Both the position numbers and the translations under genes were made by a program. A stretch of 64,000 nucleotides of DNA from NCBI GenBank assembly GCA_021787735.1, contig JAJYLL010000007.1:23724-87723 (forward strand), written 5' to 3'. Position 1 is the stretch's first letter. Every line of letters begins with the position of its first letter. This document shows positions 1 through 64,000 of this stretch, one piece after another. The notes below the pieces were generated by a model that did not search any database, was not told the origin of the DNA, and worked only from the letters and a program-made list of their open reading frames with translations. The stretch is from Acidobacteriota bacterium (lineage in GTDB: Bacteria; Acidobacteriota; Terriglobia; UBA7540).

Positions 1-11
1 GATTAGTGATT

Positions 12-1157
12 ATGCTTGTTCTCGGAATCGAATCCAGTTGTGACGAAACAGCGGCCGCTGTGGTGGAAGACGGCAAGCGAATTCTGTCAAATGTAGTCGC
101 TTCGCAAATCGCAATCCACGAAAGGTTCGGCGGTGTTGTGCCGGAACTGGCGTCGCGAGAGCATCTGAGAAAGATTGTGCCCATTGTCGACGAAGCCTGT
201 CAGCAGGCCGGGGCCCGGCTCGACGACATCGATGCAATTGCAGTTACCGAAGGCCCCGGTCTGATCGGCTCACTGCTGGTAGGCCTGGTTTACGGCAAAG
301 CGCTGGCACTTTCATTAAGGAAGCCTCTGGTCGGAGTGAACCATCTCGAAGGCCACATCCACGCGGTCCTGCTTCAGAATACGATGGAGCAGCAGGAGGG
401 CAAGCCCGTCCCCACCGCCGGTTTCCCGAACATCACCCTTGTGGTCTCGGGCGGGCACACCATCTTGTACCGCGTAGAATCGCATTCATCTCCGGGAAAT
501 GTCACCCCTTCATTTTCGTACCGGATGCTGGGGCAAACGCGCGATGACGCGGCTGGCGAAGCGTTTGACAAAGTCGCCAAACTGCTCGCTCTCGGCTATC
601 CCGGGGGGCCGGTCATAGATCGGCTGTCCAAGCACGGAAATCCACGCGCCTCTGAATTCGGCCGCATTCGAATGAAAGGCAACCAGCTTGATTTCAGTTT
701 TTCCGGTTTGAAAACTGCCGTGCTCTATCGAGTGCGAGGGACACCGCTCGCGGCTGAGGCGGAAGAACGGCGCGCATGGCGCGAGGCATCACCCGACAAG
801 CCCATTTTGGAAGAGCTCCGCGCTCATTGTTCCCAAGCCACGCTGGACCTTGTGGCTAGCTTTCAGGATGCGGTGGTTACCGACCTTATTGAACGTACCG
901 TTGCCGCTGCAAGCGCTGGCGGAATCTGGACCGTCTTTGCGTCCGGAGGCGTCGCATGCAATTCCCTGCTCCGGGAACATTTTGCAAAAGCCGCAGAGGA
1001 ACACGGATTTAACGTCTTCTTTCCCTCTCTACGCCTTTCCACCGACAACGCGGCTATGATCGCCGCCGCAGGTTACTACAAGCTGGCCACAGGACATTGT
1101 GATGATGCTTCCCTGAACGCCCACGCATCCTTCCCATTGGGCACCACTCTCGTATAA
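12..1157 (+). CDS. tsaD: tRNA N6-adenosine threonylcarbamoyltransferase TsaD
   Basis: MLVLGIESSCDETAAAVVEDG N-terminus, HLEGH metal motif and SGGHT; full length. ATG at 12 preferred over the GTG at 6. Confidence 0.97.
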   Translation: MLVLGIESSCDETAAAVVEDGKRILSNVVASQIAIHERFGGVVPELASREHLRKIVPIVDEACQQAGARLDDIDAIAVTEGPGLIGSLLVGLVYGKALALSLRKPLVGVNHLEGHIHAVLLQNTMEQQEGKPVPTAGFPNITLVVSGGHTILYRVESHSSPGNVTPSFSYRMLGQTRDDAAGEAFDKVAKLLALGYPGGPVIDRLSKHGNPRASEFGRIRMKGNQLDFSFSGLKTAVLYRVRGTPLAAEAEERRAWREASPDKPILEELRAHCSQATLDLVASFQDAVVTDLIERTVAAASAGGIWTVFASGGVACNSLLREHFAKAAEEHGFNVFFPSLRLSTDNAAMIAAAGYYKLATGHCDDASLNAHASFPLGTTLV

Positions 1158-1275
1158 CGAATGCCCCTGCACTAGCAACTCCCGGCAATATCAGGAAGCC
1201 CATAACAACACTGCTGCACCGAGTGGTAAGGGTTCTCCTTACCGTTACAGGGTCGTTTTCTGCTAAGCTTTCGAT

Positions 1276-3471
1276 TTGAGTTGGTTCATGCGCTACAAGC
1301 GGCCCGTGCTACCGGCAGGGCCGCGGAAATCTGAGGCCGCAGGAATACGGAAGCTCATGCGCGTCGGTGTTGATACAGGCGGAACGTTCACGGATTGTGT
1401 GGTTACAGACAGCCGGGGCGTCAGAGTTATCAAGGTTTTTTCCGGTTCACCGGCCTCGCCGGAACAGGCCGGCAATGCAATTGTGGAGGGCGTGAGCCAA
1501 CTGGTTGGACAATCACCCGGCAGAACTCTCGACATCATTCACGGCACAACCGTCACCACCAACAGCCTGCTCGAAAGGCGTGGCGCGCGGGTCGCGCTGG
1601 TCACCACCGAAGGATTTGAAGACCTGATTGAAATCGGCCGCCAGGCACGGCCCAAACTTTACGATCTGGACATACGCCGCGAACCTCCGCTGATTCCTCG
1701 ACGCATGCGATTCGGATTGCGCGAACGCACAGCGGCTGACGGAAGTATCCTTGTTCGGCCGGCCGAGCAGGAGCTCGGCAAGCTCAAGAACAAGATCCTG
1801 CGTTCTGGCGCGGAATCAATCGCCGTGTGCCTTCTGTTCTCATTTTCGAATCCCGCCAACGAGCAGCGCGTCATCCGAGCGCTCCGGGAAATTAAGATCC
1901 CACTCTCAATCTCACACCTGATCCTTCCCGAGTTCCGCGAGTACGAGAGGCTTTCAACCACCGTCATCAACGCTTACCTGATGCCGCGGGTTGGCTCGTA
2001 CTTGTCAAGTCTGGAAGATGGAGCGGCAAAGAGGTTCGCCTCGCTCAGCAACAAAACGCATCTCAGCAGAAGTCGGACGCGCGTTCGCGTTTTTGTCATG
2101 GAATCGAGTGGAGGCATCACAACCGCACGGCACGCCGCACGGGAGCCGGTGCGAACTATCCTTTCCGGCCCGGCCGGAGGCGTTGCGGCGGCGGTCCGGC
2201 TCGCAGAACATCTGGGAATCCGGCAAGCCATCAGCTTCGACATGGGAGGAACTTCCACCGACGTCTGCCTGTTTGAAGGCAGTGCGCGGCTTACCAACGA
2301 AACCACGCTCGGGGGGCTTCCGGTCGCAGTTCCTGTGATTGACGTCCATTCGGTCGGAGCCGGCGGCGGGTCACTGACCCGCATTGACGCTGGTGGCGCT
2401 CTTCGAGTAGGGCCGGAAAGCGCAGGAGCAACTCCAGGCCCGGTCTGTTACGGCCACGGTGGACATCGGCCGACCGTCACGGACGCGAACCTTATTCTGG
2501 GAAGGCTCGACCCTGACCATTTTCTTGGCGGCTCTTTTCCCTTGAAGCCTGAAGCCGCCCAGGAAGCGTTTGAGGCGTTCATTCGGAATGAAAGAACAAA
2601 ATCTAGGGCAACCGGGCGACTCCTTAACAGTCCGATCGAACTCGCCCGCGGGATCATCGCCGTAGCCAATGCCAACATGGAACGTGCGCTGCGAGTGATT
2701 TCCGTCGAGCGAGGGCATGACCCGCGGGAGTTTGCGATGATCGCTTTCGGGGGCGCTGGAGGATTGCAGGCCGCCGACCTCGCAAGCGCCCTTGGGGTGG
2801 CGCGCGTCATCATCCCCGCAAACCCTGGAACGTTTTCTGCGCTTGGCATCCTGATGTCAGATGCAATCAAAGACGTGTCGCAATCCGTCCTCATGCCAGT
2901 TCCTGCAAGTTCACCAGGTCCACCGTCTGATTCATTCGAGCGCTGCCTGAATGATATTTCACGCCGGTTCCGCCAGATCGAACAAGCCGCCCGCGCAGAA
3001 CTCCGCCGCGATCATTTTCCGCCGGGCAAAATCCGGGTAGAAAAACAGATTGACGTACGCTACGTCGGACAGTCCTACGAGCTGATGATTCCCTTTTCGC
3101 CGCAATTTCTGGAAGAGTTCAAACGCCTTCACGAGAAAACTTATGGTTACTCGCATGGCCACAAGCCCCTTGAGGTCGTTAATCTGCGCCTGCGCCTGAC
3201 GGTCCCGACTGCTGCGCGACATGTACCACAACGAACCATCAGGGCACGCGCCAGCCAAATTGACAAGGCCGTGGTGAAGCACAAGCGTGTCTGGTTTGGG
3301 AATCAATTCCATCAAACGCCTCTCTATGAACGGGACCGCCTTGGCCGAGGCGTACAATTTAATGGACCCGCTGTAGTGGTCGAATACAGCTCCACTACAG
3401 TTGTGCCTCCCGGTTTTTGCTGCCGTGTGGATAACGGCCTGAACATGGTGTTGACCTGCAATGCGAATTGA
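1276..3471 (+). CDS. Hydantoinase/oxoprolinase alpha subunit (HyuA-like); start may be ATG at 1357
   Basis: RVGVDTGGTFTDCV and FDMGGTSTDVCL motifs of the HyuA/OplAH family; overlaps the following hyuB-like gene. Confidence 0.93.
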   Translation: MSWFMRYKRPVLPAGPRKSEAAGIRKLMRVGVDTGGTFTDCVVTDSRGVRVIKVFSGSPASPEQAGNAIVEGVSQLVGQSPGRTLDIIHGTTVTTNSLLERRGARVALVTTEGFEDLIEIGRQARPKLYDLDIRREPPLIPRRMRFGLRERTAADGSILVRPAEQELGKLKNKILRSGAESIAVCLLFSFSNPANEQRVIRALREIKIPLSISHLILPEFREYERLSTTVINAYLMPRVGSYLSSLEDGAAKRFASLSNKTHLSRSRTRVRVFVMESSGGITTARHAAREPVRTILSGPAGGVAAAVRLAEHLGIRQAISFDMGGTSTDVCLFEGSARLTNETTLGGLPVAVPVIDVHSVGAGGGSLTRIDAGGALRVGPESAGATPGPVCYGHGGHRPTVTDANLILGRLDPDHFLGGSFPLKPEAAQEAFEAFIRNERTKSRATGRLLNSPIELARGIIAVANANMERALRVISVERGHDPREFAMIAFGGAGGLQAADLASALGVARVIIPANPGTFSALGILMSDAIKDVSQSVLMPVPASSPGPPSDSFERCLNDISRRFRQIEQAARAELRRDHFPPGKIRVEKQIDVRYVGQSYELMIPFSPQFLEEFKRLHEKTYGYSHGHKPLEVVNLRLRLTVPTAARHVPQRTIRARASQIDKAVVKHKRVWFGNQFHQTPLYERDRLGRGVQFNGPAVVVEYSSTTVVPPGFCCRVDNGLNMVLTCNAN

Positions 3472-5089
3472 TCCGGCAGAACTCGAAATCTTCAAGAATC
3501 TTTTCCACTCGGTCGCGGAAGAGATGGGTGCCGCGCTGCGCCGCTCTGCGTTCTCGCCAAACATCAAGGAACGGCGCGATTACTCGTGCGCGGTGTTTGA
3601 CGGCCGCGGGGAGGCTGTGGCCATGGGCGACCACATGCCCGTCCATCTGGGTTCGATGCCCGGGTCCGTGGCCGCGGCCATCAAAAGCCTGTCACCGGGG
3701 CCCGGCGACATCGTCGTGCTTAACGATCCTTTTGCCGGGGGTACTCATCTTCCCGACCTCACCTGCGTCATGCCGGTTTTTGCCGGGGCAAGCGAACGAC
3801 AGATGAAATCCGCTCCGCTTTTCTACGTCGCCAATCGCGCTCACCACTCGGACGTAGGAGGCGCACAGCCTGGATCCATGGGACTGAGCGAGGAGATTTT
3901 TCAGGAAGGGCTGCGCATCCCTCCGGTGCTGCTGGTTCGCGACGGACAGCCACAGAGGGACGTCATCGCGATGCTGCTTGCCAACGTGCGAACTCCAACG
4001 GAGCGCGAGGGTGACCTAACAGCCCAGATCGCAGCGTGCAAGCTGGGCGAGCAACGTCTTCAGGAAATGACGCAAAAGTATGGCGTGTGCAAGATTGATT
4101 TCTATCTCAAAGCGCTCCAACGGTATTCGGCCAGCCTGATGCGCCACGCGCTCCGCCGGATTCCCAACGGAACCTATCGCGCGGAAGATTTTCTTGACGA
4201 TGACGGATTTTCAACGCAGCCGGTGCGATTGCGAGTCGCCATCCAAATTCACGAAGGCCGCGCAACCGTGGACTTTACGGGGTCTTCGCCTCAGTGCCGA
4301 GGCAGCATTAACGCCGTACTGGCCATTACAACTTCTGCGGTCTTCTATGTTTTCCGCTGCCTGCTGGGCGAAGACGTTCCCGCCTGCTCGGGATTGCTGG
4401 AACCCGTTGAAATCGTCGCCCCCGAGGGCACCGTCGTCAACGCGCGTCCTCCGGCCGCAGTTGCAGCCGGCAACGTGGAAACCTCACAGCGAATCGTGGA
4501 CGTTCTGTTGCGGGCGTTGGCCAGGGCACTGCCCCGTCGCATCCCGGCGGCAAGTTCGGGTACGATGAACAATCTGTCGTTCGGAGGAATGGATCCGCAC
4601 ACAGGCAAGCCGTTTGCCTATTACGAAACCATCGCAGGCGGCATGGGCGCCCGCCCTGCGGGAGAAGGCTTGAGCGGCGTTCACACGCACATGACCAATT
4701 CGCTGAACACTCCTGTTGAAGCGCTCGAATCCCATTTCCCTGTCCGCGTTTTGCGCACCTCGCTCCGCCAGGGCTCAGGAGGCCGCGGCCAATTCCTTGG
4801 GGGCGACGGCATCATTCGCGAAATCGAGTTTCTCACTAAGGTCCGTTGCAGCATCCTGTCTGACCGGCGGCGTTTTCCGCCATATGGTCTTGCAGGAGGG
4901 CAACCGGGAAAGCCGGGAAAGAATATGCTGGTAGTGAAAGGCAAGGCGCGCAGGCTTCCTTCAAAAGTCGTCCTTAATGTGCCTGCAGGAGGCGTTCTGA
5001 AAATCGAAACTCCAGGCGGCGGCGGATGGGGAAGAGTTCAACAGGCAAGAATCGCAAGGAATAATCGCAGAATCTTAAAGGAGAAATAA
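3461..5089 (+). CDS. Hydantoinase B/oxoprolinase family protein (HyuB-like)
   Basis: IDPAELEIFKNLFHSVAEEMGAALRRSAFSPNIKERRDYSCAVFD; Gly-rich C-terminus TPGGGGWG; overlaps the hyuA-like gene. Confidence 0.93.
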   Translation: MRIDPAELEIFKNLFHSVAEEMGAALRRSAFSPNIKERRDYSCAVFDGRGEAVAMGDHMPVHLGSMPGSVAAAIKSLSPGPGDIVVLNDPFAGGTHLPDLTCVMPVFAGASERQMKSAPLFYVANRAHHSDVGGAQPGSMGLSEEIFQEGLRIPPVLLVRDGQPQRDVIAMLLANVRTPTEREGDLTAQIAACKLGEQRLQEMTQKYGVCKIDFYLKALQRYSASLMRHALRRIPNGTYRAEDFLDDDGFSTQPVRLRVAIQIHEGRATVDFTGSSPQCRGSINAVLAITTSAVFYVFRCLLGEDVPACSGLLEPVEIVAPEGTVVNARPPAAVAAGNVETSQRIVDVLLRALARALPRRIPAASSGTMNNLSFGGMDPHTGKPFAYYETIAGGMGARPAGEGLSGVHTHMTNSLNTPVEALESHFPVRVLRTSLRQGSGGRGQFLGGDGIIREIEFLTKVRCSILSDRRRFPPYGLAGGQPGKPGKNMLVVKGKARRLPSKVVLNVPAGGVLKIETPGGGGWGRVQQARIARNNRRILKEK

Positions 5090-6060
5090 TGGACAACGTA
5101 AATCGTAGAGACTTTATGAAATCAATTGCCGCGGCCGGGGCGCTTGCCAGTGTTCCCGCACAGGCGGCGGAGTCAAATGACGGTGGACCCGTCTTCCTGG
5201 CGACATGGAAGCACGGGCTGCCGGCTGTCAACCGTGCGGCCGAGGTTTTCCACCAGGGTGGGAGCTTGCTGGATGCCATCGAAAAAGGGATCAATATTCC
5301 CGAAGAAGACCCGGAGGTGACGAGCGTCGGTTACGGCGGCCTGCCCAACTCCGAAGGAACTGTCGAACTGGATGCCGGCATCATGGACGGAACCCGGCAC
5401 CGCGCCGGCGCCGTCACCGGCCTCCGAGGAGTAAAGACCCCGATTTCCGTGGCGCGGCTTGTCCTTGAAAAGACCAGCCACACGACCATTGGAGGAATCG
5501 GCCTTCAGGAGTTCGCACGGAACATGGGATACCACCCTGAGCAATTGCTGACTCCTAACAGCCTGAAGAAGTGGATGGAGTGGAAAGCCGACCCTCACCA
5601 CCAGACCTTCTGGCTGAGTCCTGAGAATCACGACACGATCGGCGTGGTGGCAACGGACGGCAAAGGCCACATCGTGGCTGGATGTTCAACATCCGGATTG
5701 GCATGGAAAATTCCGGGCCGGGTTGCGGACTCTCCCCTGGTGGGGTGCGGTTTTTACGCCGACGACCGCGCAGGAGGAGCTTCCGCCACGGGTGACGGCG
5801 ACTTGATGACCAATTACTGCACCAGCGTCTCGATTGTTCATATGATGGGGCGCGGGGCGTCGCCGCAGGAAGCCTGTGAGGAATTGCTTCGGGATATGGT
5901 CAAGGCAATCCCCAAAAACAAAGTGGCCGCGTGTGCGGTTATCGCCATGAACACTCGCGGCGAGGTCGGCGCCGCTTCGATGAATCCTCAGTTCCACCTG
6001 CAGTACGCACTTTGGAAGTCTGGCAAGAGCCAGATGCTGGATTCCAAGGACGTTTACTGA
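5089..6060 (+). CDS. Tat-exported N4-(beta-N-acetylglucosaminyl)-L-asparaginase family Ntn hydrolase
   Basis: NRRDFMKS twin-arginine signal; HDTIGVVATDGKGHIVAGCSTSGLAWKIPGRVADSPLVGCGFYAD matches the T2 Ntn-hydrolase autoprocessing site. Confidence 0.9.
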   Translation: MDNVNRRDFMKSIAAAGALASVPAQAAESNDGGPVFLATWKHGLPAVNRAAEVFHQGGSLLDAIEKGINIPEEDPEVTSVGYGGLPNSEGTVELDAGIMDGTRHRAGAVTGLRGVKTPISVARLVLEKTSHTTIGGIGLQEFARNMGYHPEQLLTPNSLKKWMEWKADPHHQTFWLSPENHDTIGVVATDGKGHIVAGCSTSGLAWKIPGRVADSPLVGCGFYADDRAGGASATGDGDLMTNYCTSVSIVHMMGRGASPQEACEELLRDMVKAIPKNKVAACAVIAMNTRGEVGAASMNPQFHLQYALWKSGKSQMLDSKDVY

Positions 6061-6111
6061 AGGGTAGCATCTGGAAACTGCCGAACATAAGAAGCCACGA
6101 TCGCAGCAGGC

Positions 6112-9100
6112 TTAACCTGCGCTCGTGCCTTCCGCACGAGGGGCCATACCACCAGCAACCAGCATCCAGGCCAGAACCAGCAGGCTAAGTATCAACAGCG
6201 AAACCCCATTCCATCGGAAGAACGTCGAAGGTTGCGATAATAGTTGGACCAGCGGCGAGGCAACCTGAAGGCAGAATATCGCTGCCACGTAGGCGAGAAT
6301 ATTTGATCGGAAGAACCAGGCGATGACCACCACGGCTGCAGCCAGCGGCAATAATCCCATGACCCATCCGGCCGCATATTCACGAACCGAGTGCGCACCC
6401 GCCGGACCCAGGCCCACAACGGCCAGCAAGGCAATCGGCCAGATCCACCATGCCCGGCGCGACCAGCCTGACCGTACCAGGTAGATCAGGATTCCAAGAA
6501 GAGAAGCGTAAACAACTGTAAAAATGAGGGCGTGCAGCAGCACCGCTATCCCCGGCCATGAAGTATCCATCAGGCTTGGGAAGATCTCAAATGAGACGGG
6601 TGCAAATGCCTGGAAGCGGTCGGAAATGGCCGCGTTCACTTGCGAAGTCCCCGCTGCGGCCGCAACGCCGAGAATCAAAGCGATTAGTGCGTCCCGCCGC
6701 CACGTTCGCCTCGCCGCCCCCTTGAAGATCATCCAGGCATCCTGGTACAGGCTGGTCACCAGTGCCACGACAAGCCACCCGATAAGTCCCATCAACAAGG
6801 GAGACACCGCCAGACTGACGCCCAGCATAATCCAGAAATTACTGAGTGAGATTGAAGTGGGGTATCGCTTATAGAGGAGAGGGATAGAAGTTAACTCCAT
6901 CAAAAGCATCAACACCGCCAGCGCAACGCCCACCCACAGAGAGCGCAGCCACAGGATTTTACCGGCGCGCACCTGGTTAACAAACAGCATAATCGCGAGT
7001 GCGGTTAAGCCAATCAGAAGGAGGCTCTCCAGGCCGCGCAGGATCGAGTTTCCGAGGTGCGAAGCTTCGCGCTGGCGGGTCCACGTCTCAGGCAGCTTGA
7101 AGTACCTTGAAGTGCCCACCACCTTATCACCGGCAATGTCCACCGAAACGCGGAAATGCGCGTCTCCCACGTTAAGCGGATCGCCCGGCTTCACTTGCCA
7201 GGTAAGCGTGTAGTCTTCTCGCGCTTTCCGCTTTCTCGCCTCGGAATTCTGAAGTTCAAAGTCCGCAAGCTGATAATCTTTGCGCTGTAGAAAGTCCTCC
7301 GCCAGCGAACGGGCGGCATCGGCAGAAAGTGTTGCTCCCGGCGCGTTCTCATCAAGGATGTGCCGGTCGCCGAATACCTGGTTGTCGATGGGGTCAACAA
7401 ACACGCGGTATTCCTCTCTCTGCAACGGCCTGAAAAAGCGCACTTCCCACAATTCCAGGTGCGTGGCCCGCCTGTAAAGCTGCTCAGAATCTCTGATGGA
7501 AAGATGCTCCAGCATATATCTCAGCGTCAGAGGATCCACATTTTCATCCAGCCATGCGGCACGGTGGTACTCCTGTACCTTCACGCCCTTCCCTTCCAGA
7601 TAGGCCACTGCTGCGCTCTCCGCTTCAGACCGGGCGAAATGAATCTTGATGTCCCGGCCAAAGCGATAGGCAGGAATAAAGGCCAACCCGGCAAGGGCTA
7701 ATATCAAGACTCCCGCCACCATTACCCGACGTCTTTGCAGGGCCTGGTAGATCAAGGGTGATTCAGCTTCCGCACCGCCTTCCGCTTTGGGCGCACGTCT
7801 GATTCCGACGCTTTCGTTCGTTATCTCGGATTCGTCAGAAAAAGTGCCGCTCTTCAGGTAGGCAATCAAGGCCACGATCAGCGGAATCAGCATGATGCCG
7901 GCGGTCAATCCGCCGGAGATCTTTAAATACTCATTTGAAGAACGCAGCAGAAGAAAGGCGGTGTATAGCGCGTCCACTGAGTAATGCCAGATCAGCGTGG
8001 CAAAAATACCAAACCGGAGCATGATGAGGCCCACGATGATCCCGCCAACGCCAACTTCAATTCCGCGAATAAAAAATGGCTGGTTCGGGTAGGCGGAATG
8101 GAGAAACCCCCAGATAAATGCGGCCAGGATCACTCCCGCTGCTCGAGAGCGAAAGATCTTTTCAAGGTAAGGAACGCCGAATGCTCTGAACTGCAATTCC
8201 TCAGAAACGGCAGGGAAAAAGCCCATCAGGAGTACCGCGATCCAGGGAATGCGTGTGTTCAGCAGATTCGAAAACGGAATGTCGGCCGGCGCCCAGGCCC
8301 CCAGCTTATCAGCGGCCAGATAAAAAACCGTCTGATAGGCAAAAAAGAAAAACGTCATGGCAATGCCCACGACATTGGCGATAAAGAAGGCCCGTGACCG
8401 CAAGCCGCGCCAGCTCAGAGTTCGGCGCAACGAAGCCAGCCGCGGAAGGCCCTCACGATAGACAGGCTCCGCGCAGGCAACGATCAGAAATATGAAAGCG
8501 CCGTACATAAGCGCGACCAGAGTCGCGTTACGGAAGTACCCTGCGATAAAACTCGAATAGGAATCGGTTGTGGAGTATCCAAACTGGCTGAGAGAGAATG
8601 AGTTCAGTTGTTCCAGGAAGGAAAGGACGGTCGCAACAACTCCAAATGCCGCCGCCATCCGGAGCGGCACGTCATGGTCGCGCAGCCTCTTCACCAGAAT
8701 GATCAGCATCGCGAGGCTGAGCAGCACAAAGAAAACCTCATCCACCAGTTGCGCGGAGTTGTTGCGGGAGCGGAGGCTCTGGTAATCCCTGATCCACTGG
8801 TCGGGAATCTTGACATACTCGCCATAACCTGCAACCTGGTCGCCATCGACATCCACTTCGACACGATAGCTTCCGTCGCCCAGGTTTACGCTCTTCTCCT
8901 TCCAGGTAAAGCTGTAGTCCCTCCTTGCCGGCCGCTTTTGAGATTCGGAATCAAGGAACTCGAGACCGGAAAGGTCCCTGTGCATCGTGGTCTGAAGAAA
9001 CTGCTCGGCTATTTGTCGCGCCTGTTCCGGACTCAAGGAAGCGCCCGGCGCCGCATCCGGAATTTCGTGGTCAAAGCCCACCACCTGACCTTGCGTGTCA

Positions 9101-9492
9101 ACGTCCACCCGAAATTCTTCCTTCTGTTGGGGCCTGAACCAGCGGTGCGACCAGCGCCACAGGTGGATAGGACCACTGGTCAACTTGTCCATCGCGGCCA
9201 GCCCCTGGGTGCGCTCGAGATAGGTCTTGGCCTCGTCGTCGTAAGAGAAAATAGCGACGTGGCGGTATGCCGCAATGTTAAAGCCACGGGCGGAAAGAAA
9301 CTTTTCCGCAATGGGAAGCGAATCGGCGCGATTGACTCGCAAGGTGAGCGAGGCTTCCGGGAACGCCCTGGAAAAATATTTAACGCCGATCACCAGCGAT
9401 ACGGCAGCCACTGCTATGGCAATGACAATGACTTTGTGTTCGCGAGCTCCAAGTTTCACAGGCATAGGGACCTCTGAAAGGGGCGGATGCAT
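6112..9492 (-). CDS. Large membrane protein with CPBP-type intramembrane protease domain and two related extracytoplasmic modules
   Basis: EELQFRAFGVPYLEKIF, FIWGFLHS and HYSVDAL motifs typical of CPBP; many TM segments; internal repeated soluble region. Confidence 0.8.
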   Translation of the reverse strand: MHPPLSEVPMPVKLGAREHKVIVIAIAVAAVSLVIGVKYFSRAFPEASLTLRVNRADSLPIAEKFLSARGFNIAAYRHVAIFSYDDEAKTYLERTQGLAAMDKLTSGPIHLWRWSHRWFRPQQKEEFRVDVDTQGQVVGFDHEIPDAAPGASLSPEQARQIAEQFLQTTMHRDLSGLEFLDSESQKRPARRDYSFTWKEKSVNLGDGSYRVEVDVDGDQVAGYGEYVKIPDQWIRDYQSLRSRNNSAQLVDEVFFVLLSLAMLIILVKRLRDHDVPLRMAAAFGVVATVLSFLEQLNSFSLSQFGYSTTDSYSSFIAGYFRNATLVALMYGAFIFLIVACAEPVYREGLPRLASLRRTLSWRGLRSRAFFIANVVGIAMTFFFFAYQTVFYLAADKLGAWAPADIPFSNLLNTRIPWIAVLLMGFFPAVSEELQFRAFGVPYLEKIFRSRAAGVILAAFIWGFLHSAYPNQPFFIRGIEVGVGGIIVGLIMLRFGIFATLIWHYSVDALYTAFLLLRSSNEYLKISGGLTAGIMLIPLIVALIAYLKSGTFSDESEITNESVGIRRAPKAEGGAEAESPLIYQALQRRRVMVAGVLILALAGLAFIPAYRFGRDIKIHFARSEAESAAVAYLEGKGVKVQEYHRAAWLDENVDPLTLRYMLEHLSIRDSEQLYRRATHLELWEVRFFRPLQREEYRVFVDPIDNQVFGDRHILDENAPGATLSADAARSLAEDFLQRKDYQLADFELQNSEARKRKAREDYTLTWQVKPGDPLNVGDAHFRVSVDIAGDKVVGTSRYFKLPETWTRQREASHLGNSILRGLESLLLIGLTALAIMLFVNQVRAGKILWLRSLWVGVALAVLMLLMELTSIPLLYKRYPTSISLSNFWIMLGVSLAVSPLLMGLIGWLVVALVTSLYQDAWMIFKGAARRTWRRDALIALILGVAAAAGTSQVNAAISDRFQAFAPVSFEIFPSLMDTSWPGIAVLLHALIFTVVYASLLGILIYLVRSGWSRRAWWIWPIALLAVVGLGPAGAHSVREYAAGWVMGLLPLAAAVVVIAWFFRSNILAYVAAIFCLQVASPLVQLLSQPSTFFRWNGVSLLILSLLVLAWMLVAGGMAPRAEGTSAG

Positions 9493-9607
9493 TCAAACTG
9501 TCACGAGGATTATACCAGTCACCCCGCCGGTCAATGCGAGGAATCGGGGGCAAGACAAAAAAATGCTGCGGTAGCCTTCGACAAGGGTTTCTGCCGCCGA
9601 AAAGCCC

Positions 9608-10135
9608 TTACTTCAGATGCTTAACCATCACCCAGGCCGCCTGTCCGTTGCTGTAATATCCCTCCACTTTATCCACCTTCTTGTAACCTCTCGCTTCATA
9701 AAAAGCCTGCGCCACCAGGTTATCTTCTGCCGTCTCAAGATAGATAAGCCGCAGCCCGGCGTTGCGCGCCCAGTTTTCGGCAACATCCATCAACTCCGTG
9801 CCAACTCCGCGGCGCCGAAAACCCTCCAAGACATCGATGGTTGTAATGTGCCCTATACGGGGAGGTTCGCGGTCCGCAATCAGAAAACCAGCAATCGAGC
9901 CCTCGTGCTCAGCCACCCAGGTCCTTGAAGAACGGTGAGCTATGAACGCGGCCAGAACATCCTGTGGGTAGGAAACACCGGGGGGAAAACACTTCTGGTC
10001 AATTTCGGAAAGTGTGGGCAGATCAGCCGGTCCGAAGGTGCGAATACGCATAAGCGCAAGGAAAGGACTCAAGATGAAAAGGCGATCGGAGAAATTCCGT
10101 TCGACGCATGAAGATCGGGCCGCCGCACGATGCAT
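9608..10135 (-). CDS. GNAT family N-acetyltransferase (RimI-like); start may be downstream (MRIRTFGPAD)
   Basis: IDVLEGFRRRGVGTELMDVAENWARNAGLRLIYLETAEDNLVAQAFYEARGYKKV acetyl-CoA binding motif. Confidence 0.88.
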   Translation of the reverse strand: MHRAAARSSCVERNFSDRLFILSPFLALMRIRTFGPADLPTLSEIDQKCFPPGVSYPQDVLAAFIAHRSSRTWVAEHEGSIAGFLIADREPPRIGHITTIDVLEGFRRRGVGTELMDVAENWARNAGLRLIYLETAEDNLVAQAFYEARGYKKVDKVEGYYSNGQAAWVMVKHLK

Positions 10136-10197
10136 CCGCCAGCTTCAGCGCCGTCACTTGCCGCCGGCATTGGGTCACCTCTGCAAGAGAGGCTCGT

Positions 10198-11352
10198 TCA
10201 GCTCGCAATTTCGAGCAGCCGCTCGATATCATCTCTGTCGTTGTAAAGATAAGGCGAAATCCGAATCCAGTGATGGCGCAGGCTGGCCTCAACTTGACCG
10301 GCTTTCAGCTTCTGAAAAAGGCTCTCTGTCGCGTCGGTGGAATCACACTGGAAACTCAAAATGGGAGAAGGATGCAGGGACCGGTCATCTTCTGCAAGAC
10401 GGTAGCCCCGCGATTTCAAGCCTTCGTCAGCTACATCAAGGAGACTGCTGCAATGCCGGCGCACGGCGTCCACTCCCGCGCCTCTCACAAATTCGAGCGA
10501 AGCCTCAAGCGCGGACAAGTTCAAGAAGTTGCCGGTCTCGGGAACATCAAAAATCCGGGCAGCGGCAGGCAGCTTGAAATCATCCACCGGAAGCGCATCA
10601 AACTCCTCCGCACCGTCCACTGAAAGCCAGTTGACGACCTTCAGATCCAAGCGGTTCAATAATTCGTCTCGGACATATACAAAACCCGTCCCATAGGGCC
10701 CCAGAAGCCACTTGTAGGCGGCCACAGCCATTACATCAACCGGTAGCTCGTGGACATTCAGTTCCAGCGCACCCACACCCTGGGTGCCGTCTACGACAAA
10801 CAAGGCCCCCCGCTCGCGGGCCAGCGCGCCCATCTCCGCAAGATTGATCCGCCTTCCGTTTGAATAATTCACCCAATCAAGCGCCAGGATTTTCGTATCA
10901 GACGTAAAGGCACGTACGACATCATCCAACCTGAGGGGCCTCTCGTCGCTCCTCAGAATCCGCACACTTACACCCTTTCGCCGCATGTGCAGCCAGGTGA
11001 AAAGGTTTGAGGGGAAATTGCTGGCGGCAACAATCACTTCGCCCCCGGGGCCAAGGTTCAATCCTGAAGCCACGACGCCAATGCCCTGGGTCGCGCCGCT
11101 TGTCAGACCAATTTCGTTATCGTCGCTGCCAATGATCGCAGCAAGGTGGTGGCGAACGCGATGCGGCAGGTCGAAGTACTCGGCCTCATCCATACGCTCC
11201 GGGTGGCATTTCAATTCGATCGCTTGATGGGCGCGTGCGACGGCCGTGAGAGGAAACACTCCCTGGTAGGCACAATTCAGATAAGTTGTGTCGCCAAAGT
11301 CCGGAAAGTGCGTGCGGTAATCAATCATTGGACAATCTGCCACCCACAACAA
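10198..11352 (-). CDS. Class V aminotransferase / cysteine desulfurase-like PLP enzyme
   Basis: GATQGIGVVASGLNLGPGGEVIVAASNFPSN; FVVDGTQGVGALELNVHELPVDVMAVAAYKWLLGPYGTGF with PLP lysine. Confidence 0.88.
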   Translation of the reverse strand: MLWVADCPMIDYRTHFPDFGDTTYLNCAYQGVFPLTAVARAHQAIELKCHPERMDEAEYFDLPHRVRHHLAAIIGSDDNEIGLTSGATQGIGVVASGLNLGPGGEVIVAASNFPSNLFTWLHMRRKGVSVRILRSDERPLRLDDVVRAFTSDTKILALDWVNYSNGRRINLAEMGALARERGALFVVDGTQGVGALELNVHELPVDVMAVAAYKWLLGPYGTGFVYVRDELLNRLDLKVVNWLSVDGAEEFDALPVDDFKLPAAARIFDVPETGNFLNLSALEASLEFVRGAGVDAVRRHCSSLLDVADEGLKSRGYRLAEDDRSLHPSPILSFQCDSTDATESLFQKLKAGQVEASLRHHWIRISPYLYNDRDDIERLLEIAS

Positions 11353-11401
11353 GATAAACTCAATGGCGAGGATTGTCCATCTGCCGACAGGTCAAAGTCC
11401 T

Positions 11402-11872
11402 TCATCTTCCGGCTCGAAGGATGCTCGCGTTCAGGTGGGCCGTTATTTCCGACGCTGCCTGTCCCACCGCCTTCGAAAGGTCTTTCGGATCAGAAGGAAC
11501 GTGAATGACGTCCTGCCAAATGGCCTGGCCAGTGATGCGATCACTGATGTAAACCTCGGCATCCAGCCGCTTCAGACGACGCAAGTCAAAACAAGTTCCG
11601 CGGACAATTGCATCAGCGTCATCTTTGTTTTTCACTACCTTCAGCCCTGAGACGTGGGCCAGACGATCAGCAAGTTTCTCATCCAGATTGTGATCGATCC
11701 GCGCAATGTAAACTCTGCGCATTCTTACCAGCATATGTCGGTTGGCAGTCCGAAAAGTCGATGGACCTTCTAGCGAGGGCCCCGACGAACCGAGCGTCGG
11801 CGCTTGTTGGGCGGGAAGCATTTGGATCGAGATAAGGCAAATTGCCAGGGCCCCAAATAGATGCCTCATCAC
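11402..11872 (-). CDS. Hypothetical exported protein
   Basis: N-terminal signal-like segment (HLFGALAICLISIQMLPAQQ); no family recognised. Confidence 0.6.
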   Translation of the reverse strand: MMRHLFGALAICLISIQMLPAQQAPTLGSSGPSLEGPSTFRTANRHMLVRMRRVYIARIDHNLDEKLADRLAHVSGLKVVKNKDDADAIVRGTCFDLRRLKRLDAEVYISDRITGQAIWQDVIHVPSDPKDLSKAVGQAASEITAHLNASILRAGR

Positions 11873-12047
11873 AAGCCTCCGTTGATGGTATCGACTTTTA
11901 GTTTAACAGAAAGAGTTTGAGCAGGCGCATCTGCGTATAGAAAGGCCTTCGGGGCACAATCCACTGAGATGAGGGGGCTGGCATGAAGATAGATTCTCGC
12001 CGCCCCAAGGCAGGTACTTACCAAGTGCCAGTTTCGCCGCAAGAAAC

Positions 12048-12446
12048 CTATTGCGAACCAAGTTCTTTCAATTCAAGGTCCAGGAGCTTCTGCCGGTCCT
12101 TGAGGGTCTGGCGCTCGTCCTTTTGCTTCTGGCAGAGCGTTCGCTGCTCCTGCTTCAACTCATGCTTTAGCTGCGTACGCATAGCTTTAGGTAAACTTGA
12201 ATTTTTCAGCGATTCTTTGGCGAGTTTCTGTTTCAGTTTTAAGGCCTGCAGTTCCTGTTTCTGCCGTGCCTCCAACAGGGTCTTTTCCGACAGCCATTGC
12301 TGGCCTGCAAAGGCCGGACCGGCAAGAAAACCAACAACCAGAATCAATATGCATGCTCTCTGCATCATTACGTCACCACAGCCGAACAGGAACCGCGGGA
12401 AACGGCCCACCAATGCACGGCGGTGGCCGCAGTATTCCCTGCCCAT
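12048..12446 (-). CDS. Hypothetical exported coiled-coil (Lys/Gln/Leu-rich) protein
   Basis: Signal-like MMQRACILILVVGFLAGPAFAGQ followed by KQELQALKLKQKLAKESLKN charged helix. Confidence 0.55.
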   Translation of the reverse strand: MGREYCGHRRALVGRFPRFLFGCGDVMMQRACILILVVGFLAGPAFAGQQWLSEKTLLEARQKQELQALKLKQKLAKESLKNSSLPKAMRTQLKHELKQEQRTLCQKQKDERQTLKDRQKLLDLELKELGSQ

Positions 12447-12551
12447 CTTTATCGGCTATTTCGCAAAGAGGATGAGTTGCTGAAGTGGTCTCGATATGTT
12501 TGGCAAATACCCCAAGGGTCTCGGTGACGGAGAAGAAACGCCTCTGTCCCC

Positions 12552-15218
12552 TTATTTGGCTTCTTTCCAGTTCTTTCCCGAGCCCATATCAACCTTCAGC
12601 GGCACTTTGAGCGGATAAACACCTTCCATTTCCGCCCGAATAATGTCGTAGGCAGGCTCAACTTCCGCTTCCGGCGCCTCGAAGACCAGTTCGTCGTGAA
12701 CGGTTAGAATCATGCGGGTTTTCAGCTTCTCCTGCTTCAGCCGGTCGTGCGTTTTGACCATGGCCATCTTCAGCAAATCGGCAGCGGTGCCCTGTAGCGG
12801 AGTGTTCATTGCCTCTCGCTCGGCCCGGTTGCGCGCCATGTTGTCCTGACTATTGATTTCCGGAATGGGGCGCATACGTCCGAAGAGTGTGCGAACCCGC
12901 TCAGTTGTTCGCGCTTCCTCGATGCGGGCTTCCAGATAGGCTCGCACGCCCCCATACCGCTTGAAGTAGGCGTCAATGTACTGTTGAGCTTCGGTCTTGC
13001 TGGAACCCGTCCGGGCCGCCAGACCAAAGGAACTCAAGCCATAAATCACGCCGTAATTGATTGCCTTGGCCATTCGCCGGTGTTCGTGGTTTTGCAATGC
13101 GGGCGGAACGCCGAAGATTTCCTGAGCCGTGCGTGCGTGGATGTCCTCGCCTCGCGTGAACGCTTCGATCAGCAATGGGTCTCCGGACATGTGCGCCAGC
13201 ACCCTCAACTCAATCTGCGAATAGTCCGAGGCAATCAGCAGCCAGCCCGGCTCCGCCACAAACGCCGAGCGGATCCGCAGGCCAAACTCCTCGCCGATCG
13301 GAATATTCTGCAGATTGGGATTGGAAGATGAGAGCCGCCCCGTTCGGGCTACAGTCTGGTTGAAACTCGTGTGCACGCGCCCGGTTTGCGGATTGATGTA
13401 CTTTGGCAAGGCGTCCACGTAAGTCGACTTCAATTTTGCGCGAGTGCGATAGTCGATGATTTTCCGCGGCAGGTCGTATTCTTCCGCCAGCGATTCCAGC
13501 ACCGAGGCTTCCGTGGAATACTGTCCGCTTTTCTTCAGCTTCTTGCCACCTGGAAGTTTCAGCTTTTCAAAAAGAATCTGCCCCAGTTGCTTTGGCGAGT
13601 CGATATCGAAGGGTTCGCCGGCCAGATCATAAATCTGATGGGTAAGGTCCGTGAGTTCGCCTCCGAATTCATCTGACATGCGCACAAGGATCGCCGGATC
13701 GATCTTGACTCCGGTTGTTTCAACGTCAGCCAGCACGGCGGCCAGCGGCAACTCAATCTGCGAATAAAGTTCCCGGACGTTTTGCCGCGAAACCTGAGGA
13801 CTCATTGTTGTGGCAAGCTCGTGGGTGTAAAGCGCGGCTTGCCCGAGCGAGCTGTTAATTTTCCGGCCCAGCCTTAACAGCGCCACTGACTCCAGGGTGT
13901 GGCTGGTAGCCAACGGATTCAGCAAATAGGAATAGAGCATCGTATCGTGCGCCACAACGCCCGGTTCGATCTCCTGTTGGCGCAAAATCATCCGGAACAG
14001 TTTTGAATTGTGCACCGCCAACGCATAGGTTTCGCCCGCAAGAACGGTGCTGAGCCCGGCCAGCGCGCTCTCCAGCGATGCCCCCGCGATTACTCCGGCA
14101 CGTTTGCCGTCTGATAAGCCCAGGCCCGACAATCGGCCCCCAAAGCCTTCTTCGCCCTCGACTGCAAACGCAATGGCCAGCCCCGCGCTTTCGGGAACCA
14201 CCTTGAGCCAATCCTCGACTTCTCCGGAAGTCCGGAGCTCTGCCGACTCGTCACCAGCATCGGCTTCTTCCGGTTCGGATTCCTGCAGAAGCTCGTTCAG
14301 AAGAGACGCAAACCCCAGTTCCTGGCACAAAGCCCGTATCTCATCCACGTCATACCGGGCAGGTGACAGGTCTTCGGGCTCGATTTCGAGCGGCACGTCG
14401 GTCCGGATCGTGGCAAGCTCACGGCTGAGCAGCGCTTCCTCGCGAAAATCGCGCAACGCTTCCCGGTAGCTCTGCCGTGACACCTGCTCATGATTGTCCA
14501 ATGCAGCTTCCAGCGTCCCAAATTGGTTGATCAGTTCCGTGGCGCCTTTGGGGCCGATGTAGCTCCTTTTCTTGCCGTTTTCGGTTTGCTGAGGCTCGCG
14601 ACCGGGCAAAGGACGCGCGCCGGGGATATTGTCGCTGGGATCACCGGTCAGAGCTAGCCAGTCCACCACCTGGCCGGGTTCCACTCCGAGGATTTCTTTC
14701 ACCTTGACTGCGTCGCAGATTGTTTCGCCGTTCGAAGCGGAGCGGGCCGGTTTCAGGACCTTTACATTGTCATCAACAAGCTGAAAAAGGTCTTCGTCAC
14801 CGGAAGCGATCAGGACCTCTTCGCCCTGCTCGGAAGCCCGGCGCGCGAGGGTACCGATCAGGTCATCCGCCTCGAATCCCGCCTTCTCAACCAGAGGCAG
14901 ACCGAGCGCCTTGCAGAAGCGATGCACATAAGGAAGCTGAACACCCAGTTCTTCCGGAAACGGAGGCCGGTTGGCCTTGTACTCCTCAAAGAGCCGGTCG
15001 CGAAAAGTGGGCTCCGCCATGTCAAAAGCCACCGCAACCTTGTCCGGCTTGTAATCTTTTAGGAGCTTCCGTATCGTCCGCAGAAAGATATAGATGGCTT
15101 TGGTGGGCATCCCGCTCGGCGAAGTCAGAGTGGTTTGCATCGGAGCATAAAACGCCCGGAAAATCAGCGACATCGCATCAATCAGGATCACTCTTCCAGG
15201 TTTTGCCGTCTCGGCCAC
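12552..15218 (-). CDS. polA: DNA polymerase I
   Basis: Family A polymerase motifs DYSQIELRVLAHMSGD, RRMAKAINYGVIYGLS and LTVHDELVFE; N-terminal 5' nuclease domain (VILIDAMSLIFRAFYA). Confidence 0.97.
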   Translation of the reverse strand: MAETAKPGRVILIDAMSLIFRAFYAPMQTTLTSPSGMPTKAIYIFLRTIRKLLKDYKPDKVAVAFDMAEPTFRDRLFEEYKANRPPFPEELGVQLPYVHRFCKALGLPLVEKAGFEADDLIGTLARRASEQGEEVLIASGDEDLFQLVDDNVKVLKPARSASNGETICDAVKVKEILGVEPGQVVDWLALTGDPSDNIPGARPLPGREPQQTENGKKRSYIGPKGATELINQFGTLEAALDNHEQVSRQSYREALRDFREEALLSRELATIRTDVPLEIEPEDLSPARYDVDEIRALCQELGFASLLNELLQESEPEEADAGDESAELRTSGEVEDWLKVVPESAGLAIAFAVEGEEGFGGRLSGLGLSDGKRAGVIAGASLESALAGLSTVLAGETYALAVHNSKLFRMILRQQEIEPGVVAHDTMLYSYLLNPLATSHTLESVALLRLGRKINSSLGQAALYTHELATTMSPQVSRQNVRELYSQIELPLAAVLADVETTGVKIDPAILVRMSDEFGGELTDLTHQIYDLAGEPFDIDSPKQLGQILFEKLKLPGGKKLKKSGQYSTEASVLESLAEEYDLPRKIIDYRTRAKLKSTYVDALPKYINPQTGRVHTSFNQTVARTGRLSSSNPNLQNIPIGEEFGLRIRSAFVAEPGWLLIASDYSQIELRVLAHMSGDPLLIEAFTRGEDIHARTAQEIFGVPPALQNHEHRRMAKAINYGVIYGLSSFGLAARTGSSKTEAQQYIDAYFKRYGGVRAYLEARIEEARTTERVRTLFGRMRPIPEINSQDNMARNRAEREAMNTPLQGTAADLLKMAMVKTHDRLKQEKLKTRMILTVHDELVFEAPEAEVEPAYDIIRAEMEGVYPLKVPLKVDMGSGKNWKEAK

Positions 15219-15422
15219 GCGCTTGCCCTCCTCGAATAACAGGTATTGTAGCTTACAGGCAGCCGTAACTTGGCATCAGATTTGGAGGAAATGTGAGCCG
15301 TTATGCGCCAAATTGTTGTATGTTTGCCACACTTACAGAATGGTCTATTCTGGTTTGATCTAGCAACGACTTTAAAATGAAAGACTTATAAATATATTTA
15401 ACGTGGCATCTTTCTTGCTAGT

Positions 15423-16361
15423 ATGCTTAGGTCTGCGGGAGGTTTGTTGAGCTACCAGAATACGATTGCGCGCGCAGTAACAATAGAAGGGATTGGGTTG
15501 CACACGGGTGTTCCGGTGCACGTGCGGCTGTCGCCAGCCCCAAGCGGAACGGGTATTATCTTCAGGCGAGTTGACCTGGACGGTTTCACTATCAAAGCGG
15601 CAGCAAAGAATGTGGCAAGGGTCAGTTATGCCACCAGTCTGATGCGGAAGGGCGTGCTCATCTCAACCACGGAGCATCTGCTTTCCGCCCTTGCAGCTTC
15701 AAGGATAGACAACGTCTTTATTGAAATTGATAACCTTGAAGTGCCCATCATGGATGGCAGCGCGATCCCCTTCCTGCGATTGATTCAGGAAGCCGGTGTG
15801 AAACAGCAGCGCGCCTGGCAGCCATGGGCGAAAATTGTTAAGCCGGTCGAAGTTGTGGATGGCCAGAAGCGCATCGCAATTTATCCTTCTGAGGAGTTCA
15901 AAGTCACCTATCGGATATCTTTTGATCACCCTATGATTGGCGAGCAGGAACGTTCCTTCTCCATGAACCAGCCCGGCTATGAGCGCGGCATCGCCCCGGC
16001 CAGAACGTTCGGCTTTTTCGATGAGGTTGAAATGCTTCGCCGGAGCGGCCTGGTGCGCGGAGGCTCGCTGGAAAACGCCATCGTCCTCACCAAAACAGGT
16101 GTGATGAATCCCGAAGGTCTGCGCTTCCCCGACGAATTCTGCCGGCACAAGATCCTGGACGTGATCGGAGATCTGGTCATGTTCGGGCGTCCCCTGATCG
16201 GACACGTTGTGGCAGACCGCGCTGGCCACGCCATGCACATTGCGCTGGTCAACCGGCTACTGCGCGACAAGAGCGCCTGGAAGCTGATACGAGCACCACA
16301 GACTCTCCCCGGAACGCCACGCGCTGAGGCCCCTGCCGCAGCCGCCAGCGCTGCGTCTTAG
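15423..16361 (+). CDS. lpxC: UDP-3-O-acyl-N-acetylglucosamine deacetylase LpxC
   Basis: QNTIARAVTIEGIGLHTG, TTEHLLSALAA, MDGSAIPFL and FPDEFCRHKILDVIGDL motifs. Confidence 0.96.
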   Translation: MLRSAGGLLSYQNTIARAVTIEGIGLHTGVPVHVRLSPAPSGTGIIFRRVDLDGFTIKAAAKNVARVSYATSLMRKGVLISTTEHLLSALAASRIDNVFIEIDNLEVPIMDGSAIPFLRLIQEAGVKQQRAWQPWAKIVKPVEVVDGQKRIAIYPSEEFKVTYRISFDHPMIGEQERSFSMNQPGYERGIAPARTFGFFDEVEMLRRSGLVRGGSLENAIVLTKTGVMNPEGLRFPDEFCRHKILDVIGDLVMFGRPLIGHVVADRAGHAMHIALVNRLLRDKSAWKLIRAPQTLPGTPRAEAPAAAASAAS

Positions 16362-16454
16362 CACGTTATTTATCCGGGATTGTGAGGCTAGTCGCCCGCC
16401 TGTCCTTTTGATATACTTCCCTCGAAGGGAAAGCAGTAGATTGCGAGAGTTCCC

Positions 16455-17720
16455 ATGGCTACAGTAGACACTGACAAAGAATTCAGCGTTTTCGATTCAA
16501 TGGCTGCACGATTCGACGTAGCGGCTCAGAAATTAGGACTTGATGAAGGAATCCTCAGGTATCTTCGCACTCCTAACCGCGAGATCATTGTCCACATCCC
16601 CGTCACCATGGACAATGGGCGGCTGGAAGTGTTTGTTGGATACCGTGTTCAGCACAGCATTGCGCGCGGTCCGTGCAAAGGCGGGGTCCGTTACTCACCA
16701 GAGGTGACGCTCGACGAGATCCGCGGCTTGGCAGCCGAGATGACCTGGAAATGCGCTGTAGTCAATATTCCGTTCGGCGGCGCCAAGGGAGGTATCGTCT
16801 GCGATCCGGAACACCTCAGCCAGAGCGAGCTTGAGAGAATCACCCGCCGCTACACGGCCGAGATTCTGGATTATATCGGCCCTGAGCGCGATGTTCCTGC
16901 CCCGGACATGAATACCAATGAGCAGACCATGGCGTGGATCATGGATACCTATTCCATGCACCTGCGCCACACTGTTACCGCTTGCGTTACGGGCAAGCCC
17001 TTCGGCCTGGGTGGGTCACGCGGCAGGCCCGCCGCCACAGGACGCGGCTGCATGATCGTTACCGACCAGGCGCTCAAACGCTTCGGACGGGAGCGCGAAC
17101 AGACGCGGGTTATCGTTCAAGGCTTCGGAAACGTCGGCTCGCAGGCCTCACGGCTGATGCACGAAGCCGGCTACAGGATCATCGGCGTTGCCGACATCCA
17201 CAGCGGAATCTACAACTCCAACGGCCTGGACATCCCTCAACTGCTGGAATACTCAAAGGAAAACAGAACCATTGAGGGCTTTCCGGAATCTGAGCCGATC
17301 GGCAGGCAGGAGATCCTGGAACAGGATTGCGACGTTCTGTTGCCGGCTGCCACCGAGAACGTAATTACCAGCAAGAACGCTGGGCACATCCGGGCCCGCA
17401 TTCTGGTCGAAGGAGCCAACAGCCCCACCACACCTCCCGCCGACGACATCCTGTTCGATCGCGGCGTCTTTGTCGTGCCCGATATTCTGGCCAACGCCGG
17501 CGGCGTCACCGTTTCTTATTTTGAATGGGTGCAGGACCGGCAGGGTTACTTCTGGCCCGAAGGGATGGTCAACGAACGGCTGAAACACATCCAGGTTGCG
17601 GCGTTCAACGACGTGGTTCATTTCGGCGAAAAGCACAACGTCAACAACCGCATCGCCGCCTACATGCTAGCCATCGACCGAGTTGCCACCACGCTGAAGT
17701 TGCGCGGCATCTACGCCTGA
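16455..17720 (+). CDS. Glu/Leu/Phe/Val dehydrogenase (glutamate dehydrogenase)
   Basis: [54 protein letters not shown] Rossmann motif. Confidence 0.96.
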
Positions 17721-17798
17721 CTTCAAGGTGCGGAATCAATTCAAGCAGGAAAATCGCCCGGCGAGCAATAGTGATGGCTGCGCCGGGCGTTTCCTCAA

Positions 17799-18461
<663 letters not shown>

Positions 18462-18486
18462 TCATCGCAGTCAGTCGCACCGTGAC

Positions 18487-18504
18487 ACCTGCCTTTCGGC
18501 AGGT
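18487..18504. other. Perfect hairpin between the wHTH gene and the aquaporin gene
   Basis: ACCTGCC-GAAA-GGCAGGT on the minus strand: 7-bp stem, GAAA tetraloop; no U-tract, so terminator function is uncertain. Confidence 0.4.
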
Positions 18505-18579
18505 TGTCATTTTCCGGGTCTGGACACCTCCTGTTTCCGCTCCTTGCTGAAATTCAACTTGCCAATACCGGTCAGTGCT

Positions 18580-18858
18580 TCAAGACCTTCCTGATGCTCT
18601 GGCCAACGCTGCCCGGCCAGCCTCAGTCAGGACATGGGTCTCATCTTTGGCTTCCACCAACCCCGCCTCAACCAGTTCCCGGACAGCACTGCGGACGCGG
18701 TAGAGAGCAAGCCCGGTCTTCTGCGCAAGTTCGCTGAGCGTTGCGCCATCCGAGAGGGCAGCGAGCATCGTGCGTGCCATTTCGGTCATCTGACCGCTGC
18801 TATCGATACAGGGCATTGCAACTCCTTCCCGGGCGGGGACGGATTGTCCCCGCCTCAC
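18580..18858 (-). CDS. Small winged-helix/HTH-like regulator
   Basis: ALSDGATLSELAQKTGLALYRVRSAVRELVEAGLVEAKDETHVLTEAGRAAL, wHTH pattern; lies directly upstream of the aquaporin gene on the same strand. Confidence 0.6.
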   Translation of the reverse strand: MRRGQSVPAREGVAMPCIDSSGQMTEMARTMLAALSDGATLSELAQKTGLALYRVRSAVRELVEAGLVEAKDETHVLTEAGRAALARASGRS

Positions 18859-18879
18859 AATACGCCAATCGGAATTCGC

Positions 18880-19536
18880 CTACAGCGATTTCTTTGAGAA
18901 GTACCAGTCTTTGGTCTCAAAGCCTGCTCTCATGCGTTCTTCAGCGGCATCCGTGGTCGCCGGTGGAGGAACGATGACCTTCTCGCCGGGTTTCCAGTTT
19001 GCCGGAGTCGCCACGCCGTGCTTGTCGGTGGTTTGCAAAGCGTCAATCAGGCGAAGAATCTCCTGCATGTTGCGGCCGGTCGTCAAAGGATAGTAGATCA
19101 TCGCGCGGAGAATGCCGTTGGGATCGATCACAAAAACACAGCGGCTTGTTTCCGTCTTGCTTTCTCCGGGCATGATCATCCCGTACAGTGTCGCCACGTT
19201 CTTATTCAGATCTGCAATCACGGGGAAAGGAATCTTCACGCCAAACTTCTCCTCAATGTTCCGAACCCACGCGATGTGCGAATAGGTACTATCGATGCTC
19301 AATCCGCACAGTTCGACGTTACGTTTCTTCAGTTCCGGCGCCAGTTCAGCAAACGCAACGAATTCCGTTGTGCACACAGGTGTGAAATCCGCTGGGTGCG
19401 AGAAAAGAATCAACCAACTGCCCTTGAAGTCTTCCAGGCGCAGCATCCCATGCGTTGTCGGGGCTTCAAAAGCCGGTGCAGGCTGCCCCAAGCGAGGAAA
19501 GCCGGGAGCGACCATTTCCTGAGTTGTCGTGTCCAT
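18880..19536 (-). CDS. Prx6-type (1-Cys-like) peroxiredoxin
   Basis: LFSHPADFTPVCTTEFVAFAELAPEL with the peroxidatic Cys present as a normal Cys codon; C-terminal VIVPPPATTDAAEER. Confidence 0.93.
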   Translation of the reverse strand: MDTTTQEMVAPGFPRLGQPAPAFEAPTTHGMLRLEDFKGSWLILFSHPADFTPVCTTEFVAFAELAPELKKRNVELCGLSIDSTYSHIAWVRNIEEKFGVKIPFPVIADLNKNVATLYGMIMPGESKTETSRCVFVIDPNGILRAMIYYPLTTGRNMQEILRLIDALQTTDKHGVATPANWKPGEKVIVPPPATTDAAEERMRAGFETKDWYFSKKSL

Positions 19537-19849
19537 TTTTTGATCCTCCTGAAGGTTAACGGTGAATTGATGGTGTCTATGAAGCTATAGCAACGGCGGG
19601 GTCTTATATCGCAGAAAAAAAGAGCGCTCTTTACCCGCCGGGCCAGGATAAAGGCATGATATCCCTCATATGAAATTTTACCCGGAATTTCCCCTAAAAG
19701 CGGCAGGATCCTTAGTAAAATTCAGTGGTGCGGGAAGTTGCAAAAGTGTCAATGCGGGGGCGCCAATTTGCCCTCAGCCGCCAGAACATTCTAAAGATTG
19801 AGACAGGTGAGGGTCTTCCCACCTCGCCTCGATCCGCAGCCAACGAAGG

Positions 19850-20386
19850 CTAGTAACCTGTTCGCGCTAGCCTGTCGTATTCCCGCTCAGAATCAGCAGG
19901 CAGCAGGACCCAGAGCGTGTAGATTCCGAGCGCAGTCCCAAAAGGGAATCGGATTAAGCCGATTGCACCCAGAAACATAGTCAGCATGCGAGCCCACGGG
20001 CGATAATTCAGCAAACCCCATCCAGCCAGCAGTCCAAGCACAGCGCTTACGAGGAAGAGCGACCCGATCACACCCGCAAGTGGCCATATGAAGGCGCGAA
20101 ATGGGAAGCCAAAATGGAAGAATGGCATAAAGTGCATCGCCATACGGCTGCCGAGGAAAATCCAAAGTCCGGGAATCAGGCCAAAGATGGAAACTACCAG
20201 CCAGAGAATGGCAAGAATCCGAATGTGTTTTTCCACCCTGCTCTGCGCGTACGACACCGGCGCAGGTCTCGTTTCAACCGGAGGCTCATGGACTGGCGGA
20301 GGCGCTGCTGTCACAAGTTGCTGGCCGCATTTACTGCAGAAATTCTGACCGGGCGTAAGGCTTGCCCCACAATTGTTACAAAACAT
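19850..20386 (-). CDS. Zinc-ribbon membrane protein
   Basis: MFCNNCGASLTPGQNFCSKCGQQ zinc ribbon then several TM segments. ATG at 20386 preferred over the ORF-track start. Confidence 0.75.
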   Translation of the reverse strand: MFCNNCGASLTPGQNFCSKCGQQLVTAAPPPVHEPPVETRPAPVSYAQSRVEKHIRILAILWLVVSIFGLIPGLWIFLGSRMAMHFMPFFHFGFPFRAFIWPLAGVIGSLFLVSAVLGLLAGWGLLNYRPWARMLTMFLGAIGLIRFPFGTALGIYTLWVLLPADSEREYDRLARTGY

Positions 20387-20516
20387 TTGGCTACCCTCTT
20401 TCTCTTCCCTTTTTATAATCACATACGCACAAACTTGCAAAAATGTTCCCTTCACTTGCGGATAGCCTCCGGCGCAAGGGTCGCATGGAGTACAATCAGA
20501 CACTTGGTTTCGAGAA

Positions 20517-22346
20517 ATGTTACAAGACCCCAAGTCCGAATATGGCGCGCGGCTGGAAGCGCTGCAGCAATCACAGTCACACCTTGACCGACGGCACAAA
20601 ATGCTTGGCGGCGTGAATCTGGCGATCGCCCTGGTAGGCGTCGTTGTCCTGGGGTGGACTATGGACTTGCGCTCCGTCTCTATTCTGTGGGTGCTGGTCC
20701 CGGGAGCGGCTCTTGCCATTTCTGCAACTATTCACGCCCGTGTGCTCCGGGCGCGAAGAAAGGGAGACCGTGCCATCGCTTTTTACCGCCGCAGCCTGGC
20801 CAGGCTCGAAGATCGCTGGATGGGCATGGGCGAAACCGGCGAGCACTTCCTTGACCCGGCACACCCCTATTCACGTGACCTCGATCTGTTCGGCAAAGGA
20901 TCGTTGTTTGAACTTCTCTGTACAGCCCGGACCGGGGCCGGCGAAAAAGTGCTAGCCCAGTGGCTGCTTTCTCCCGCCACGGTTGAGGAAATCCATGCCC
21001 GGCACGCCGCCGTCTCTGATCTGAGGCCAAGGCTGGAACTTCGCGAGGACCTGGCCGCTCTGGGAGAAGACGTCCGATCCAAAGTGCATCCTGATGTGCT
21101 GGCCTCCTGGGCTGAAGCCGCCCCAGTGCTGAAATCCACTCTTGCGCGCATAGTGGGATTTGCGCTGGCCGGTGTATGGCTGTTCAGCATCGTGGCATGG
21201 TTTGGCTGGGGCTGGTGGGAACTGGCGATTGCGTCCAGCGCGCTCAACTTGTTTTTCAATTCCCGGTTCAGCGAACGGGTTCAGGAAATCGTTCCGGACC
21301 TGGGAGTGCTGGCCAGTCCAGAGGGCCGAAAGCTTCCATCCACGGAGGACGTGGCGCGAGACCTTGCCGTGCTTGCCGTCGTTCTGGAAAGGCTTGAGCC
21401 GGAACGATTTTCAGCCCCTAAACTCGTCGACCTGCAGGCGGCCCTGAAGGTGGGAGGATTGCTTCCGTCGCGTGCCATCGCCAAGCTGGGCCGGCTGGTC
21501 GATTACATGGAATCCCGCCGAAATCCTGTAGTCGGAGTTCTCGATCCTCTAATCTTCTGGAGCCTTCAGATCGCTTTTGCCATCGACGCCTGGCGCACGA
21601 GATACGGGCCGTCGATCCGCGGCTGGCTTGCTGCGGTGGGCGAGATGGAGGCGCTTTGCGCACTGGCAGCATACTCTTACGAGCACCCGGCCGACACACT
21701 TCCGGAGTTTGTTCCGCAGGAGCAGGGGCTGTTTGAAGCCAAGGACTTTGCACACCCTCTGCTGCCCGAAGCAAAGGCCATCCGCAATGACCTGACCCTC
21801 GGCGGCGACTTGCGGCTGATCATAATCAGTGGACCCAACATGGCGGGCAAGAGTACCCTGATCCGGGCGGTGGGAATCAATGCCGTGCTGGCCCAGTCCG
21901 GAGCCCCGGTGCGCGCCAAACGCCTCATCATGTCGCCGCTCGCAGTGGCGGCTTCCATTTGTGTTCTCGACTCACTCCAGGGCGGCATTTCCCGCTTCTA
22001 CGCCGAGATCACGCGGCTGAAGCTGATCACTGAGTTGACCAGGGGGGCGCTGCCGGTGCTGTTCCTGCTCGATGAATTGCTGAACGGCACCAATTCGCAT
22101 GATCGCCGGATCGGCGCCGAGGGGCTGGTGAAGAGCCTTGTGGAGCACGGAGGGATCGGCCTCGTTACTACGCATGATCTGGCGCTGGCCCGGATGGTTG
22201 ACCAGTTGGGCCCGCGGGCAGTAAATTTTCACTTTGAAGATCATCTGGAAGACGGCCAACTCCATTTTGATTACAAGCTGACTCCAGGTGTCGTGCAGAC
22301 CAGTAACGCGCTCAAACTTATGCGGTCCATAGGACTTGAAGTTTAA
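20517..22346 (+). CDS. MutS-family ATPase with hydrophobic N-terminal region
   Basis: SGPNMAGKSTLIRAVGINAVLAQSGAPV Walker A; FLLDELLNGTNSHDRRIGAEGL Walker B; LVTTHD; hydrophobic segments near the N-terminus. Confidence 0.88.
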   Translation: MLQDPKSEYGARLEALQQSQSHLDRRHKMLGGVNLAIALVGVVVLGWTMDLRSVSILWVLVPGAALAISATIHARVLRARRKGDRAIAFYRRSLARLEDRWMGMGETGEHFLDPAHPYSRDLDLFGKGSLFELLCTARTGAGEKVLAQWLLSPATVEEIHARHAAVSDLRPRLELREDLAALGEDVRSKVHPDVLASWAEAAPVLKSTLARIVGFALAGVWLFSIVAWFGWGWWELAIASSALNLFFNSRFSERVQEIVPDLGVLASPEGRKLPSTEDVARDLAVLAVVLERLEPERFSAPKLVDLQAALKVGGLLPSRAIAKLGRLVDYMESRRNPVVGVLDPLIFWSLQIAFAIDAWRTRYGPSIRGWLAAVGEMEALCALAAYSYEHPADTLPEFVPQEQGLFEAKDFAHPLLPEAKAIRNDLTLGGDLRLIIISGPNMAGKSTLIRAVGINAVLAQSGAPVRAKRLIMSPLAVAASICVLDSLQGGISRFYAEITRLKLITELTRGALPVLFLLDELLNGTNSHDRRIGAEGLVKSLVEHGGIGLVTTHDLALARMVDQLGPRAVNFHFEDHLEDGQLHFDYKLTPGVVQTSNALKLMRSIGLEV

Positions 22347-22403
22347 CGGAAGTGCCTTACGGCAGTCTCCCAAGGCAGATTCTTTTTCCCCGGGTGGTGC
22401 AAC

Positions 22404-23588
22404 GTGCACAAGGCATTCATCGCCTTCTTAATTCTCCTTCAAGTTTCCGCGGTACTTTCAGCTCAACAGGAGAGGCGCCCACGCGCGCGCGATCTGGGCA
22501 TCGTGGTGGGCATTCTGCCGCCTGGCCCGCTTGACGCCATCACAGATGTTGCCGGTGTTGAGGTGGGCCAAACCACCATCATTCGAGGCACGAACATCCG
22601 GACCGGGGTCACCGCCATCCTTCCCCATGCCGGCAATATGTTTCAGGACAAGGTCCCCGGCGCCGTGTTTGTGGGCAACGCCTTCGGAAAACTCATTGGC
22701 TCGACACAGGTGGAAGAACTCGGCGACATCGAAACACCCATTCTGCTGACCTCCACGCTCAGCACCGGGCGCGTGGCGGATGACGTGGTCACCTACATGC
22801 TGTCGCTTCCCGGCAATCAGGATGTGAAATCCATCAATCCCGTCGTCGGTGAAACCAACGACGGCCATCTCAATGACATCCGGGCGCGCGCCATCACGCC
22901 GGACGACGTCTTCAACGCCATTCGCAACGCCAGAGGCGGACCGGTAGAGGAAGGCGACGTGGGCGCGGGAACGGGCACCATGGCTTTCGGGTTCAAGGGA
23001 GGTATTGGAACGGCCTCGCGCCGCCTGCCCGCATCGCTTGGTGGCTACACTGTGGGCGTGCTGGTGCAGAGCAATTTCGGCGGAATCCTCCGCATCCTGG
23101 GCGCTCCCGTCGGCCGCGAGCTCGGTCAGTACTATCTGAAAGACAAGCTGGAGCCGGACACGCAATCATCGCTGGGCATCAGAGACACGGCAGATGGCTC
23201 CATTATGATGGTAGTGGCCACCGACGCTCCACTCGGCACGCGTAATCTTCGGCGCCTCGCAGCCCGCACCATGATGGGGCTGGCGCGCACGGGAGCGGCC
23301 TGCTCAAACGGCAGCGGCGATTACGCCATAGCGTTCTCAGCAGCGCGCGAGGTTCGCATTCGACCCACCACGGGTCTCACGCGGCAGATCACCGTGCTCA
23401 CCAACGAAGCTATGTCGCCCCTGTTTCTCGCCACCATTGAGGCCACAGAAGAGGCCATCTACAATTCCCTGTTCAAAGCCACCACCATGACCGGCAACGG
23501 GGTCACCGTCAAAGCACTTCCCATTCCTGCCACGCTTCGAATACTTCGCAAATACGACGTGATTCCCAGGACTCCTGCTCCGCAGTAA
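22404..23588 (+). CDS. P1 family peptidase (DmpA/L-aminopeptidase D-esterase-like), exported
   Basis: ITDVAGVEVGQTTI; GDVGAGTGTMAFGFKGGIGTASR; RTGAACSNGSGDYAIAFS; GTG start with signal-like N-terminus. Confidence 0.9.
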   Translation: MHKAFIAFLILLQVSAVLSAQQERRPRARDLGIVVGILPPGPLDAITDVAGVEVGQTTIIRGTNIRTGVTAILPHAGNMFQDKVPGAVFVGNAFGKLIGSTQVEELGDIETPILLTSTLSTGRVADDVVTYMLSLPGNQDVKSINPVVGETNDGHLNDIRARAITPDDVFNAIRNARGGPVEEGDVGAGTGTMAFGFKGGIGTASRRLPASLGGYTVGVLVQSNFGGILRILGAPVGRELGQYYLKDKLEPDTQSSLGIRDTADGSIMMVVATDAPLGTRNLRRLAARTMMGLARTGAACSNGSGDYAIAFSAAREVRIRPTTGLTRQITVLTNEAMSPLFLATIEATEEAIYNSLFKATTMTGNGVTVKALPIPATLRILRKYDVIPRTPAPQ

Positions 23589-23678
23589 GGCGACAGTTTC
23601 CTGAAACGTTGCAGGAAGGTCACGCATCGAAACTCATTTAACAGAAATTATTCGCTGAAGCAGTCGAGGAGAAGAAGA

Positions 23679-24761
23679 ATGTCGAACCTGTTTGACTCGC
23701 TCACAATTCGCAGCCTAACGCTTCGCAACCGAATCGCGGTTTCGCCCATGTGCCAGTATTCCAGCACCGACGGCTACGCAACGGACTGGCATCTCGTGCA
23801 CCTGGGCAGCCGCGCGGCGGGCGGAGCCGCGCTCGTGATGACAGAGGCCACCGCCGTGCTTCCTGAAGGACGAATCAGCCCGCAGGACCTTGGCATCTGG
23901 GACGACGGCCACATTGAGATGCTCTCGCGCATCGTGGGCTTTATTCATCAACAGGGCGCGCTTGCCGGCATCCAGTTGGCGCACGCCGGCCGCAAAGCCA
24001 GCACCTACGCGCCGTGGTGGGGCGAGGGCGCCGTACCGGAAAGCGCAGGCGGATGGCAGGTTGCAGGCCCGAGCAGCATTCCCTTCAGTGAAAATTATCC
24101 CAAGCCGCAGCCTCTAACACTGGAGGGCATTCAAGCCGTGACGGAAGCCTTTGCGCGGGCCGCCCGCCGCGCCGCCCGCGCTGGCTTTGACATCGTCGAA
24201 ATTCACGGCGCGCACGGATATCTGATCCACGAATTTCTCTCGCCGTTCAGCAACCACCGGCAGGACGAATATGGAGGCTCGTTCGAGAACCGCACGCGCC
24301 TGGCGCTCGACGTGATAAAGGCCGTCCGCAATGCCTGGCCTGAAAATCTGCCGCTCTTCCTTCGCATCTCCGCGACCGATTGGGAAGCGGGCGGTTGGGA
24401 CCCTGCGCAATCCGTTGAGCTTGCCCGGCAAGTCAAAACTCTGGGCGTTGACCTGGTGGATTGCTCCTCCGGCGGCAATCTGTTGCACGCGCAGATCCCC
24501 GCAGGCCCCGGTTTCCAGACGCCCTTCGCCGAACGCCTCCGTCGCGAAGCGGGCATTCTGACGGGCGCCGTCGGATTTATCACCGGTCCCGAGCAGGCCG
24601 ATCACATCATCCGCAGCGGCCAGGCGGACATGGTGCTTCTAGCTCGGGAGATGCTCCGCGATCCCTACTGGCCACTGCGGGCCGCGCGCCAATTGGGATA
24701 CCCGACAACCTGGCCTGTCCAGTATCTGCGGGCCGCTCCTGCAGGGTCAAAAGGCCGGTGA
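23679..24761 (+). CDS. NADH:flavin oxidoreductase / Old Yellow Enzyme (NamA/YqjM-like)
   Basis: LFDSLTIRSLTLRNRIAVSPMCQYSS, QLAHAGRKA, FDIVEIHGAHGYLIHEFLSPFSNHRQDEYGGSFENR. Confidence 0.95.
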   Translation: MSNLFDSLTIRSLTLRNRIAVSPMCQYSSTDGYATDWHLVHLGSRAAGGAALVMTEATAVLPEGRISPQDLGIWDDGHIEMLSRIVGFIHQQGALAGIQLAHAGRKASTYAPWWGEGAVPESAGGWQVAGPSSIPFSENYPKPQPLTLEGIQAVTEAFARAARRAARAGFDIVEIHGAHGYLIHEFLSPFSNHRQDEYGGSFENRTRLALDVIKAVRNAWPENLPLFLRISATDWEAGGWDPAQSVELARQVKTLGVDLVDCSSGGNLLHAQIPAGPGFQTPFAERLRREAGILTGAVGFITGPEQADHIIRSGQADMVLLAREMLRDPYWPLRAARQLGYPTTWPVQYLRAAPAGSKGR

Positions 24762-24950
24762 CATGGTCATCCCCACCTGGGGGCACAGGCTCCCTGTCAA
24801 TGCTGGCCCTTGACCGCAAAGGGGAACCTCTTAAATCCGCGCTTGACATTTGTGGGCTAGCATGGTAGTCTTTTGAACGCCGGCTGAAGGTTTGCCCGGA
24901 CAATTGCGGCAGGATTAAACAGTCTGATCAGACGCTTAATTATGCTGTAA

Positions 24951-25190
24951 GTTGCTGAAAACGTTGGAAAATGTTTTTGGAACTAAAATTGTGGGACAAA
25001 GAAACACGTTTTTTGAAAAACGAACCCGAGAAGTTGTTGAAAACAATAGGTCGGGGCTGAAAGACGAACCCGAACGAAGCCAAAATCGAAGCCGGGAAGT
25101 TGTTGAAAACACGCAACTGTGGAAAAAGCGAACCCAAAACGAACCCGGCCATGTTGTCGAAAATAATAGATGACTAAAAAGCGAACCACC
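24951..25190. repeat. Degenerate short direct-repeat cluster, AT-richer than flanks
   Basis: Recurring GTTGyyGAAAAy at 24951, 25033, 25099 and 25153, interleaved with CGAACCC(G/A) at 25021, 25065, 25129 and 25140. Confidence 0.7.
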
Positions 25191-25346
25191 CGCGCTAAGA
25201 GTTAATTCCGGGCCAATCGCGGATGCCTCTCCGCCCCTCCCCAAGACAAGGCCCCGGCGGGAATTTCCACAGCGAAGAATTGGGATCTTCCCTGCCCATC
25301 TGGTGGCAGCACAAGTAAGACATTCGGCTTTCTGAGATTTGCCAAC

Positions 25347-25910
25347 GTGTTACAATTTCAGCGCATGACGGGAAACGGCGCCAATTCGATCCGGATCATG
25401 GGTATTGATCCGGGCCTCAACATCACCGGCTACGGCATTATCGAGCGCCGACGCCAGGGGACGGCACTAGTTGAGGCCGGAGTGATTCGCCTGCCGCGCG
25501 CCGAGGGCAACAATCTGCCGTTGCGCCTTGAAACGCTTTTTAAGGGCATCCAGGAGGTGGTTGAAGAGTTCCGCCCGGAGGTCGTCTGCCTGGAAGAAGT
25601 TTACAGCCATGCTGATTATCCCCAGACCGCCGTCCTGATGGGGCATGCCCGCGGGGTAATCTGCCTTGCGGCGCGACTGGCTCGCGTTCCGGTGTTTCCC
25701 ATGTCGGCCAAGCGGATCAAGCAATCGGTCACGGGCAATGGAAACGCCTCAAAACTCCAGGTGCAGCGGGCCGTGCAGCAGCACTTCTCACTGGGCGCGC
25801 CGCCGCGTCCGCCGGACGTGGCCGATGCGCTTGCCGTGGCGTTATGCTATCTGAATACGCTCCGGATCCCGACCAACGGCATTCGGCTTAACGGCGGCAG
25901 GTTGCGATAA
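25347..25910 (+). CDS. ruvC: Crossover junction endodeoxyribonuclease RuvC
   Basis: RIMGIDPGLNITGYGII; VCLEEVYSHADYPQTAVLMGHARGVI; followed by ruvA and ruvB. Confidence 0.95.
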   Translation: MLQFQRMTGNGANSIRIMGIDPGLNITGYGIIERRRQGTALVEAGVIRLPRAEGNNLPLRLETLFKGIQEVVEEFRPEVVCLEEVYSHADYPQTAVLMGHARGVICLAARLARVPVFPMSAKRIKQSVTGNGNASKLQVQRAVQQHFSLGAPPRPPDVADALAVALCYLNTLRIPTNGIRLNGGRLR

Positions 25911-25971
25911 CATTTGTTCCTGTGGCGGGGGGGATTCCGGAAACAGTGAAGTTCATTAAAGGAGCAAGCCA

Positions 25972-26628
25972 CTGATATCAGAAGTCACAGGCGAAGTTCT
26001 TTATGACCGCATCGCGCACAATTCCCTGCTGGTGCGCGTCAACTCGCTCTGCTACGAGATCTTCGTGCCGTCGGGGATCGCGGCCCGTCTGCGCCAGGCC
26101 CCGGAGCACGAGCGGCAAAATCCCCTGACGCTTTATACAATTTATTACATTGACGGCGGGATGGCCGGCGGGCACCTGACGCCGAAGTTGGTCGGTTTTC
26201 TTGATCCGCTGGATCGCGAGTTTTTCGAGACTTTCACCACCGTGCCGGGCATCGGATTTATGCGGGCGCTGAAGTGCCTGATCCGGCCACTGAATGAGAT
26301 TGCGCTGGCTATCGAGCGGGGTGACACCGCCTTGCTGAAAAAACTGCCCTATATCGGCGCCAAGACGGCCGAACGGATCGTGACCGACCTTCGCGGCAAG
26401 ATGGCCAAGTTCGCACTGGCACACAGCGACCAACCGCTTTCCGTCGAGACCGAAACGATGTCCGATCTGAAGATAGAAGCCATCCAGGTGCTCGAGCAGT
26501 TGGAGTATTCACACTCCGAGGCCCAGCGGATGGCCAATGATATCCTCGCGCGGTACAAGAACCTGAAGTCAATCGACGAATTCCTGCGCAAAGTGTTCGA
26601 ACAGCGACAGGAAGCAACAAATAGTTGA
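25972..26628 (+). CDS. ruvA: Holliday junction branch migration protein RuvA (probable CTG start)
   Basis: Reads (M)ISEVTGEVLYDRIAHNSLLVRVNSLCYEIFVPSG and VPGIGFMRALKCL, LPYIGAKTAERIVTDLRGK. In-frame stop TAA at 25957; no ATG/GTG/TTG until 26032; AGGAG at 25960-25964. Confidence 0.85.
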   Translation: MISEVTGEVLYDRIAHNSLLVRVNSLCYEIFVPSGIAARLRQAPEHERQNPLTLYTIYYIDGGMAGGHLTPKLVGFLDPLDREFFETFTTVPGIGFMRALKCLIRPLNEIALAIERGDTALLKKLPYIGAKTAERIVTDLRGKMAKFALAHSDQPLSVETETMSDLKIEAIQVLEQLEYSHSEAQRMANDILARYKNLKSIDEFLRKVFEQRQEATNS

Positions 26629-26661
26629 AAGCAGCGGCAGGATCAGTAAGACTCATAAAAT

Positions 26662-27690
26662 ATGTCCAGAGTTCGATTAGTATCGCCGGACCTGATCTCA
26701 CAAGACGAAGAAGTATTCAACCAGACCCTGCGCCCACCCTCGCTTGAGCAATACGTGGGGCAGCGCAAGATTGTTGAAAAGCTTTCCATCGCTCTCCAGG
26801 CGGCCCGCCAGCGGTCGGAATCCGCAGAGCATACGCTGCTGTTTGGCCCTCCGGGGCTGGGCAAGACAACGCTGGCGCATATTATCGCCAATGCCATGGG
26901 CGCAAAGATTGTTACGACCTCCGGCCCGGCGCTTGAACGCACTGGCGACCTGATGGGAATCCTGACCAACCTGGGAGAAGGCGACATTCTCTTTATCGAT
27001 GAGATTCATCGCCTCCCGGCAAACATCGAAGAGTTTCTCTACCCCGCGATGGAAGATTTCAAAGTGGACTTCGTCGTGGATAAGGGAATGTTCGCAAAGA
27101 CCATCAACGTGCCGCTCAAGAGGTTTACCCTGGTGGGCGCAACCACCCGCGCCGGAAGCCTGTCATCGCCCTTGCGAAACCGCTTCGGCCTCTTTTTCCA
27201 CCTGGAGTTTTATCCCGTTGAAGATCTCCAGCAGATCATCCTGCGCTCGGCACAGATCCTGGGGGTAACGATCGATGACACTGGCGCTGCAGAGATTGCG
27301 CGGCGGTCGCGTGGCACACCGCGGATTGCCAACCGGCTGCTTCGGCGAGTGAGGGACTACGCCGACGTCAAAGCGGACGGTCAGATCACCCCCGAATTAG
27401 CCCGACAGGCGTTGCAACTGGAAGGCGTGGACGAGCTGGGCCTGGATGAGCTGGACCGGAACTTCCTCTCTACGATTATCCGGCTTTACAAGGGAGGACC
27501 GGTGGGCGTGGAGGCCATGGCCGCGACTCTGAATGAAGAAGTGGATACGCTGGTGGATATGGTCGAACCTTACCTGCTCCAACTCGGTTTTGTCAGCCGC
27601 ACCCGAAGCGGTCGCATGGCCAACGAACCCGCGTATCAGCACCTGAAAATGTCCATGCCGGGGAGATCGCCGGGGCTGTTTGAAAATTAG
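26662..27690 (+). CDS. ruvB: Holliday junction helicase RuvB
   Basis: [60 protein letters not shown]. Confidence 0.97.
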
Positions 27691-27723
27691 GACGGGGCAA
27701 TTTCGCGGGTTGCAATTGAGTTC

Positions 27724-28272
27724 ATGAAACGAGTTTTTCTTTCACTGGGATCCAATCTTGGCGACCGGGCTGGAAACATCCAGAAGGCGCTCGATAAGCT
27801 CGTTGAGGCCGGGCTGGAAGTTCGCCGTGTTTCCTCGTTCTATAGGACGGAGCCGGTGGAATTCCGGCAGCAGCCGTGGTTTGTGAACTGCGTGGCGGAG
27901 GTCGGAACAGACCTGCCGCCGATGCAACTGTTGAAAGCCCTTCAGAAAGTGGAATTGAGCCTCGGCCGCCGGCACGTTATCAGTAAGGGACCGCGCACAA
28001 TCGATATCGACATCCTGCTCTACGAGAATGTTGTGGTCCAATCCGCAGCGCTGAATATCCCGCATGAGAGCATGGCTGATCGCAGGTTTGTCCTTGTGCC
28101 GCTGTGCGAACTGGCTGCCGGCCTCCGGAGCCCAGTCACCGATCAAACCATGGCAGAAATGCTGAAGGAAACAGCGGACGCAAGCCGGGTGATTCACATG
28201 AAGGCAGATGGCGCCGGCGGGAAACCGGACATTGTCCGGTCAGCAAGCGAACTCACTTCCGGCTTACAGTAA
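27724..28272 (+). CDS. folK: 2-amino-4-hydroxy-6-hydroxymethyldihydropteridine pyrophosphokinase
   Basis: FLSLGSNLGDRAGNIQKAL; LGRRHVISKGPRTIDIDILLYEN; IPHESMADRRFVLVPLCEL. Confidence 0.95.
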   Translation: MKRVFLSLGSNLGDRAGNIQKALDKLVEAGLEVRRVSSFYRTEPVEFRQQPWFVNCVAEVGTDLPPMQLLKALQKVELSLGRRHVISKGPRTIDIDILLYENVVVQSAALNIPHESMADRRFVLVPLCELAAGLRSPVTDQTMAEMLKETADASRVIHMKADGAGGKPDIVRSASELTSGLQ

Positions 28273-28354
28273 GGCGGACATTCTATCGAGAAAGGACCCT
28301 GGACTTTGGCCGAACTGCACCGGCAGTGCGGAACTTTTGATCGAGGGATTGAGC

Positions 28355-29020
28355 GTGGTTAAATCACCTGCATACGAAAGGCCCCACTTTATCGCCGTGG
28401 AAGGCCCGATCCGCGTGGGGAAAACCACCCTGGCGGACATCCTGGCAAACCGCCTGAAGGCCGATCGCCTTCGCGACGTGGACGACAATCCTTTTCTGCA
28501 AGGATTTTATAATGACAAGCCCGGTGCTGCCCTCGCCAGCCAGATGTACTTTCTGGTCGAGCGCTTCCGGCAGTTTCGTGCGCTGGACGTATCAGCCTCT
28601 GCGAATCGTATGGTGGTCAGCGACTACATCTTTGAAAAAGACAAGATCTTTGCGTATCTGAACCTGAGCGACGTGGAACTGCAGCTTTATGAAAAGTATT
28701 ACCAGATTTTCGCCGATCAGGTGCCTACCCCCGATCTGGTGATATACTTACAAGCGAAACCGGAGATGCTGAAGAGGCGGATCGAGAAGAAGAACGTTCC
28801 TTTTGAGAGCCGGATTTCAGAGGAATATCTGCAAGCTGTTGTGAATGCCTATGAACACTTCTTCTTCCGCTATCGGTCGAGCAACCTGCTGGTGATTGAA
28901 ACGTCTGAGATCGACTTTGTCGACCGGAACGAAGATTTGAAGCAGTTGCTCCATCGCCTGACGCAGCCGGTTCGGGGTACCCAGTATTTTTTGCCGCTTG
29001 GATCCGCTTCCGCGGACTGA
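28355..29020 (+). CDS. Deoxynucleoside kinase (dGK/dCK family); start uncertain
   Basis: HFIAVEGPIRVGKTTLADILANRL P-loop; VVSDYIFEKDKIFA; QVPTPDLVIYLQAKPEMLKRRIEKK. The ORF track extends to 28208, overlapping folK; GTG at 28355 or TTG at 28349 more likely. Confidence 0.85.
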   Translation: MVKSPAYERPHFIAVEGPIRVGKTTLADILANRLKADRLRDVDDNPFLQGFYNDKPGAALASQMYFLVERFRQFRALDVSASANRMVVSDYIFEKDKIFAYLNLSDVELQLYEKYYQIFADQVPTPDLVIYLQAKPEMLKRRIEKKNVPFESRISEEYLQAVVNAYEHFFFRYRSSNLLVIETSEIDFVDRNEDLKQLLHRLTQPVRGTQYFLPLGSASAD

Positions 29021-29150
29021 GACGGTCGCCAACCGTGTCAAAGGCCGGAAGTTGTTTGCCGAAGCTGTCGGCGTAGGATGTGAATTCAGAAAGTTCCGAG
29101 CCTATCTGTCCAGGCGAGCAGAACCCGGATGCGGGTTCCCTGGCGGCGTC
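29021..29150 (+). ncRNA. Candidate structured RNA (6S-like architecture?)
   Basis: Intergenic. Closing arm GACG-gt-CGCCA (29021-29031) pairs with TGGCG-g-CGTC (29141-29150); internal hairpin AACCCG-gatg-CGGGTT (29122-29137). Confidence 0.25.
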
Positions 29151-29262
29151 TTGATGCGATGCCAGGTAAGATCGAACTGTGATAGAGAGGATTTTTATTT
29201 CTGGTCCTGGCGTGCATCCGTTAGGGTTCGCACGCCATAACTATTGATAAGGAGGTACTGCC

Positions 29263-30144
29263 ATGGACCCGAAACCAGTGGCCGTGAGCAAAATTACAGT
29301 CCCTCAAATACTTGAACGAAAGCTCCGTGGTGAGAAAATTACCGCCCTCACAGCCTATGATTATCCTACGGCGCGATTGGTGGATGAAGCGGGAATTGAC
29401 ATCCTTCTCGTCGGCGACTCTCTCGCCCAGGTCGTCCTCGGTTACGACTCCACGGTTCCGGTTACGGCCGGCGAAATGCTCCACCACTTGCGAGCGGCGC
29501 GCCGGGGCGTCCACCGTGCGTTGGTTGTCGCGGACCTGCCTTTCGGCTCCTATCACCTGGGCGAACGGGAAGCGTTGAAGACAAGCTTGCGCTTCATCAA
29601 GGAGGGTGGCGCCGATGCCATCAAGATTGAAGGCGGCAGGAAGCGCGCTCGCATGGTCCGTCGGATGGTTAACGCGGAGATTCCCGTTATGGGCCATATT
29701 GGGCTGACACCGCAATCGATCCACCGGATGGGCGGATACACAGTTCAGGGCAGAACCCTGGAGTCCGCAAGCGAGTTGCTGGCTGACGCCCAGGCACTGG
29801 AAGATGCCGGCGTTTTCGCGCTGGTGCTGGAGGCCATCCCTCGGGAATTGGCAGCGATGATCACCCGACGGTTGCGCATTCCCACTATCGGCATTGGGGC
29901 CGGTCCGGATTGTGACGGACAGATCCTGGTGTTCCACGATCTTGCCGGTCTTACATTTGAGCACTCAGCAAAATTCGTGCGGCACTACGCGAACCTTAGC
30001 CGTGACCTGCACGAAGCGCTTGTTCAATTCAGGGATGATGTTGTGGAAGGGCGCTATCCGACCGACGAAGAGTCCTATCACTTTCCGGCGGCGGGCCTTG
30101 AGCAGTTTGAAAAGGAGTTCTCCGGCCGACCCATGCCAGGATAA
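29263..30144 (+). CDS. panB: 3-methyl-2-oxobutanoate hydroxymethyltransferase
   Basis: ITALTAYDYPTARLVDEAGIDILLVGDSL; VMGHIGLTPQSIHRMGGYTVQGR; GIGAGPDCDGQILVFHDLAGL; strong RBS AAGGAGGT. Confidence 0.97.
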   Translation: MDPKPVAVSKITVPQILERKLRGEKITALTAYDYPTARLVDEAGIDILLVGDSLAQVVLGYDSTVPVTAGEMLHHLRAARRGVHRALVVADLPFGSYHLGEREALKTSLRFIKEGGADAIKIEGGRKRARMVRRMVNAEIPVMGHIGLTPQSIHRMGGYTVQGRTLESASELLADAQALEDAGVFALVLEAIPRELAAMITRRLRIPTIGIGAGPDCDGQILVFHDLAGLTFEHSAKFVRHYANLSRDLHEALVQFRDDVVEGRYPTDEESYHFPAAGLEQFEKEFSGRPMPG

Positions 30145-30252
30145 GGACATCTTCCCTGCTGTGAAGGGGAGATGGCCCCGCTGGAAGATATACAAATACG
30201 CGCCTCTTGACGAACTGAATTGCCCTTTGTGAGCACCTTCTTTACTTAGCTT

Positions 30253-31794
30253 ATGCGCCTGATCACTTCAGTCAGCGAAATGAAGGCCCTGACCAGGGAG
30301 GCTCGTTCCCATGGCAAATCCATAGGTCTGGTTCCCACAATGGGCGCGCTGCACAAAGGCCACCTGAGCCTGATTCGCCAGGCCAAGCAACAATGCGATG
30401 TGATCGTTGCCTCGGTGTTTGTGAATCCGACCCAGTTTGGACCTGGAGAGGACTACGAGCGCTACCCGCGCAACATCGACAAAGATTTTAATCTGCTCAG
30501 CTCCTACAACATCGACGCCGTCTTTGCTCCCTCGGCTGAGGAGATGTACCCCGAGGGATTCCAGACCTTCGTGGAACCAGGCCCACTTGGAAAAATTTAC
30601 GAAGGGGCCTCGCGCCCCGGACATTTTCGCGGCGTCGCTACGATCGTGGTCAAACTCTTCAACATTGTGCAGCCGGATATGGCGTATTTCGGCCAGAAGG
30701 ACTTCCAGCAGACGGTCGTAATTCGCCGTCTTGTTGAAGATCTGAACATGAGCGTTCGGCTCGTCCTCTGCACCATCGTGAGGGATGAGGACGGTCTGGC
30801 AATCAGCTCGCGCAATGCCTATCTTAAACCTGCGCAGCGAAAGTCAGCCCTCTCACTATCCCGGAGCCTCCGCAGGGCCGTGGAGTTGGCACATTCCGGA
30901 CAGGCCGACGCACGGAAAATCCTGGACGAAATGCGTCGCGTGTTGCGGACGGAATCCCGAGTGAAGATCGATTACCTGGCGATTGTTGATCCGGTATCGC
31001 TTGAGAAGGCTTCGCAAGTAACCGCTGGCATGATTGCACTTGTCGCAGCGAGGGTTGACCGGGTCAGATTGATTGACAACGCAATCCTCGGCCCGGCCGG
31101 GAAGTCCCCCGAAGAACTCCTCCAGATGGCCCTAAGCGCACCGGCAGTCACAACAACAGAGGCTCGAATTCCGGGGATTGCCGCAGAGGCTGTGGTTCAT
31201 AAGATCGAAAGTTGTCGCGACTGCGCCGCGATTTCGACCATCCTTCTTCCGCCGCGCGAATTCATGGGCGCATACATCAAACGCGATTATCCGGACCTGA
31301 ACTCTGTCCAGACGGCAGTAATCGGCCGCAATGCCACAGCGAGGCCCGACAATTCGTTTTACCGCACCAGCGGGCGCCCCAATCGGTTTGTTACTGCCCT
31401 CTACGAACTGGTTGGCGTGGCAGACTTCGAGGAATTCAGGAAACGATTCATCCTGACCGACATTATCCGATGCCACACGTCAGCACCAAAGGTTCCGGAC
31501 AAGGCCATGCACAACTGCTTGAGGCATCTGCGCAACGAACTCAGCCTGTTTCCGAACCTGGAAACACTCGCCGTGCTGGGAGAAGATGCTTACCTTGGGG
31601 TCCAGCGCTTTCTTCTGGAGCGGGACTTGGACTCGATCCAGCCATTTTCACAATTCGTAGAGCCCAATAGCTGGGCCGAGGAACAGGTTGAGATCTCATT
31701 CCTGAATAATCGGGCTGTCAGGATTTTCTATTGCCACCACCCGACACTGGGGTACCAGCGAAGCCCGTCCCTGGCTTCGGCACTTGTCAAATAG
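30253..31794 (+). CDS. panC: Pantothenate synthetase fused to a C-terminal uracil-DNA-glycosylase-like (4Fe-4S type) domain
   Basis: N-terminal ~290 aa is canonical PanC (VPTMGALHKGHLSLI, VFVNPTQFGPGEDYERYPR, SSRNAYL). C-terminal ~215 aa has CxxC...TDIIRC-x14-C...LGEDA...HHP, resembling family 4-type UDG. Confidence 0.92.
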   Translation: MRLITSVSEMKALTREARSHGKSIGLVPTMGALHKGHLSLIRQAKQQCDVIVASVFVNPTQFGPGEDYERYPRNIDKDFNLLSSYNIDAVFAPSAEEMYPEGFQTFVEPGPLGKIYEGASRPGHFRGVATIVVKLFNIVQPDMAYFGQKDFQQTVVIRRLVEDLNMSVRLVLCTIVRDEDGLAISSRNAYLKPAQRKSALSLSRSLRRAVELAHSGQADARKILDEMRRVLRTESRVKIDYLAIVDPVSLEKASQVTAGMIALVAARVDRVRLIDNAILGPAGKSPEELLQMALSAPAVTTTEARIPGIAAEAVVHKIESCRDCAAISTILLPPREFMGAYIKRDYPDLNSVQTAVIGRNATARPDNSFYRTSGRPNRFVTALYELVGVADFEEFRKRFILTDIIRCHTSAPKVPDKAMHNCLRHLRNELSLFPNLETLAVLGEDAYLGVQRFLLERDLDSIQPFSQFVEPNSWAEEQVEISFLNNRAVRIFYCHHPTLGYQRSPSLASALVK

Positions 31795-31812
31795 CGGCAT
31801 GGGCCGGAGTGT

Positions 31813-32271
31813 CTACAGTTTCAGCGCTGCCAAAACCTGTTGGATGTGTCCATCCACTTTTACCCGTGGGAACACAGCCTTCACCTTACCCTGAGGATCG
31901 ATAATGTAAGTCGACCTAACAATTCCCATGCTCTTTTTGCCGTAAAGGGTTTTCTCCTGCCATGCCCCGTAAGCTTCAAGCGTCTTGTGGTCAGCGTCGC
32001 TTGCAAGAGGAAAGTTCAGACCATGCTTATTACGAAACTTCGCCAGCTTCTCAGGCGAGTCGGCGCTCATCCCCAGGACTTTGGCACCAAGCCTATCCAG
32101 ATCTCTTTTGGCGTCACGAAACTCGTGTGCCTCCCGTGTTCAACCAGGAGTGTCAGCTTTCGGGAAAAAATAAAGGATCAGGGTGCTGTCTTTGAAATCG
32201 CTCAGTTTTACCGGCTTGCCAGAATCTGACGGAAGTGAAAAACTCGGAGCCTTATCTCCAGTGTTCAGCAT
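31813..32271 (-). CDS. Selenocysteine-containing peroxiredoxin (BCP/PrxQ type), UGA at 32140-32142 read as Sec
   Basis: The two ORF-track fragments are in one frame: MLNTGDKAPSFSLPSDSGKPVKLSDFKDSTLILYFFPKADTPG[TGA]TREAHEFRDAKRDLDRLGAKVLGMSADSPEKL... TGA is at the peroxidatic Cys position of the PKDDTPGCT motif. RBS GAGGAG; SECIS-like hairpin 17 nt after UGA; selC in the same window. Confidence 0.9.
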
Positions 32272-32305
32272 CTTTGAACTCCTCTTGTAGGCTAAATCTA
32301 CAGAA

Positions 32306-33547
32306 TTACCTGGGCCCGACTGCACCGGCATGGGGAGTCGCCGCCCCGCCATCGGGCTTAGCTGTTTCTGAATTGTTCGAAGCCTTCAGCAGCGCGCCGT
32401 AAGCCAGTTGGAACTGCTGATTGCCAGGATCAAGTTTCTGCGCTTGACGGAATTGATCGAGCGCCATTTTCCGGTCGCCCGCTGCCTTATACGTCAGCCC
32501 GAGGTTGAAATGAGCAACGGGATCGTTTGGCCTAATGCGCAAGACTTGTCCGTACTCCGAAACCGCACCTTTCCAGTTGCCCTTCTGGTAGTAAGCAGCA
32601 GCCAGGTTGTTGTGGGCCGTGATGTAATTAGGACTCAACTGGATGGCGCGCTGATATTGCTTGATGGCATCATCCATGTTCCCCTCCTGCTGAAGCGCCA
32701 GGCCAAGATTATTGCAGGCTGCGGCATACTTGGGATTCAGTTGCAATGCTTTCTGATATTGCTCAACTGCAGCCTGAAGATTTCCCGTCTGCCGCAAGGC
32801 ATTGCCCAGATTGTTGTAAGGTTGTGCCCAGTCCGGTTTCAGCGCAATGGTGTTGCGATATGCATTCATCGCCCCGTTCAGATCGCCCGACATCGCCAGC
32901 GCGTTCCCCAGATTGTCATGCACTATGGCCCAGCCAGGCTCCAGTCGAGTGCCGGTGCGGAATTCAGAAATAGCCGGACCCAGCTTCCCCTGCTGAGCAT
33001 AAGTCAGCCCAAGATCGTTGTGGGCGCCGGCATTATCTGGATCGATTTCAATCGCCTTCTGAAATTCCTTCGCGGCTCCGTCAAGGTTCCCTTCGCTGCG
33101 GAGCAGCGTACCAAGGTTGTAGCGCACATCGGCATTCCTTGGGTCCAAACGGATGGCCCGAAGGTACTCCAACATGGCAAGGTTTGACTTTTGGAGCTGG
33201 CTATACGCACTGCCCAGAGCATTGTGGGCCTCCGGCCAGTTCGGCTCAAGTTCAACTGCTTTCTTGTAAAAAACGATAGCGTCGTTCAGACGCCCCTTGG
33301 TTTCGAGCTTCTGGCCCTCAGCAAACTGTTCCCGAGCTGCCGCGTTCCACTGCGTACCGGCAGGCTTTTTTGCAGCCGCTTTTCGTTTCGTGCTCGCCGG
33401 CGCGGATCGACGAAGTCTTGCGAGACTCTTTTGGGCAACACGGTCACTCGACGATGCCTGCCGTGCGCCAGCACGAGCAGAACCAAAGCCAGCGATGACC
33501 AATATTCCCACCGCCAGCAGGAACATTTGAAATGATTTCGATCGCAT
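32306..33547 (-). CDS. Exported TPR-repeat protein
   Basis: Tandem TPR units such as AEAHNALGSAYSQLQKSNLAMLEYLRAIRLDPRNADVRYNLGTLL; signal-like MRSKSFQMFLLAVGILVIAGFGSARAGA. Confidence 0.9.
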   Translation of the reverse strand: MRSKSFQMFLLAVGILVIAGFGSARAGARQASSSDRVAQKSLARLRRSAPASTKRKAAAKKPAGTQWNAAAREQFAEGQKLETKGRLNDAIVFYKKAVELEPNWPEAHNALGSAYSQLQKSNLAMLEYLRAIRLDPRNADVRYNLGTLLRSEGNLDGAAKEFQKAIEIDPDNAGAHNDLGLTYAQQGKLGPAISEFRTGTRLEPGWAIVHDNLGNALAMSGDLNGAMNAYRNTIALKPDWAQPYNNLGNALRQTGNLQAAVEQYQKALQLNPKYAAACNNLGLALQQEGNMDDAIKQYQRAIQLSPNYITAHNNLAAAYYQKGNWKGAVSEYGQVLRIRPNDPVAHFNLGLTYKAAGDRKMALDQFRQAQKLDPGNQQFQLAYGALLKASNNSETAKPDGGAATPHAGAVGPR

Positions 33548-33619
33548 GAAACGCCTGCTCCACTCGGTCTGCGACAACAGCGAGTCCTCTCTCTTTATCA
33601 GGACGAAATCACCCAACGG

Positions 33620-35098
33620 TTACGCCAGTTCTCTTTTTAGGACTTCCTGCACTAATTGCGGTTGTGCTTGGCCCCGCGTTGCCTTCATCACCTGGCCCAC
33701 AAACCATCCCATCGTAGCCGTCTTTCCCTGACGATATTGTTCTGCCTGCTTGGGATTGGCAGCTATGATTTCCCTGGCAATCACCGCCAGCTTCTCAGGA
33801 TCGGTAATTTGCTCCAGACCTTTTTCACTTACAATTTGATTCGGGGTCTTACCGGTCTTGAACATTTCCGCCAGAACATCCTTGGCCATCTTTCCGGAGA
33901 TCGTATCTTTGGCTACGAGTTTGATGAGCCCTGCCAGATTTTCTGCCGTCACTGGGCTCTCCAGGATAGACTTGCCATTCTCCTGCAGCAGATAGCTCAA
34001 ATCATTCAGGACCCAGTTGGCTGCCAGCTTCGGCTCGCCGCAGGCCTTCGCAGCCCGCTCAAAGAAATCCGCAGTAGCCCGTGACGCCGTCAGAAGCGCA
34101 GCATCTTGCTTCGGCAGCGCATACTCCGCCTGAAAGCGGCTTTCCTTTGCACCGGGCAGTTCCGGCAGCGAACGCAACACATGTTCTTTCCATTCTTCCG
34201 TCACAACCAGCGGCAGAAGGTCCGGCTCCGGAAAGTAGCGGTAGTCATGAGCAAATTCTTTTGACCGCATGCCGTATGTGCGCTGTTCGCGGCTGTCAAA
34301 CAGCCGCGTTTCCTGCGAAATTTCTCCGCCGTTTTCAAGCACATCGATCTGCCGCTCCACCTCATACGCCAGCGCCCTTTGGAGAAACCTAAAGGAGTTC
34401 AGGTTCTTCACTTCAGTCTTGGTTCCGAAGGCTGCTGCCCCTTTCTTGCGGACGCTGACATTTGCGTCAACCCGAAGGCTTCCTTCTTCCATATTGCAGT
34501 CGGAAACCTCAAGGTAAAGCATCAGGGTCTTGAGGCGAGTGAGGTAATCATAAGCCTCTTCCGGCGAGCGCAGGTCCGGCTCGCTCACGATTTCGATAAG
34601 CGGAACGCCGGAGCGGTTGAGATCGATGTAGGTTCTTTCCGCGGAATCCGGAAATCCTTCATGGAGGGACTTGCCGGCGTCTTCCTCCATGTGCACCCTC
34701 GTGATTCCTATCCTCTTCCTGGTGTCCCCAACCTCGATATCAATCCAGCCGCCTTCGGAAAGCGGCTCGTCATACTGTGAGATCTGGTATCCCTTCGGAA
34801 GATCCGGATAGAAGTAGTTCTTCCGCGCGAATCGAGAACGAGGATTGATGCGGCAATTCAACGCCAGCGCCGCCTTGACCGCCATGGTCACAGCCTCACG
34901 GTTCAATACCGGCAGGGCGCCGGGAAGTCCCAGGCAGACCGGGCATGTATTCTGGTTCGGAGGATCGCCAAAATGAGTCGAACACGAACAGAAGATCTTG
35001 GACCTGGTAAGAAGCTGAACGTGTACTTCCAGTCCGATGACCGGTTCGTACTGCCCCAGAGTATCAGCGGATAGCGTCACCAATGTGGACATCACCAC
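33620..35098 (-). CDS. gatB: Aspartyl/glutamyl-tRNA(Asn/Gln) amidotransferase subunit B
   Basis: YEPVIGLEVHVQLLTRSKIFCSCS; NTCPVCLGLPGALPVLN; C-terminal GatB/YqeY domain. Confidence 0.97.
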   Translation of the reverse strand: MVMSTLVTLSADTLGQYEPVIGLEVHVQLLTRSKIFCSCSTHFGDPPNQNTCPVCLGLPGALPVLNREAVTMAVKAALALNCRINPRSRFARKNYFYPDLPKGYQISQYDEPLSEGGWIDIEVGDTRKRIGITRVHMEEDAGKSLHEGFPDSAERTYIDLNRSGVPLIEIVSEPDLRSPEEAYDYLTRLKTLMLYLEVSDCNMEEGSLRVDANVSVRKKGAAAFGTKTEVKNLNSFRFLQRALAYEVERQIDVLENGGEISQETRLFDSREQRTYGMRSKEFAHDYRYFPEPDLLPLVVTEEWKEHVLRSLPELPGAKESRFQAEYALPKQDAALLTASRATADFFERAAKACGEPKLAANWVLNDLSYLLQENGKSILESPVTAENLAGLIKLVAKDTISGKMAKDVLAEMFKTGKTPNQIVSEKGLEQITDPEKLAVIAREIIAANPKQAEQYRQGKTATMGWFVGQVMKATRGQAQPQLVQEVLKRELA

Positions 35099-35380
35099 TC
35101 CGTATTGTATTCGTTGTGTTTCGAGCCCTCAAAAGGCTTTGAATAAGGCGTCTTGATGTTGTTGCAAGTCCATATTATACATTACGAGCCGCCACAACCT
35201 GTCGTATCATCGGAAGCAAGTTTCAGTTGTATGCAACGGGATGACTGGTGGTGACATCCATTGATTATAGGGCTTTGATTTTTGTGGGGACAAAGTTTGC
35301 GCGAAACCCGTCCTGAGTTCGGGAACGGTTCATTGAGTTCATTCAGGCAGGGTGCATATAATCAAGGTACGTGAGGGCGT

Positions 35381-36847
35381 ATGGGACAAGCAAAAACCTT
35401 AGGCGACTTAAGGAGTTCAGGGTATAAGAGCCAGGGCGTGAAAGACGAGATGCGCGCCAACCTGATCCGCAAATTGCAAAAAGGCGATGAGATCTTTCCC
35501 GGCATCGTCGGATACGAGGATACTGTTATCCCGCAGATTTCAAATGCCATCCTTTCACGCCACAATTTTATTCTCCTGGGATTGCGCGGCCAGGCCAAAA
35601 GCAAAATCTTGCGGTCACTCGTCTCGCTGCTGAACAACGAAGTTCCGTTCATTGCCGGATGTGAGATCAACGACGATCCTCTGAATCCAATTTGTCGTGC
35701 TTGCCACGAATTGATAGCAAAACTCGGTGACGAAACGCCAATCGACTACTTGCCGCGCGACCAGCGATTTGTTGAAAAGCTTGCAACTCCCGACGTGACC
35801 ATCGCCGACATCATCGGCGATCTTGACCCGATCAAAGCGGCGCGCGCCGGGCATGCCCTTTCAAGCGAACTGACCATTCATTACGGTCTGCTTCCGAGGG
35901 CGAACCGCGGCATATTCGCCATCAATGAACTCCCGGACTTGGCGGGCAAGATCCAGGTGGGACTCTTCAACATCATGCAAGAAGGCGACGTTCAGATTAA
36001 GGGGTATCCGGTCCGTCTGCCGTTGGATGTGGTGCTGGTGTTTACCGCCAATCCAGAGGACTATACGGCGCGCGGCAAGATCATTACTCCCCTCAAGGAC
36101 AGGATTGGGTCAGAAATCCGAACGCACTATCCCAGCACTCTTGAGCACGGTATCGCCATTACCTCACAGGAAGCCTGGGACGAACGAGGCGGAGCACCCC
36201 AGTTGATGGTTCCGCATTTTATCCGAGAATTGATCGAGGCCATCGCCTTCGAAGCGAGGGAAGAGAAAAAGATCGACAAGCGCAGCGGCGTCAGCCAGCG
36301 CATGCCCATCACTTGTCTCGAAAACGTTATCTCGAACGCGGAGCGCCGTGCCCTGATCCGGGGAGAGAAGACAGCCGTTCCCCGTCCCTCAGACATATAC
36401 GCCGGCCTGACTTCACTGACCGGGAAATTTGAGCTTGAGTACGAAGGCGAGCTGCGAGGCGCAGAAAATATTGCACGCGACGTCATCCGCCAGGCCAACG
36501 CACGCGTGTTCAAAAAGTATTTCGATGATGTGCCAATGACGCCCCTGATCCAATGGTTCGAACTGGGTGGAACTTTGAAATACGAACTAGACGCTTCCAC
36601 CTCGGACCTTTGGGAGCAGTTCAAGAATATCCAGGGCCTATTGGAAACCACGCGAACACTGGGAATCAAGCCCAAAGACGGCCCCTCATTGCTGGTCTCA
36701 GGCGCTGAGTTCATTCTGGAAGGGCTCTATGCGCTGAAGAAGATCAGCCGTAATGAAGAACTCGGCTTTTATGTGGAACGCCGCACTGCGGAACCCATTG
36801 TCGAACCGGGCGAGGGGTTTGGCCGCCGCCATCGCACCTTGAACTAA
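35381..36847 (+). CDS. Magnesium-chelatase-subunit-I-like AAA+ ATPase
   Basis: FILLGLRGQAKSKILRSLVSLL P-loop; RGIFAINELPDLAGKIQVGLFNIMQEGDVQIKGYPVRLPLDVVLVFTANPEDYTARGKIITPLKDRIG. Confidence 0.9.
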   Translation: MGQAKTLGDLRSSGYKSQGVKDEMRANLIRKLQKGDEIFPGIVGYEDTVIPQISNAILSRHNFILLGLRGQAKSKILRSLVSLLNNEVPFIAGCEINDDPLNPICRACHELIAKLGDETPIDYLPRDQRFVEKLATPDVTIADIIGDLDPIKAARAGHALSSELTIHYGLLPRANRGIFAINELPDLAGKIQVGLFNIMQEGDVQIKGYPVRLPLDVVLVFTANPEDYTARGKIITPLKDRIGSEIRTHYPSTLEHGIAITSQEAWDERGGAPQLMVPHFIRELIEAIAFEAREEKKIDKRSGVSQRMPITCLENVISNAERRALIRGEKTAVPRPSDIYAGLTSLTGKFELEYEGELRGAENIARDVIRQANARVFKKYFDDVPMTPLIQWFELGGTLKYELDASTSDLWEQFKNIQGLLETTRTLGIKPKDGPSLLVSGAEFILEGLYALKKISRNEELGFYVERRTAEPIVEPGEGFGRRHRTLN

Positions 36848-36896
36848 CCCTGAAGGATCAGCAAACTTTCCACCGGCATTAAGAAAGCGAAACCCG

Positions 36897-38138
36897 ATGA
36901 AGTACATCAAATTCGGGAAGCACATTCCGGACCCCTTTGAAGATTTGAGCACCGAGGACTTGATGCAGATGCTGCAGGATTTTCTGCTCGACAGCGGCTT
37001 CTACAGCCAGTATTACGGCGTCCGCGAGATGGATCCCGAGAAGACGATGGAGCAGTTGCGCCAGGTTCTATTAGAAGCGCTGGAGCAAAAGGGCATGATC
37101 TCGGACGAACTCCTCGAAGAAATGGTCGGCAACCCTGAAAACTCGAAACTCTCAGAGGCGCTCGACCGGATGATGCAGCGACTGGCCGATGAAGGCTATG
37201 TCTCAATTGAACAGCCTCAGCAAGGAGCGGTGAGTGAGCAAAGAGCAGGCCAGATGAGCCATGGGGAAGGACAAACAAAGTTCGAGATAACCGACAAGGC
37301 GCTCGACTTCCTGGGTTTCAGAACCCTTAAAGATCTTCTCGGCTCACTGGGAAAATCAAGCTTCGGCCGCCACGACACCCGCGAGATGGCCACCGGAGTG
37401 GAATCCGACGGGTCGAGCCGCCGCTACGAATTTGGCGACACGCTGAACCTGGACGTAAACGCCACGCTTCTCTCAGCTATCAGGCGTAATGGGCTGAGCA
37501 TACCACTCGAACTGGATTATCAGGACCTGCAGGTCCGGCAGTGTGAATATCAAAGTTCCTGCGCAACGGTGCTGATGCTCGATTGCAGCCACAGCATGAT
37601 TCTTTACGGCGAGGACCGCTTCACACCGGCAAAAAAAGTGGCTATGGCGTTGACCCATTTGATCCGAACTCAGTTCCCCGGCGATACCTTGCACATGGTA
37701 CTTTTCCACGATTCAGCGGAGGAAATCCCGCTTCAACAACTGGCTCGCGTTAAAGTGGGACCTTACTACACGAACACTCGCGAAGGCTTGCGACTGGCCC
37801 AGCGCATCCTCTCCCGCCAGAGGAAAGACATGCGCCAGATCGTGATGATTACCGACGGCAAGCCTTCCGCTCTGACGCTCGAAGACGGACGGATTTACAA
37901 GAATGCTTTCGGTCTCGACCCGCTGGTTGTCTCGGAAACGCTGCATGAAGTCGTTCGCTGCCGCCGCAACGGGATTCTCATCAATACCTTCATGCTGGCT
38001 TCCGATTATGGTCTAGTAAATTTCGTGCAGAAGGTCACGGAAATCTGCCGCGGTAAAGCCTACTTCACCACACCCTACACCCTGGGCCAATACCTGTTAA
38101 TGGACTACATGCGGAAAAAGGTGAAACACATCCACTGA
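36897..38138 (+). CDS. VWA-domain protein (CoxE/chelatase-subunit-D-like)
   Basis: [44 protein letters not shown]-type motif; paired with the upstream AAA+ gene. Confidence 0.85.
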
Positions 38139-38171
38139 GACGGAGAGCAGTCTCCACCCCGTGTACGAAAC

Positions 38172-39551
38172 CTAACGAGCGTGTTTCGATGCTGCCCTCA
38201 GCATCGCCTCGATACTCTGCTCAACGTCTGCCTCCGCCGTTGACCAGTTGCACACGCTGATGCGCATGGCAGTCCTGCCTTTCCACACAGTCCCGGCACA
38301 CCAGCACGTGCCATCCTCCTGGATTGCGGCAATCGTGCGCTGCGTTTGTTCCGCAGTTCCGAACGATACCAGGACCTGGTTCAGCACAACTTCATTGAGC
38401 ACTTCGAATCCTGCACCCCCCAGGGCCTCTGCAAACCGCCGTGCGTGACGGCAACAGCGCTCCACCAGATCAGCAAGGCCTTTGCGTCCCAGGGACCGCA
38501 CGGCCGCGTACACGGGAACGGACCTGGCGCGCCGCGATTCTTCCGGGACAAACTCGTGCGGGTCGCGCTGGTTGCCGGTAGCAACGATGTAAGGAGCGGG
38601 CAGAGACATTGCGCTGCGGTGAATAGACTCATCGGCGCAAAATGTGATCCCGCAGTCGTATGGGACATTCAGCCACTTGTGCGCATCGGTTGCCACCGAG
38701 TCGGCCAGTTCGATCCCACGGAGCAAGGCTGCCCGCTCGGGAGAAACTGCCGCCCAAAGGCCGAATGCTCCGTCTACATGCAGCCACGCCCCGGAGGCCT
38801 TTGCACAATCGGCGATTTCGCTGAGGGAGTCGAATGCTCCCGTATTCACGTTGCCGGCTTGCGCACACACGATGCACGGCCCTTTGATGCCCCGCAGGAC
38901 CTCCGCCAGGTGAGGAACACTCATCCGACCCTGAGGGTCCGTGGGAATGCGCCGAACGCGATTGGCACCAAGACCCAGGAATCGAAGTGAAGTGGAAATC
39001 GTATAATGAGCTTCCTCGCCCACGACCACTTCGACAGGTGGCGCTCCGTATAGTCCGTCCGCTTCCACATCCCATCCGGCATTGCGCAACACCCCATGCC
39101 GCGCCGATGCCAGAGCGGTAAAGTTTGCCATGTGGCCGCCGGTCACAAACCCAAAACTCATCGTCGGACGAAGTCCCGCCAGTTCCCGCAGCCAGGCCCC
39201 CGTGATTTCCTCAATCACAGAAACCAGGGGCGACAGAATGTAGATCCCCGCGTTCTGGTCCCAGGCTGACACAAGCCAGTCCGCAGCGAGTGACGCTGGA
39301 AGGTTTCCGCCCACCACAAAGCCAAAGTATCGCGGCCCCGTCGACGCAACGGTGCCCTTCATGCCGGCGCTGCCGAGAATTCTGACGAGGGCCTCAGGAT
39401 CCGTTCCCTCTCGCGGCAAGGGCCCTCCCAGCACCTGACGTAACCCATCGGCGGATGCACTTGCGGGAACGGGGCGCTTATCAAGCGAGGCAAACCAGTT
39501 TGAAGCAAGTTCCTGAACGCCTGCAAGGAGGCTGGACATATTTTCGTGCAT
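38172..39551 (-). CDS. PLP-dependent decarboxylase (aromatic-L-amino-acid/group II type)
   Basis: GFVTGGHMANFTALASARH; WLHVDGAFGLWAAVSPER; DSVATDAHKWLNVPYDCG with PLP Lys. Confidence 0.9.
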   Translation of the reverse strand: MHENMSSLLAGVQELASNWFASLDKRPVPASASADGLRQVLGGPLPREGTDPEALVRILGSAGMKGTVASTGPRYFGFVVGGNLPASLAADWLVSAWDQNAGIYILSPLVSVIEEITGAWLRELAGLRPTMSFGFVTGGHMANFTALASARHGVLRNAGWDVEADGLYGAPPVEVVVGEEAHYTISTSLRFLGLGANRVRRIPTDPQGRMSVPHLAEVLRGIKGPCIVCAQAGNVNTGAFDSLSEIADCAKASGAWLHVDGAFGLWAAVSPERAALLRGIELADSVATDAHKWLNVPYDCGITFCADESIHRSAMSLPAPYIVATGNQRDPHEFVPEESRRARSVPVYAAVRSLGRKGLADLVERCCRHARRFAEALGGAGFEVLNEVVLNQVLVSFGTAEQTQRTIAAIQEDGTCWCAGTVWKGRTAMRISVCNWSTAEADVEQSIEAMLRAASKHAR

Positions 39552-39725
39552 TTCAATAACCTTCCGTTAAACCAGGATCGACACACATAGCCATGAATCG
39601 AAATTGGACTCTGGCTACCTAAACAACAGACCGGATTTATCTTAAGCCATTTTTCTGAACGATTCCGGCACGTTCACGTTACAGCTTGTTACTGAAATAA
39701 TGGAAGTCGGCTCGCTCCCGGCACT

Positions 39726-39896
39726 TCAGCTTTCTTCTGACTCTTCTACTTCGCGCTTCTTGTGCTTGGGAGGCTTGTGCCAGAGGTCTTCTTCGCGCCG
39801 GGTTGGAGGAGGAGCACCGACGAGCTCCCGGGCCTGGCGCTTTACTTCTTTCCATCCCTTGAACGGCTCTTTCTTCGGAGGTCTGGTGGGAGGCAT
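39726..39896 (-). CDS. Small highly charged hypothetical protein (56 aa)
   Basis: MPPTRPPKKEPFKGWKEVKRQARELVGAPPPTRREEDLWHKPPKHKKREVEESEES; below ORF-track size limit; directly downstream of selC. Confidence 0.45.
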   Translation of the reverse strand: MPPTRPPKKEPFKGWKEVKRQARELVGAPPPTRREEDLWHKPPKHKKREVEESEES

Positions 39897-39967
39897 GGGA
39901 CAAACTCCGCCGAGAAGAGATGGTGTTCCCTACGTTTCGCAAGATCAAACGAACAGGCTGAAAACTT

Positions 39968-40062
39968 TGGCGGAAGTGTGTCGGAATCGAACCGACCGAT
40001 CCACCAGAGGCAGATCCACAGGATTTGAAGTCCCGGGCGGACACCAGCCCACATGCACTTCC
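39968..40062 (-). tRNA. selC: tRNA-Sec (anticodon UCA)
   Basis: GGAAGTGCATGTGGGCTGGTGTCCGCCCGGGACTTCAAATCCTGTGGATCTGCCTCTGGTGGATCGGTCGGTTCGATTCCGACACACTTCCGCCA. GGAAGTG/CACTTCC acceptor, anticodon loop CTTCAAA, long variable arm GATCTGCC/GGTGGATC, T-arm GTCGG-TTCGATT-CCGAC, encoded GCCA. Layout matches E. coli selC. Confidence 0.95.
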
Positions 40063-40071
40063 GTATTGATA

Positions 40072-41221
40072 CTAAATGACTTGCTGATCGCGGTCAACAC
40101 CAGCCTCTTCCGCCGTAGTAGGAACCGTAGCTAATAAGGCCTGGTTCGGAGCTTCTGAGACCTTTTCGCGGCCCTTTGCATTCATGGCCTCCAATCGCTG
40201 AATAGCCAGCCCAAGAGCCTCGGCGGACGGATGCAAGTATTTTTGCCTGACTGTCACCGTGTGGAGTGTCCAGCAAGCTTCATAATGCTAAATGCGTCCG
40301 CCCCAGCTTCGCCCAACCGCGTCAAGGCGGTATGTCGCAGCGAGTGAATCACGGCATCGGCAGGGAGCTTCATCGCGCGGCGAATCTTAACGTGCTGGTC
40401 CCTCAGCATGAACCTAGATAATGGCGCTGCTCCTGATTCATCTGTGAATACAAAGATTGCCTTGCTCTCGGTCTGGCAGGTTTCAAGCATTGACCGGACA
40501 CGGCTCGTAAGTGGGATGAAGCGGCGCGCGTTGACCATCTTGCCGCGACGGATACACAAGAAACCATGAGGCGCACCTGGCGCTGCCGAAAGAGCCACAA
40601 CCCGCCATTCTAGGACCAGCACTTCACCTACCCGAAGCCCCGTATCGACCATCAAGACGGCGGCATCCTTCAAAGGGTCAGGGGCAAACTCAAGATAAAT
40701 CCGCTCCTGCTCCCCTGACAAGACAAACTCCGTGTCCTTTCGCCAGGCAGCATACTGATACGCGGCACACGGTTAATAATCCGCCATTCCTGGGCGAGCC
40801 TCAAGGCTTTCCGCAGCGTAGCAAGTTCACGGTTTACGGATGCCAGGCTGATCGGCTTGTCATTATGAAGCACGGCCCGCCGATGCTGTACGTAGCTTGC
40901 AATCATGGCTTCGTCAATTTGCTCAAGTCGAGCTTGGGCCAGGGGTGTGAACTCCAACAGCCGATCTAGCTTTGAAAAGTAAAATTCTACGGTTGAAGGT
41001 TTCGCGGCGCACTGTGTTTCAACCGACTTGCGGAACTGGTCGGCAAATTCCGTGAAGGCTGGAACCACCTTACGTTCCCCAATCCCTATCTCCCCCTTGG
41101 CAAGTGCAGAGCGATAGGCGGCTTCCGCGTCCATAGCCGCCTGTATGTTCTTCTTTGGCCCAACCCGGAGTTTAGTAGAGCGTTGGAATTGACCGGACGG
41201 AATTTTTTGTACCAAACTCAA
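40072..41221 (-). pseudogene. Tyrosine recombinase/integrase, disrupted by two frameshifts
   Basis: Reading order 41221-40670 (SAM-like core-binding domain), then 40721-40254 (DTGLRVGEVLVLEW...IHSLRHTALTRLGEAGADAFSIMKLAGHST), then 40257-40072 (VTVRQKYLHPSAEALGLAIQRLEAMN); three frames form one integrase. Confidence 0.85.
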
Positions 41222-42110
41222 GGCGAGTTTTCGGCTGTTTCCGACCCCATGAGATCGCCGCTAGCGGCGATCTCATGGGCGAATTCGTTCGGTGTCCTCT
41301 CCCCGAGAGCCCTGTGAGGACGGCTCTCATTATTCTCCCTTCGCCAGGCTTCGATGGTCTCTTTGGCCTCTCCCATGGCGCCGAACCAATGCGTGTCCAG
41401 GCACTCGGCCCGCAGCGTCCCGTTGAAGCTTTCGATGTAGGCCTTGTCAGTTGGCTTGCCCGGCCGGCGGAAGTCGATCTTCACTCCGTTCTGATACGCC
41501 CACCGGTCCATGATCTGACTGGAGAACTCCGATTCATTATCACAAAAAAGCATCCTGGGCGCTCCACGCCACGCACGGATCCGATTCAGCACCTCGACCA
41601 CGTGAGTCCCTTTCAGTGACGGTCCGACTTCAACCGCCAGACTTTCCCGGGTGAACACATCCACGGTCGTCAGCACCCTGAACCGTCGCCCGTCGGTCAA
41701 CGGGTCCGCCCTAAAGTCCAGGCTCCAGATCTGGTTGGATCGTGTGGGCCGAACCCGCTCCCGCCCATGCTCCGCCGCCCGGCGGCGTCGTTTCGGCCTT
41801 TGTTCAAGCCCCAATCCTTCTTCTTTGTACAATCGCTGCATGCGTGATTTCCCAACTCCCCAACCCTCCCGGTTCAGCAGCGCCCGGATCTTGCCATACC
41901 CCTAACGCACTCGCGCCTGGGAGATCTCCCGAATACGCTGCCGCAGCGATACCCAGGCATTTCCCCGGCTCCGGTACCGATACGTCCCGCGGTGCAGGCG
42001 CGTCACGCGACACGTTCGCCGCTCGCTGACACCATAGCCCTTGCACAGGTACTCCACCACCGGACGGTACCGCGAGGGCTTCAGAACTTTTTTGACAGCA
42101 CATCCTGCAG
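41218..42110 (-). pseudogene. IS3-family transposase OrfB (rve/DDE), interrupted by in-frame TAG
   Basis: ISQARVR[TAG]GYGKIRALLNREGWGVGKSRMQRLYKEEGL, then WSLDFRADPL, CDNESEFSS, ESFNGTLRAECL; upstream part reads the same frame. Upstream boundary approximate. Confidence 0.8.
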
Positions 42111-42347
42111 CGTGGCCTTGTCCAGCGTCAGGTCCGCCACCAACCTTTTCAGACGCGTATTCTCCTCCTGCAATTGCTTCAACTCCCGGACCTGATCGAC
42201 TTCCAAACCTGCATACTGCTTCTTCCAGCGATAGAAAGTCTGCTGCGAAATCCCCGCTTTACGAATCAGCTCAGCCACCGGAATCCCCAGTTCCGCCTGC
42301 TTCAAAATCGCTACGATCTGTTCAGCAGAAAATCTCCTTTTCTTCAC
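42081..42347 (-). CDS. IS3-family transposase OrfA (HTH_Tnp_1)
   Basis: MKKRRFSAEQIVAILKQAELGIPVAELIRKAGISQQTFYRWKKQYAGLEVDQVRELKQLQEENTRLKRLVADLTLDKATLQDVL. Confidence 0.93.
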   Translation of the reverse strand: MKKRRFSAEQIVAILKQAELGIPVAELIRKAGISQQTFYRWKKQYAGLEVDQVRELKQLQEENTRLKRLVADLTLDKATLQDVLSKKF

Positions 42348-42644
42348 GGCAAAACCCTCCTCCTCCCAGGTCCAGATTTTGCCTCAAACTAACCCTCCGA
42401 TTGGTACAAAAAACCGAGGTCCCATCAGCAGGTAATCCACTGCGCAGGATTTCGGACGCAGTTGCCCAGGATCAGAGCTTTCAATTCGATAATCGAACGT
42501 CCCACGCCTCAGAATCTGTAATCGAAAAGCCAGTCGTATCTAATTAACAGAATTAGTGATGGACGCCGCTCGCGGTCGTAAAATAGCCATGGCAATTCGG
42601 GTAGCCATGAGTAATCCAACCGCCAGCGGTCTCTTGTTGCTTCA

Positions 42645-43628
42645 CTACATGGAGGGAAGGTCGAAATTGAAGCCAATGCCGAACGAGAAGGTGTCCAGCC
42701 TGTAAACAACACTGCGCGTGTAACCGGCCTGCAGGAAAAGGTACCGAACGGGGCTGATATTCAGCCAGGCGGAATATCCGTTGTCGCGGGTGAGGTCAGA
42801 AACTCCGATGGTTTCGCTTTGAGTCTGAAAGGCTGTTCGCTCACCGCCGGCGCCCGTTCCCGGTCCCATGCCCGAACCCCCACCCTGCTGCGTACCCGGA
42901 CCAACAGCTTGATTGGTGCGCAAGGCCATCATAGCCACGCCACCTTGTCCCGTGCCGCCCGCCGCACCGCGATGGACCAGCCGGCTGTAAACTTTCTGCC
43001 GGCCTGCGGGCAAAATGTCATACAGTGAAGCGCCGATTCTTGCAATCCGAAAAAGTCCAAGGCTGGCCCCTCCTTCAAAGTGTCCCTCTGTACCCAAGGT
43101 GGAAAAGGGGCGAACAAAGTACGGGGTGTCTGAAACGGTGTTCGCAATCCCAATGTTGGCAAACGGCCGCACATTGCCAAAATCGTGATCAAAGTAGTTG
43201 TTCCAGTCCACTGTCGCCAGGCCGGTGGTGAGGCCGAGATCCTTGTCGCCGGTAGGAGCCGTCCCTGTAAGCCGGGATTCATAGTTCACGACAGGATTGT
43301 CCACCGTCAGATAGAGATCCACAAAAACATTTCCAATTCCGTTTCCCGATTGTCCACCGTCTGCAACGGCGGTATCCGAGGCATTAATGAAATAAACGGG
43401 GAGCCCGGCATCCACGGAAAAATACCGGTTGAACCTATATCCGATTGCCGAGTCGAGCACAGTCACCTGACCCAATGAGTTGGAACTGCCTTCAAACGAC
43501 TCGTAGAGCACAAAGCCCCTCTCGTCTCCGTTTGATGTTGCCGGCGACTGGGCTAAGATCGTTCCGCAAGCGAACAGAATCAGCCCCCACAACACGCCTG
43601 TAATTACCAACTTGCCTTTCACATTCAT
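42645..43628 (-). CDS. Hypothetical exported beta-barrel-like outer-membrane protein
   Basis: Signal-like KLVITGVLWGLILFACGTILAQ; alternating aromatic strands (YRFNRYFSVDAGLPVYFI...); C-terminal TFSFGIGFNFDLPSM. Confidence 0.65.
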   Translation of the reverse strand: MNVKGKLVITGVLWGLILFACGTILAQSPATSNGDERGFVLYESFEGSSNSLGQVTVLDSAIGYRFNRYFSVDAGLPVYFINASDTAVADGGQSGNGIGNVFVDLYLTVDNPVVNYESRLTGTAPTGDKDLGLTTGLATVDWNNYFDHDFGNVRPFANIGIANTVSDTPYFVRPFSTLGTEGHFEGGASLGLFRIARIGASLYDILPAGRQKVYSRLVHRGAAGGTGQGGVAMMALRTNQAVGPGTQQGGGSGMGPGTGAGGERTAFQTQSETIGVSDLTRDNGYSAWLNISPVRYLFLQAGYTRSVVYRLDTFSFGIGFNFDLPSM

Positions 43629-44298
43629 CGGAAAGTACCCCCTGCCTTCAAAGGCTTTCGACGTTTCCGTCCGTTAGCTTCGCTTTGTTCATTCTTGCTG
43701 GAGATCGGCGGACAGGAACGAGCTCAGCTTCAAGAGAGTCAGGCGCAAGACTTATCGCACATCTATGCAGCCTAATAATGCAACTACGGCAGGGATGAAT
43801 GTGGCTTCTACACAAAACAATATGTTAACCGCGGTCCGGACAGTCAGTCTGTGACTCGGGTCACCCCTTCAGGAGAAATGGCGACCACACCGCCTTGCGT
43901 TTGGCTCCAGTAACGGCTAGCTGCTACACGCCCTCTGATCTGCAAAACTCCGGACGGATTACAGACCACTCGGGAACAATCCACCTGGCTGATAAACACC
44001 CTACCAGCAGGGGTGCAGTCCCGTGGTTCGGGGCATATCGTGGGCAACTCGGAAGTTATCTTTGCAGTGATTTTTGAGCGTTTGGAATGCCAGCTGATGC
44101 GAGGTTCCACTCGGGCCCTATAGCATCGTCCATTTGCCATATCACACCCGAGTGAAAATTGGAGAGACTACCTGCAGTCACAAGGCGTTGCGAGGCGCTC
44201 TGAATAGGCCGTCTTGAAGCTCGTTATCGTCAGTATTTACGCGTGTAGTACCCACCTGTGACCCTCGCGGCCACTCAGCGACGCTGACAAAAATATAA

Positions 44299-44360
44299 GA
44301 TTTGAAGTCGCGGGCGGATACCAACCCATTGGCACTTACACATTGATACTTGATGACCTG
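44299..44360 (-). repeat. Diverged partial copy of the selC 5' half plus upstream flank (att-like remnant)
   Basis: 62-nt block matching 40022-40083 at about 50/62 positions, ungapped; includes the anticodon-loop sequence GATTTGAAG. Confidence 0.75.
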
Positions 44361-44573
44361 CACAAAGGCGCCAGAAGTCGGAAGAATTACAAGAACTTAT
44401 ACCGCATGCTCATTTGCGACGAGAACTGGCGGACCCGAAGGGCCACGTCAGCAGGCAGGTCTTCGCACATCTCGTGGCTGTGCAGCTATATACACTGCGT
44501 TTTCAACCGGTGTTTGATGGCGGCCACAAACTAACTCCTGCTTTGCAACTTTTTGCTCGCGCAATGCTGGCTT

Positions 44574-46301
44574 TCATGCATCCGCCTCAGACCTTCCGCT
44601 AATCTCTTGATTGAGCATCTTTGCTGAACGCTCCAGACGCACTTGCAGCTCAGACAGACTCTTACGGATAGCTTGGCGATGTTGTTCGAGCCGGGCCTCA
44701 GTAGCCTCGGCAAGTTGCTTCTGATAACTCTCAAAGGAGCTTTGAAGGGTTGCCTGAATACTGGACGTTGCCTGGGCAGTCTCATTTCTCAACACGCTTG
44801 CCGACGCATCGACTTTATCCGAGAGTTCCTGCATCACTGAGTCCGAATTGGCCCTGACCTCAGCAACAATCATGGCTCCCACATTTTTGGCGTCTGCCTG
44901 CATACGCGCCACCACGCTGCTATACAAATGGTCTGTAATGTCGCGCAACTGCATCTGAAACTCTGAAGATTCCTTTTCTCGAGACTCTTGCACGGTCTTA
45001 TGGACCTCTTCAAGCTGGGCTCCAGCAGCCTCGCGGATCTGGTTTTTCATTGAATCGACGGTCTCCTGTGTCATCGTCGAAAACTGGTTCCTGGAATCTG
45101 CAATCGTCTTTTCCCAAATACCGGCGACCTCCTGCTCCAACGCCCTCAGGCTTGCAGATTTCCCCTCGACGCCCTGAGATAAAGACTCGTGTACTGACTG
45201 TCCCATTTCATTAATTTTCAGCCGGACCTCCTCCATCTGAAGTTCCAGGAACGCATGCACTTCTTCCTTCGAGTGTTGCAAGGTGTTATCGGCCTGCTGG
45301 CGCAGATGCGCAATTGTGGATGCAACCACGTTCAAGGCAACGTGTTCCATGCTCTGCGAAATCTCCGCCATTTTCTTCTGCTCGAGTCCGGTCTCCAGTT
45401 CTGACATCCTGGCCTTGAAATTCAACGCCTTCTGCTCTTCTTCGTGCCGAAGTCTTTCCTTCATCGCCTCGGCCGCTTGCTCCAACTTTGTCTGGAAAAT
45501 ATTCAGATCGCCTTCGATCTGCGCGCGGATCCTGTCCTGGAACTGCTTCGCCGCTTCATCGGCAACTGACGCCAGTTTCTCTGCCGCTAACGGCGTGACC
45601 GATTCTGCGCTCTGTTCACTGATGTTGTTCAATGCCCCCTCTAAAGAGGCCATCTGACCCTCGATGACGTTCAGTGTCGCCTGAAGGCGGTTATGCGCCA
45701 GTTGTTCGTGTTCCACAAGCTGGGTTTCAAACCGGTGACGAAAGGATTCCGTAAGTTTACCTTGTGCTTCCTCGACGAAAGGTTCCAGTAATTTTTCAAT
45801 CTGTATCGGAATTGGAGTTCCCGTCCCCTTGCACATCAACCAAACCCAACGAGCAAACTCGTCTGTCCGCCTCTGCACCAGTTCAGAAATGCGCTCCTGC
45901 GTCTGCTGGGTGAGCCCGAGATCCAGATGGCCAAGGTCTAACTGCCCGTGGAGTTTTTCCCGGAGGTCTTGGACCACCTGATCAACCTGGTCGGTTGCAT
46001 CGTGGTGGATCGCAGCCAGGGCTATGCGAGTCTGCCGCTCCGCTTGGCTGGCCATTTCGGAGGCCGTCGTAGCAGCAAAGGCTTCAAGGTCGTTCCGGAT
46101 GCGGTCCTTCAGAGTTTTACAGTCAAGCTGGGGGTGCCCATTACCATTGCCTTGGGGATCTGCTGCGGTACCGGTAAGATCCACGCCGGACAGCCGAGAG
46201 ACGGCTTGCAGCACTTCCTGAAGAGTCTGTTGTAACCGGTCAATATCTTCCTGCCAGGGGCGCTCGATTTCCTTTGTTTCCTGCACCTGTTTGAATAGCA
46301 T
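44574..46301 (-). CDS. Long coiled-coil protein of unknown function
   Basis: 575 aa, extended Glu/Gln/Ala-rich helical sequence (EARLEQHRQAIRKSLSELQVRLERSAKML). Confidence 0.75.
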   Translation of the reverse strand: MLFKQVQETKEIERPWQEDIDRLQQTLQEVLQAVSRLSGVDLTGTAADPQGNGNGHPQLDCKTLKDRIRNDLEAFAATTASEMASQAERQTRIALAAIHHDATDQVDQVVQDLREKLHGQLDLGHLDLGLTQQTQERISELVQRRTDEFARWVWLMCKGTGTPIPIQIEKLLEPFVEEAQGKLTESFRHRFETQLVEHEQLAHNRLQATLNVIEGQMASLEGALNNISEQSAESVTPLAAEKLASVADEAAKQFQDRIRAQIEGDLNIFQTKLEQAAEAMKERLRHEEEQKALNFKARMSELETGLEQKKMAEISQSMEHVALNVVASTIAHLRQQADNTLQHSKEEVHAFLELQMEEVRLKINEMGQSVHESLSQGVEGKSASLRALEQEVAGIWEKTIADSRNQFSTMTQETVDSMKNQIREAAGAQLEEVHKTVQESREKESSEFQMQLRDITDHLYSSVVARMQADAKNVGAMIVAEVRANSDSVMQELSDKVDASASVLRNETAQATSSIQATLQSSFESYQKQLAEATEARLEQHRQAIRKSLSELQVRLERSAKMLNQEISGRSEADA

Positions 46302-46820
46302 TCACGTATCCCCCTCCGCTGCAGATTGCACAAAAAGCTTCCATGTGTAGTGATTCCACACTCATTTCCCGACAGGCTGTCAGCCTGGCCTCGAAGATGG
46401 CTGTAAATTCTGGCGCAAGGTTGCTGCGCAGCAAAAGAAAACTATGCCCGCCGCACACTTTCCCACCTCCGTGAGGCCACGGCTTGTTCGTGCAATCCAA
46501 GAGAGATATACCTCCGCCCGGAAGCACAGAGCCGAAGTCTGTCCCGTTTTGCTTGAATCTTATCGAAGCCCGGCCAATTCTACAATGGATTAAGCGTCCC
46601 ATGTACTGCGTAGTACATTGTACTGAACAATACATGGGGGAGCGAAATACTTCCTCCGGGAGAACAAGCTTTATAGGATTGACCATCCCCGGCGCAATCG
46701 GCAGTGTTCTTCAGAAGGCAAAATGAAATAGCACCGACTATTGGATGTTGTACAATGTAGCAACGCAGCTAGAACTTTCTGCGTACTTCTTGAATCGCGG
46801 ATGACCGGAGCACTGCCATC

Positions 46821-47807
46821 ATGGACAAGATGATCATCGGAATTGACGTGGGTGGAACAAAAGTCGCAGGAGGACTGGTTGACAACAAGGGGCATCTGGA
46901 TAAGACAGTTACGCTCCCAACCAAGGCCAGCGAAGGGTTTGAAACAAGCTTCAGCCAAGTGGTGACGGTCATCAAGCGATTGATCAATCAGGCAGGTGGC
47001 TCCAACCACATTCAAGGGATCGGTATCTGCTGCCCCGGACCGTTGAATCCGCGAACCGGTATGGTGATCAACCCGCCCAACTTGCCCGGCTGGACGAACA
47101 TCCCGTTTACCGAGCGCGTGGAAAAGGAATTTCAGCTTCCGGCCCGCCTTGAGAATGACGCCAACGCCGCCGGGTTGGCGGAAGTACTGTTCGGGGCCGC
47201 CGTGGGCTATAACGACGTCTTCTACGTGACCGTTTCAACCGGAGTAGGAACCGGCATTATTATCAATAAGAAGGTCTATCACGGCAAGAACGGCGCGGCT
47301 GCCGAGGGTGGCCACGTTACCATTGACCATCGCAGTCCGTACATCTGCGGCTGCGGAACGCCGGGCTGCATTGAGGCCCTCGCGGCTGGACCGGCCATCG
47401 TTCGACGCGCCCGAGTGAAGCTGGAGCAGGAGCATACGCTGCCCAGCCTCCTGCGTGACCGCACGCAGAATCACCTGAGCCGCATCACACCGGAAATGAT
47501 TGAAGAAACGGCCAAGGCAGGCGACAAGGTGGCTAAATCCATCATCGATGAAACAGGCTTTTTCTTGGGCGTATGGTTGGCGTCGATGATCACCTTGCTC
47601 GACCCGGACGCCATTGTGATTGGCGGCGGAGTTTCACAGATCGGCAAGCCGCTTTTTGACAAGATTCGCGCCACTATCCCGCATTACACGATCAACCGCC
47701 AGGCAGAGAACACGCCTCTCCTGCCCGCCAAACTCCAGAAAGACGTTGGCATCTTCGGCGCCGCCAGCCTCTTTATGCAGGAAGGCGAAAACGCAGAGAA
47801 GGCATAG
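46821..47807 (+). CDS. ROK family protein / glucokinase
   Basis: IIGIDVGGTKVAGGLVD; HVTIDHRSPYICGCGTPGCIEALAAGPAI (ROK CxCGxxGCxE signature). Confidence 0.94.
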   Translation: MDKMIIGIDVGGTKVAGGLVDNKGHLDKTVTLPTKASEGFETSFSQVVTVIKRLINQAGGSNHIQGIGICCPGPLNPRTGMVINPPNLPGWTNIPFTERVEKEFQLPARLENDANAAGLAEVLFGAAVGYNDVFYVTVSTGVGTGIIINKKVYHGKNGAAAEGGHVTIDHRSPYICGCGTPGCIEALAAGPAIVRRARVKLEQEHTLPSLLRDRTQNHLSRITPEMIEETAKAGDKVAKSIIDETGFFLGVWLASMITLLDPDAIVIGGGVSQIGKPLFDKIRATIPHYTINRQAENTPLLPAKLQKDVGIFGAASLFMQEGENAEKA

Positions 47808-47829
47808 GCCCTTCAACACAGGACTGCGG

Positions 47830-48075
47830 ATGAGCAACGGTTTCCCGGTGGACATTGGAAAGCTTCTGGTCGTTCTGGGCGGCGTGCTCGTAGTGGTGGG
47901 CCTCTTGTTCATTCTGGGCTCAAAGTTTTCATGGCTGGGGCTCGGCCATCTCCCGGGAGACATCCGTTATAAAGGCACGAACACAACTTTTTATTTCCCG
48001 CTGACGACCTCCGTGCTGATCAGCGTGATTCTCAGCCTGGTATTGTGGCTAATTTCGCACCTGACGCGACACTAG
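47830..48075 (+). CDS. DUF2905-like small membrane protein
   Basis: MSNGFPVDIGKLLVVLGGVLVVVGLLFILGSKFSWLGLGHLPGDIRYKGTNTTFYFPLTTSVLISVILSLVLWL. Confidence 0.85.
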   Translation: MSNGFPVDIGKLLVVLGGVLVVVGLLFILGSKFSWLGLGHLPGDIRYKGTNTTFYFPLTTSVLISVILSLVLWLISHLTRH

Positions 48076-48103
48076 TTGGAAGACGGCAACAACGAGAGAC
48101 CGC

Positions 48104-49651
48104 ATGAGCCAGATTCCATTAGACCTGGTTCCGGAACGGAAAGTCTACACCGTTGCCGAGTTGAGCTTCGCTGTCAAGGATTTGATCGAGTCGAGTTTTC
48201 CGGACGTCTGGGTGACGGGCGAAATTTCAAACTTCCGCGCCGTCCCATCTGGGCATTACTACTTCACACTCAAAGACAACTCCGCACAGTTGCGCGCCGT
48301 CTGCTTCCGCAACCAGGCGCGATATCTCAAGTTCAAACCACAGGACGGCCTCGCAGTCATCGCTCGCGGCCACTTGGGTGTTTATGAGGCTCGGGGCGAA
48401 TACCAACTCTATGTCGAGTACCTCGAACCGGCAGGCCTGGGGGCGCTGCAATTTGCCTTCGAACAATTGAAAAAGAAGCTTGCCGCTGAAGGACTGTTTG
48501 ATGCTGCCCGCAAGAAGCCTCTGCCCGTGCTTCCGCGTGCCATCGGAATTGTGACCTCGCCCAGCGGCGCGGCGGTTCGCGACATCCTGAGAGTGATCAA
48601 ACGCCGGTTTCCCAACATGAACGTGTTTCTCTACCCCGCCACGGTCCAGGGCAGCGGCGCGGCAGCGGAGATCGTCGAGGGAATAGAATATTTTAACCAG
48701 CACCCCATCGTTGACGTGATGATCGTCGGGCGGGGCGGCGGCTCGCTGGAAGACTTGTGGCCATTCAATGAAGAAATTGTGGCCCGCGCCATTGCCACTT
48801 CAAAAATCGCTGTCATCTCCGCCGTCGGCCATGAAACAGACTTTACCATCTCCGACTTCGTTGCCGACCTGCGTGCGCCGACGCCTTCTGCCGCGGCTGA
48901 ACTGGTGGTTCACCGCAGAGAAGATTTCATGGCAGAGGTCGCAAACCGAGCGCGCCACATGCGACAAAATATCCAGCTCAGACTTGCCGAAGCGTGCAGT
49001 GCTTTAATCCGGCTGACCATGGATCGGGCATTTCAGCAATTGCCCGCGCGCGTCCAGGAGCGAGGCCAGCAGATTGATGATTCCCTGGCAGAAATGGAAC
49101 GCTCCCTTCGCCACCGCCTTGAGGATGCCCGGCAGCGGATATTCGAGCTTACCGCGAAGCTGCTTCGCTTTGAACCCGGGAGATTGCTGGAAGTCCGCTG
49201 GATACAGATCCAGCAACGCAAGTCTCAGATGGGAAGGATTGAATCAGAAATGAGTATGCTGATTGGCGAGCGATTGCATGCCGGCCGGGAGGCATGGAGG
49301 GACGCCTCTTCGGGCATTACACGGTACGATCTTCGCGGAACACTCCGCTTGCGGCTCGCATTCGTTCACGAGCGTGAAATTGGCTTGCGAGACAGGATCA
49401 GCCACATCCTTACCGAAAACCGCCACCGCGTGAGGCATTACCAGTCCCTGCTCGGAGAGCGCAGCCCGCTTACAATTCTAAATCGTGGCTATTCGATCAC
49501 CCGAGATTCAAATAACAAGATTGTTCGCGACGCCGCCCAGGCGGAAGTTGGTGACGCGTTGTCCATTCGTCTGGCTCGTGGCAAGCTTGGGGTAACAGTG
49601 AGTGAAAAGAAACAGTGGGGACAATCCACGAATCGCCTCACTGGCGCGTAA
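48104..49651 (+). CDS. xseA: Exodeoxyribonuclease VII large subunit
   Basis: VYTVAELSFAVKDLIESSFPDVWVTGEISNFR; PRAIGIVTSPSGAAVRDILRVIKRRFP; VGRGGGSLEDLWPFNEE. Confidence 0.96.
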   Translation: MSQIPLDLVPERKVYTVAELSFAVKDLIESSFPDVWVTGEISNFRAVPSGHYYFTLKDNSAQLRAVCFRNQARYLKFKPQDGLAVIARGHLGVYEARGEYQLYVEYLEPAGLGALQFAFEQLKKKLAAEGLFDAARKKPLPVLPRAIGIVTSPSGAAVRDILRVIKRRFPNMNVFLYPATVQGSGAAAEIVEGIEYFNQHPIVDVMIVGRGGGSLEDLWPFNEEIVARAIATSKIAVISAVGHETDFTISDFVADLRAPTPSAAAELVVHRREDFMAEVANRARHMRQNIQLRLAEACSALIRLTMDRAFQQLPARVQERGQQIDDSLAEMERSLRHRLEDARQRIFELTAKLLRFEPGRLLEVRWIQIQQRKSQMGRIESEMSMLIGERLHAGREAWRDASSGITRYDLRGTLRLRLAFVHEREIGLRDRISHILTENRHRVRHYQSLLGERSPLTILNRGYSITRDSNNKIVRDAAQAEVGDALSIRLARGKLGVTVSEKKQWGQSTNRLTGA

Positions 49652-49653
49652 CT

Positions 49654-50661
49654 CTATGGCGCTGTAGGACAGGGCGACAAATGTGGATAGAAGACTGACA
49701 TGTGATGGTTCGCCTTTCCGTGCTGGTCGACGACCTCAAGTCTCCAACTCTCTGGCTTCTTAAGATGAATGGGGAGACGAACTTTTATCATGTATGCTCT
49801 TTGCAATTGCGAGTCAAACATCCGGCTGAGGTCTTGGATGTCGTCCCTTAAACGCTTTGAAAGCGTCGCGCGGTATGGGTAAAGTCCTGTCTCAAGCGCA
49901 TAGGTCCTGCCGCCAGAAATCGCTGTGAGATCCTCAATTCCTCCACGGCCACTGGCTGCCGGAAAACCAACTCCAGGTTGCCCGCCGAGCGTTATTAAAA
50001 GGAACGCGTAGAGGTGGATCCCCTTTGCAAGCAACGTCCTTTCCAGTTGCCCCTCGCGGGTCCAACGGACCCCTATTCCATCTGTAATGACGCATATAAT
50101 GTCACCGGGGCGCGCTTCACCAAACATCGATGTACCCGCACTAATCGCTTCGAAAATTGCAGTTCGCCGCCCCTTCCTGGGAATGCTTCTGGCGATACGA
50201 TCAAGGGCGCTTACTTCTTTCACGACAGCTGCCGAACTCGTTGTGAAAGGCACCCTCGCTTCAGTGCGGCGTGCAAACAGGTCCGCCGCGAAAGAAGCGC
50301 CAGGCGGAGCCTGACGCACAATCGTTAACCCGACTTCCTTCTCGAGGGGTATCCAAGCTGTCATGCTCCCGCTTACATCAAACAAGAGAACCGCTCGTCT
50401 CTGCCCGGTCCAAGGTTCAGCGCTCAATATCTTAAGCGGCTTGTGACGAAGCTTGGCCCGAAAGTTTGTCTTCTGAAGGCCGAGCACCGGATTCCCCTTC
50501 TCCTCAACAACAGTGACCAGAACACGTTGGGTGGAGCACGGTGCGCTCTTCGGGAACGCTGAAAAGGGCAGCATGACGACTGCAGGTATTAAGATCAGGA
50601 ACTGCCTTGCGCGCATTCGGAGATCTCCCCCCTTAGAAAAGTTCGATCCGCCGTCCAACAA
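49654..50661 (-). CDS. VWA-domain exported protein
   Basis: RAVLLFDVSGSMTAWIPLEKEVGLTIVRQ MIDAS DxSxS; signal-like N-terminus (FLILIPAVVMLPFSAFP). Confidence 0.8.
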   Translation of the reverse strand: MLDGGSNFSKGGDLRMRARQFLILIPAVVMLPFSAFPKSAPCSTQRVLVTVVEEKGNPVLGLQKTNFRAKLRHKPLKILSAEPWTGQRRAVLLFDVSGSMTAWIPLEKEVGLTIVRQAPPGASFAADLFARRTEARVPFTTSSAAVVKEVSALDRIARSIPRKGRRTAIFEAISAGTSMFGEARPGDIICVITDGIGVRWTREGQLERTLLAKGIHLYAFLLITLGGQPGVGFPAASGRGGIEDLTAISGGRTYALETGLYPYRATLSKRLRDDIQDLSRMFDSQLQRAYMIKVRLPIHLKKPESWRLEVVDQHGKANHHMSVFYPHLSPCPTAP

Positions 50662-50666
50662 ACATC

Positions 50667-51149
50667 CTACAACTTGTACCCAATCTTACGCAGCAATTCC
50701 TTGCGGGCCTTGATGTCGGCATCAGTCTCGATGCCTTTGCTCTTGGCGCCGTCGATCACGCCAAGGATGCCCCGACCGTGCTCGGATTCAGCCACAATCA
50801 CTTCCACGGGATTGGAAGTGGCACAGAAAATCCGGCAGACTTCCGGCACGTTCTTGACAACATTGAGGATATTGATGGGATAGGCCTTTTCCATAAAAAT
50901 GATGAAGGAATGTCCGCAGGAGAGCGCCAGTGCATTTTCCTGCGCCAGCCGGATCAGATTCAGGTCGTTGCCCGTCCAACGCACCAGCGCCGGACCGGAC
51001 GCCTCGCAAAATCCGATGCCAAACTTGATTTCCGGAACGGTTTGAACAATCGCCTCGTAGAGGTCCTCGATGGTCTTGATAAAGTGCGACTGCCCAAGGA
51101 TAAAATTCATGTCGTCTGGCTTGTCAATCCGGACGGTTTTCAATTCCAT
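50667..51149 (-). CDS. Adenosine-specific kinase family protein (archaeal-type, PF04008-like)
   Basis: MNFILGQSHFIKTIEDLYEAIVQTVPEIKFGIGFCEASGPALVRWTGND...RGILGVIDGAKSKGIETDADIKARKELLRKIGYKL. Confidence 0.85.
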   Translation of the reverse strand: MELKTVRIDKPDDMNFILGQSHFIKTIEDLYEAIVQTVPEIKFGIGFCEASGPALVRWTGNDLNLIRLAQENALALSCGHSFIIFMEKAYPINILNVVKNVPEVCRIFCATSNPVEVIVAESEHGRGILGVIDGAKSKGIETDADIKARKELLRKIGYKL

Positions 51150-51150
51150 G

Positions 51151-52122
51151 TCAGTCCCTCCCTGTCGCGCTTTCGGGTCCGCTGAGAGCGGCGCCCACTT
51201 CCGGCGTCCTGTCTAGTTCGGTTTTGACGACGCGCACCGGAAACTTAACCCCAGGATACATCCGATCAACAATAACGAACAGAATGGCAAGGACAACAAA
51301 AACAAAGACACCGCCTTCAGGGCCCACGGCTCCGCCCGTAATCCAGGTGGAAGCTCCGGCTTGAAAATGAGAATTCAGCAGGTGCCCCGGTACGACCGTG
51401 CCGCTGTCGGGCACCGAATAAATGAAGCTCTCTCCGTAATCCCAGGCCGCATGCAAACCAATAGCAAACCAGAGGTTCCCTGAGCGCCGGAAGCTGAAGC
51501 AGAACAGCAACCCCACCAGCCCCGCGGAAACCGCCCCAACGGGATTCTCTCCGATGTTGCCGAGGTGGATCGCGCCGAACACCAGGGAGAGCACAATGGC
51601 CGCAGGCCAGAACCCGATTCCTTCCGCAAGCGTCGCCAGTGCATAACCGCGAAACAGGAACTCCTCAGCGAACCCGACGATCAGAAACGCAAGCCCCCAC
51701 ATCGCTCCGAAATAAAGAATTCCTTTTGCCCCCAGTGCCAGATTCCCAAAATAAAATCCGCTACCCAGATGGACACCCACCAAAAGAAGCGTCAGAGCGG
51801 CGAAACCAATAACCGCCCCAATGCGAAAGTCCCGGCCAAAGGCGCCACGCGCCGGCAAGCCGTAATCACGAAGGCTCTTGTGCTCCAGGAACCCCATGGT
51901 CCAAGCCGCAAAGAGCGGGCAAAGAAACAGTATGCTTTCACTCACGATCATCAGGGACACATGCAGTCCATGGCTAACATCGGGCCGAAAGCCCAAAACG
52001 GCCATCAAGACCTGGACGGTAATGAAAGGAATCGCCGCAAGGACAAGGAATACCAGCAACCGCCAGCCGGACCTGATGCCGCTGGGGCCTTTGAAAATCT
52101 TTTCCAGCATCGGAGACCTCAT
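51151..52122 (-). CDS. CPBP family intramembrane metalloprotease
   Basis: GFAEEFLFRGYALATLAEGIGFWPAAIVLSLVFGAIHLGN; FAIGLHAAWDYGESF. Confidence 0.9.
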   Translation of the reverse strand: MRSPMLEKIFKGPSGIRSGWRLLVFLVLAAIPFITVQVLMAVLGFRPDVSHGLHVSLMIVSESILFLCPLFAAWTMGFLEHKSLRDYGLPARGAFGRDFRIGAVIGFAALTLLLVGVHLGSGFYFGNLALGAKGILYFGAMWGLAFLIVGFAEEFLFRGYALATLAEGIGFWPAAIVLSLVFGAIHLGNIGENPVGAVSAGLVGLLFCFSFRRSGNLWFAIGLHAAWDYGESFIYSVPDSGTVVPGHLLNSHFQAGASTWITGGAVGPEGGVFVFVVLAILFVIVDRMYPGVKFPVRVVKTELDRTPEVGAALSGPESATGRD

Positions 52123-52143
52123 GCTCGGATGAGCAGGAGAATT

Positions 52144-53946
52144 CTATTCGTTGACACGCAACACTGCAAGGAAAGCTTCCTGCGGAATATCGACCTTACC
52201 GACGCGCTTCATCCGTCGTTTTCCTTCCTTCTGCTTTTCAAGGAGCTTACGCTTCCGCGTGATGTCACCGCCATAGCATTTAGCCAGAACGTTCTTCCGC
52301 ATGGCAGCGACATTTTCGCGGGCGATAATCTTGGAACCGACGGAAGCCTGGATGGCCACTTCAAAAAGCTGGCGAGGGATCAGCTTCCGCATTCTTTCGC
52401 AGAGAGAGCGCGCCCGGATCTGGGCATGGTCGCGATGACAGACAAAGGAGAGCGCATCCACAGGTTCGCCGGCCACCAGCAGGTCAACCTTCACCAAGTT
52501 CGATTCCCAATGGCCTGAAAAGTGGTAATCCAGTGAAGCATAGCCGCGCGAGACGGACTTGAGCCGGTCGTAGAAATCCAGTACGACCTCGTTCAGAGGT
52601 AGTTCATAGGTCAGCAAAACGCGCTTGGGACCCACATAGTCAAAGCCCTTCTGGATGCCGCGCTTTTCCTCCGCCAGCGCCAGAATCCCGCCCAGGTAGT
52701 CATCCTGGGTCAGAATCAGCGCCGTAATAACCGGCTCCTCAATTTTTGCAATTTCGTTGGGCTCGGGGAATCGCGTAGGGTTGTCAATCTCATGGACAGT
52801 GCCGTCCTTCGTCGTGACGCGATAGCGAACACCGGGGGCCGTGGTGATCAGGTTCAGCTTGAATTCCCGCTCCAGCCGTTCCTGCACAATTTCCATGTGC
52901 AGCAGTCCCAGGAAGCCGCACCGGAAACCAAACCCCAGCGCGGCGGAATTTTCCGGCTCATAGAAAAGCGACGAATCGTTCAGCCGCAGCTTTTCCAAAG
53001 CATCGCGAAGGGATTCATATTCGCTGGTCTCCACCGGATAAAGCCCGGCAAAGACCATCGGCTTGATATCCTCAAAACCAGGAAGCGGTTCTGCCGCCGG
53101 CCGGTCATCCTGCGTGATCGTATCGCCGATCTTGGTGTCCGCCACGCGCTTGATGTTAGCAATCACAAAGCCCACTTCTCCGGCGTGCAGGCTCTCCACT
53201 GGGACCGCCGTGGGCGTCAGGATGCCCAACTGTTCCACGGTATAGACCTGGTTGTTGGACCACAGGCGGATCTTCATGCCGGGAACCAGCGTTCCTTGCA
53301 CCACGCGCGCCAGAACCACCACCCCGCGATAACTGTCGAACCAGGAATCAAAAATCAGTGCCTGCAACGGAGCTTCCGGAGATCCGGTGGGTGCCGGAAT
53401 CTTCGCTACGATCGCTTCCAGCACCTCGTCAACGCCGGTCCCCTGTTTGGCGCTGATCAGGATCGCGTCGCGCGAATCAATGGCCAGCGTCTGCTCAATC
53501 TGGCGTCGGGTCTCTTCAACGTCAGCGCCCGGAAGGTCGATCTTGTTGATCACCGGCACGATTTCCAGATTGTTGTTCATCGCAAGCTGCGCGTTGGCCA
53601 GGGTTTGGGCCTCGACGCCTTGCGAGGCGTCAATCACCAGAAGCGCTCCTTCGCAAGCGGAAAGGCTCCTGGAAACCTCGTAGGAAAAGTCAACATGTCC
53701 AGGCGTGTCAATCAGGTTTAACTGGTATTCATTCCCGTCGCGAGCCTTGTAAAGCAGCCGCACCGAGTGCGCCTTGATGGTGATTCCCCGCTCCCGCTCC
53801 AAATCCATCGAGTCAAGCAGTTGCGCTTCCATGTCGCGCTTGGCAACTGTCCCTGTCAATTCCAGCAGGCGGTCGGCAAGTGTGGACTTCCCGTGGTCAA
53901 TGTGGGCGACGATGGAAAAATTGCGAATGTAACGAGCTTCGGTCAT
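52144..53946 (-). CDS. lepA: Elongation factor 4 (LepA)
   Basis: [50 protein letters not shown]-terminal [25 protein letters not shown]. Confidence 0.98.
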
Positions 53947-54319
53947 ATTGTCTTTGATTTGCCTCTACCGGACAGGAACCTACTCAAGAAACAACTCGCG
54001 GGGCTGTATCGACGGCAGGTCTCTTACCCACAACTGTCATTCGTGAACCCTTTCAAAATCTAACAAACCCAAGCGCTTCTGTCAATTTGCTGACTGTTTG
54101 CTGACGGTTGGGGATTACGCTCCGGCGGGCTTCGGCACGCAGTTTGTCAGCTGGTGGCACCACGTGCCGGCAGAAATATGCAACCCAGCACAAACCGGCT
54201 GCAGGGCCTGCTTCCTGTTATCATAGGAGTGATCGAAATCGAGCGGCGCCAGAACCCGGCGCGACGGTCTCGGCGCAGCCTTGGTCTGACTTTTCTTCGC
54301 CACGCACAGGAGAACTCTG

Positions 54320-55102
54320 ATGAGCTATGAAACGTTGCTTTATGAAGACCGGGCAGGGGTCGCCTATGTTACGGTGAACCGGCCGCAAAAGCTGAACGCA
54401 CTTAATCAGAAGGCCGTTCAAGAACTCACCGATTGTTTTGGTCAGATCGAAGCATCCAGTGAAGTGGGCGGCGTTATCCTGACCGGGGCCGGTGAAAAGG
54501 CTTTTGTAGCCGGGGCGGATATCAACGAGCTTGCCGCGCTCACCCCGGCGGGCGCACGCGAAACGGCCCTGGGCGGACAGGCGCTGATGAACGAGATCGA
54601 GAATCTGGGAAAACCCGTAATTGCCGCAATCAACGGCTTCGCCCTGGGCGGCGGCTGCGAACTGGCGATGGCGTGCACTCTGCGTATTGCATCGGAAAAC
54701 GCTCGCTTTGGACAACCGGAAGTCAAGCTGGGCATCATCCCTGGGTATGCCGGAACCCAACGGCTGCCTCGCCTGGTAGGAAAAGGTCGCGCGCTTGAGA
54801 TGATCCTTTCGGGCGAACCCATCAGCGCGCAGGAAGCATGGCGGATCGGCCTGGTCAATCAGGTAGTGGCCCTGCCGGACCTGATACCCACCGCCGAAAA
54901 GGCGGTCCAGAAAATCCTGGCCAACAGCCCGATTGCCGTCCGGTATGCCTTGGAGGCCGTCAATCACGGCGTGGAAATGGCGAAAAACGACGGTGAGCAG
55001 CTTGAGGCGAACCTGTTTGGATTATGCTGTGCGACCGAAGACATGAAAGAAGGAACGCGGGCGTTTCTGGAAAAACGCCCGGCGCAATTCAGTGGCAAGT
55101 AG
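54320..55102 (+). CDS. Enoyl-CoA hydratase/isomerase family (crotonase)
   Basis: [85 protein letters not shown]. Confidence 0.95.
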
Positions 55103-55147
55103 TTCCGGTCCGGTGCCTGCCGGAACGCGAGGAGCGTCAGATCAACA

Positions 55148-55570
55148 ATGGGTTCTCGAACAAAATCTCGCGAGTTAGCTCTGCAGATGCTTTACCAATG
55201 GGAGGTGGGCAGCCACCCCCCGGCCTACGTGGAGCAGACTTTCATGCACGGACGCAACCTTGCACCCGACGTGGACGCGTTTGCGCGCAGCCTGTTTTCG
55301 GGAGCGGTGAGTGAAGTCACGTCGCTCGACCGCACCATTGCGGGGCACGCAGAACACTGGCGAACAGAACGCATGCCGGCCGTTGACCGTAATATCCTTC
55401 GATTGGCGCTTTATGAAATGCTCCATCACCCGGAAACGCCCGGCGCAGTCGTCATCAATGAGGCTATTGAATTGGCCCGCCGGTTTGCCGCCGCAGACTC
55501 AGTGGAATTTGTGAACGGCGTTCTCGACGCAATCTGGAAATCTCTACCTCAGGCGCAACCAAAGGCTTGA
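55148..55570 (+). CDS. nusB: Transcription antitermination factor NusB
   Basis: SRELALQMLYQWEVG; MPAVDRNILRLALYEML; VVINEAIELARRFAAADSVEFVNGVLDAI. Confidence 0.95.
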   Translation: MGSRTKSRELALQMLYQWEVGSHPPAYVEQTFMHGRNLAPDVDAFARSLFSGAVSEVTSLDRTIAGHAEHWRTERMPAVDRNILRLALYEMLHHPETPGAVVINEAIELARRFAAADSVEFVNGVLDAIWKSLPQAQPKA

Positions 55571-55659
55571 TGCTCCTCTGAAATCTCGGACCCTTCCCTG
55601 ATTTCACAGACAAGCCTCCCCAGAAATTCCTCTGAACAGACCTGAATCAGAAAGTACGT

Positions 55660-56763
55660 TTACTCCGCCGTGCTGCGCGCGTACGCAATTCGCTTATCAA
55701 TGGACGGGTGGGAATGAAATAAGAATTCGATCCACGCGGAAGGCTGCCGTTCGGCAAGGTTGATATCAGCAAGTTTTTCCATGCTGGTGATAAAGGCTGA
55801 TTTGCTGGGGATCATTTTCAGTGCATAATCGTCCGCCTGCCGTTCCAGCCAGCGCGAGTGGCTGTTCACGCAGGGCAGAAGAAGCAACGAAAGCACCATG
55901 CTGACCAGGATCAGCAGCGGCAGGTTCGCGAAGTCCGCTACTCCCCTGAAACCGAGCGAGGGACCCCATTTCAGCAGGCAGGCATTGGCAAGATAAAACC
56001 CAATGTACGTGCTGAGCGCCTGGACAATAATCAAGCGAAAGACGTGGTGGCGAACGTGGTGCCCGAATTCGTGGGCCAGGACGGCTTCCACTTCATCCGC
56101 ACTGAATTTTTCCAGTAGAGTGTCCGACAGAATGATGCGGCGCGTGTTGCCCAGGCCCACCAGCGCCGCGTTGGCCTTCTTGCTCTTTTCACTCAGCTTC
56201 CATTCAAATACGCCACGAACACGCGTCCCGGCGCGGCGCGAAAGCTCCAGCAGGCGCTCCGTCAAGCTTTCGTCTTCTACCGGCTTGAATTTGAAAAAAA
56301 TGGGGAACAGCAACACGGGCGCCAGGTTCGCCAGCAGAACGAAGAAGGCGATAAACGCCGTACCGGAGATGATCCACCACGTAGCCGGCCAGGTCCGCAT
56401 GGTCCAGTAAATGAGTTCGGCCCCCAGCAACCCCAGCGTCCCCCCAACTGCTAGCCCCTTCAATTCATCCTTGATCCAGTTCCAGAGCGTGAGGTTCGAC
56501 AAGCCATACCGGTGCTCCAAACGGTAGTCTTTAAGGTAGCTTACGGGAATGCCGGGCAGTTGGAAGATCAGCCCGAACAGGATGAGGTAAATCAATAAGG
56601 CGAGCGCGGAATGCGACGTCAGACCATATGCAAAGTTCCGCAGACCAATTGTCCACCCGGCAAAAAGAAGAAAAATAATCAGCGCGAGGTCAAGGGCGAA
56701 TCCCACAACCGCAAGGACCCGCCCGGCACGATGATAAGCTTTAGCGCGTTGTGCTTCATCCAT
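55660..56763 (-). CDS. M48 family metallopeptidase (Ste24-like)
   Basis: EVEAVLAHEFGHHVRHHVFRL HExxH; LERQADDYALKM; FLFHSHPSIDKRIAYAR. Confidence 0.93.
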   Translation of the reverse strand: MDEAQRAKAYHRAGRVLAVVGFALDLALIIFLLFAGWTIGLRNFAYGLTSHSALALLIYLILFGLIFQLPGIPVSYLKDYRLEHRYGLSNLTLWNWIKDELKGLAVGGTLGLLGAELIYWTMRTWPATWWIISGTAFIAFFVLLANLAPVLLFPIFFKFKPVEDESLTERLLELSRRAGTRVRGVFEWKLSEKSKKANAALVGLGNTRRIILSDTLLEKFSADEVEAVLAHEFGHHVRHHVFRLIIVQALSTYIGFYLANACLLKWGPSLGFRGVADFANLPLLILVSMVLSLLLLPCVNSHSRWLERQADDYALKMIPSKSAFITSMEKLADINLAERQPSAWIEFLFHSHPSIDKRIAYARSTAE

Positions 56764-56786
56764 GGCGCGAAATATCTACCCTTGCC

Positions 56787-58217
56787 CTACTCATGCGATT
56801 GCTGCCGGGCAAAGTCACTCATTGCATCTAATAGTTCCGTGACCTGCTCCCGCGATGGCGCTTCGGCGTAAAGCCGCAAAACGTTCTCTGTCCCCGAGGC
56901 CCGCACCAGTACCCACATAGAGTCGCCCAGCACCATTTTGACGCCGTCCCGGTCATCAATCGACAGAACTTTGAAATCAGCAACTGAGTTTAGTTTGCCC
57001 TGACGCACCTGCTCCACCACTCGTTGTGCGTCCGCCTTGTCAACCTCCACGTCAACCCGGCGGTAATAGTGCGGTCCGAATTCTTCCTGAAGCTCCTGAA
57101 CCAGCTCACTCAGGTTCTTCCCTCGCTGTGCGATGATGTCCGCCAGGTAGAGCGAATTCAACACGCCGTCGCGCTCCGGCAGGTGTCCGCGGGATGCGAT
57201 GCCGCCGCTCTCCTCCCCGCCGATCAGGATATCGCGAGCCAGCATCAAGTCGCAGACGTATTTGAAACCGATGGGTGTGACATGGAGCGGCAGGCCGTAT
57301 TTCGCGGCGATCTTGTCAATCATGTGAGTGGTGGAGACGGTCTTGACCACTTCGCCTTTCTGCCCGCACTCAGCAACCAGATGCTTGAGCAATATGGAAA
57401 AAATCTTGTGCGAATCGACCGTGTTGCCCTGCGCGTCAACCGCCCCGATCCGGTCAGCATCACCATCTGTGGCAAAGCCAGCATCCGCTCCGATCGCTAC
57501 AACGGCCTCGCTTAAGTCTGCCAGGTGCGGATCAATCGGCTCGGGGTTGATTCCTGGAAACAGCGGATTATGCTCCCCGTGAATCTCCGAAAACGAAATG
57601 CCGGCTTCATCAAACAGGCGGGCCAGGCATCCACGCGCCGCGCCGTACATGGGATCAATCACAAACTTTCTGCCGCTCTCTCGAATGCGGTCCAGCGAAA
57701 CCAGCGTCCTGATGCGGCCGAGATACGGAGTAACCAGGTCGGCGGTTTCAATCTGAGCAGATTTTGACGCAGATGCCTTCGCTTTGCCCGGGTCCTCATT
57801 GGGCACATAGGTCTCGACCCGTTTCATAATCTCAGGGGACGCCGATCCACCGTACGGGGCCTTGAGCTTGATGCCATTCCAGATGTAGGGATTGTGGCTG
57901 GCAGTCACGATCAATGCCCCCGCGGTCTTTCTGGCCACCACGGCGTAACTGACTGCAGGCGTCGGCGTGGCGCGGTCAGCCAGCACCACCGGAATCCCTT
58001 CCGCAGCGACCTGACGAGCGGCGACCTGCGCGGCTTCAGGAGAAAGGAATCGCGCATCATAGCCAACCACCAGTCCGCGCTCGGTCTGGCTTTCCTGGCA
58101 AACGTAACGCGCGATGGCGGCAGCCACACGGCGCACATTCTCACAGGTAAATGTATCGCCGATGATTCCGCGCCAGCCGTCAGTTCCGAATTTAATCTGT
58201 TCTGCAGATTCCGTCAG
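56787..58217 (-). CDS. Phosphomannomutase/phosphoglucomutase (alpha-D-phosphohexomutase); probable CTG start
   Basis: IKFGTDGWRGIIGDTFTCENV; IVTASHNPYIWNGIK; ATDGDADRIGAVD; GGEESGGIASRGHLPERDG. No ATG/GTG/TTG between the manC stop and the conserved start; GGAGG 5 nt before CTG. Confidence 0.92.
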   Translation of the reverse strand: MTESAEQIKFGTDGWRGIIGDTFTCENVRRVAAAIARYVCQESQTERGLVVGYDARFLSPEAAQVAARQVAAEGIPVVLADRATPTPAVSYAVVARKTAGALIVTASHNPYIWNGIKLKAPYGGSASPEIMKRVETYVPNEDPGKAKASASKSAQIETADLVTPYLGRIRTLVSLDRIRESGRKFVIDPMYGAARGCLARLFDEAGISFSEIHGEHNPLFPGINPEPIDPHLADLSEAVVAIGADAGFATDGDADRIGAVDAQGNTVDSHKIFSILLKHLVAECGQKGEVVKTVSTTHMIDKIAAKYGLPLHVTPIGFKYVCDLMLARDILIGGEESGGIASRGHLPERDGVLNSLYLADIIAQRGKNLSELVQELQEEFGPHYYRRVDVEVDKADAQRVVEQVRQGKLNSVADFKVLSIDDRDGVKMVLGDSMWVLVRASGTENVLRLYAEAPSREQVTELLDAMSDFARQQSHE

Positions 58218-58230
58218 AATAGCCTCCGCG

Positions 58231-59427
58231 TTAAAGCAGGTTCTTTTTGCCGAGCCGTTCGAGTTCCTGTACAGCCTTCCCGACTTTCTGGGACTGGTCA
58301 CGAGCGCAAACCAGCAACGCGTCGCCGGTATCAACAATCACCAGATTCTCAACGCCAATGGTAACAAGATGTTTCCTGCCGCCCACCAGCATGTTTCCCT
58401 TGGAGTCAAGGCAAATAGAATTCTCCGGGCGCACATTTCCGTCAGCGTCCTTGGAGCTCAGATCGTAAGCCACCGCCCAACTCCCTACGTCGCTCCAGCC
58501 TATGTCTGCCGCCACAGCAGACACGCCGTCGATCCTCTCCATCAGGGCATAATCGATGGAGATTTTTTCGAGCTGGGGAAACAGGCGCTTCAACGCTCGC
58601 AGGTTATCGATGCCGCCCGCCGCGGCGATCCGGTCCAATCCCTCTGCCATCGCCGGCTGAAATTTCCGCAAGTTTGCAAGCAGCGTTGACGCACGCCAGA
58701 TAAACATTCCGGCGTTCCACAAATAGCGTTTGGAGGCAACATATTTCCGCGCGGCTGCAAGTGCGGGTTTCTCAGTAAAGTTTTCAACGCGATATATTTT
58801 TTCCCGGCCGGCGTTTATTGCAGGTCCGCCCAGACGGATGTAGCCATACCCGGTTTCCGGGCCCGTCGGTTGAATACCCAGAATGACCGAACGGCCCTCC
58901 GTTGTAGCCCATCGGCAGCCGGCCTTCAGCGCCTCGCGGAAGGCTCCCGGCTTCTGAATCACGTGGTCTGCAGGCAAAATGGCCATGATGCCGTCAGGAT
59001 CACGGCTGAGAATCTCATTCGCAGCCAGGCCAACGGTGGGCGCGGTATTGCGCTGCGCGGGCTCCGCAACAATCTGGCGTTCAGGGATGCCCGGCAACAA
59101 CCGGACCATCTGCGCGCGCACCATGCTGTTCGCAAAAACATAAATCCGCTCCGGCGGCACGATTCCCTTGACGCGATCGACCGTCTGCTCAAGGAGCGTT
59201 GAGCCTCCGAACAGCCCCAGCAACTGCTTGGGCTTCTTTCGGCGACTCAACGGCCAAAAGCGTGTTCCGCTCCCGCCGGCCATGATCACCACGTAAACGT
59301 GATCGTACAGCGAGCCCCGTGATTGCGCTGCTTTGCTCATAACCGTTCTAGCTGAAAAGGATATTCTTGATTTGTTCGGACTTGAACCCACGGCGCGAGA
59401 GCGGCCGTTTAAAATCCCTGTCAACAT
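58231..59427 (-). CDS. manC: Mannose-1-phosphate guanylyltransferase
   Basis: VIMAGGSGTRFWPLSRRKKPKQLL; ENFTEKPALAAARKYVASKRYLWNAGMFIWRAS; SIDYALME. Confidence 0.93.
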   Translation of the reverse strand: MLTGILNGRSRAVGSSPNKSRISFSARTVMSKAAQSRGSLYDHVYVVIMAGGSGTRFWPLSRRKKPKQLLGLFGGSTLLEQTVDRVKGIVPPERIYVFANSMVRAQMVRLLPGIPERQIVAEPAQRNTAPTVGLAANEILSRDPDGIMAILPADHVIQKPGAFREALKAGCRWATTEGRSVILGIQPTGPETGYGYIRLGGPAINAGREKIYRVENFTEKPALAAARKYVASKRYLWNAGMFIWRASTLLANLRKFQPAMAEGLDRIAAAGGIDNLRALKRLFPQLEKISIDYALMERIDGVSAVAADIGWSDVGSWAVAYDLSSKDADGNVRPENSICLDSKGNMLVGGRKHLVTIGVENLVIVDTGDALLVCARDQSQKVGKAVQELERLGKKNLL

Positions 59428-60439
59428 CCGGGACGTAAAACTTCAGGATTCGCGTCTTTTCTACCGGCGCAATCCGGTACGCCTCTGCCCCCGGCGGTAT
59501 CACCCATGTGTGGCCTGGCTGGTACCCCATCCAGCCGGCTGCTGTTTCCACACGCCCCTCCCCCGCAACAATGGAAAGGGTCTCCATGTGCTCCGGTGAC
59601 GATTTGAAATGTCCCGTCTCCCTCAAACGTAGTTCTTCCACGGCAAAATACGGGCAAGCAAGAACATATCGGTGCAAACCAAAGTCTTCATGAACAACGC
59701 GCCGCGGCAGATTGCGAAGCGGCGGCGCCTCGGATTTAATGACTCCAAACCCTTTATCCAGATGAAGCGGGCGCGGTTTCCCATCCAAACCCGTCCGGCC
59801 AAAATCATCCAGCCGGTAAGTCATGTCGGAATGTTCTTCGGCCTCAAAGAGGACAATCCCCGGCCCCAGTGCGTGAACGGTCCCTGGCGGCACAAAAATC
59901 ACCTCGCCCGCTTTCGGGTGGAACCGATAAAGCAGATCCTTACTTTGGCCCCGCTCACAGGCTGCCCTCAGTTCCTCCAAAGTCGTACCGGGCTTCAGCC
60001 CCAGCAGGATTTCCGCTTCCGGTTCCGCGTGCAGGATGTACCACATCTCGCACTTGCCCAGGTTGCCGGGATCGTGCTTGCGCGCGTATTTGTCGTCCGG
60101 ATGCACCTGGAGTGAAAGCCAATCGCTCGTGAAGATGTATTTTGACAGAATCGGAAAACGGCGGTCTTTCCAGTTCGCGCCGTTCAGTTCGCTTCGGTAC
60201 TTCCGAGACACCTCACCCAGCGTAAGACCGGCCACGGAGCCGTTCAGGATCCTTGAACTTTCGTCCGTGATCCACACCTCGCCTATCAGAGTCTTCTCAC
60301 CCCGCTGGGCGGAAGCCCCGCGGTCATCAGCGATCTTCTCCGGATCAGGCCACTCGAACAGCGGAGACAGGTCGTCCAATCCCCAGATTTTCGGCTTGAA
60401 GATGGGAGAAAGCTTGAGCGGTGTGTTCAGCTTTGGCAT
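59348..60439 (-). CDS. manA: Mannose-6-phosphate isomerase (type I PMI)
   Basis: LSPIFKPKIWGLDDLS; LSLQVHPDDKYARKHDPGNLGKCEMWYILHAEPEAEI; VPPGTVHALGPGIVLFEAEEHSDMTYRLDDFGR. Confidence 0.92.
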   Translation of the reverse strand: MPKLNTPLKLSPIFKPKIWGLDDLSPLFEWPDPEKIADDRGASAQRGEKTLIGEVWITDESSRILNGSVAGLTLGEVSRKYRSELNGANWKDRRFPILSKYIFTSDWLSLQVHPDDKYARKHDPGNLGKCEMWYILHAEPEAEILLGLKPGTTLEELRAACERGQSKDLLYRFHPKAGEVIFVPPGTVHALGPGIVLFEAEEHSDMTYRLDDFGRTGLDGKPRPLHLDKGFGVIKSEAPPLRNLPRRVVHEDFGLHRYVLACPYFAVEELRLRETGHFKSSPEHMETLSIVAGEGRVETAAGWMGYQPGHTWVIPPGAEAYRIAPVEKTRILKFYVPDVDRDFKRPLSRRGFKSEQIKNILFS

Positions 60440-60581
60440 AGGTCGAATGAGAACTTACAGAGCGGATACCGGTCGGGCCAGCGTGCGGTGCCTCACTTCG
60501 GGCTGGCGCTTTGCGTTAGACAAATTGCCAGCCTGAAGGCGTACCCCGTACATAACCCTGCTCAAATTCTTCGGCAACGTA

Positions 60582-61754
60582 TCAGAGTTCGCTGAAGAAT
60601 TTCTTCATCCGCTCCAACCCCTCCTCGATGTTCTCCATCGAGGTCGCGTAGGAAAGCCGGACATGCTCATCGGTGCCGAAGCCCGGCCCTGGAACAACCG
60701 CCACGTGGGCTTCTTCGAGCAGGCGGTCCACCAGCACCTTGCAATCCGCAACACCGTCCTTTTTGAGGTAGGCCCCTACGTTCGGATAAACGTAAAATGC
60801 ACCGGCAGGCATGGCGCAGGTGATTCCGGGAATGGCACGCAGCCCGGCCACGATCTTGTCGCGACGCCGCTGGTACTCGGCCAGCATGACCTGGACGGAA
60901 TCCTGTGGCCCGCGCAATGCCTCTACCGCCGCCTTCTGCGAAATCGACGTCGGGTTCGAGGTCGAGTGGCTCTGGAGGTTCAGCATGTTGCTCAGCAGTT
61001 TCTTCGCGCCCAGAGCAAAGCCAACCCGCCAGCCCGTCATGGCATAGGTTTTTGAGAGTGATCCGGTGATAATCAGGTTGTTACGATTGCCCGAGTGTCC
61101 AAGCGAAAACGGTTTCCTGCCGTCATAGAGGAACTGGCAGTAGCACTCGTCCGTCATCAGCAGGAGGTTCTTGCTGACAGCCAGCGCCAGCAGTTTTCCC
61201 ATCTCTTCGTCCGGAATCACGGCGCCGGTCGGATTGTTCGGCGAGTTCACGATGATCAATCTGGTTTTCGGCGTGATCAGTTTTCCCACGGCCGCCGCGC
61301 TGACCTGGAAGTTGTCCTCTTCACGCGTGGCAAGAGGCACAACCTTGCCGCCGCAGTAGTTGACAATGTCAAGATACGACACCCAGTAGGGCACCGGCAT
61401 GATCACTTCATCGCCGTGGTTAATGGTGGCAGCGACGGCCTCAAAAATAGCCTGCTTGCCGCCCACAGTCACCAGACATTCTTCAATCTTGTAATTCGAG
61501 CCAAAATCCTTGGCATGCCGCCCGACGATGGCTTCCTTTAATTCCTTGATACCGCTGGTCGGCGTATATTTTGTGAAATTCTGATGGATCGCTTGGATAG
61601 CAGCGTTCTTGATGTTTTCGGGAGTCGGAAAATCCGGTTCGCCCGCGCCAAAATCAATCAGACTCACCCCGCTTGCGCGGAGTTGGGTGGCCTTCTGAAC
61701 AACGGCCAGAGTGGATGAAACTGAAATTCTCGAAATACGTTCTGAAAGTTCCAA
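60582..61754 (-). CDS. Class I/II PLP aminotransferase (aspartate aminotransferase type)
   Basis: LIDFGAGEPDFPTPENIKNAA; IIVNSPNNPTGAVIPDEEM; ITGSLSKTYAMTGWRVGF PLP lysine. Confidence 0.95.
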   Translation of the reverse strand: MELSERISRISVSSTLAVVQKATQLRASGVSLIDFGAGEPDFPTPENIKNAAIQAIHQNFTKYTPTSGIKELKEAIVGRHAKDFGSNYKIEECLVTVGGKQAIFEAVAATINHGDEVIMPVPYWVSYLDIVNYCGGKVVPLATREEDNFQVSAAAVGKLITPKTRLIIVNSPNNPTGAVIPDEEMGKLLALAVSKNLLLMTDECYCQFLYDGRKPFSLGHSGNRNNLIITGSLSKTYAMTGWRVGFALGAKKLLSNMLNLQSHSTSNPTSISQKAAVEALRGPQDSVQVMLAEYQRRRDKIVAGLRAIPGITCAMPAGAFYVYPNVGAYLKKDGVADCKVLVDRLLEEAHVAVVPGPGFGTDEHVRLSYATSMENIEEGLERMKKFFSEL

Positions 61755-61758
61755 GAGA

Positions 61759-62259
61759 TCAAACCTCGTCGATCATTGAGACTATTTTTCTTCTTAAACG
61801 TTCTTCCACCATTGGTGGCACCAGATCCTTGACGGACCCGCCATGCCGGGCGATTTCCTTCACCAGGCGCGAACTGACGTAGGCGTATTCTTCCGCCGGC
61901 ATCAGGAAAAGCGTCTCCAGCTTCGGCTGCAGTTTCCGGTTGGTCAGCGCCATCTGGATTTCGTATTCGTAGTCGGAAAACGCGCGGATGCCGCGAACAA
62001 TCGCCCGGGCGTTTTTCTTGACCGCGTAATCAACCAGAAGGCCGCTGAATGTGTCCACGGTGACATTCTTCATGTCGCGCGTGACATCCTGCAGCATCTC
62101 GACACGCTCCTCAACACTGAACAGCGGCTGCTTCTCAGCATTCGTCAGCAGGGCGACAATCAGATGGTCAAAGATCCGGCTGCTTCGCTGGATCAGATCA
62201 AAGTGCCCGTTGGTTATCGGATCAAAGGACCCTGGATAAATCGCGAGAATGTCAGACAT
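61759..62259 (-). CDS. coaD: Phosphopantetheine adenylyltransferase
   Basis: LAIYPGSFDPITNGHFDLIQRSSRIFDHLIVALLTN; RGIRAFSDYEYEIQMALTNRKL; YVSSRLVKEIARHGG. Confidence 0.97.
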   Translation of the reverse strand: MSDILAIYPGSFDPITNGHFDLIQRSSRIFDHLIVALLTNAEKQPLFSVEERVEMLQDVTRDMKNVTVDTFSGLLVDYAVKKNARAIVRGIRAFSDYEYEIQMALTNRKLQPKLETLFLMPAEEYAYVSSRLVKEIARHGGSVKDLVPPMVEERLRRKIVSMIDEV

Positions 62260-62524
62260 AAGCCGAAGCGAAGGGCGCGCCAGCGCCGCCCGTATGCTTA
62301 AAAAGCATTCTAGCTGTTGGGTTCGAACGTTGTAAACCAGATTCTGTGAAAGCGTGACCGAGCAATTGAGGGGCCGGGCGCAACGTATCCGCGTGCAAGC
62401 GCAGACATTGCTTTGCCCAACGCAGAATGTGAAATCACAACAGGCGGAAAAAACGCCGGGTTAGCCCCGCATTATGCGGCACGGAGCCAAACCGGCGTGA
62501 GTTCGCGAAGCCGTGTCTTTTTGG

Positions 62525-63043
62525 CTAGCGGCCAAAATTCAAATTCAGCGAAATGAAATCATGCACACGGTAACCGTTGTCAAACAAAACGACTCTGCCG
62601 CCGAAGAGGAAATAGTGATAATCCGGAGGTGGCGGAGGCAGTTCCTGCAGCATGACCGGTGGCAGCGGATGGCAGTAACCCCGGTAGCGAGGCGCCAGTA
62701 CGTACCCGGCACTCAGAACCACGCCGCGTGGCCCGCGGTCCCGAAACCAGCGGTAGTCACGGTGTTCGTCGTAATACCTCACCACCGCGCGGCGGTCATA
62801 ATCATTAAAGCGGTAGCGCCCTTCGTGGTCGCGGTCCCATCCTCTGTGCCGACCATTGTCCCAATGCTCGCGGGGGCCGCGTCCTCTGTCATTGTGGCCT
62901 CGCCCTCTGTCGCCCCTGTCCCGTCCGTGGTCGTCATGCCGGTAACCGGGATTGGGGTGCGCCCAGGCAGCCAATACACTAGGTCCCAGCGAGACGCCTG
63001 CGCCAACTAACAGAATCAAAAGGAATTGCAAGGATTTTTTCAT
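62525..63043 (-). CDS. Exported Arg/Asp/His-rich low-complexity protein
   Basis: MKKSLQFLLILLVGAGVSLGPSVLAAWAHP signal then HDDHGRDRGDRGRGHNDRGRGPREHWDNGRHRGWDRDHEGR; RcnB-like C-terminal part. Confidence 0.7.
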   Translation of the reverse strand: MKKSLQFLLILLVGAGVSLGPSVLAAWAHPNPGYRHDDHGRDRGDRGRGHNDRGRGPREHWDNGRHRGWDRDHEGRYRFNDYDRRAVVRYYDEHRDYRWFRDRGPRGVVLSAGYVLAPRYRGYCHPLPPVMLQELPPPPPDYHYFLFGGRVVLFDNGYRVHDFISLNLNFGR

Positions 63044-63375
63044 GAGCTGTCTCTCCTTCGCCTGCCATCGACAGCCCCCATCGATATGAGGGGACAATAA
63101 GTGGCAATGGCACATCATTTGGGAACTGGCGCTCCCTTTTCCCCTCCCCCACAAACCCACTTTTTCACGTGGGTGTATTGTTTGTCAACAAACTAAAGTT
63201 CTACTACCATTGCACAAGGCTGAACGCACCAATGCTACCCCACTTTGGATTTCCGAATTTCCTCGGCGCTGGCTTCGCTGCTCATGCCGGGGTCTTCGGG
63301 TGCCGGGACTTCGCCGTCAATCATTTTTTGCGGGCTTAGCACCCGAGTTTCGACATAGATTGCCCTGCCCGCCAT

Positions 63376-63825
63376 CTAGTGGATTAATGGGCTCTTCCAG
63401 ACACGAAAAAGCAACTCCTTGAGTTGAGCAAAGCGTTCGGAGCCAAGCTCTGCGCTCCATTCGCGCTCAATGTCTCGGAGGATATCGTGGATTTTTGCGT
63501 AGGCAGCGTGACCACGTTTGGTAAAACGGATGATTCGGGCACGTCCACCATTCGGAACGTCAGACCGCACGATATAGCCATACTCTTCAAGGCTCCCCAG
63601 CAGTTGGTTCATAGCCTGCTTGCTGATGCCGGCGCGCTCGGCCAAAACGCCCGGGCGGACGGCATCCGGCCCCGGAAACTGCAGCACCGCCATATGCGGC
63701 ACGCGCAGTTCCACAAAGCCTGCGGCATTCAGTTCGCTGATCAGTCGACGGTGGATGGCCTCGGTCGGAACGCGCAATAATGCTCCTATGAGCATCTCCG
63801 AAGTTTTCACCTTTGGGTTCGACAT
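63376..63825 (-). CDS. MarR-family transcriptional regulator
   Basis: RPGVLAERAGISKQAMNQLLGSLEEYGYIVRSDVPNGGRARIIRFTKRGHAAYAKIHDILRDIEREW wHTH plus wing. Confidence 0.9.
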   Translation of the reverse strand: MSNPKVKTSEMLIGALLRVPTEAIHRRLISELNAAGFVELRVPHMAVLQFPGPDAVRPGVLAERAGISKQAMNQLLGSLEEYGYIVRSDVPNGGRARIIRFTKRGHAAYAKIHDILRDIEREWSAELGSERFAQLKELLFRVWKSPLIH

Positions 63826-63843
63826 TTTTTCTTGACATCCTAA

Positions 63844-63858
63844 GTAAATTGCATTTAC
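63844..63858. promoter_or_regulatory. Candidate MarR operator (perfect inverted repeat)
   Basis: GTAAAT-tgc-ATTTAC just upstream of the marR-like start codon (63825). Confidence 0.45.
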
Positions 63859-64000
63859 AGCATATCACGGTAAATGGACTTTACTATTAAGGAGAGCAAC
63901 TAGTATTGCGTTCTTAAAATACGTTGACTTATTTGAGCCATTGACTTAAAGTGCTCGATTATGTCCCGTCGAGCGCCCCAAATCGAACTAACTGCCGAAG

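Follow-up and report, generated by a model that had tools for sequence, protein, structure and literature searches.

The stretch of DNA analysed here (64,000 nucleotides, hereafter the window) carries, according to ARAGORN, a single tRNA gene, namely a tRNA-Sec gene (selC, anticodon TCA) on the minus strand. Directly 5' of it, on the same strand, lie the remains of a tyrosine integrase gene, and IS3-family transposase genes adjoin the N-terminal end of this pseudogene (Table 1). Elsewhere the window holds two peroxiredoxin genes and an aquaporin frame interrupted by a UGA codon. The window is part of contig 125 of a 4.87-Mb assembly (Acidobacteriota, class Terriglobia), and the selenocysteine machinery was searched in this same assembly. 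One neighbouring gene has its named relatives among Acidobacteriota and Terriglobia.

Table 1. Features of the window bearing on selC and on the reading of UGA codons
Feature	Position	Strand	Basis
Aquaporin (MIP) frame with UGA at 18224-18222, selenocysteine candidate	17799..18425	-	Pfam MIP, 106 bits across the UGA
BCP-type peroxiredoxin, selenocysteine codon UGA (32142-32140) replacing the peroxidatic Cys	about 31813..32271	-	Family search; end read from the frame
selC, tRNA-Sec, anticodon UCA, encoded GCCA	39968..40062	-	ARAGORN, Rfam RF01852, comparison with 22 related selC genes
Putative selC promoter TTGACC-17-TAGTAT, 6 nt before the tRNA	40069..40097	-	Sequence reading
Tyrosine integrase pseudogene	40072..41221	-	Pfam Phage_integrase and SAM-like domains; fragments aligned to an intact relative
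IS3-family transposase genes (rve, HTH_Tnp_1 parts)	41218..42347	-	Pfam rve_3, rve, HTH_Tnp_1

The sequence-only reading of the window had placed a selC gene of 95 nt on the minus strand, and ARAGORN returned it with exactly the same coordinates. The Rfam model of the selenocysteine tRNA (RF01852) matches at 40062-39972 over all of its 91 positions (68.4 bits, E 7.7e-12), well over the gathering threshold of 47, and this is the single match in the window from a scan with all 4227 Rfam families. The arms proposed earlier were all recovered on the reading strand: acceptor strands GGAAGUG C and A CACUUCC, an anticodon loop CUUCAAA, a long variable arm, a T arm GUCGG-UUCGAUU-CCGAC and the encoded GCCA. 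The acceptor consists of seven standard pairs plus a C-A, which together with the 5-bp T stem make a 13-step acceptor/T stack, and the D stem of 6 bp carries a loop of 4 nt (UGGU). The gene is similar to E. coli-type bacterial selC genes (RF01852) in its length, its UCA anticodon, its encoded GCCA, its D arm, its long variable arm and its 13-step stack, and differs from them at acceptor pair 8, where this gene has C-A, and its family C-A or C-U, instead of a standard pair. Judged by its sequence, it does encode a selenocysteine tRNA, and is ordinary as tRNA genes go. A selC gene over the cut-off was present in 35 of the 41 genomes searched in the family and the class, and a VWA protein (92-93% identical) is the common downstream neighbour of selC in L015, L022 and L026.

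The C-A at the eighth acceptor pair, already pointed out in the earlier reading, is indeed there on the reading strand, and the gene does not have eight standard acceptor pairs, a feature that is not defining for the Rfam family. One might take this pair as a mark of decay of selC, but the comparison with 22 related selC genes of the class rules this out: the pair is C-A in 13 of them, C-U in 5, and G-G, A-A, G-A and C-G in one each. Since a standard pair is missing at this position in 21 of the 22 genes, we consider the C-A as a trait of the lineage and not as a defect.

The three other genes of the selenocysteine system were said to lie outside the window, and we found them all in the same genome, on other contigs and over curated cut-offs: selA on contig 66 (591 bits), selB on contig 50 (357 bits) and selD on contig 172 (372 bits). 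We counted mainly high-scoring matches over the cut-offs, because the tRNA and SelB models also match weakly in control genomes without selenocysteine. The selD gene contains one internal in-frame TGA, a feature shared by nearly all selD-bearing relatives, and a hairpin loop occurs 19 nt after the UGA in the SelD of relatives; selD genes with their own selenocysteine codon are known from other bacteria too. The claim that UGA is recoded in this organism is well supported, because selA, selB and selD accompany selC in the genome and selD is a selenoprotein gene with a UGA of its own. As in the bacterial SelA-SelB-SelC-SelD system, all four genes are found in one genome over curated cut-offs; the differences are that they are scattered over contigs rather than gathered in a single cluster, and that selD has a selenocysteine codon. 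In such a system SerRS would load serine onto the tRNA-Sec, SelA would convert Ser-tRNA to Sec-tRNA with selenophosphate provided by SelD, and SelB would bring the Sec-tRNA to UGA codons with a downstream hairpin, such as those of SelD and of the window peroxiredoxin. In one relative (L155; G007, C258, 13544-18182) selC, selD, selA and selB do sit together in a single cluster, whose SelA is more divergent and whose SelD lacks UGA; this cluster possibly came from elsewhere.

The selenocysteine previously proposed for a peroxiredoxin was also borne out by our analysis. This BCP-type protein reads ADTPGU where solved BCP-type relatives have TPGC, which puts the UGA at the peroxidatic site, and a SECIS-like hairpin with a 3-nt loop (GUU) lies 17 nt after the UGA. 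A hairpin at this spacing is what is expected of a bacterial SECIS. The window contains a selenoprotein gene having both an in-frame UGA and a downstream hairpin. Hairpin energy by itself could not tell true sites from Cys controls, nor could minimum-energy folds scored by shuffle z-scores set true SECIS sites apart from the background. An ordinary Cys enzyme, with no UGA, is encoded by the second peroxiredoxin gene (18880-19536). Several further genes of the AhpC/TSA family, each with a single in-frame TGA, were seen on contigs 9, 12, 100 and 154 of the window's genome (G000), two of them adjoining each other on contig 9, and this genome is possibly rich in selenoproteins. With selC and the full machinery confirmed, UGA codons in this genome must be read as possible selenocysteine codons, and standard annotation will therefore truncate its selenoproteins.

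The UGA of the aquaporin frame is more difficult to interpret. It lies shortly after the first NPA motif, at a position where the subfamily usually has Cys: Cys is found in two homologues of 67-68% identity and Leu in one of 75%, and in some 80 further homologues the residue is mostly Cys, otherwise Leu, Thr, Val, His, Ile, Met, Ser or Ala. The sequence-only reading had regarded this codon as another possible selenocysteine. What stands of this suggestion is that selC makes selenocysteine possible and that the site is mostly occupied by Cys, while the existence of selC does not show that selenocysteine is inserted there. We lean slightly towards the view that the UGA arose by simple nonsense mutation or is an assembly error, unconnected with selC. 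Indeed, a UGA at this site was seen in no other genome searched and in none of these some 80 further homologues, Cys is frequent yet not required, and in a constrained SECIS scan the best hairpin was not distinctive, a stronger one being present at the same place in 6 of 30 Cys homologues. This view has nevertheless to account for the fact that, out of about 46-49 single-base changes per aquaporin gene that would give a stop, only one is at this Cys codon, and the UGA falls on precisely this mostly-Cys site. Moreover, the frame remains open for 140 codons past the UGA, its downstream part looks constrained in comparison with L041 (dN 0.18, dS 1.47), and selenocysteine is used elsewhere in the genome. 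The proposal that selC serves, among others, a selenocysteine-containing aquaporin is one that we make with real doubt; a literature search for such an aquaporin returned nothing relevant. If true, it would mean a selenium-bearing membrane channel, and selenocysteine at that site would perhaps render the channel redox- or peroxide-sensitive. In another aquaporin homologue (L042; G056, C47, 88093-88716), one TAG was flagged in the whole-genome search, perhaps located immediately upstream of the start codon.

The integrase remnant 5' of selC was absent from the earlier reading and is new here. Its pieces, distributed over three frames, show 42-54% identity to an intact relative of 390 aa; the N terminus is missing, and there are frameshifts near 40730 and 40260. 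The last codons (GVDRDQQVI-stop) run up to the tRNA gene, with the stop TAG (40074-40072) 9 nt before selC, and this TAG also supplies the first three bases of TAGTAT, which is probably the -10 box of selC. The same promoter layout (TTGACG-17-TAGAAT) is found in the integrase-free relatives L153 and L154. A search for partial copies of selC by 12-mers, in the window and the surrounding stretch, gave only a 14-mer in a coding gene (21691) and a 12-mer (14890), both of which we take as chance matches and not as a distal copy of selC. Because no displaced 5' copy of selC was found in the window or in the rest of the upstream stretch searched, the element of the window is recognised by its integrase end only.

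An integrase occurs at the same place 5' of selC in three other genera (L009/L150, L015/L151 and L021/L152), and it is intact in L151 and L152. What is observed in relatives is an element located between an exact copy of the first 40-45 nt of the tRNA and the intact tRNA, with the end of the integrase gene directly before the latter. In L151, an exact 43-nt copy of the 5' part of selC lies 10,333 nt upstream, delimiting an element of about 10.3 kb whose cargo includes a DnaG-type zinc-ribbon/DUF927 protein and a helix-turn-helix protein; in L152, the copy is of 45 nt, 12,269 nt upstream, and the element of about 12.3 kb. Both distal copies begin one base before selC, extend to its anticodon stem and are each preceded by their own promoter, TTGAC(C/G)-17-TA(A/G)AAT. 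Elements at tRNA-Met (L187, L188 and L193) likewise have exact 40-41-nt copies of the 5' part of their tRNA, 5.7-7.6 kb away, which brings to five the relatives' elements with a displaced 5' tRNA fragment at their far end. The layout with the promoter inside the integrase gene is not universal: the integrase gene of L152 already stops 18 nt short of the tRNA, and the -35 box of its element-side promoter is weak. Among the 30 best integrase loci from 399 genomes of the class, 17 end between -22 and +34 nt from the start of a same-strand tRNA gene (Sec, Leu-TAA, Met-CAT, Thr, Lys or Ser), and intact integrases of the window integrase's own clade are found directly before tRNA-Sec, -Leu and -Met in relatives.

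It could be argued, from the missing distal repeat in the window, that the integrase is only a chance neighbour, unrelated to selC. We find this very improbable: four genera of the family share an integrase with this position and strand, related integrases adjoin other tRNA genes in a like manner, and the exact 5' tRNA copies at the far ends of five elements mean that, for the relatives, a chance neighbourhood is already refuted. Hardly credible at all is the hypothesis that selC is a relic, impaired by the integrase event and by the C-A mismatch, in an organism where UGA is not recoded, since the two observations that it can invoke (the C-A itself and the integrase pseudogene right at the promoter) are opposed by the nonstandard pair 8 of nearly all related selC genes, by promoter boxes and spacing that agree with those of integrase-free relatives, by selA, selB and selD frames that are intact except for selD's own selenocysteine UGA, and by several peroxiredoxin genes with a single in-frame UGA. 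The best joint explanation, which we hold with strong confidence, is that the selC of the window is functional and that an integrative element has left its scar on the 5' side of the gene.

The repeats, the gene order and the overlap between the integrase stop and the -10 box suggest a mode of integration in which the element would take over the promoter of its target. The integrase would recombine in the anticodon arm of the tRNA, the predicted junction of the L151 and L152 elements being located within CTTCAAATCC. The 3' half of the host tRNA would then be joined to the 5' half brought by the element, along with the element's promoter, which would be situated in or beside the final integrase codons. 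The tRNA would thereby stay intact, and the old 5' half, together with the old promoter, would be displaced to the far end of the element. The flank of selC in the window would be the wreck of such a mobile element, of a rare type entering tRNA genes from the front; with its integrase dead, selC would now depend on the promoter left behind by the element.

Islands entering selC are familiar from enterobacteria, where they (for instance LEE) integrate at the 3' end of the gene and leave its promoter untouched. The elements described here are alike in that selC is the integration site of a tyrosine integrase, and different in that the 5' half of selC and its promoter appear to be replaced. We found no description of reversed integration at selC in a literature search of partial coverage, and nothing relevant on selC integrases in Acidobacteria. 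That elements can integrate into the 5' part of a tRNA gene is itself known, and such cases are described as considerably rarer than integration into the 3' part (PMC6563490, citing Zhao and Williams 2002). Set against this citing description, our elements resemble the 5'-integrating ones in recombining with the 5' part of a tRNA gene, and differ in that their targets include selC, that the window copy is dead and that, in several cases, the integrase stop lies within the -10 box of the tRNA. The scar 5' of selC is a further example of this rare, already known type of integration. tRNA-dependent lysogeny involves no rebuilding of the tRNA, a spare one being carried by the phage (PMC10865867), whereas elements of the window type would rebuild it.

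In these bacteria selC would be used by mobile elements that replace its promoter and the 5' half of the tRNA; as a consequence of such a take-over, the expression of the whole selenoproteome can depend on the DNA of an element. An integrase clade found at several tRNAs, with a promoter in the last integrase codons, makes the tolerance of 5'-side integration directly testable. In the integrase tree, one supported branch, of 20 rows, gathers 16 of the 18 tRNA-adjoining rows (one of these 18 being counted by a wider distance limit); its four remaining rows comprise two that have long branches and the usual layout, and two that lack a tRNA. This tree does not oblige the reversed layout to have arisen only once. 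Finally, the rows adjoining selC are not grouped together in it, which suggests that selC was probably entered more than once by elements of this kind.
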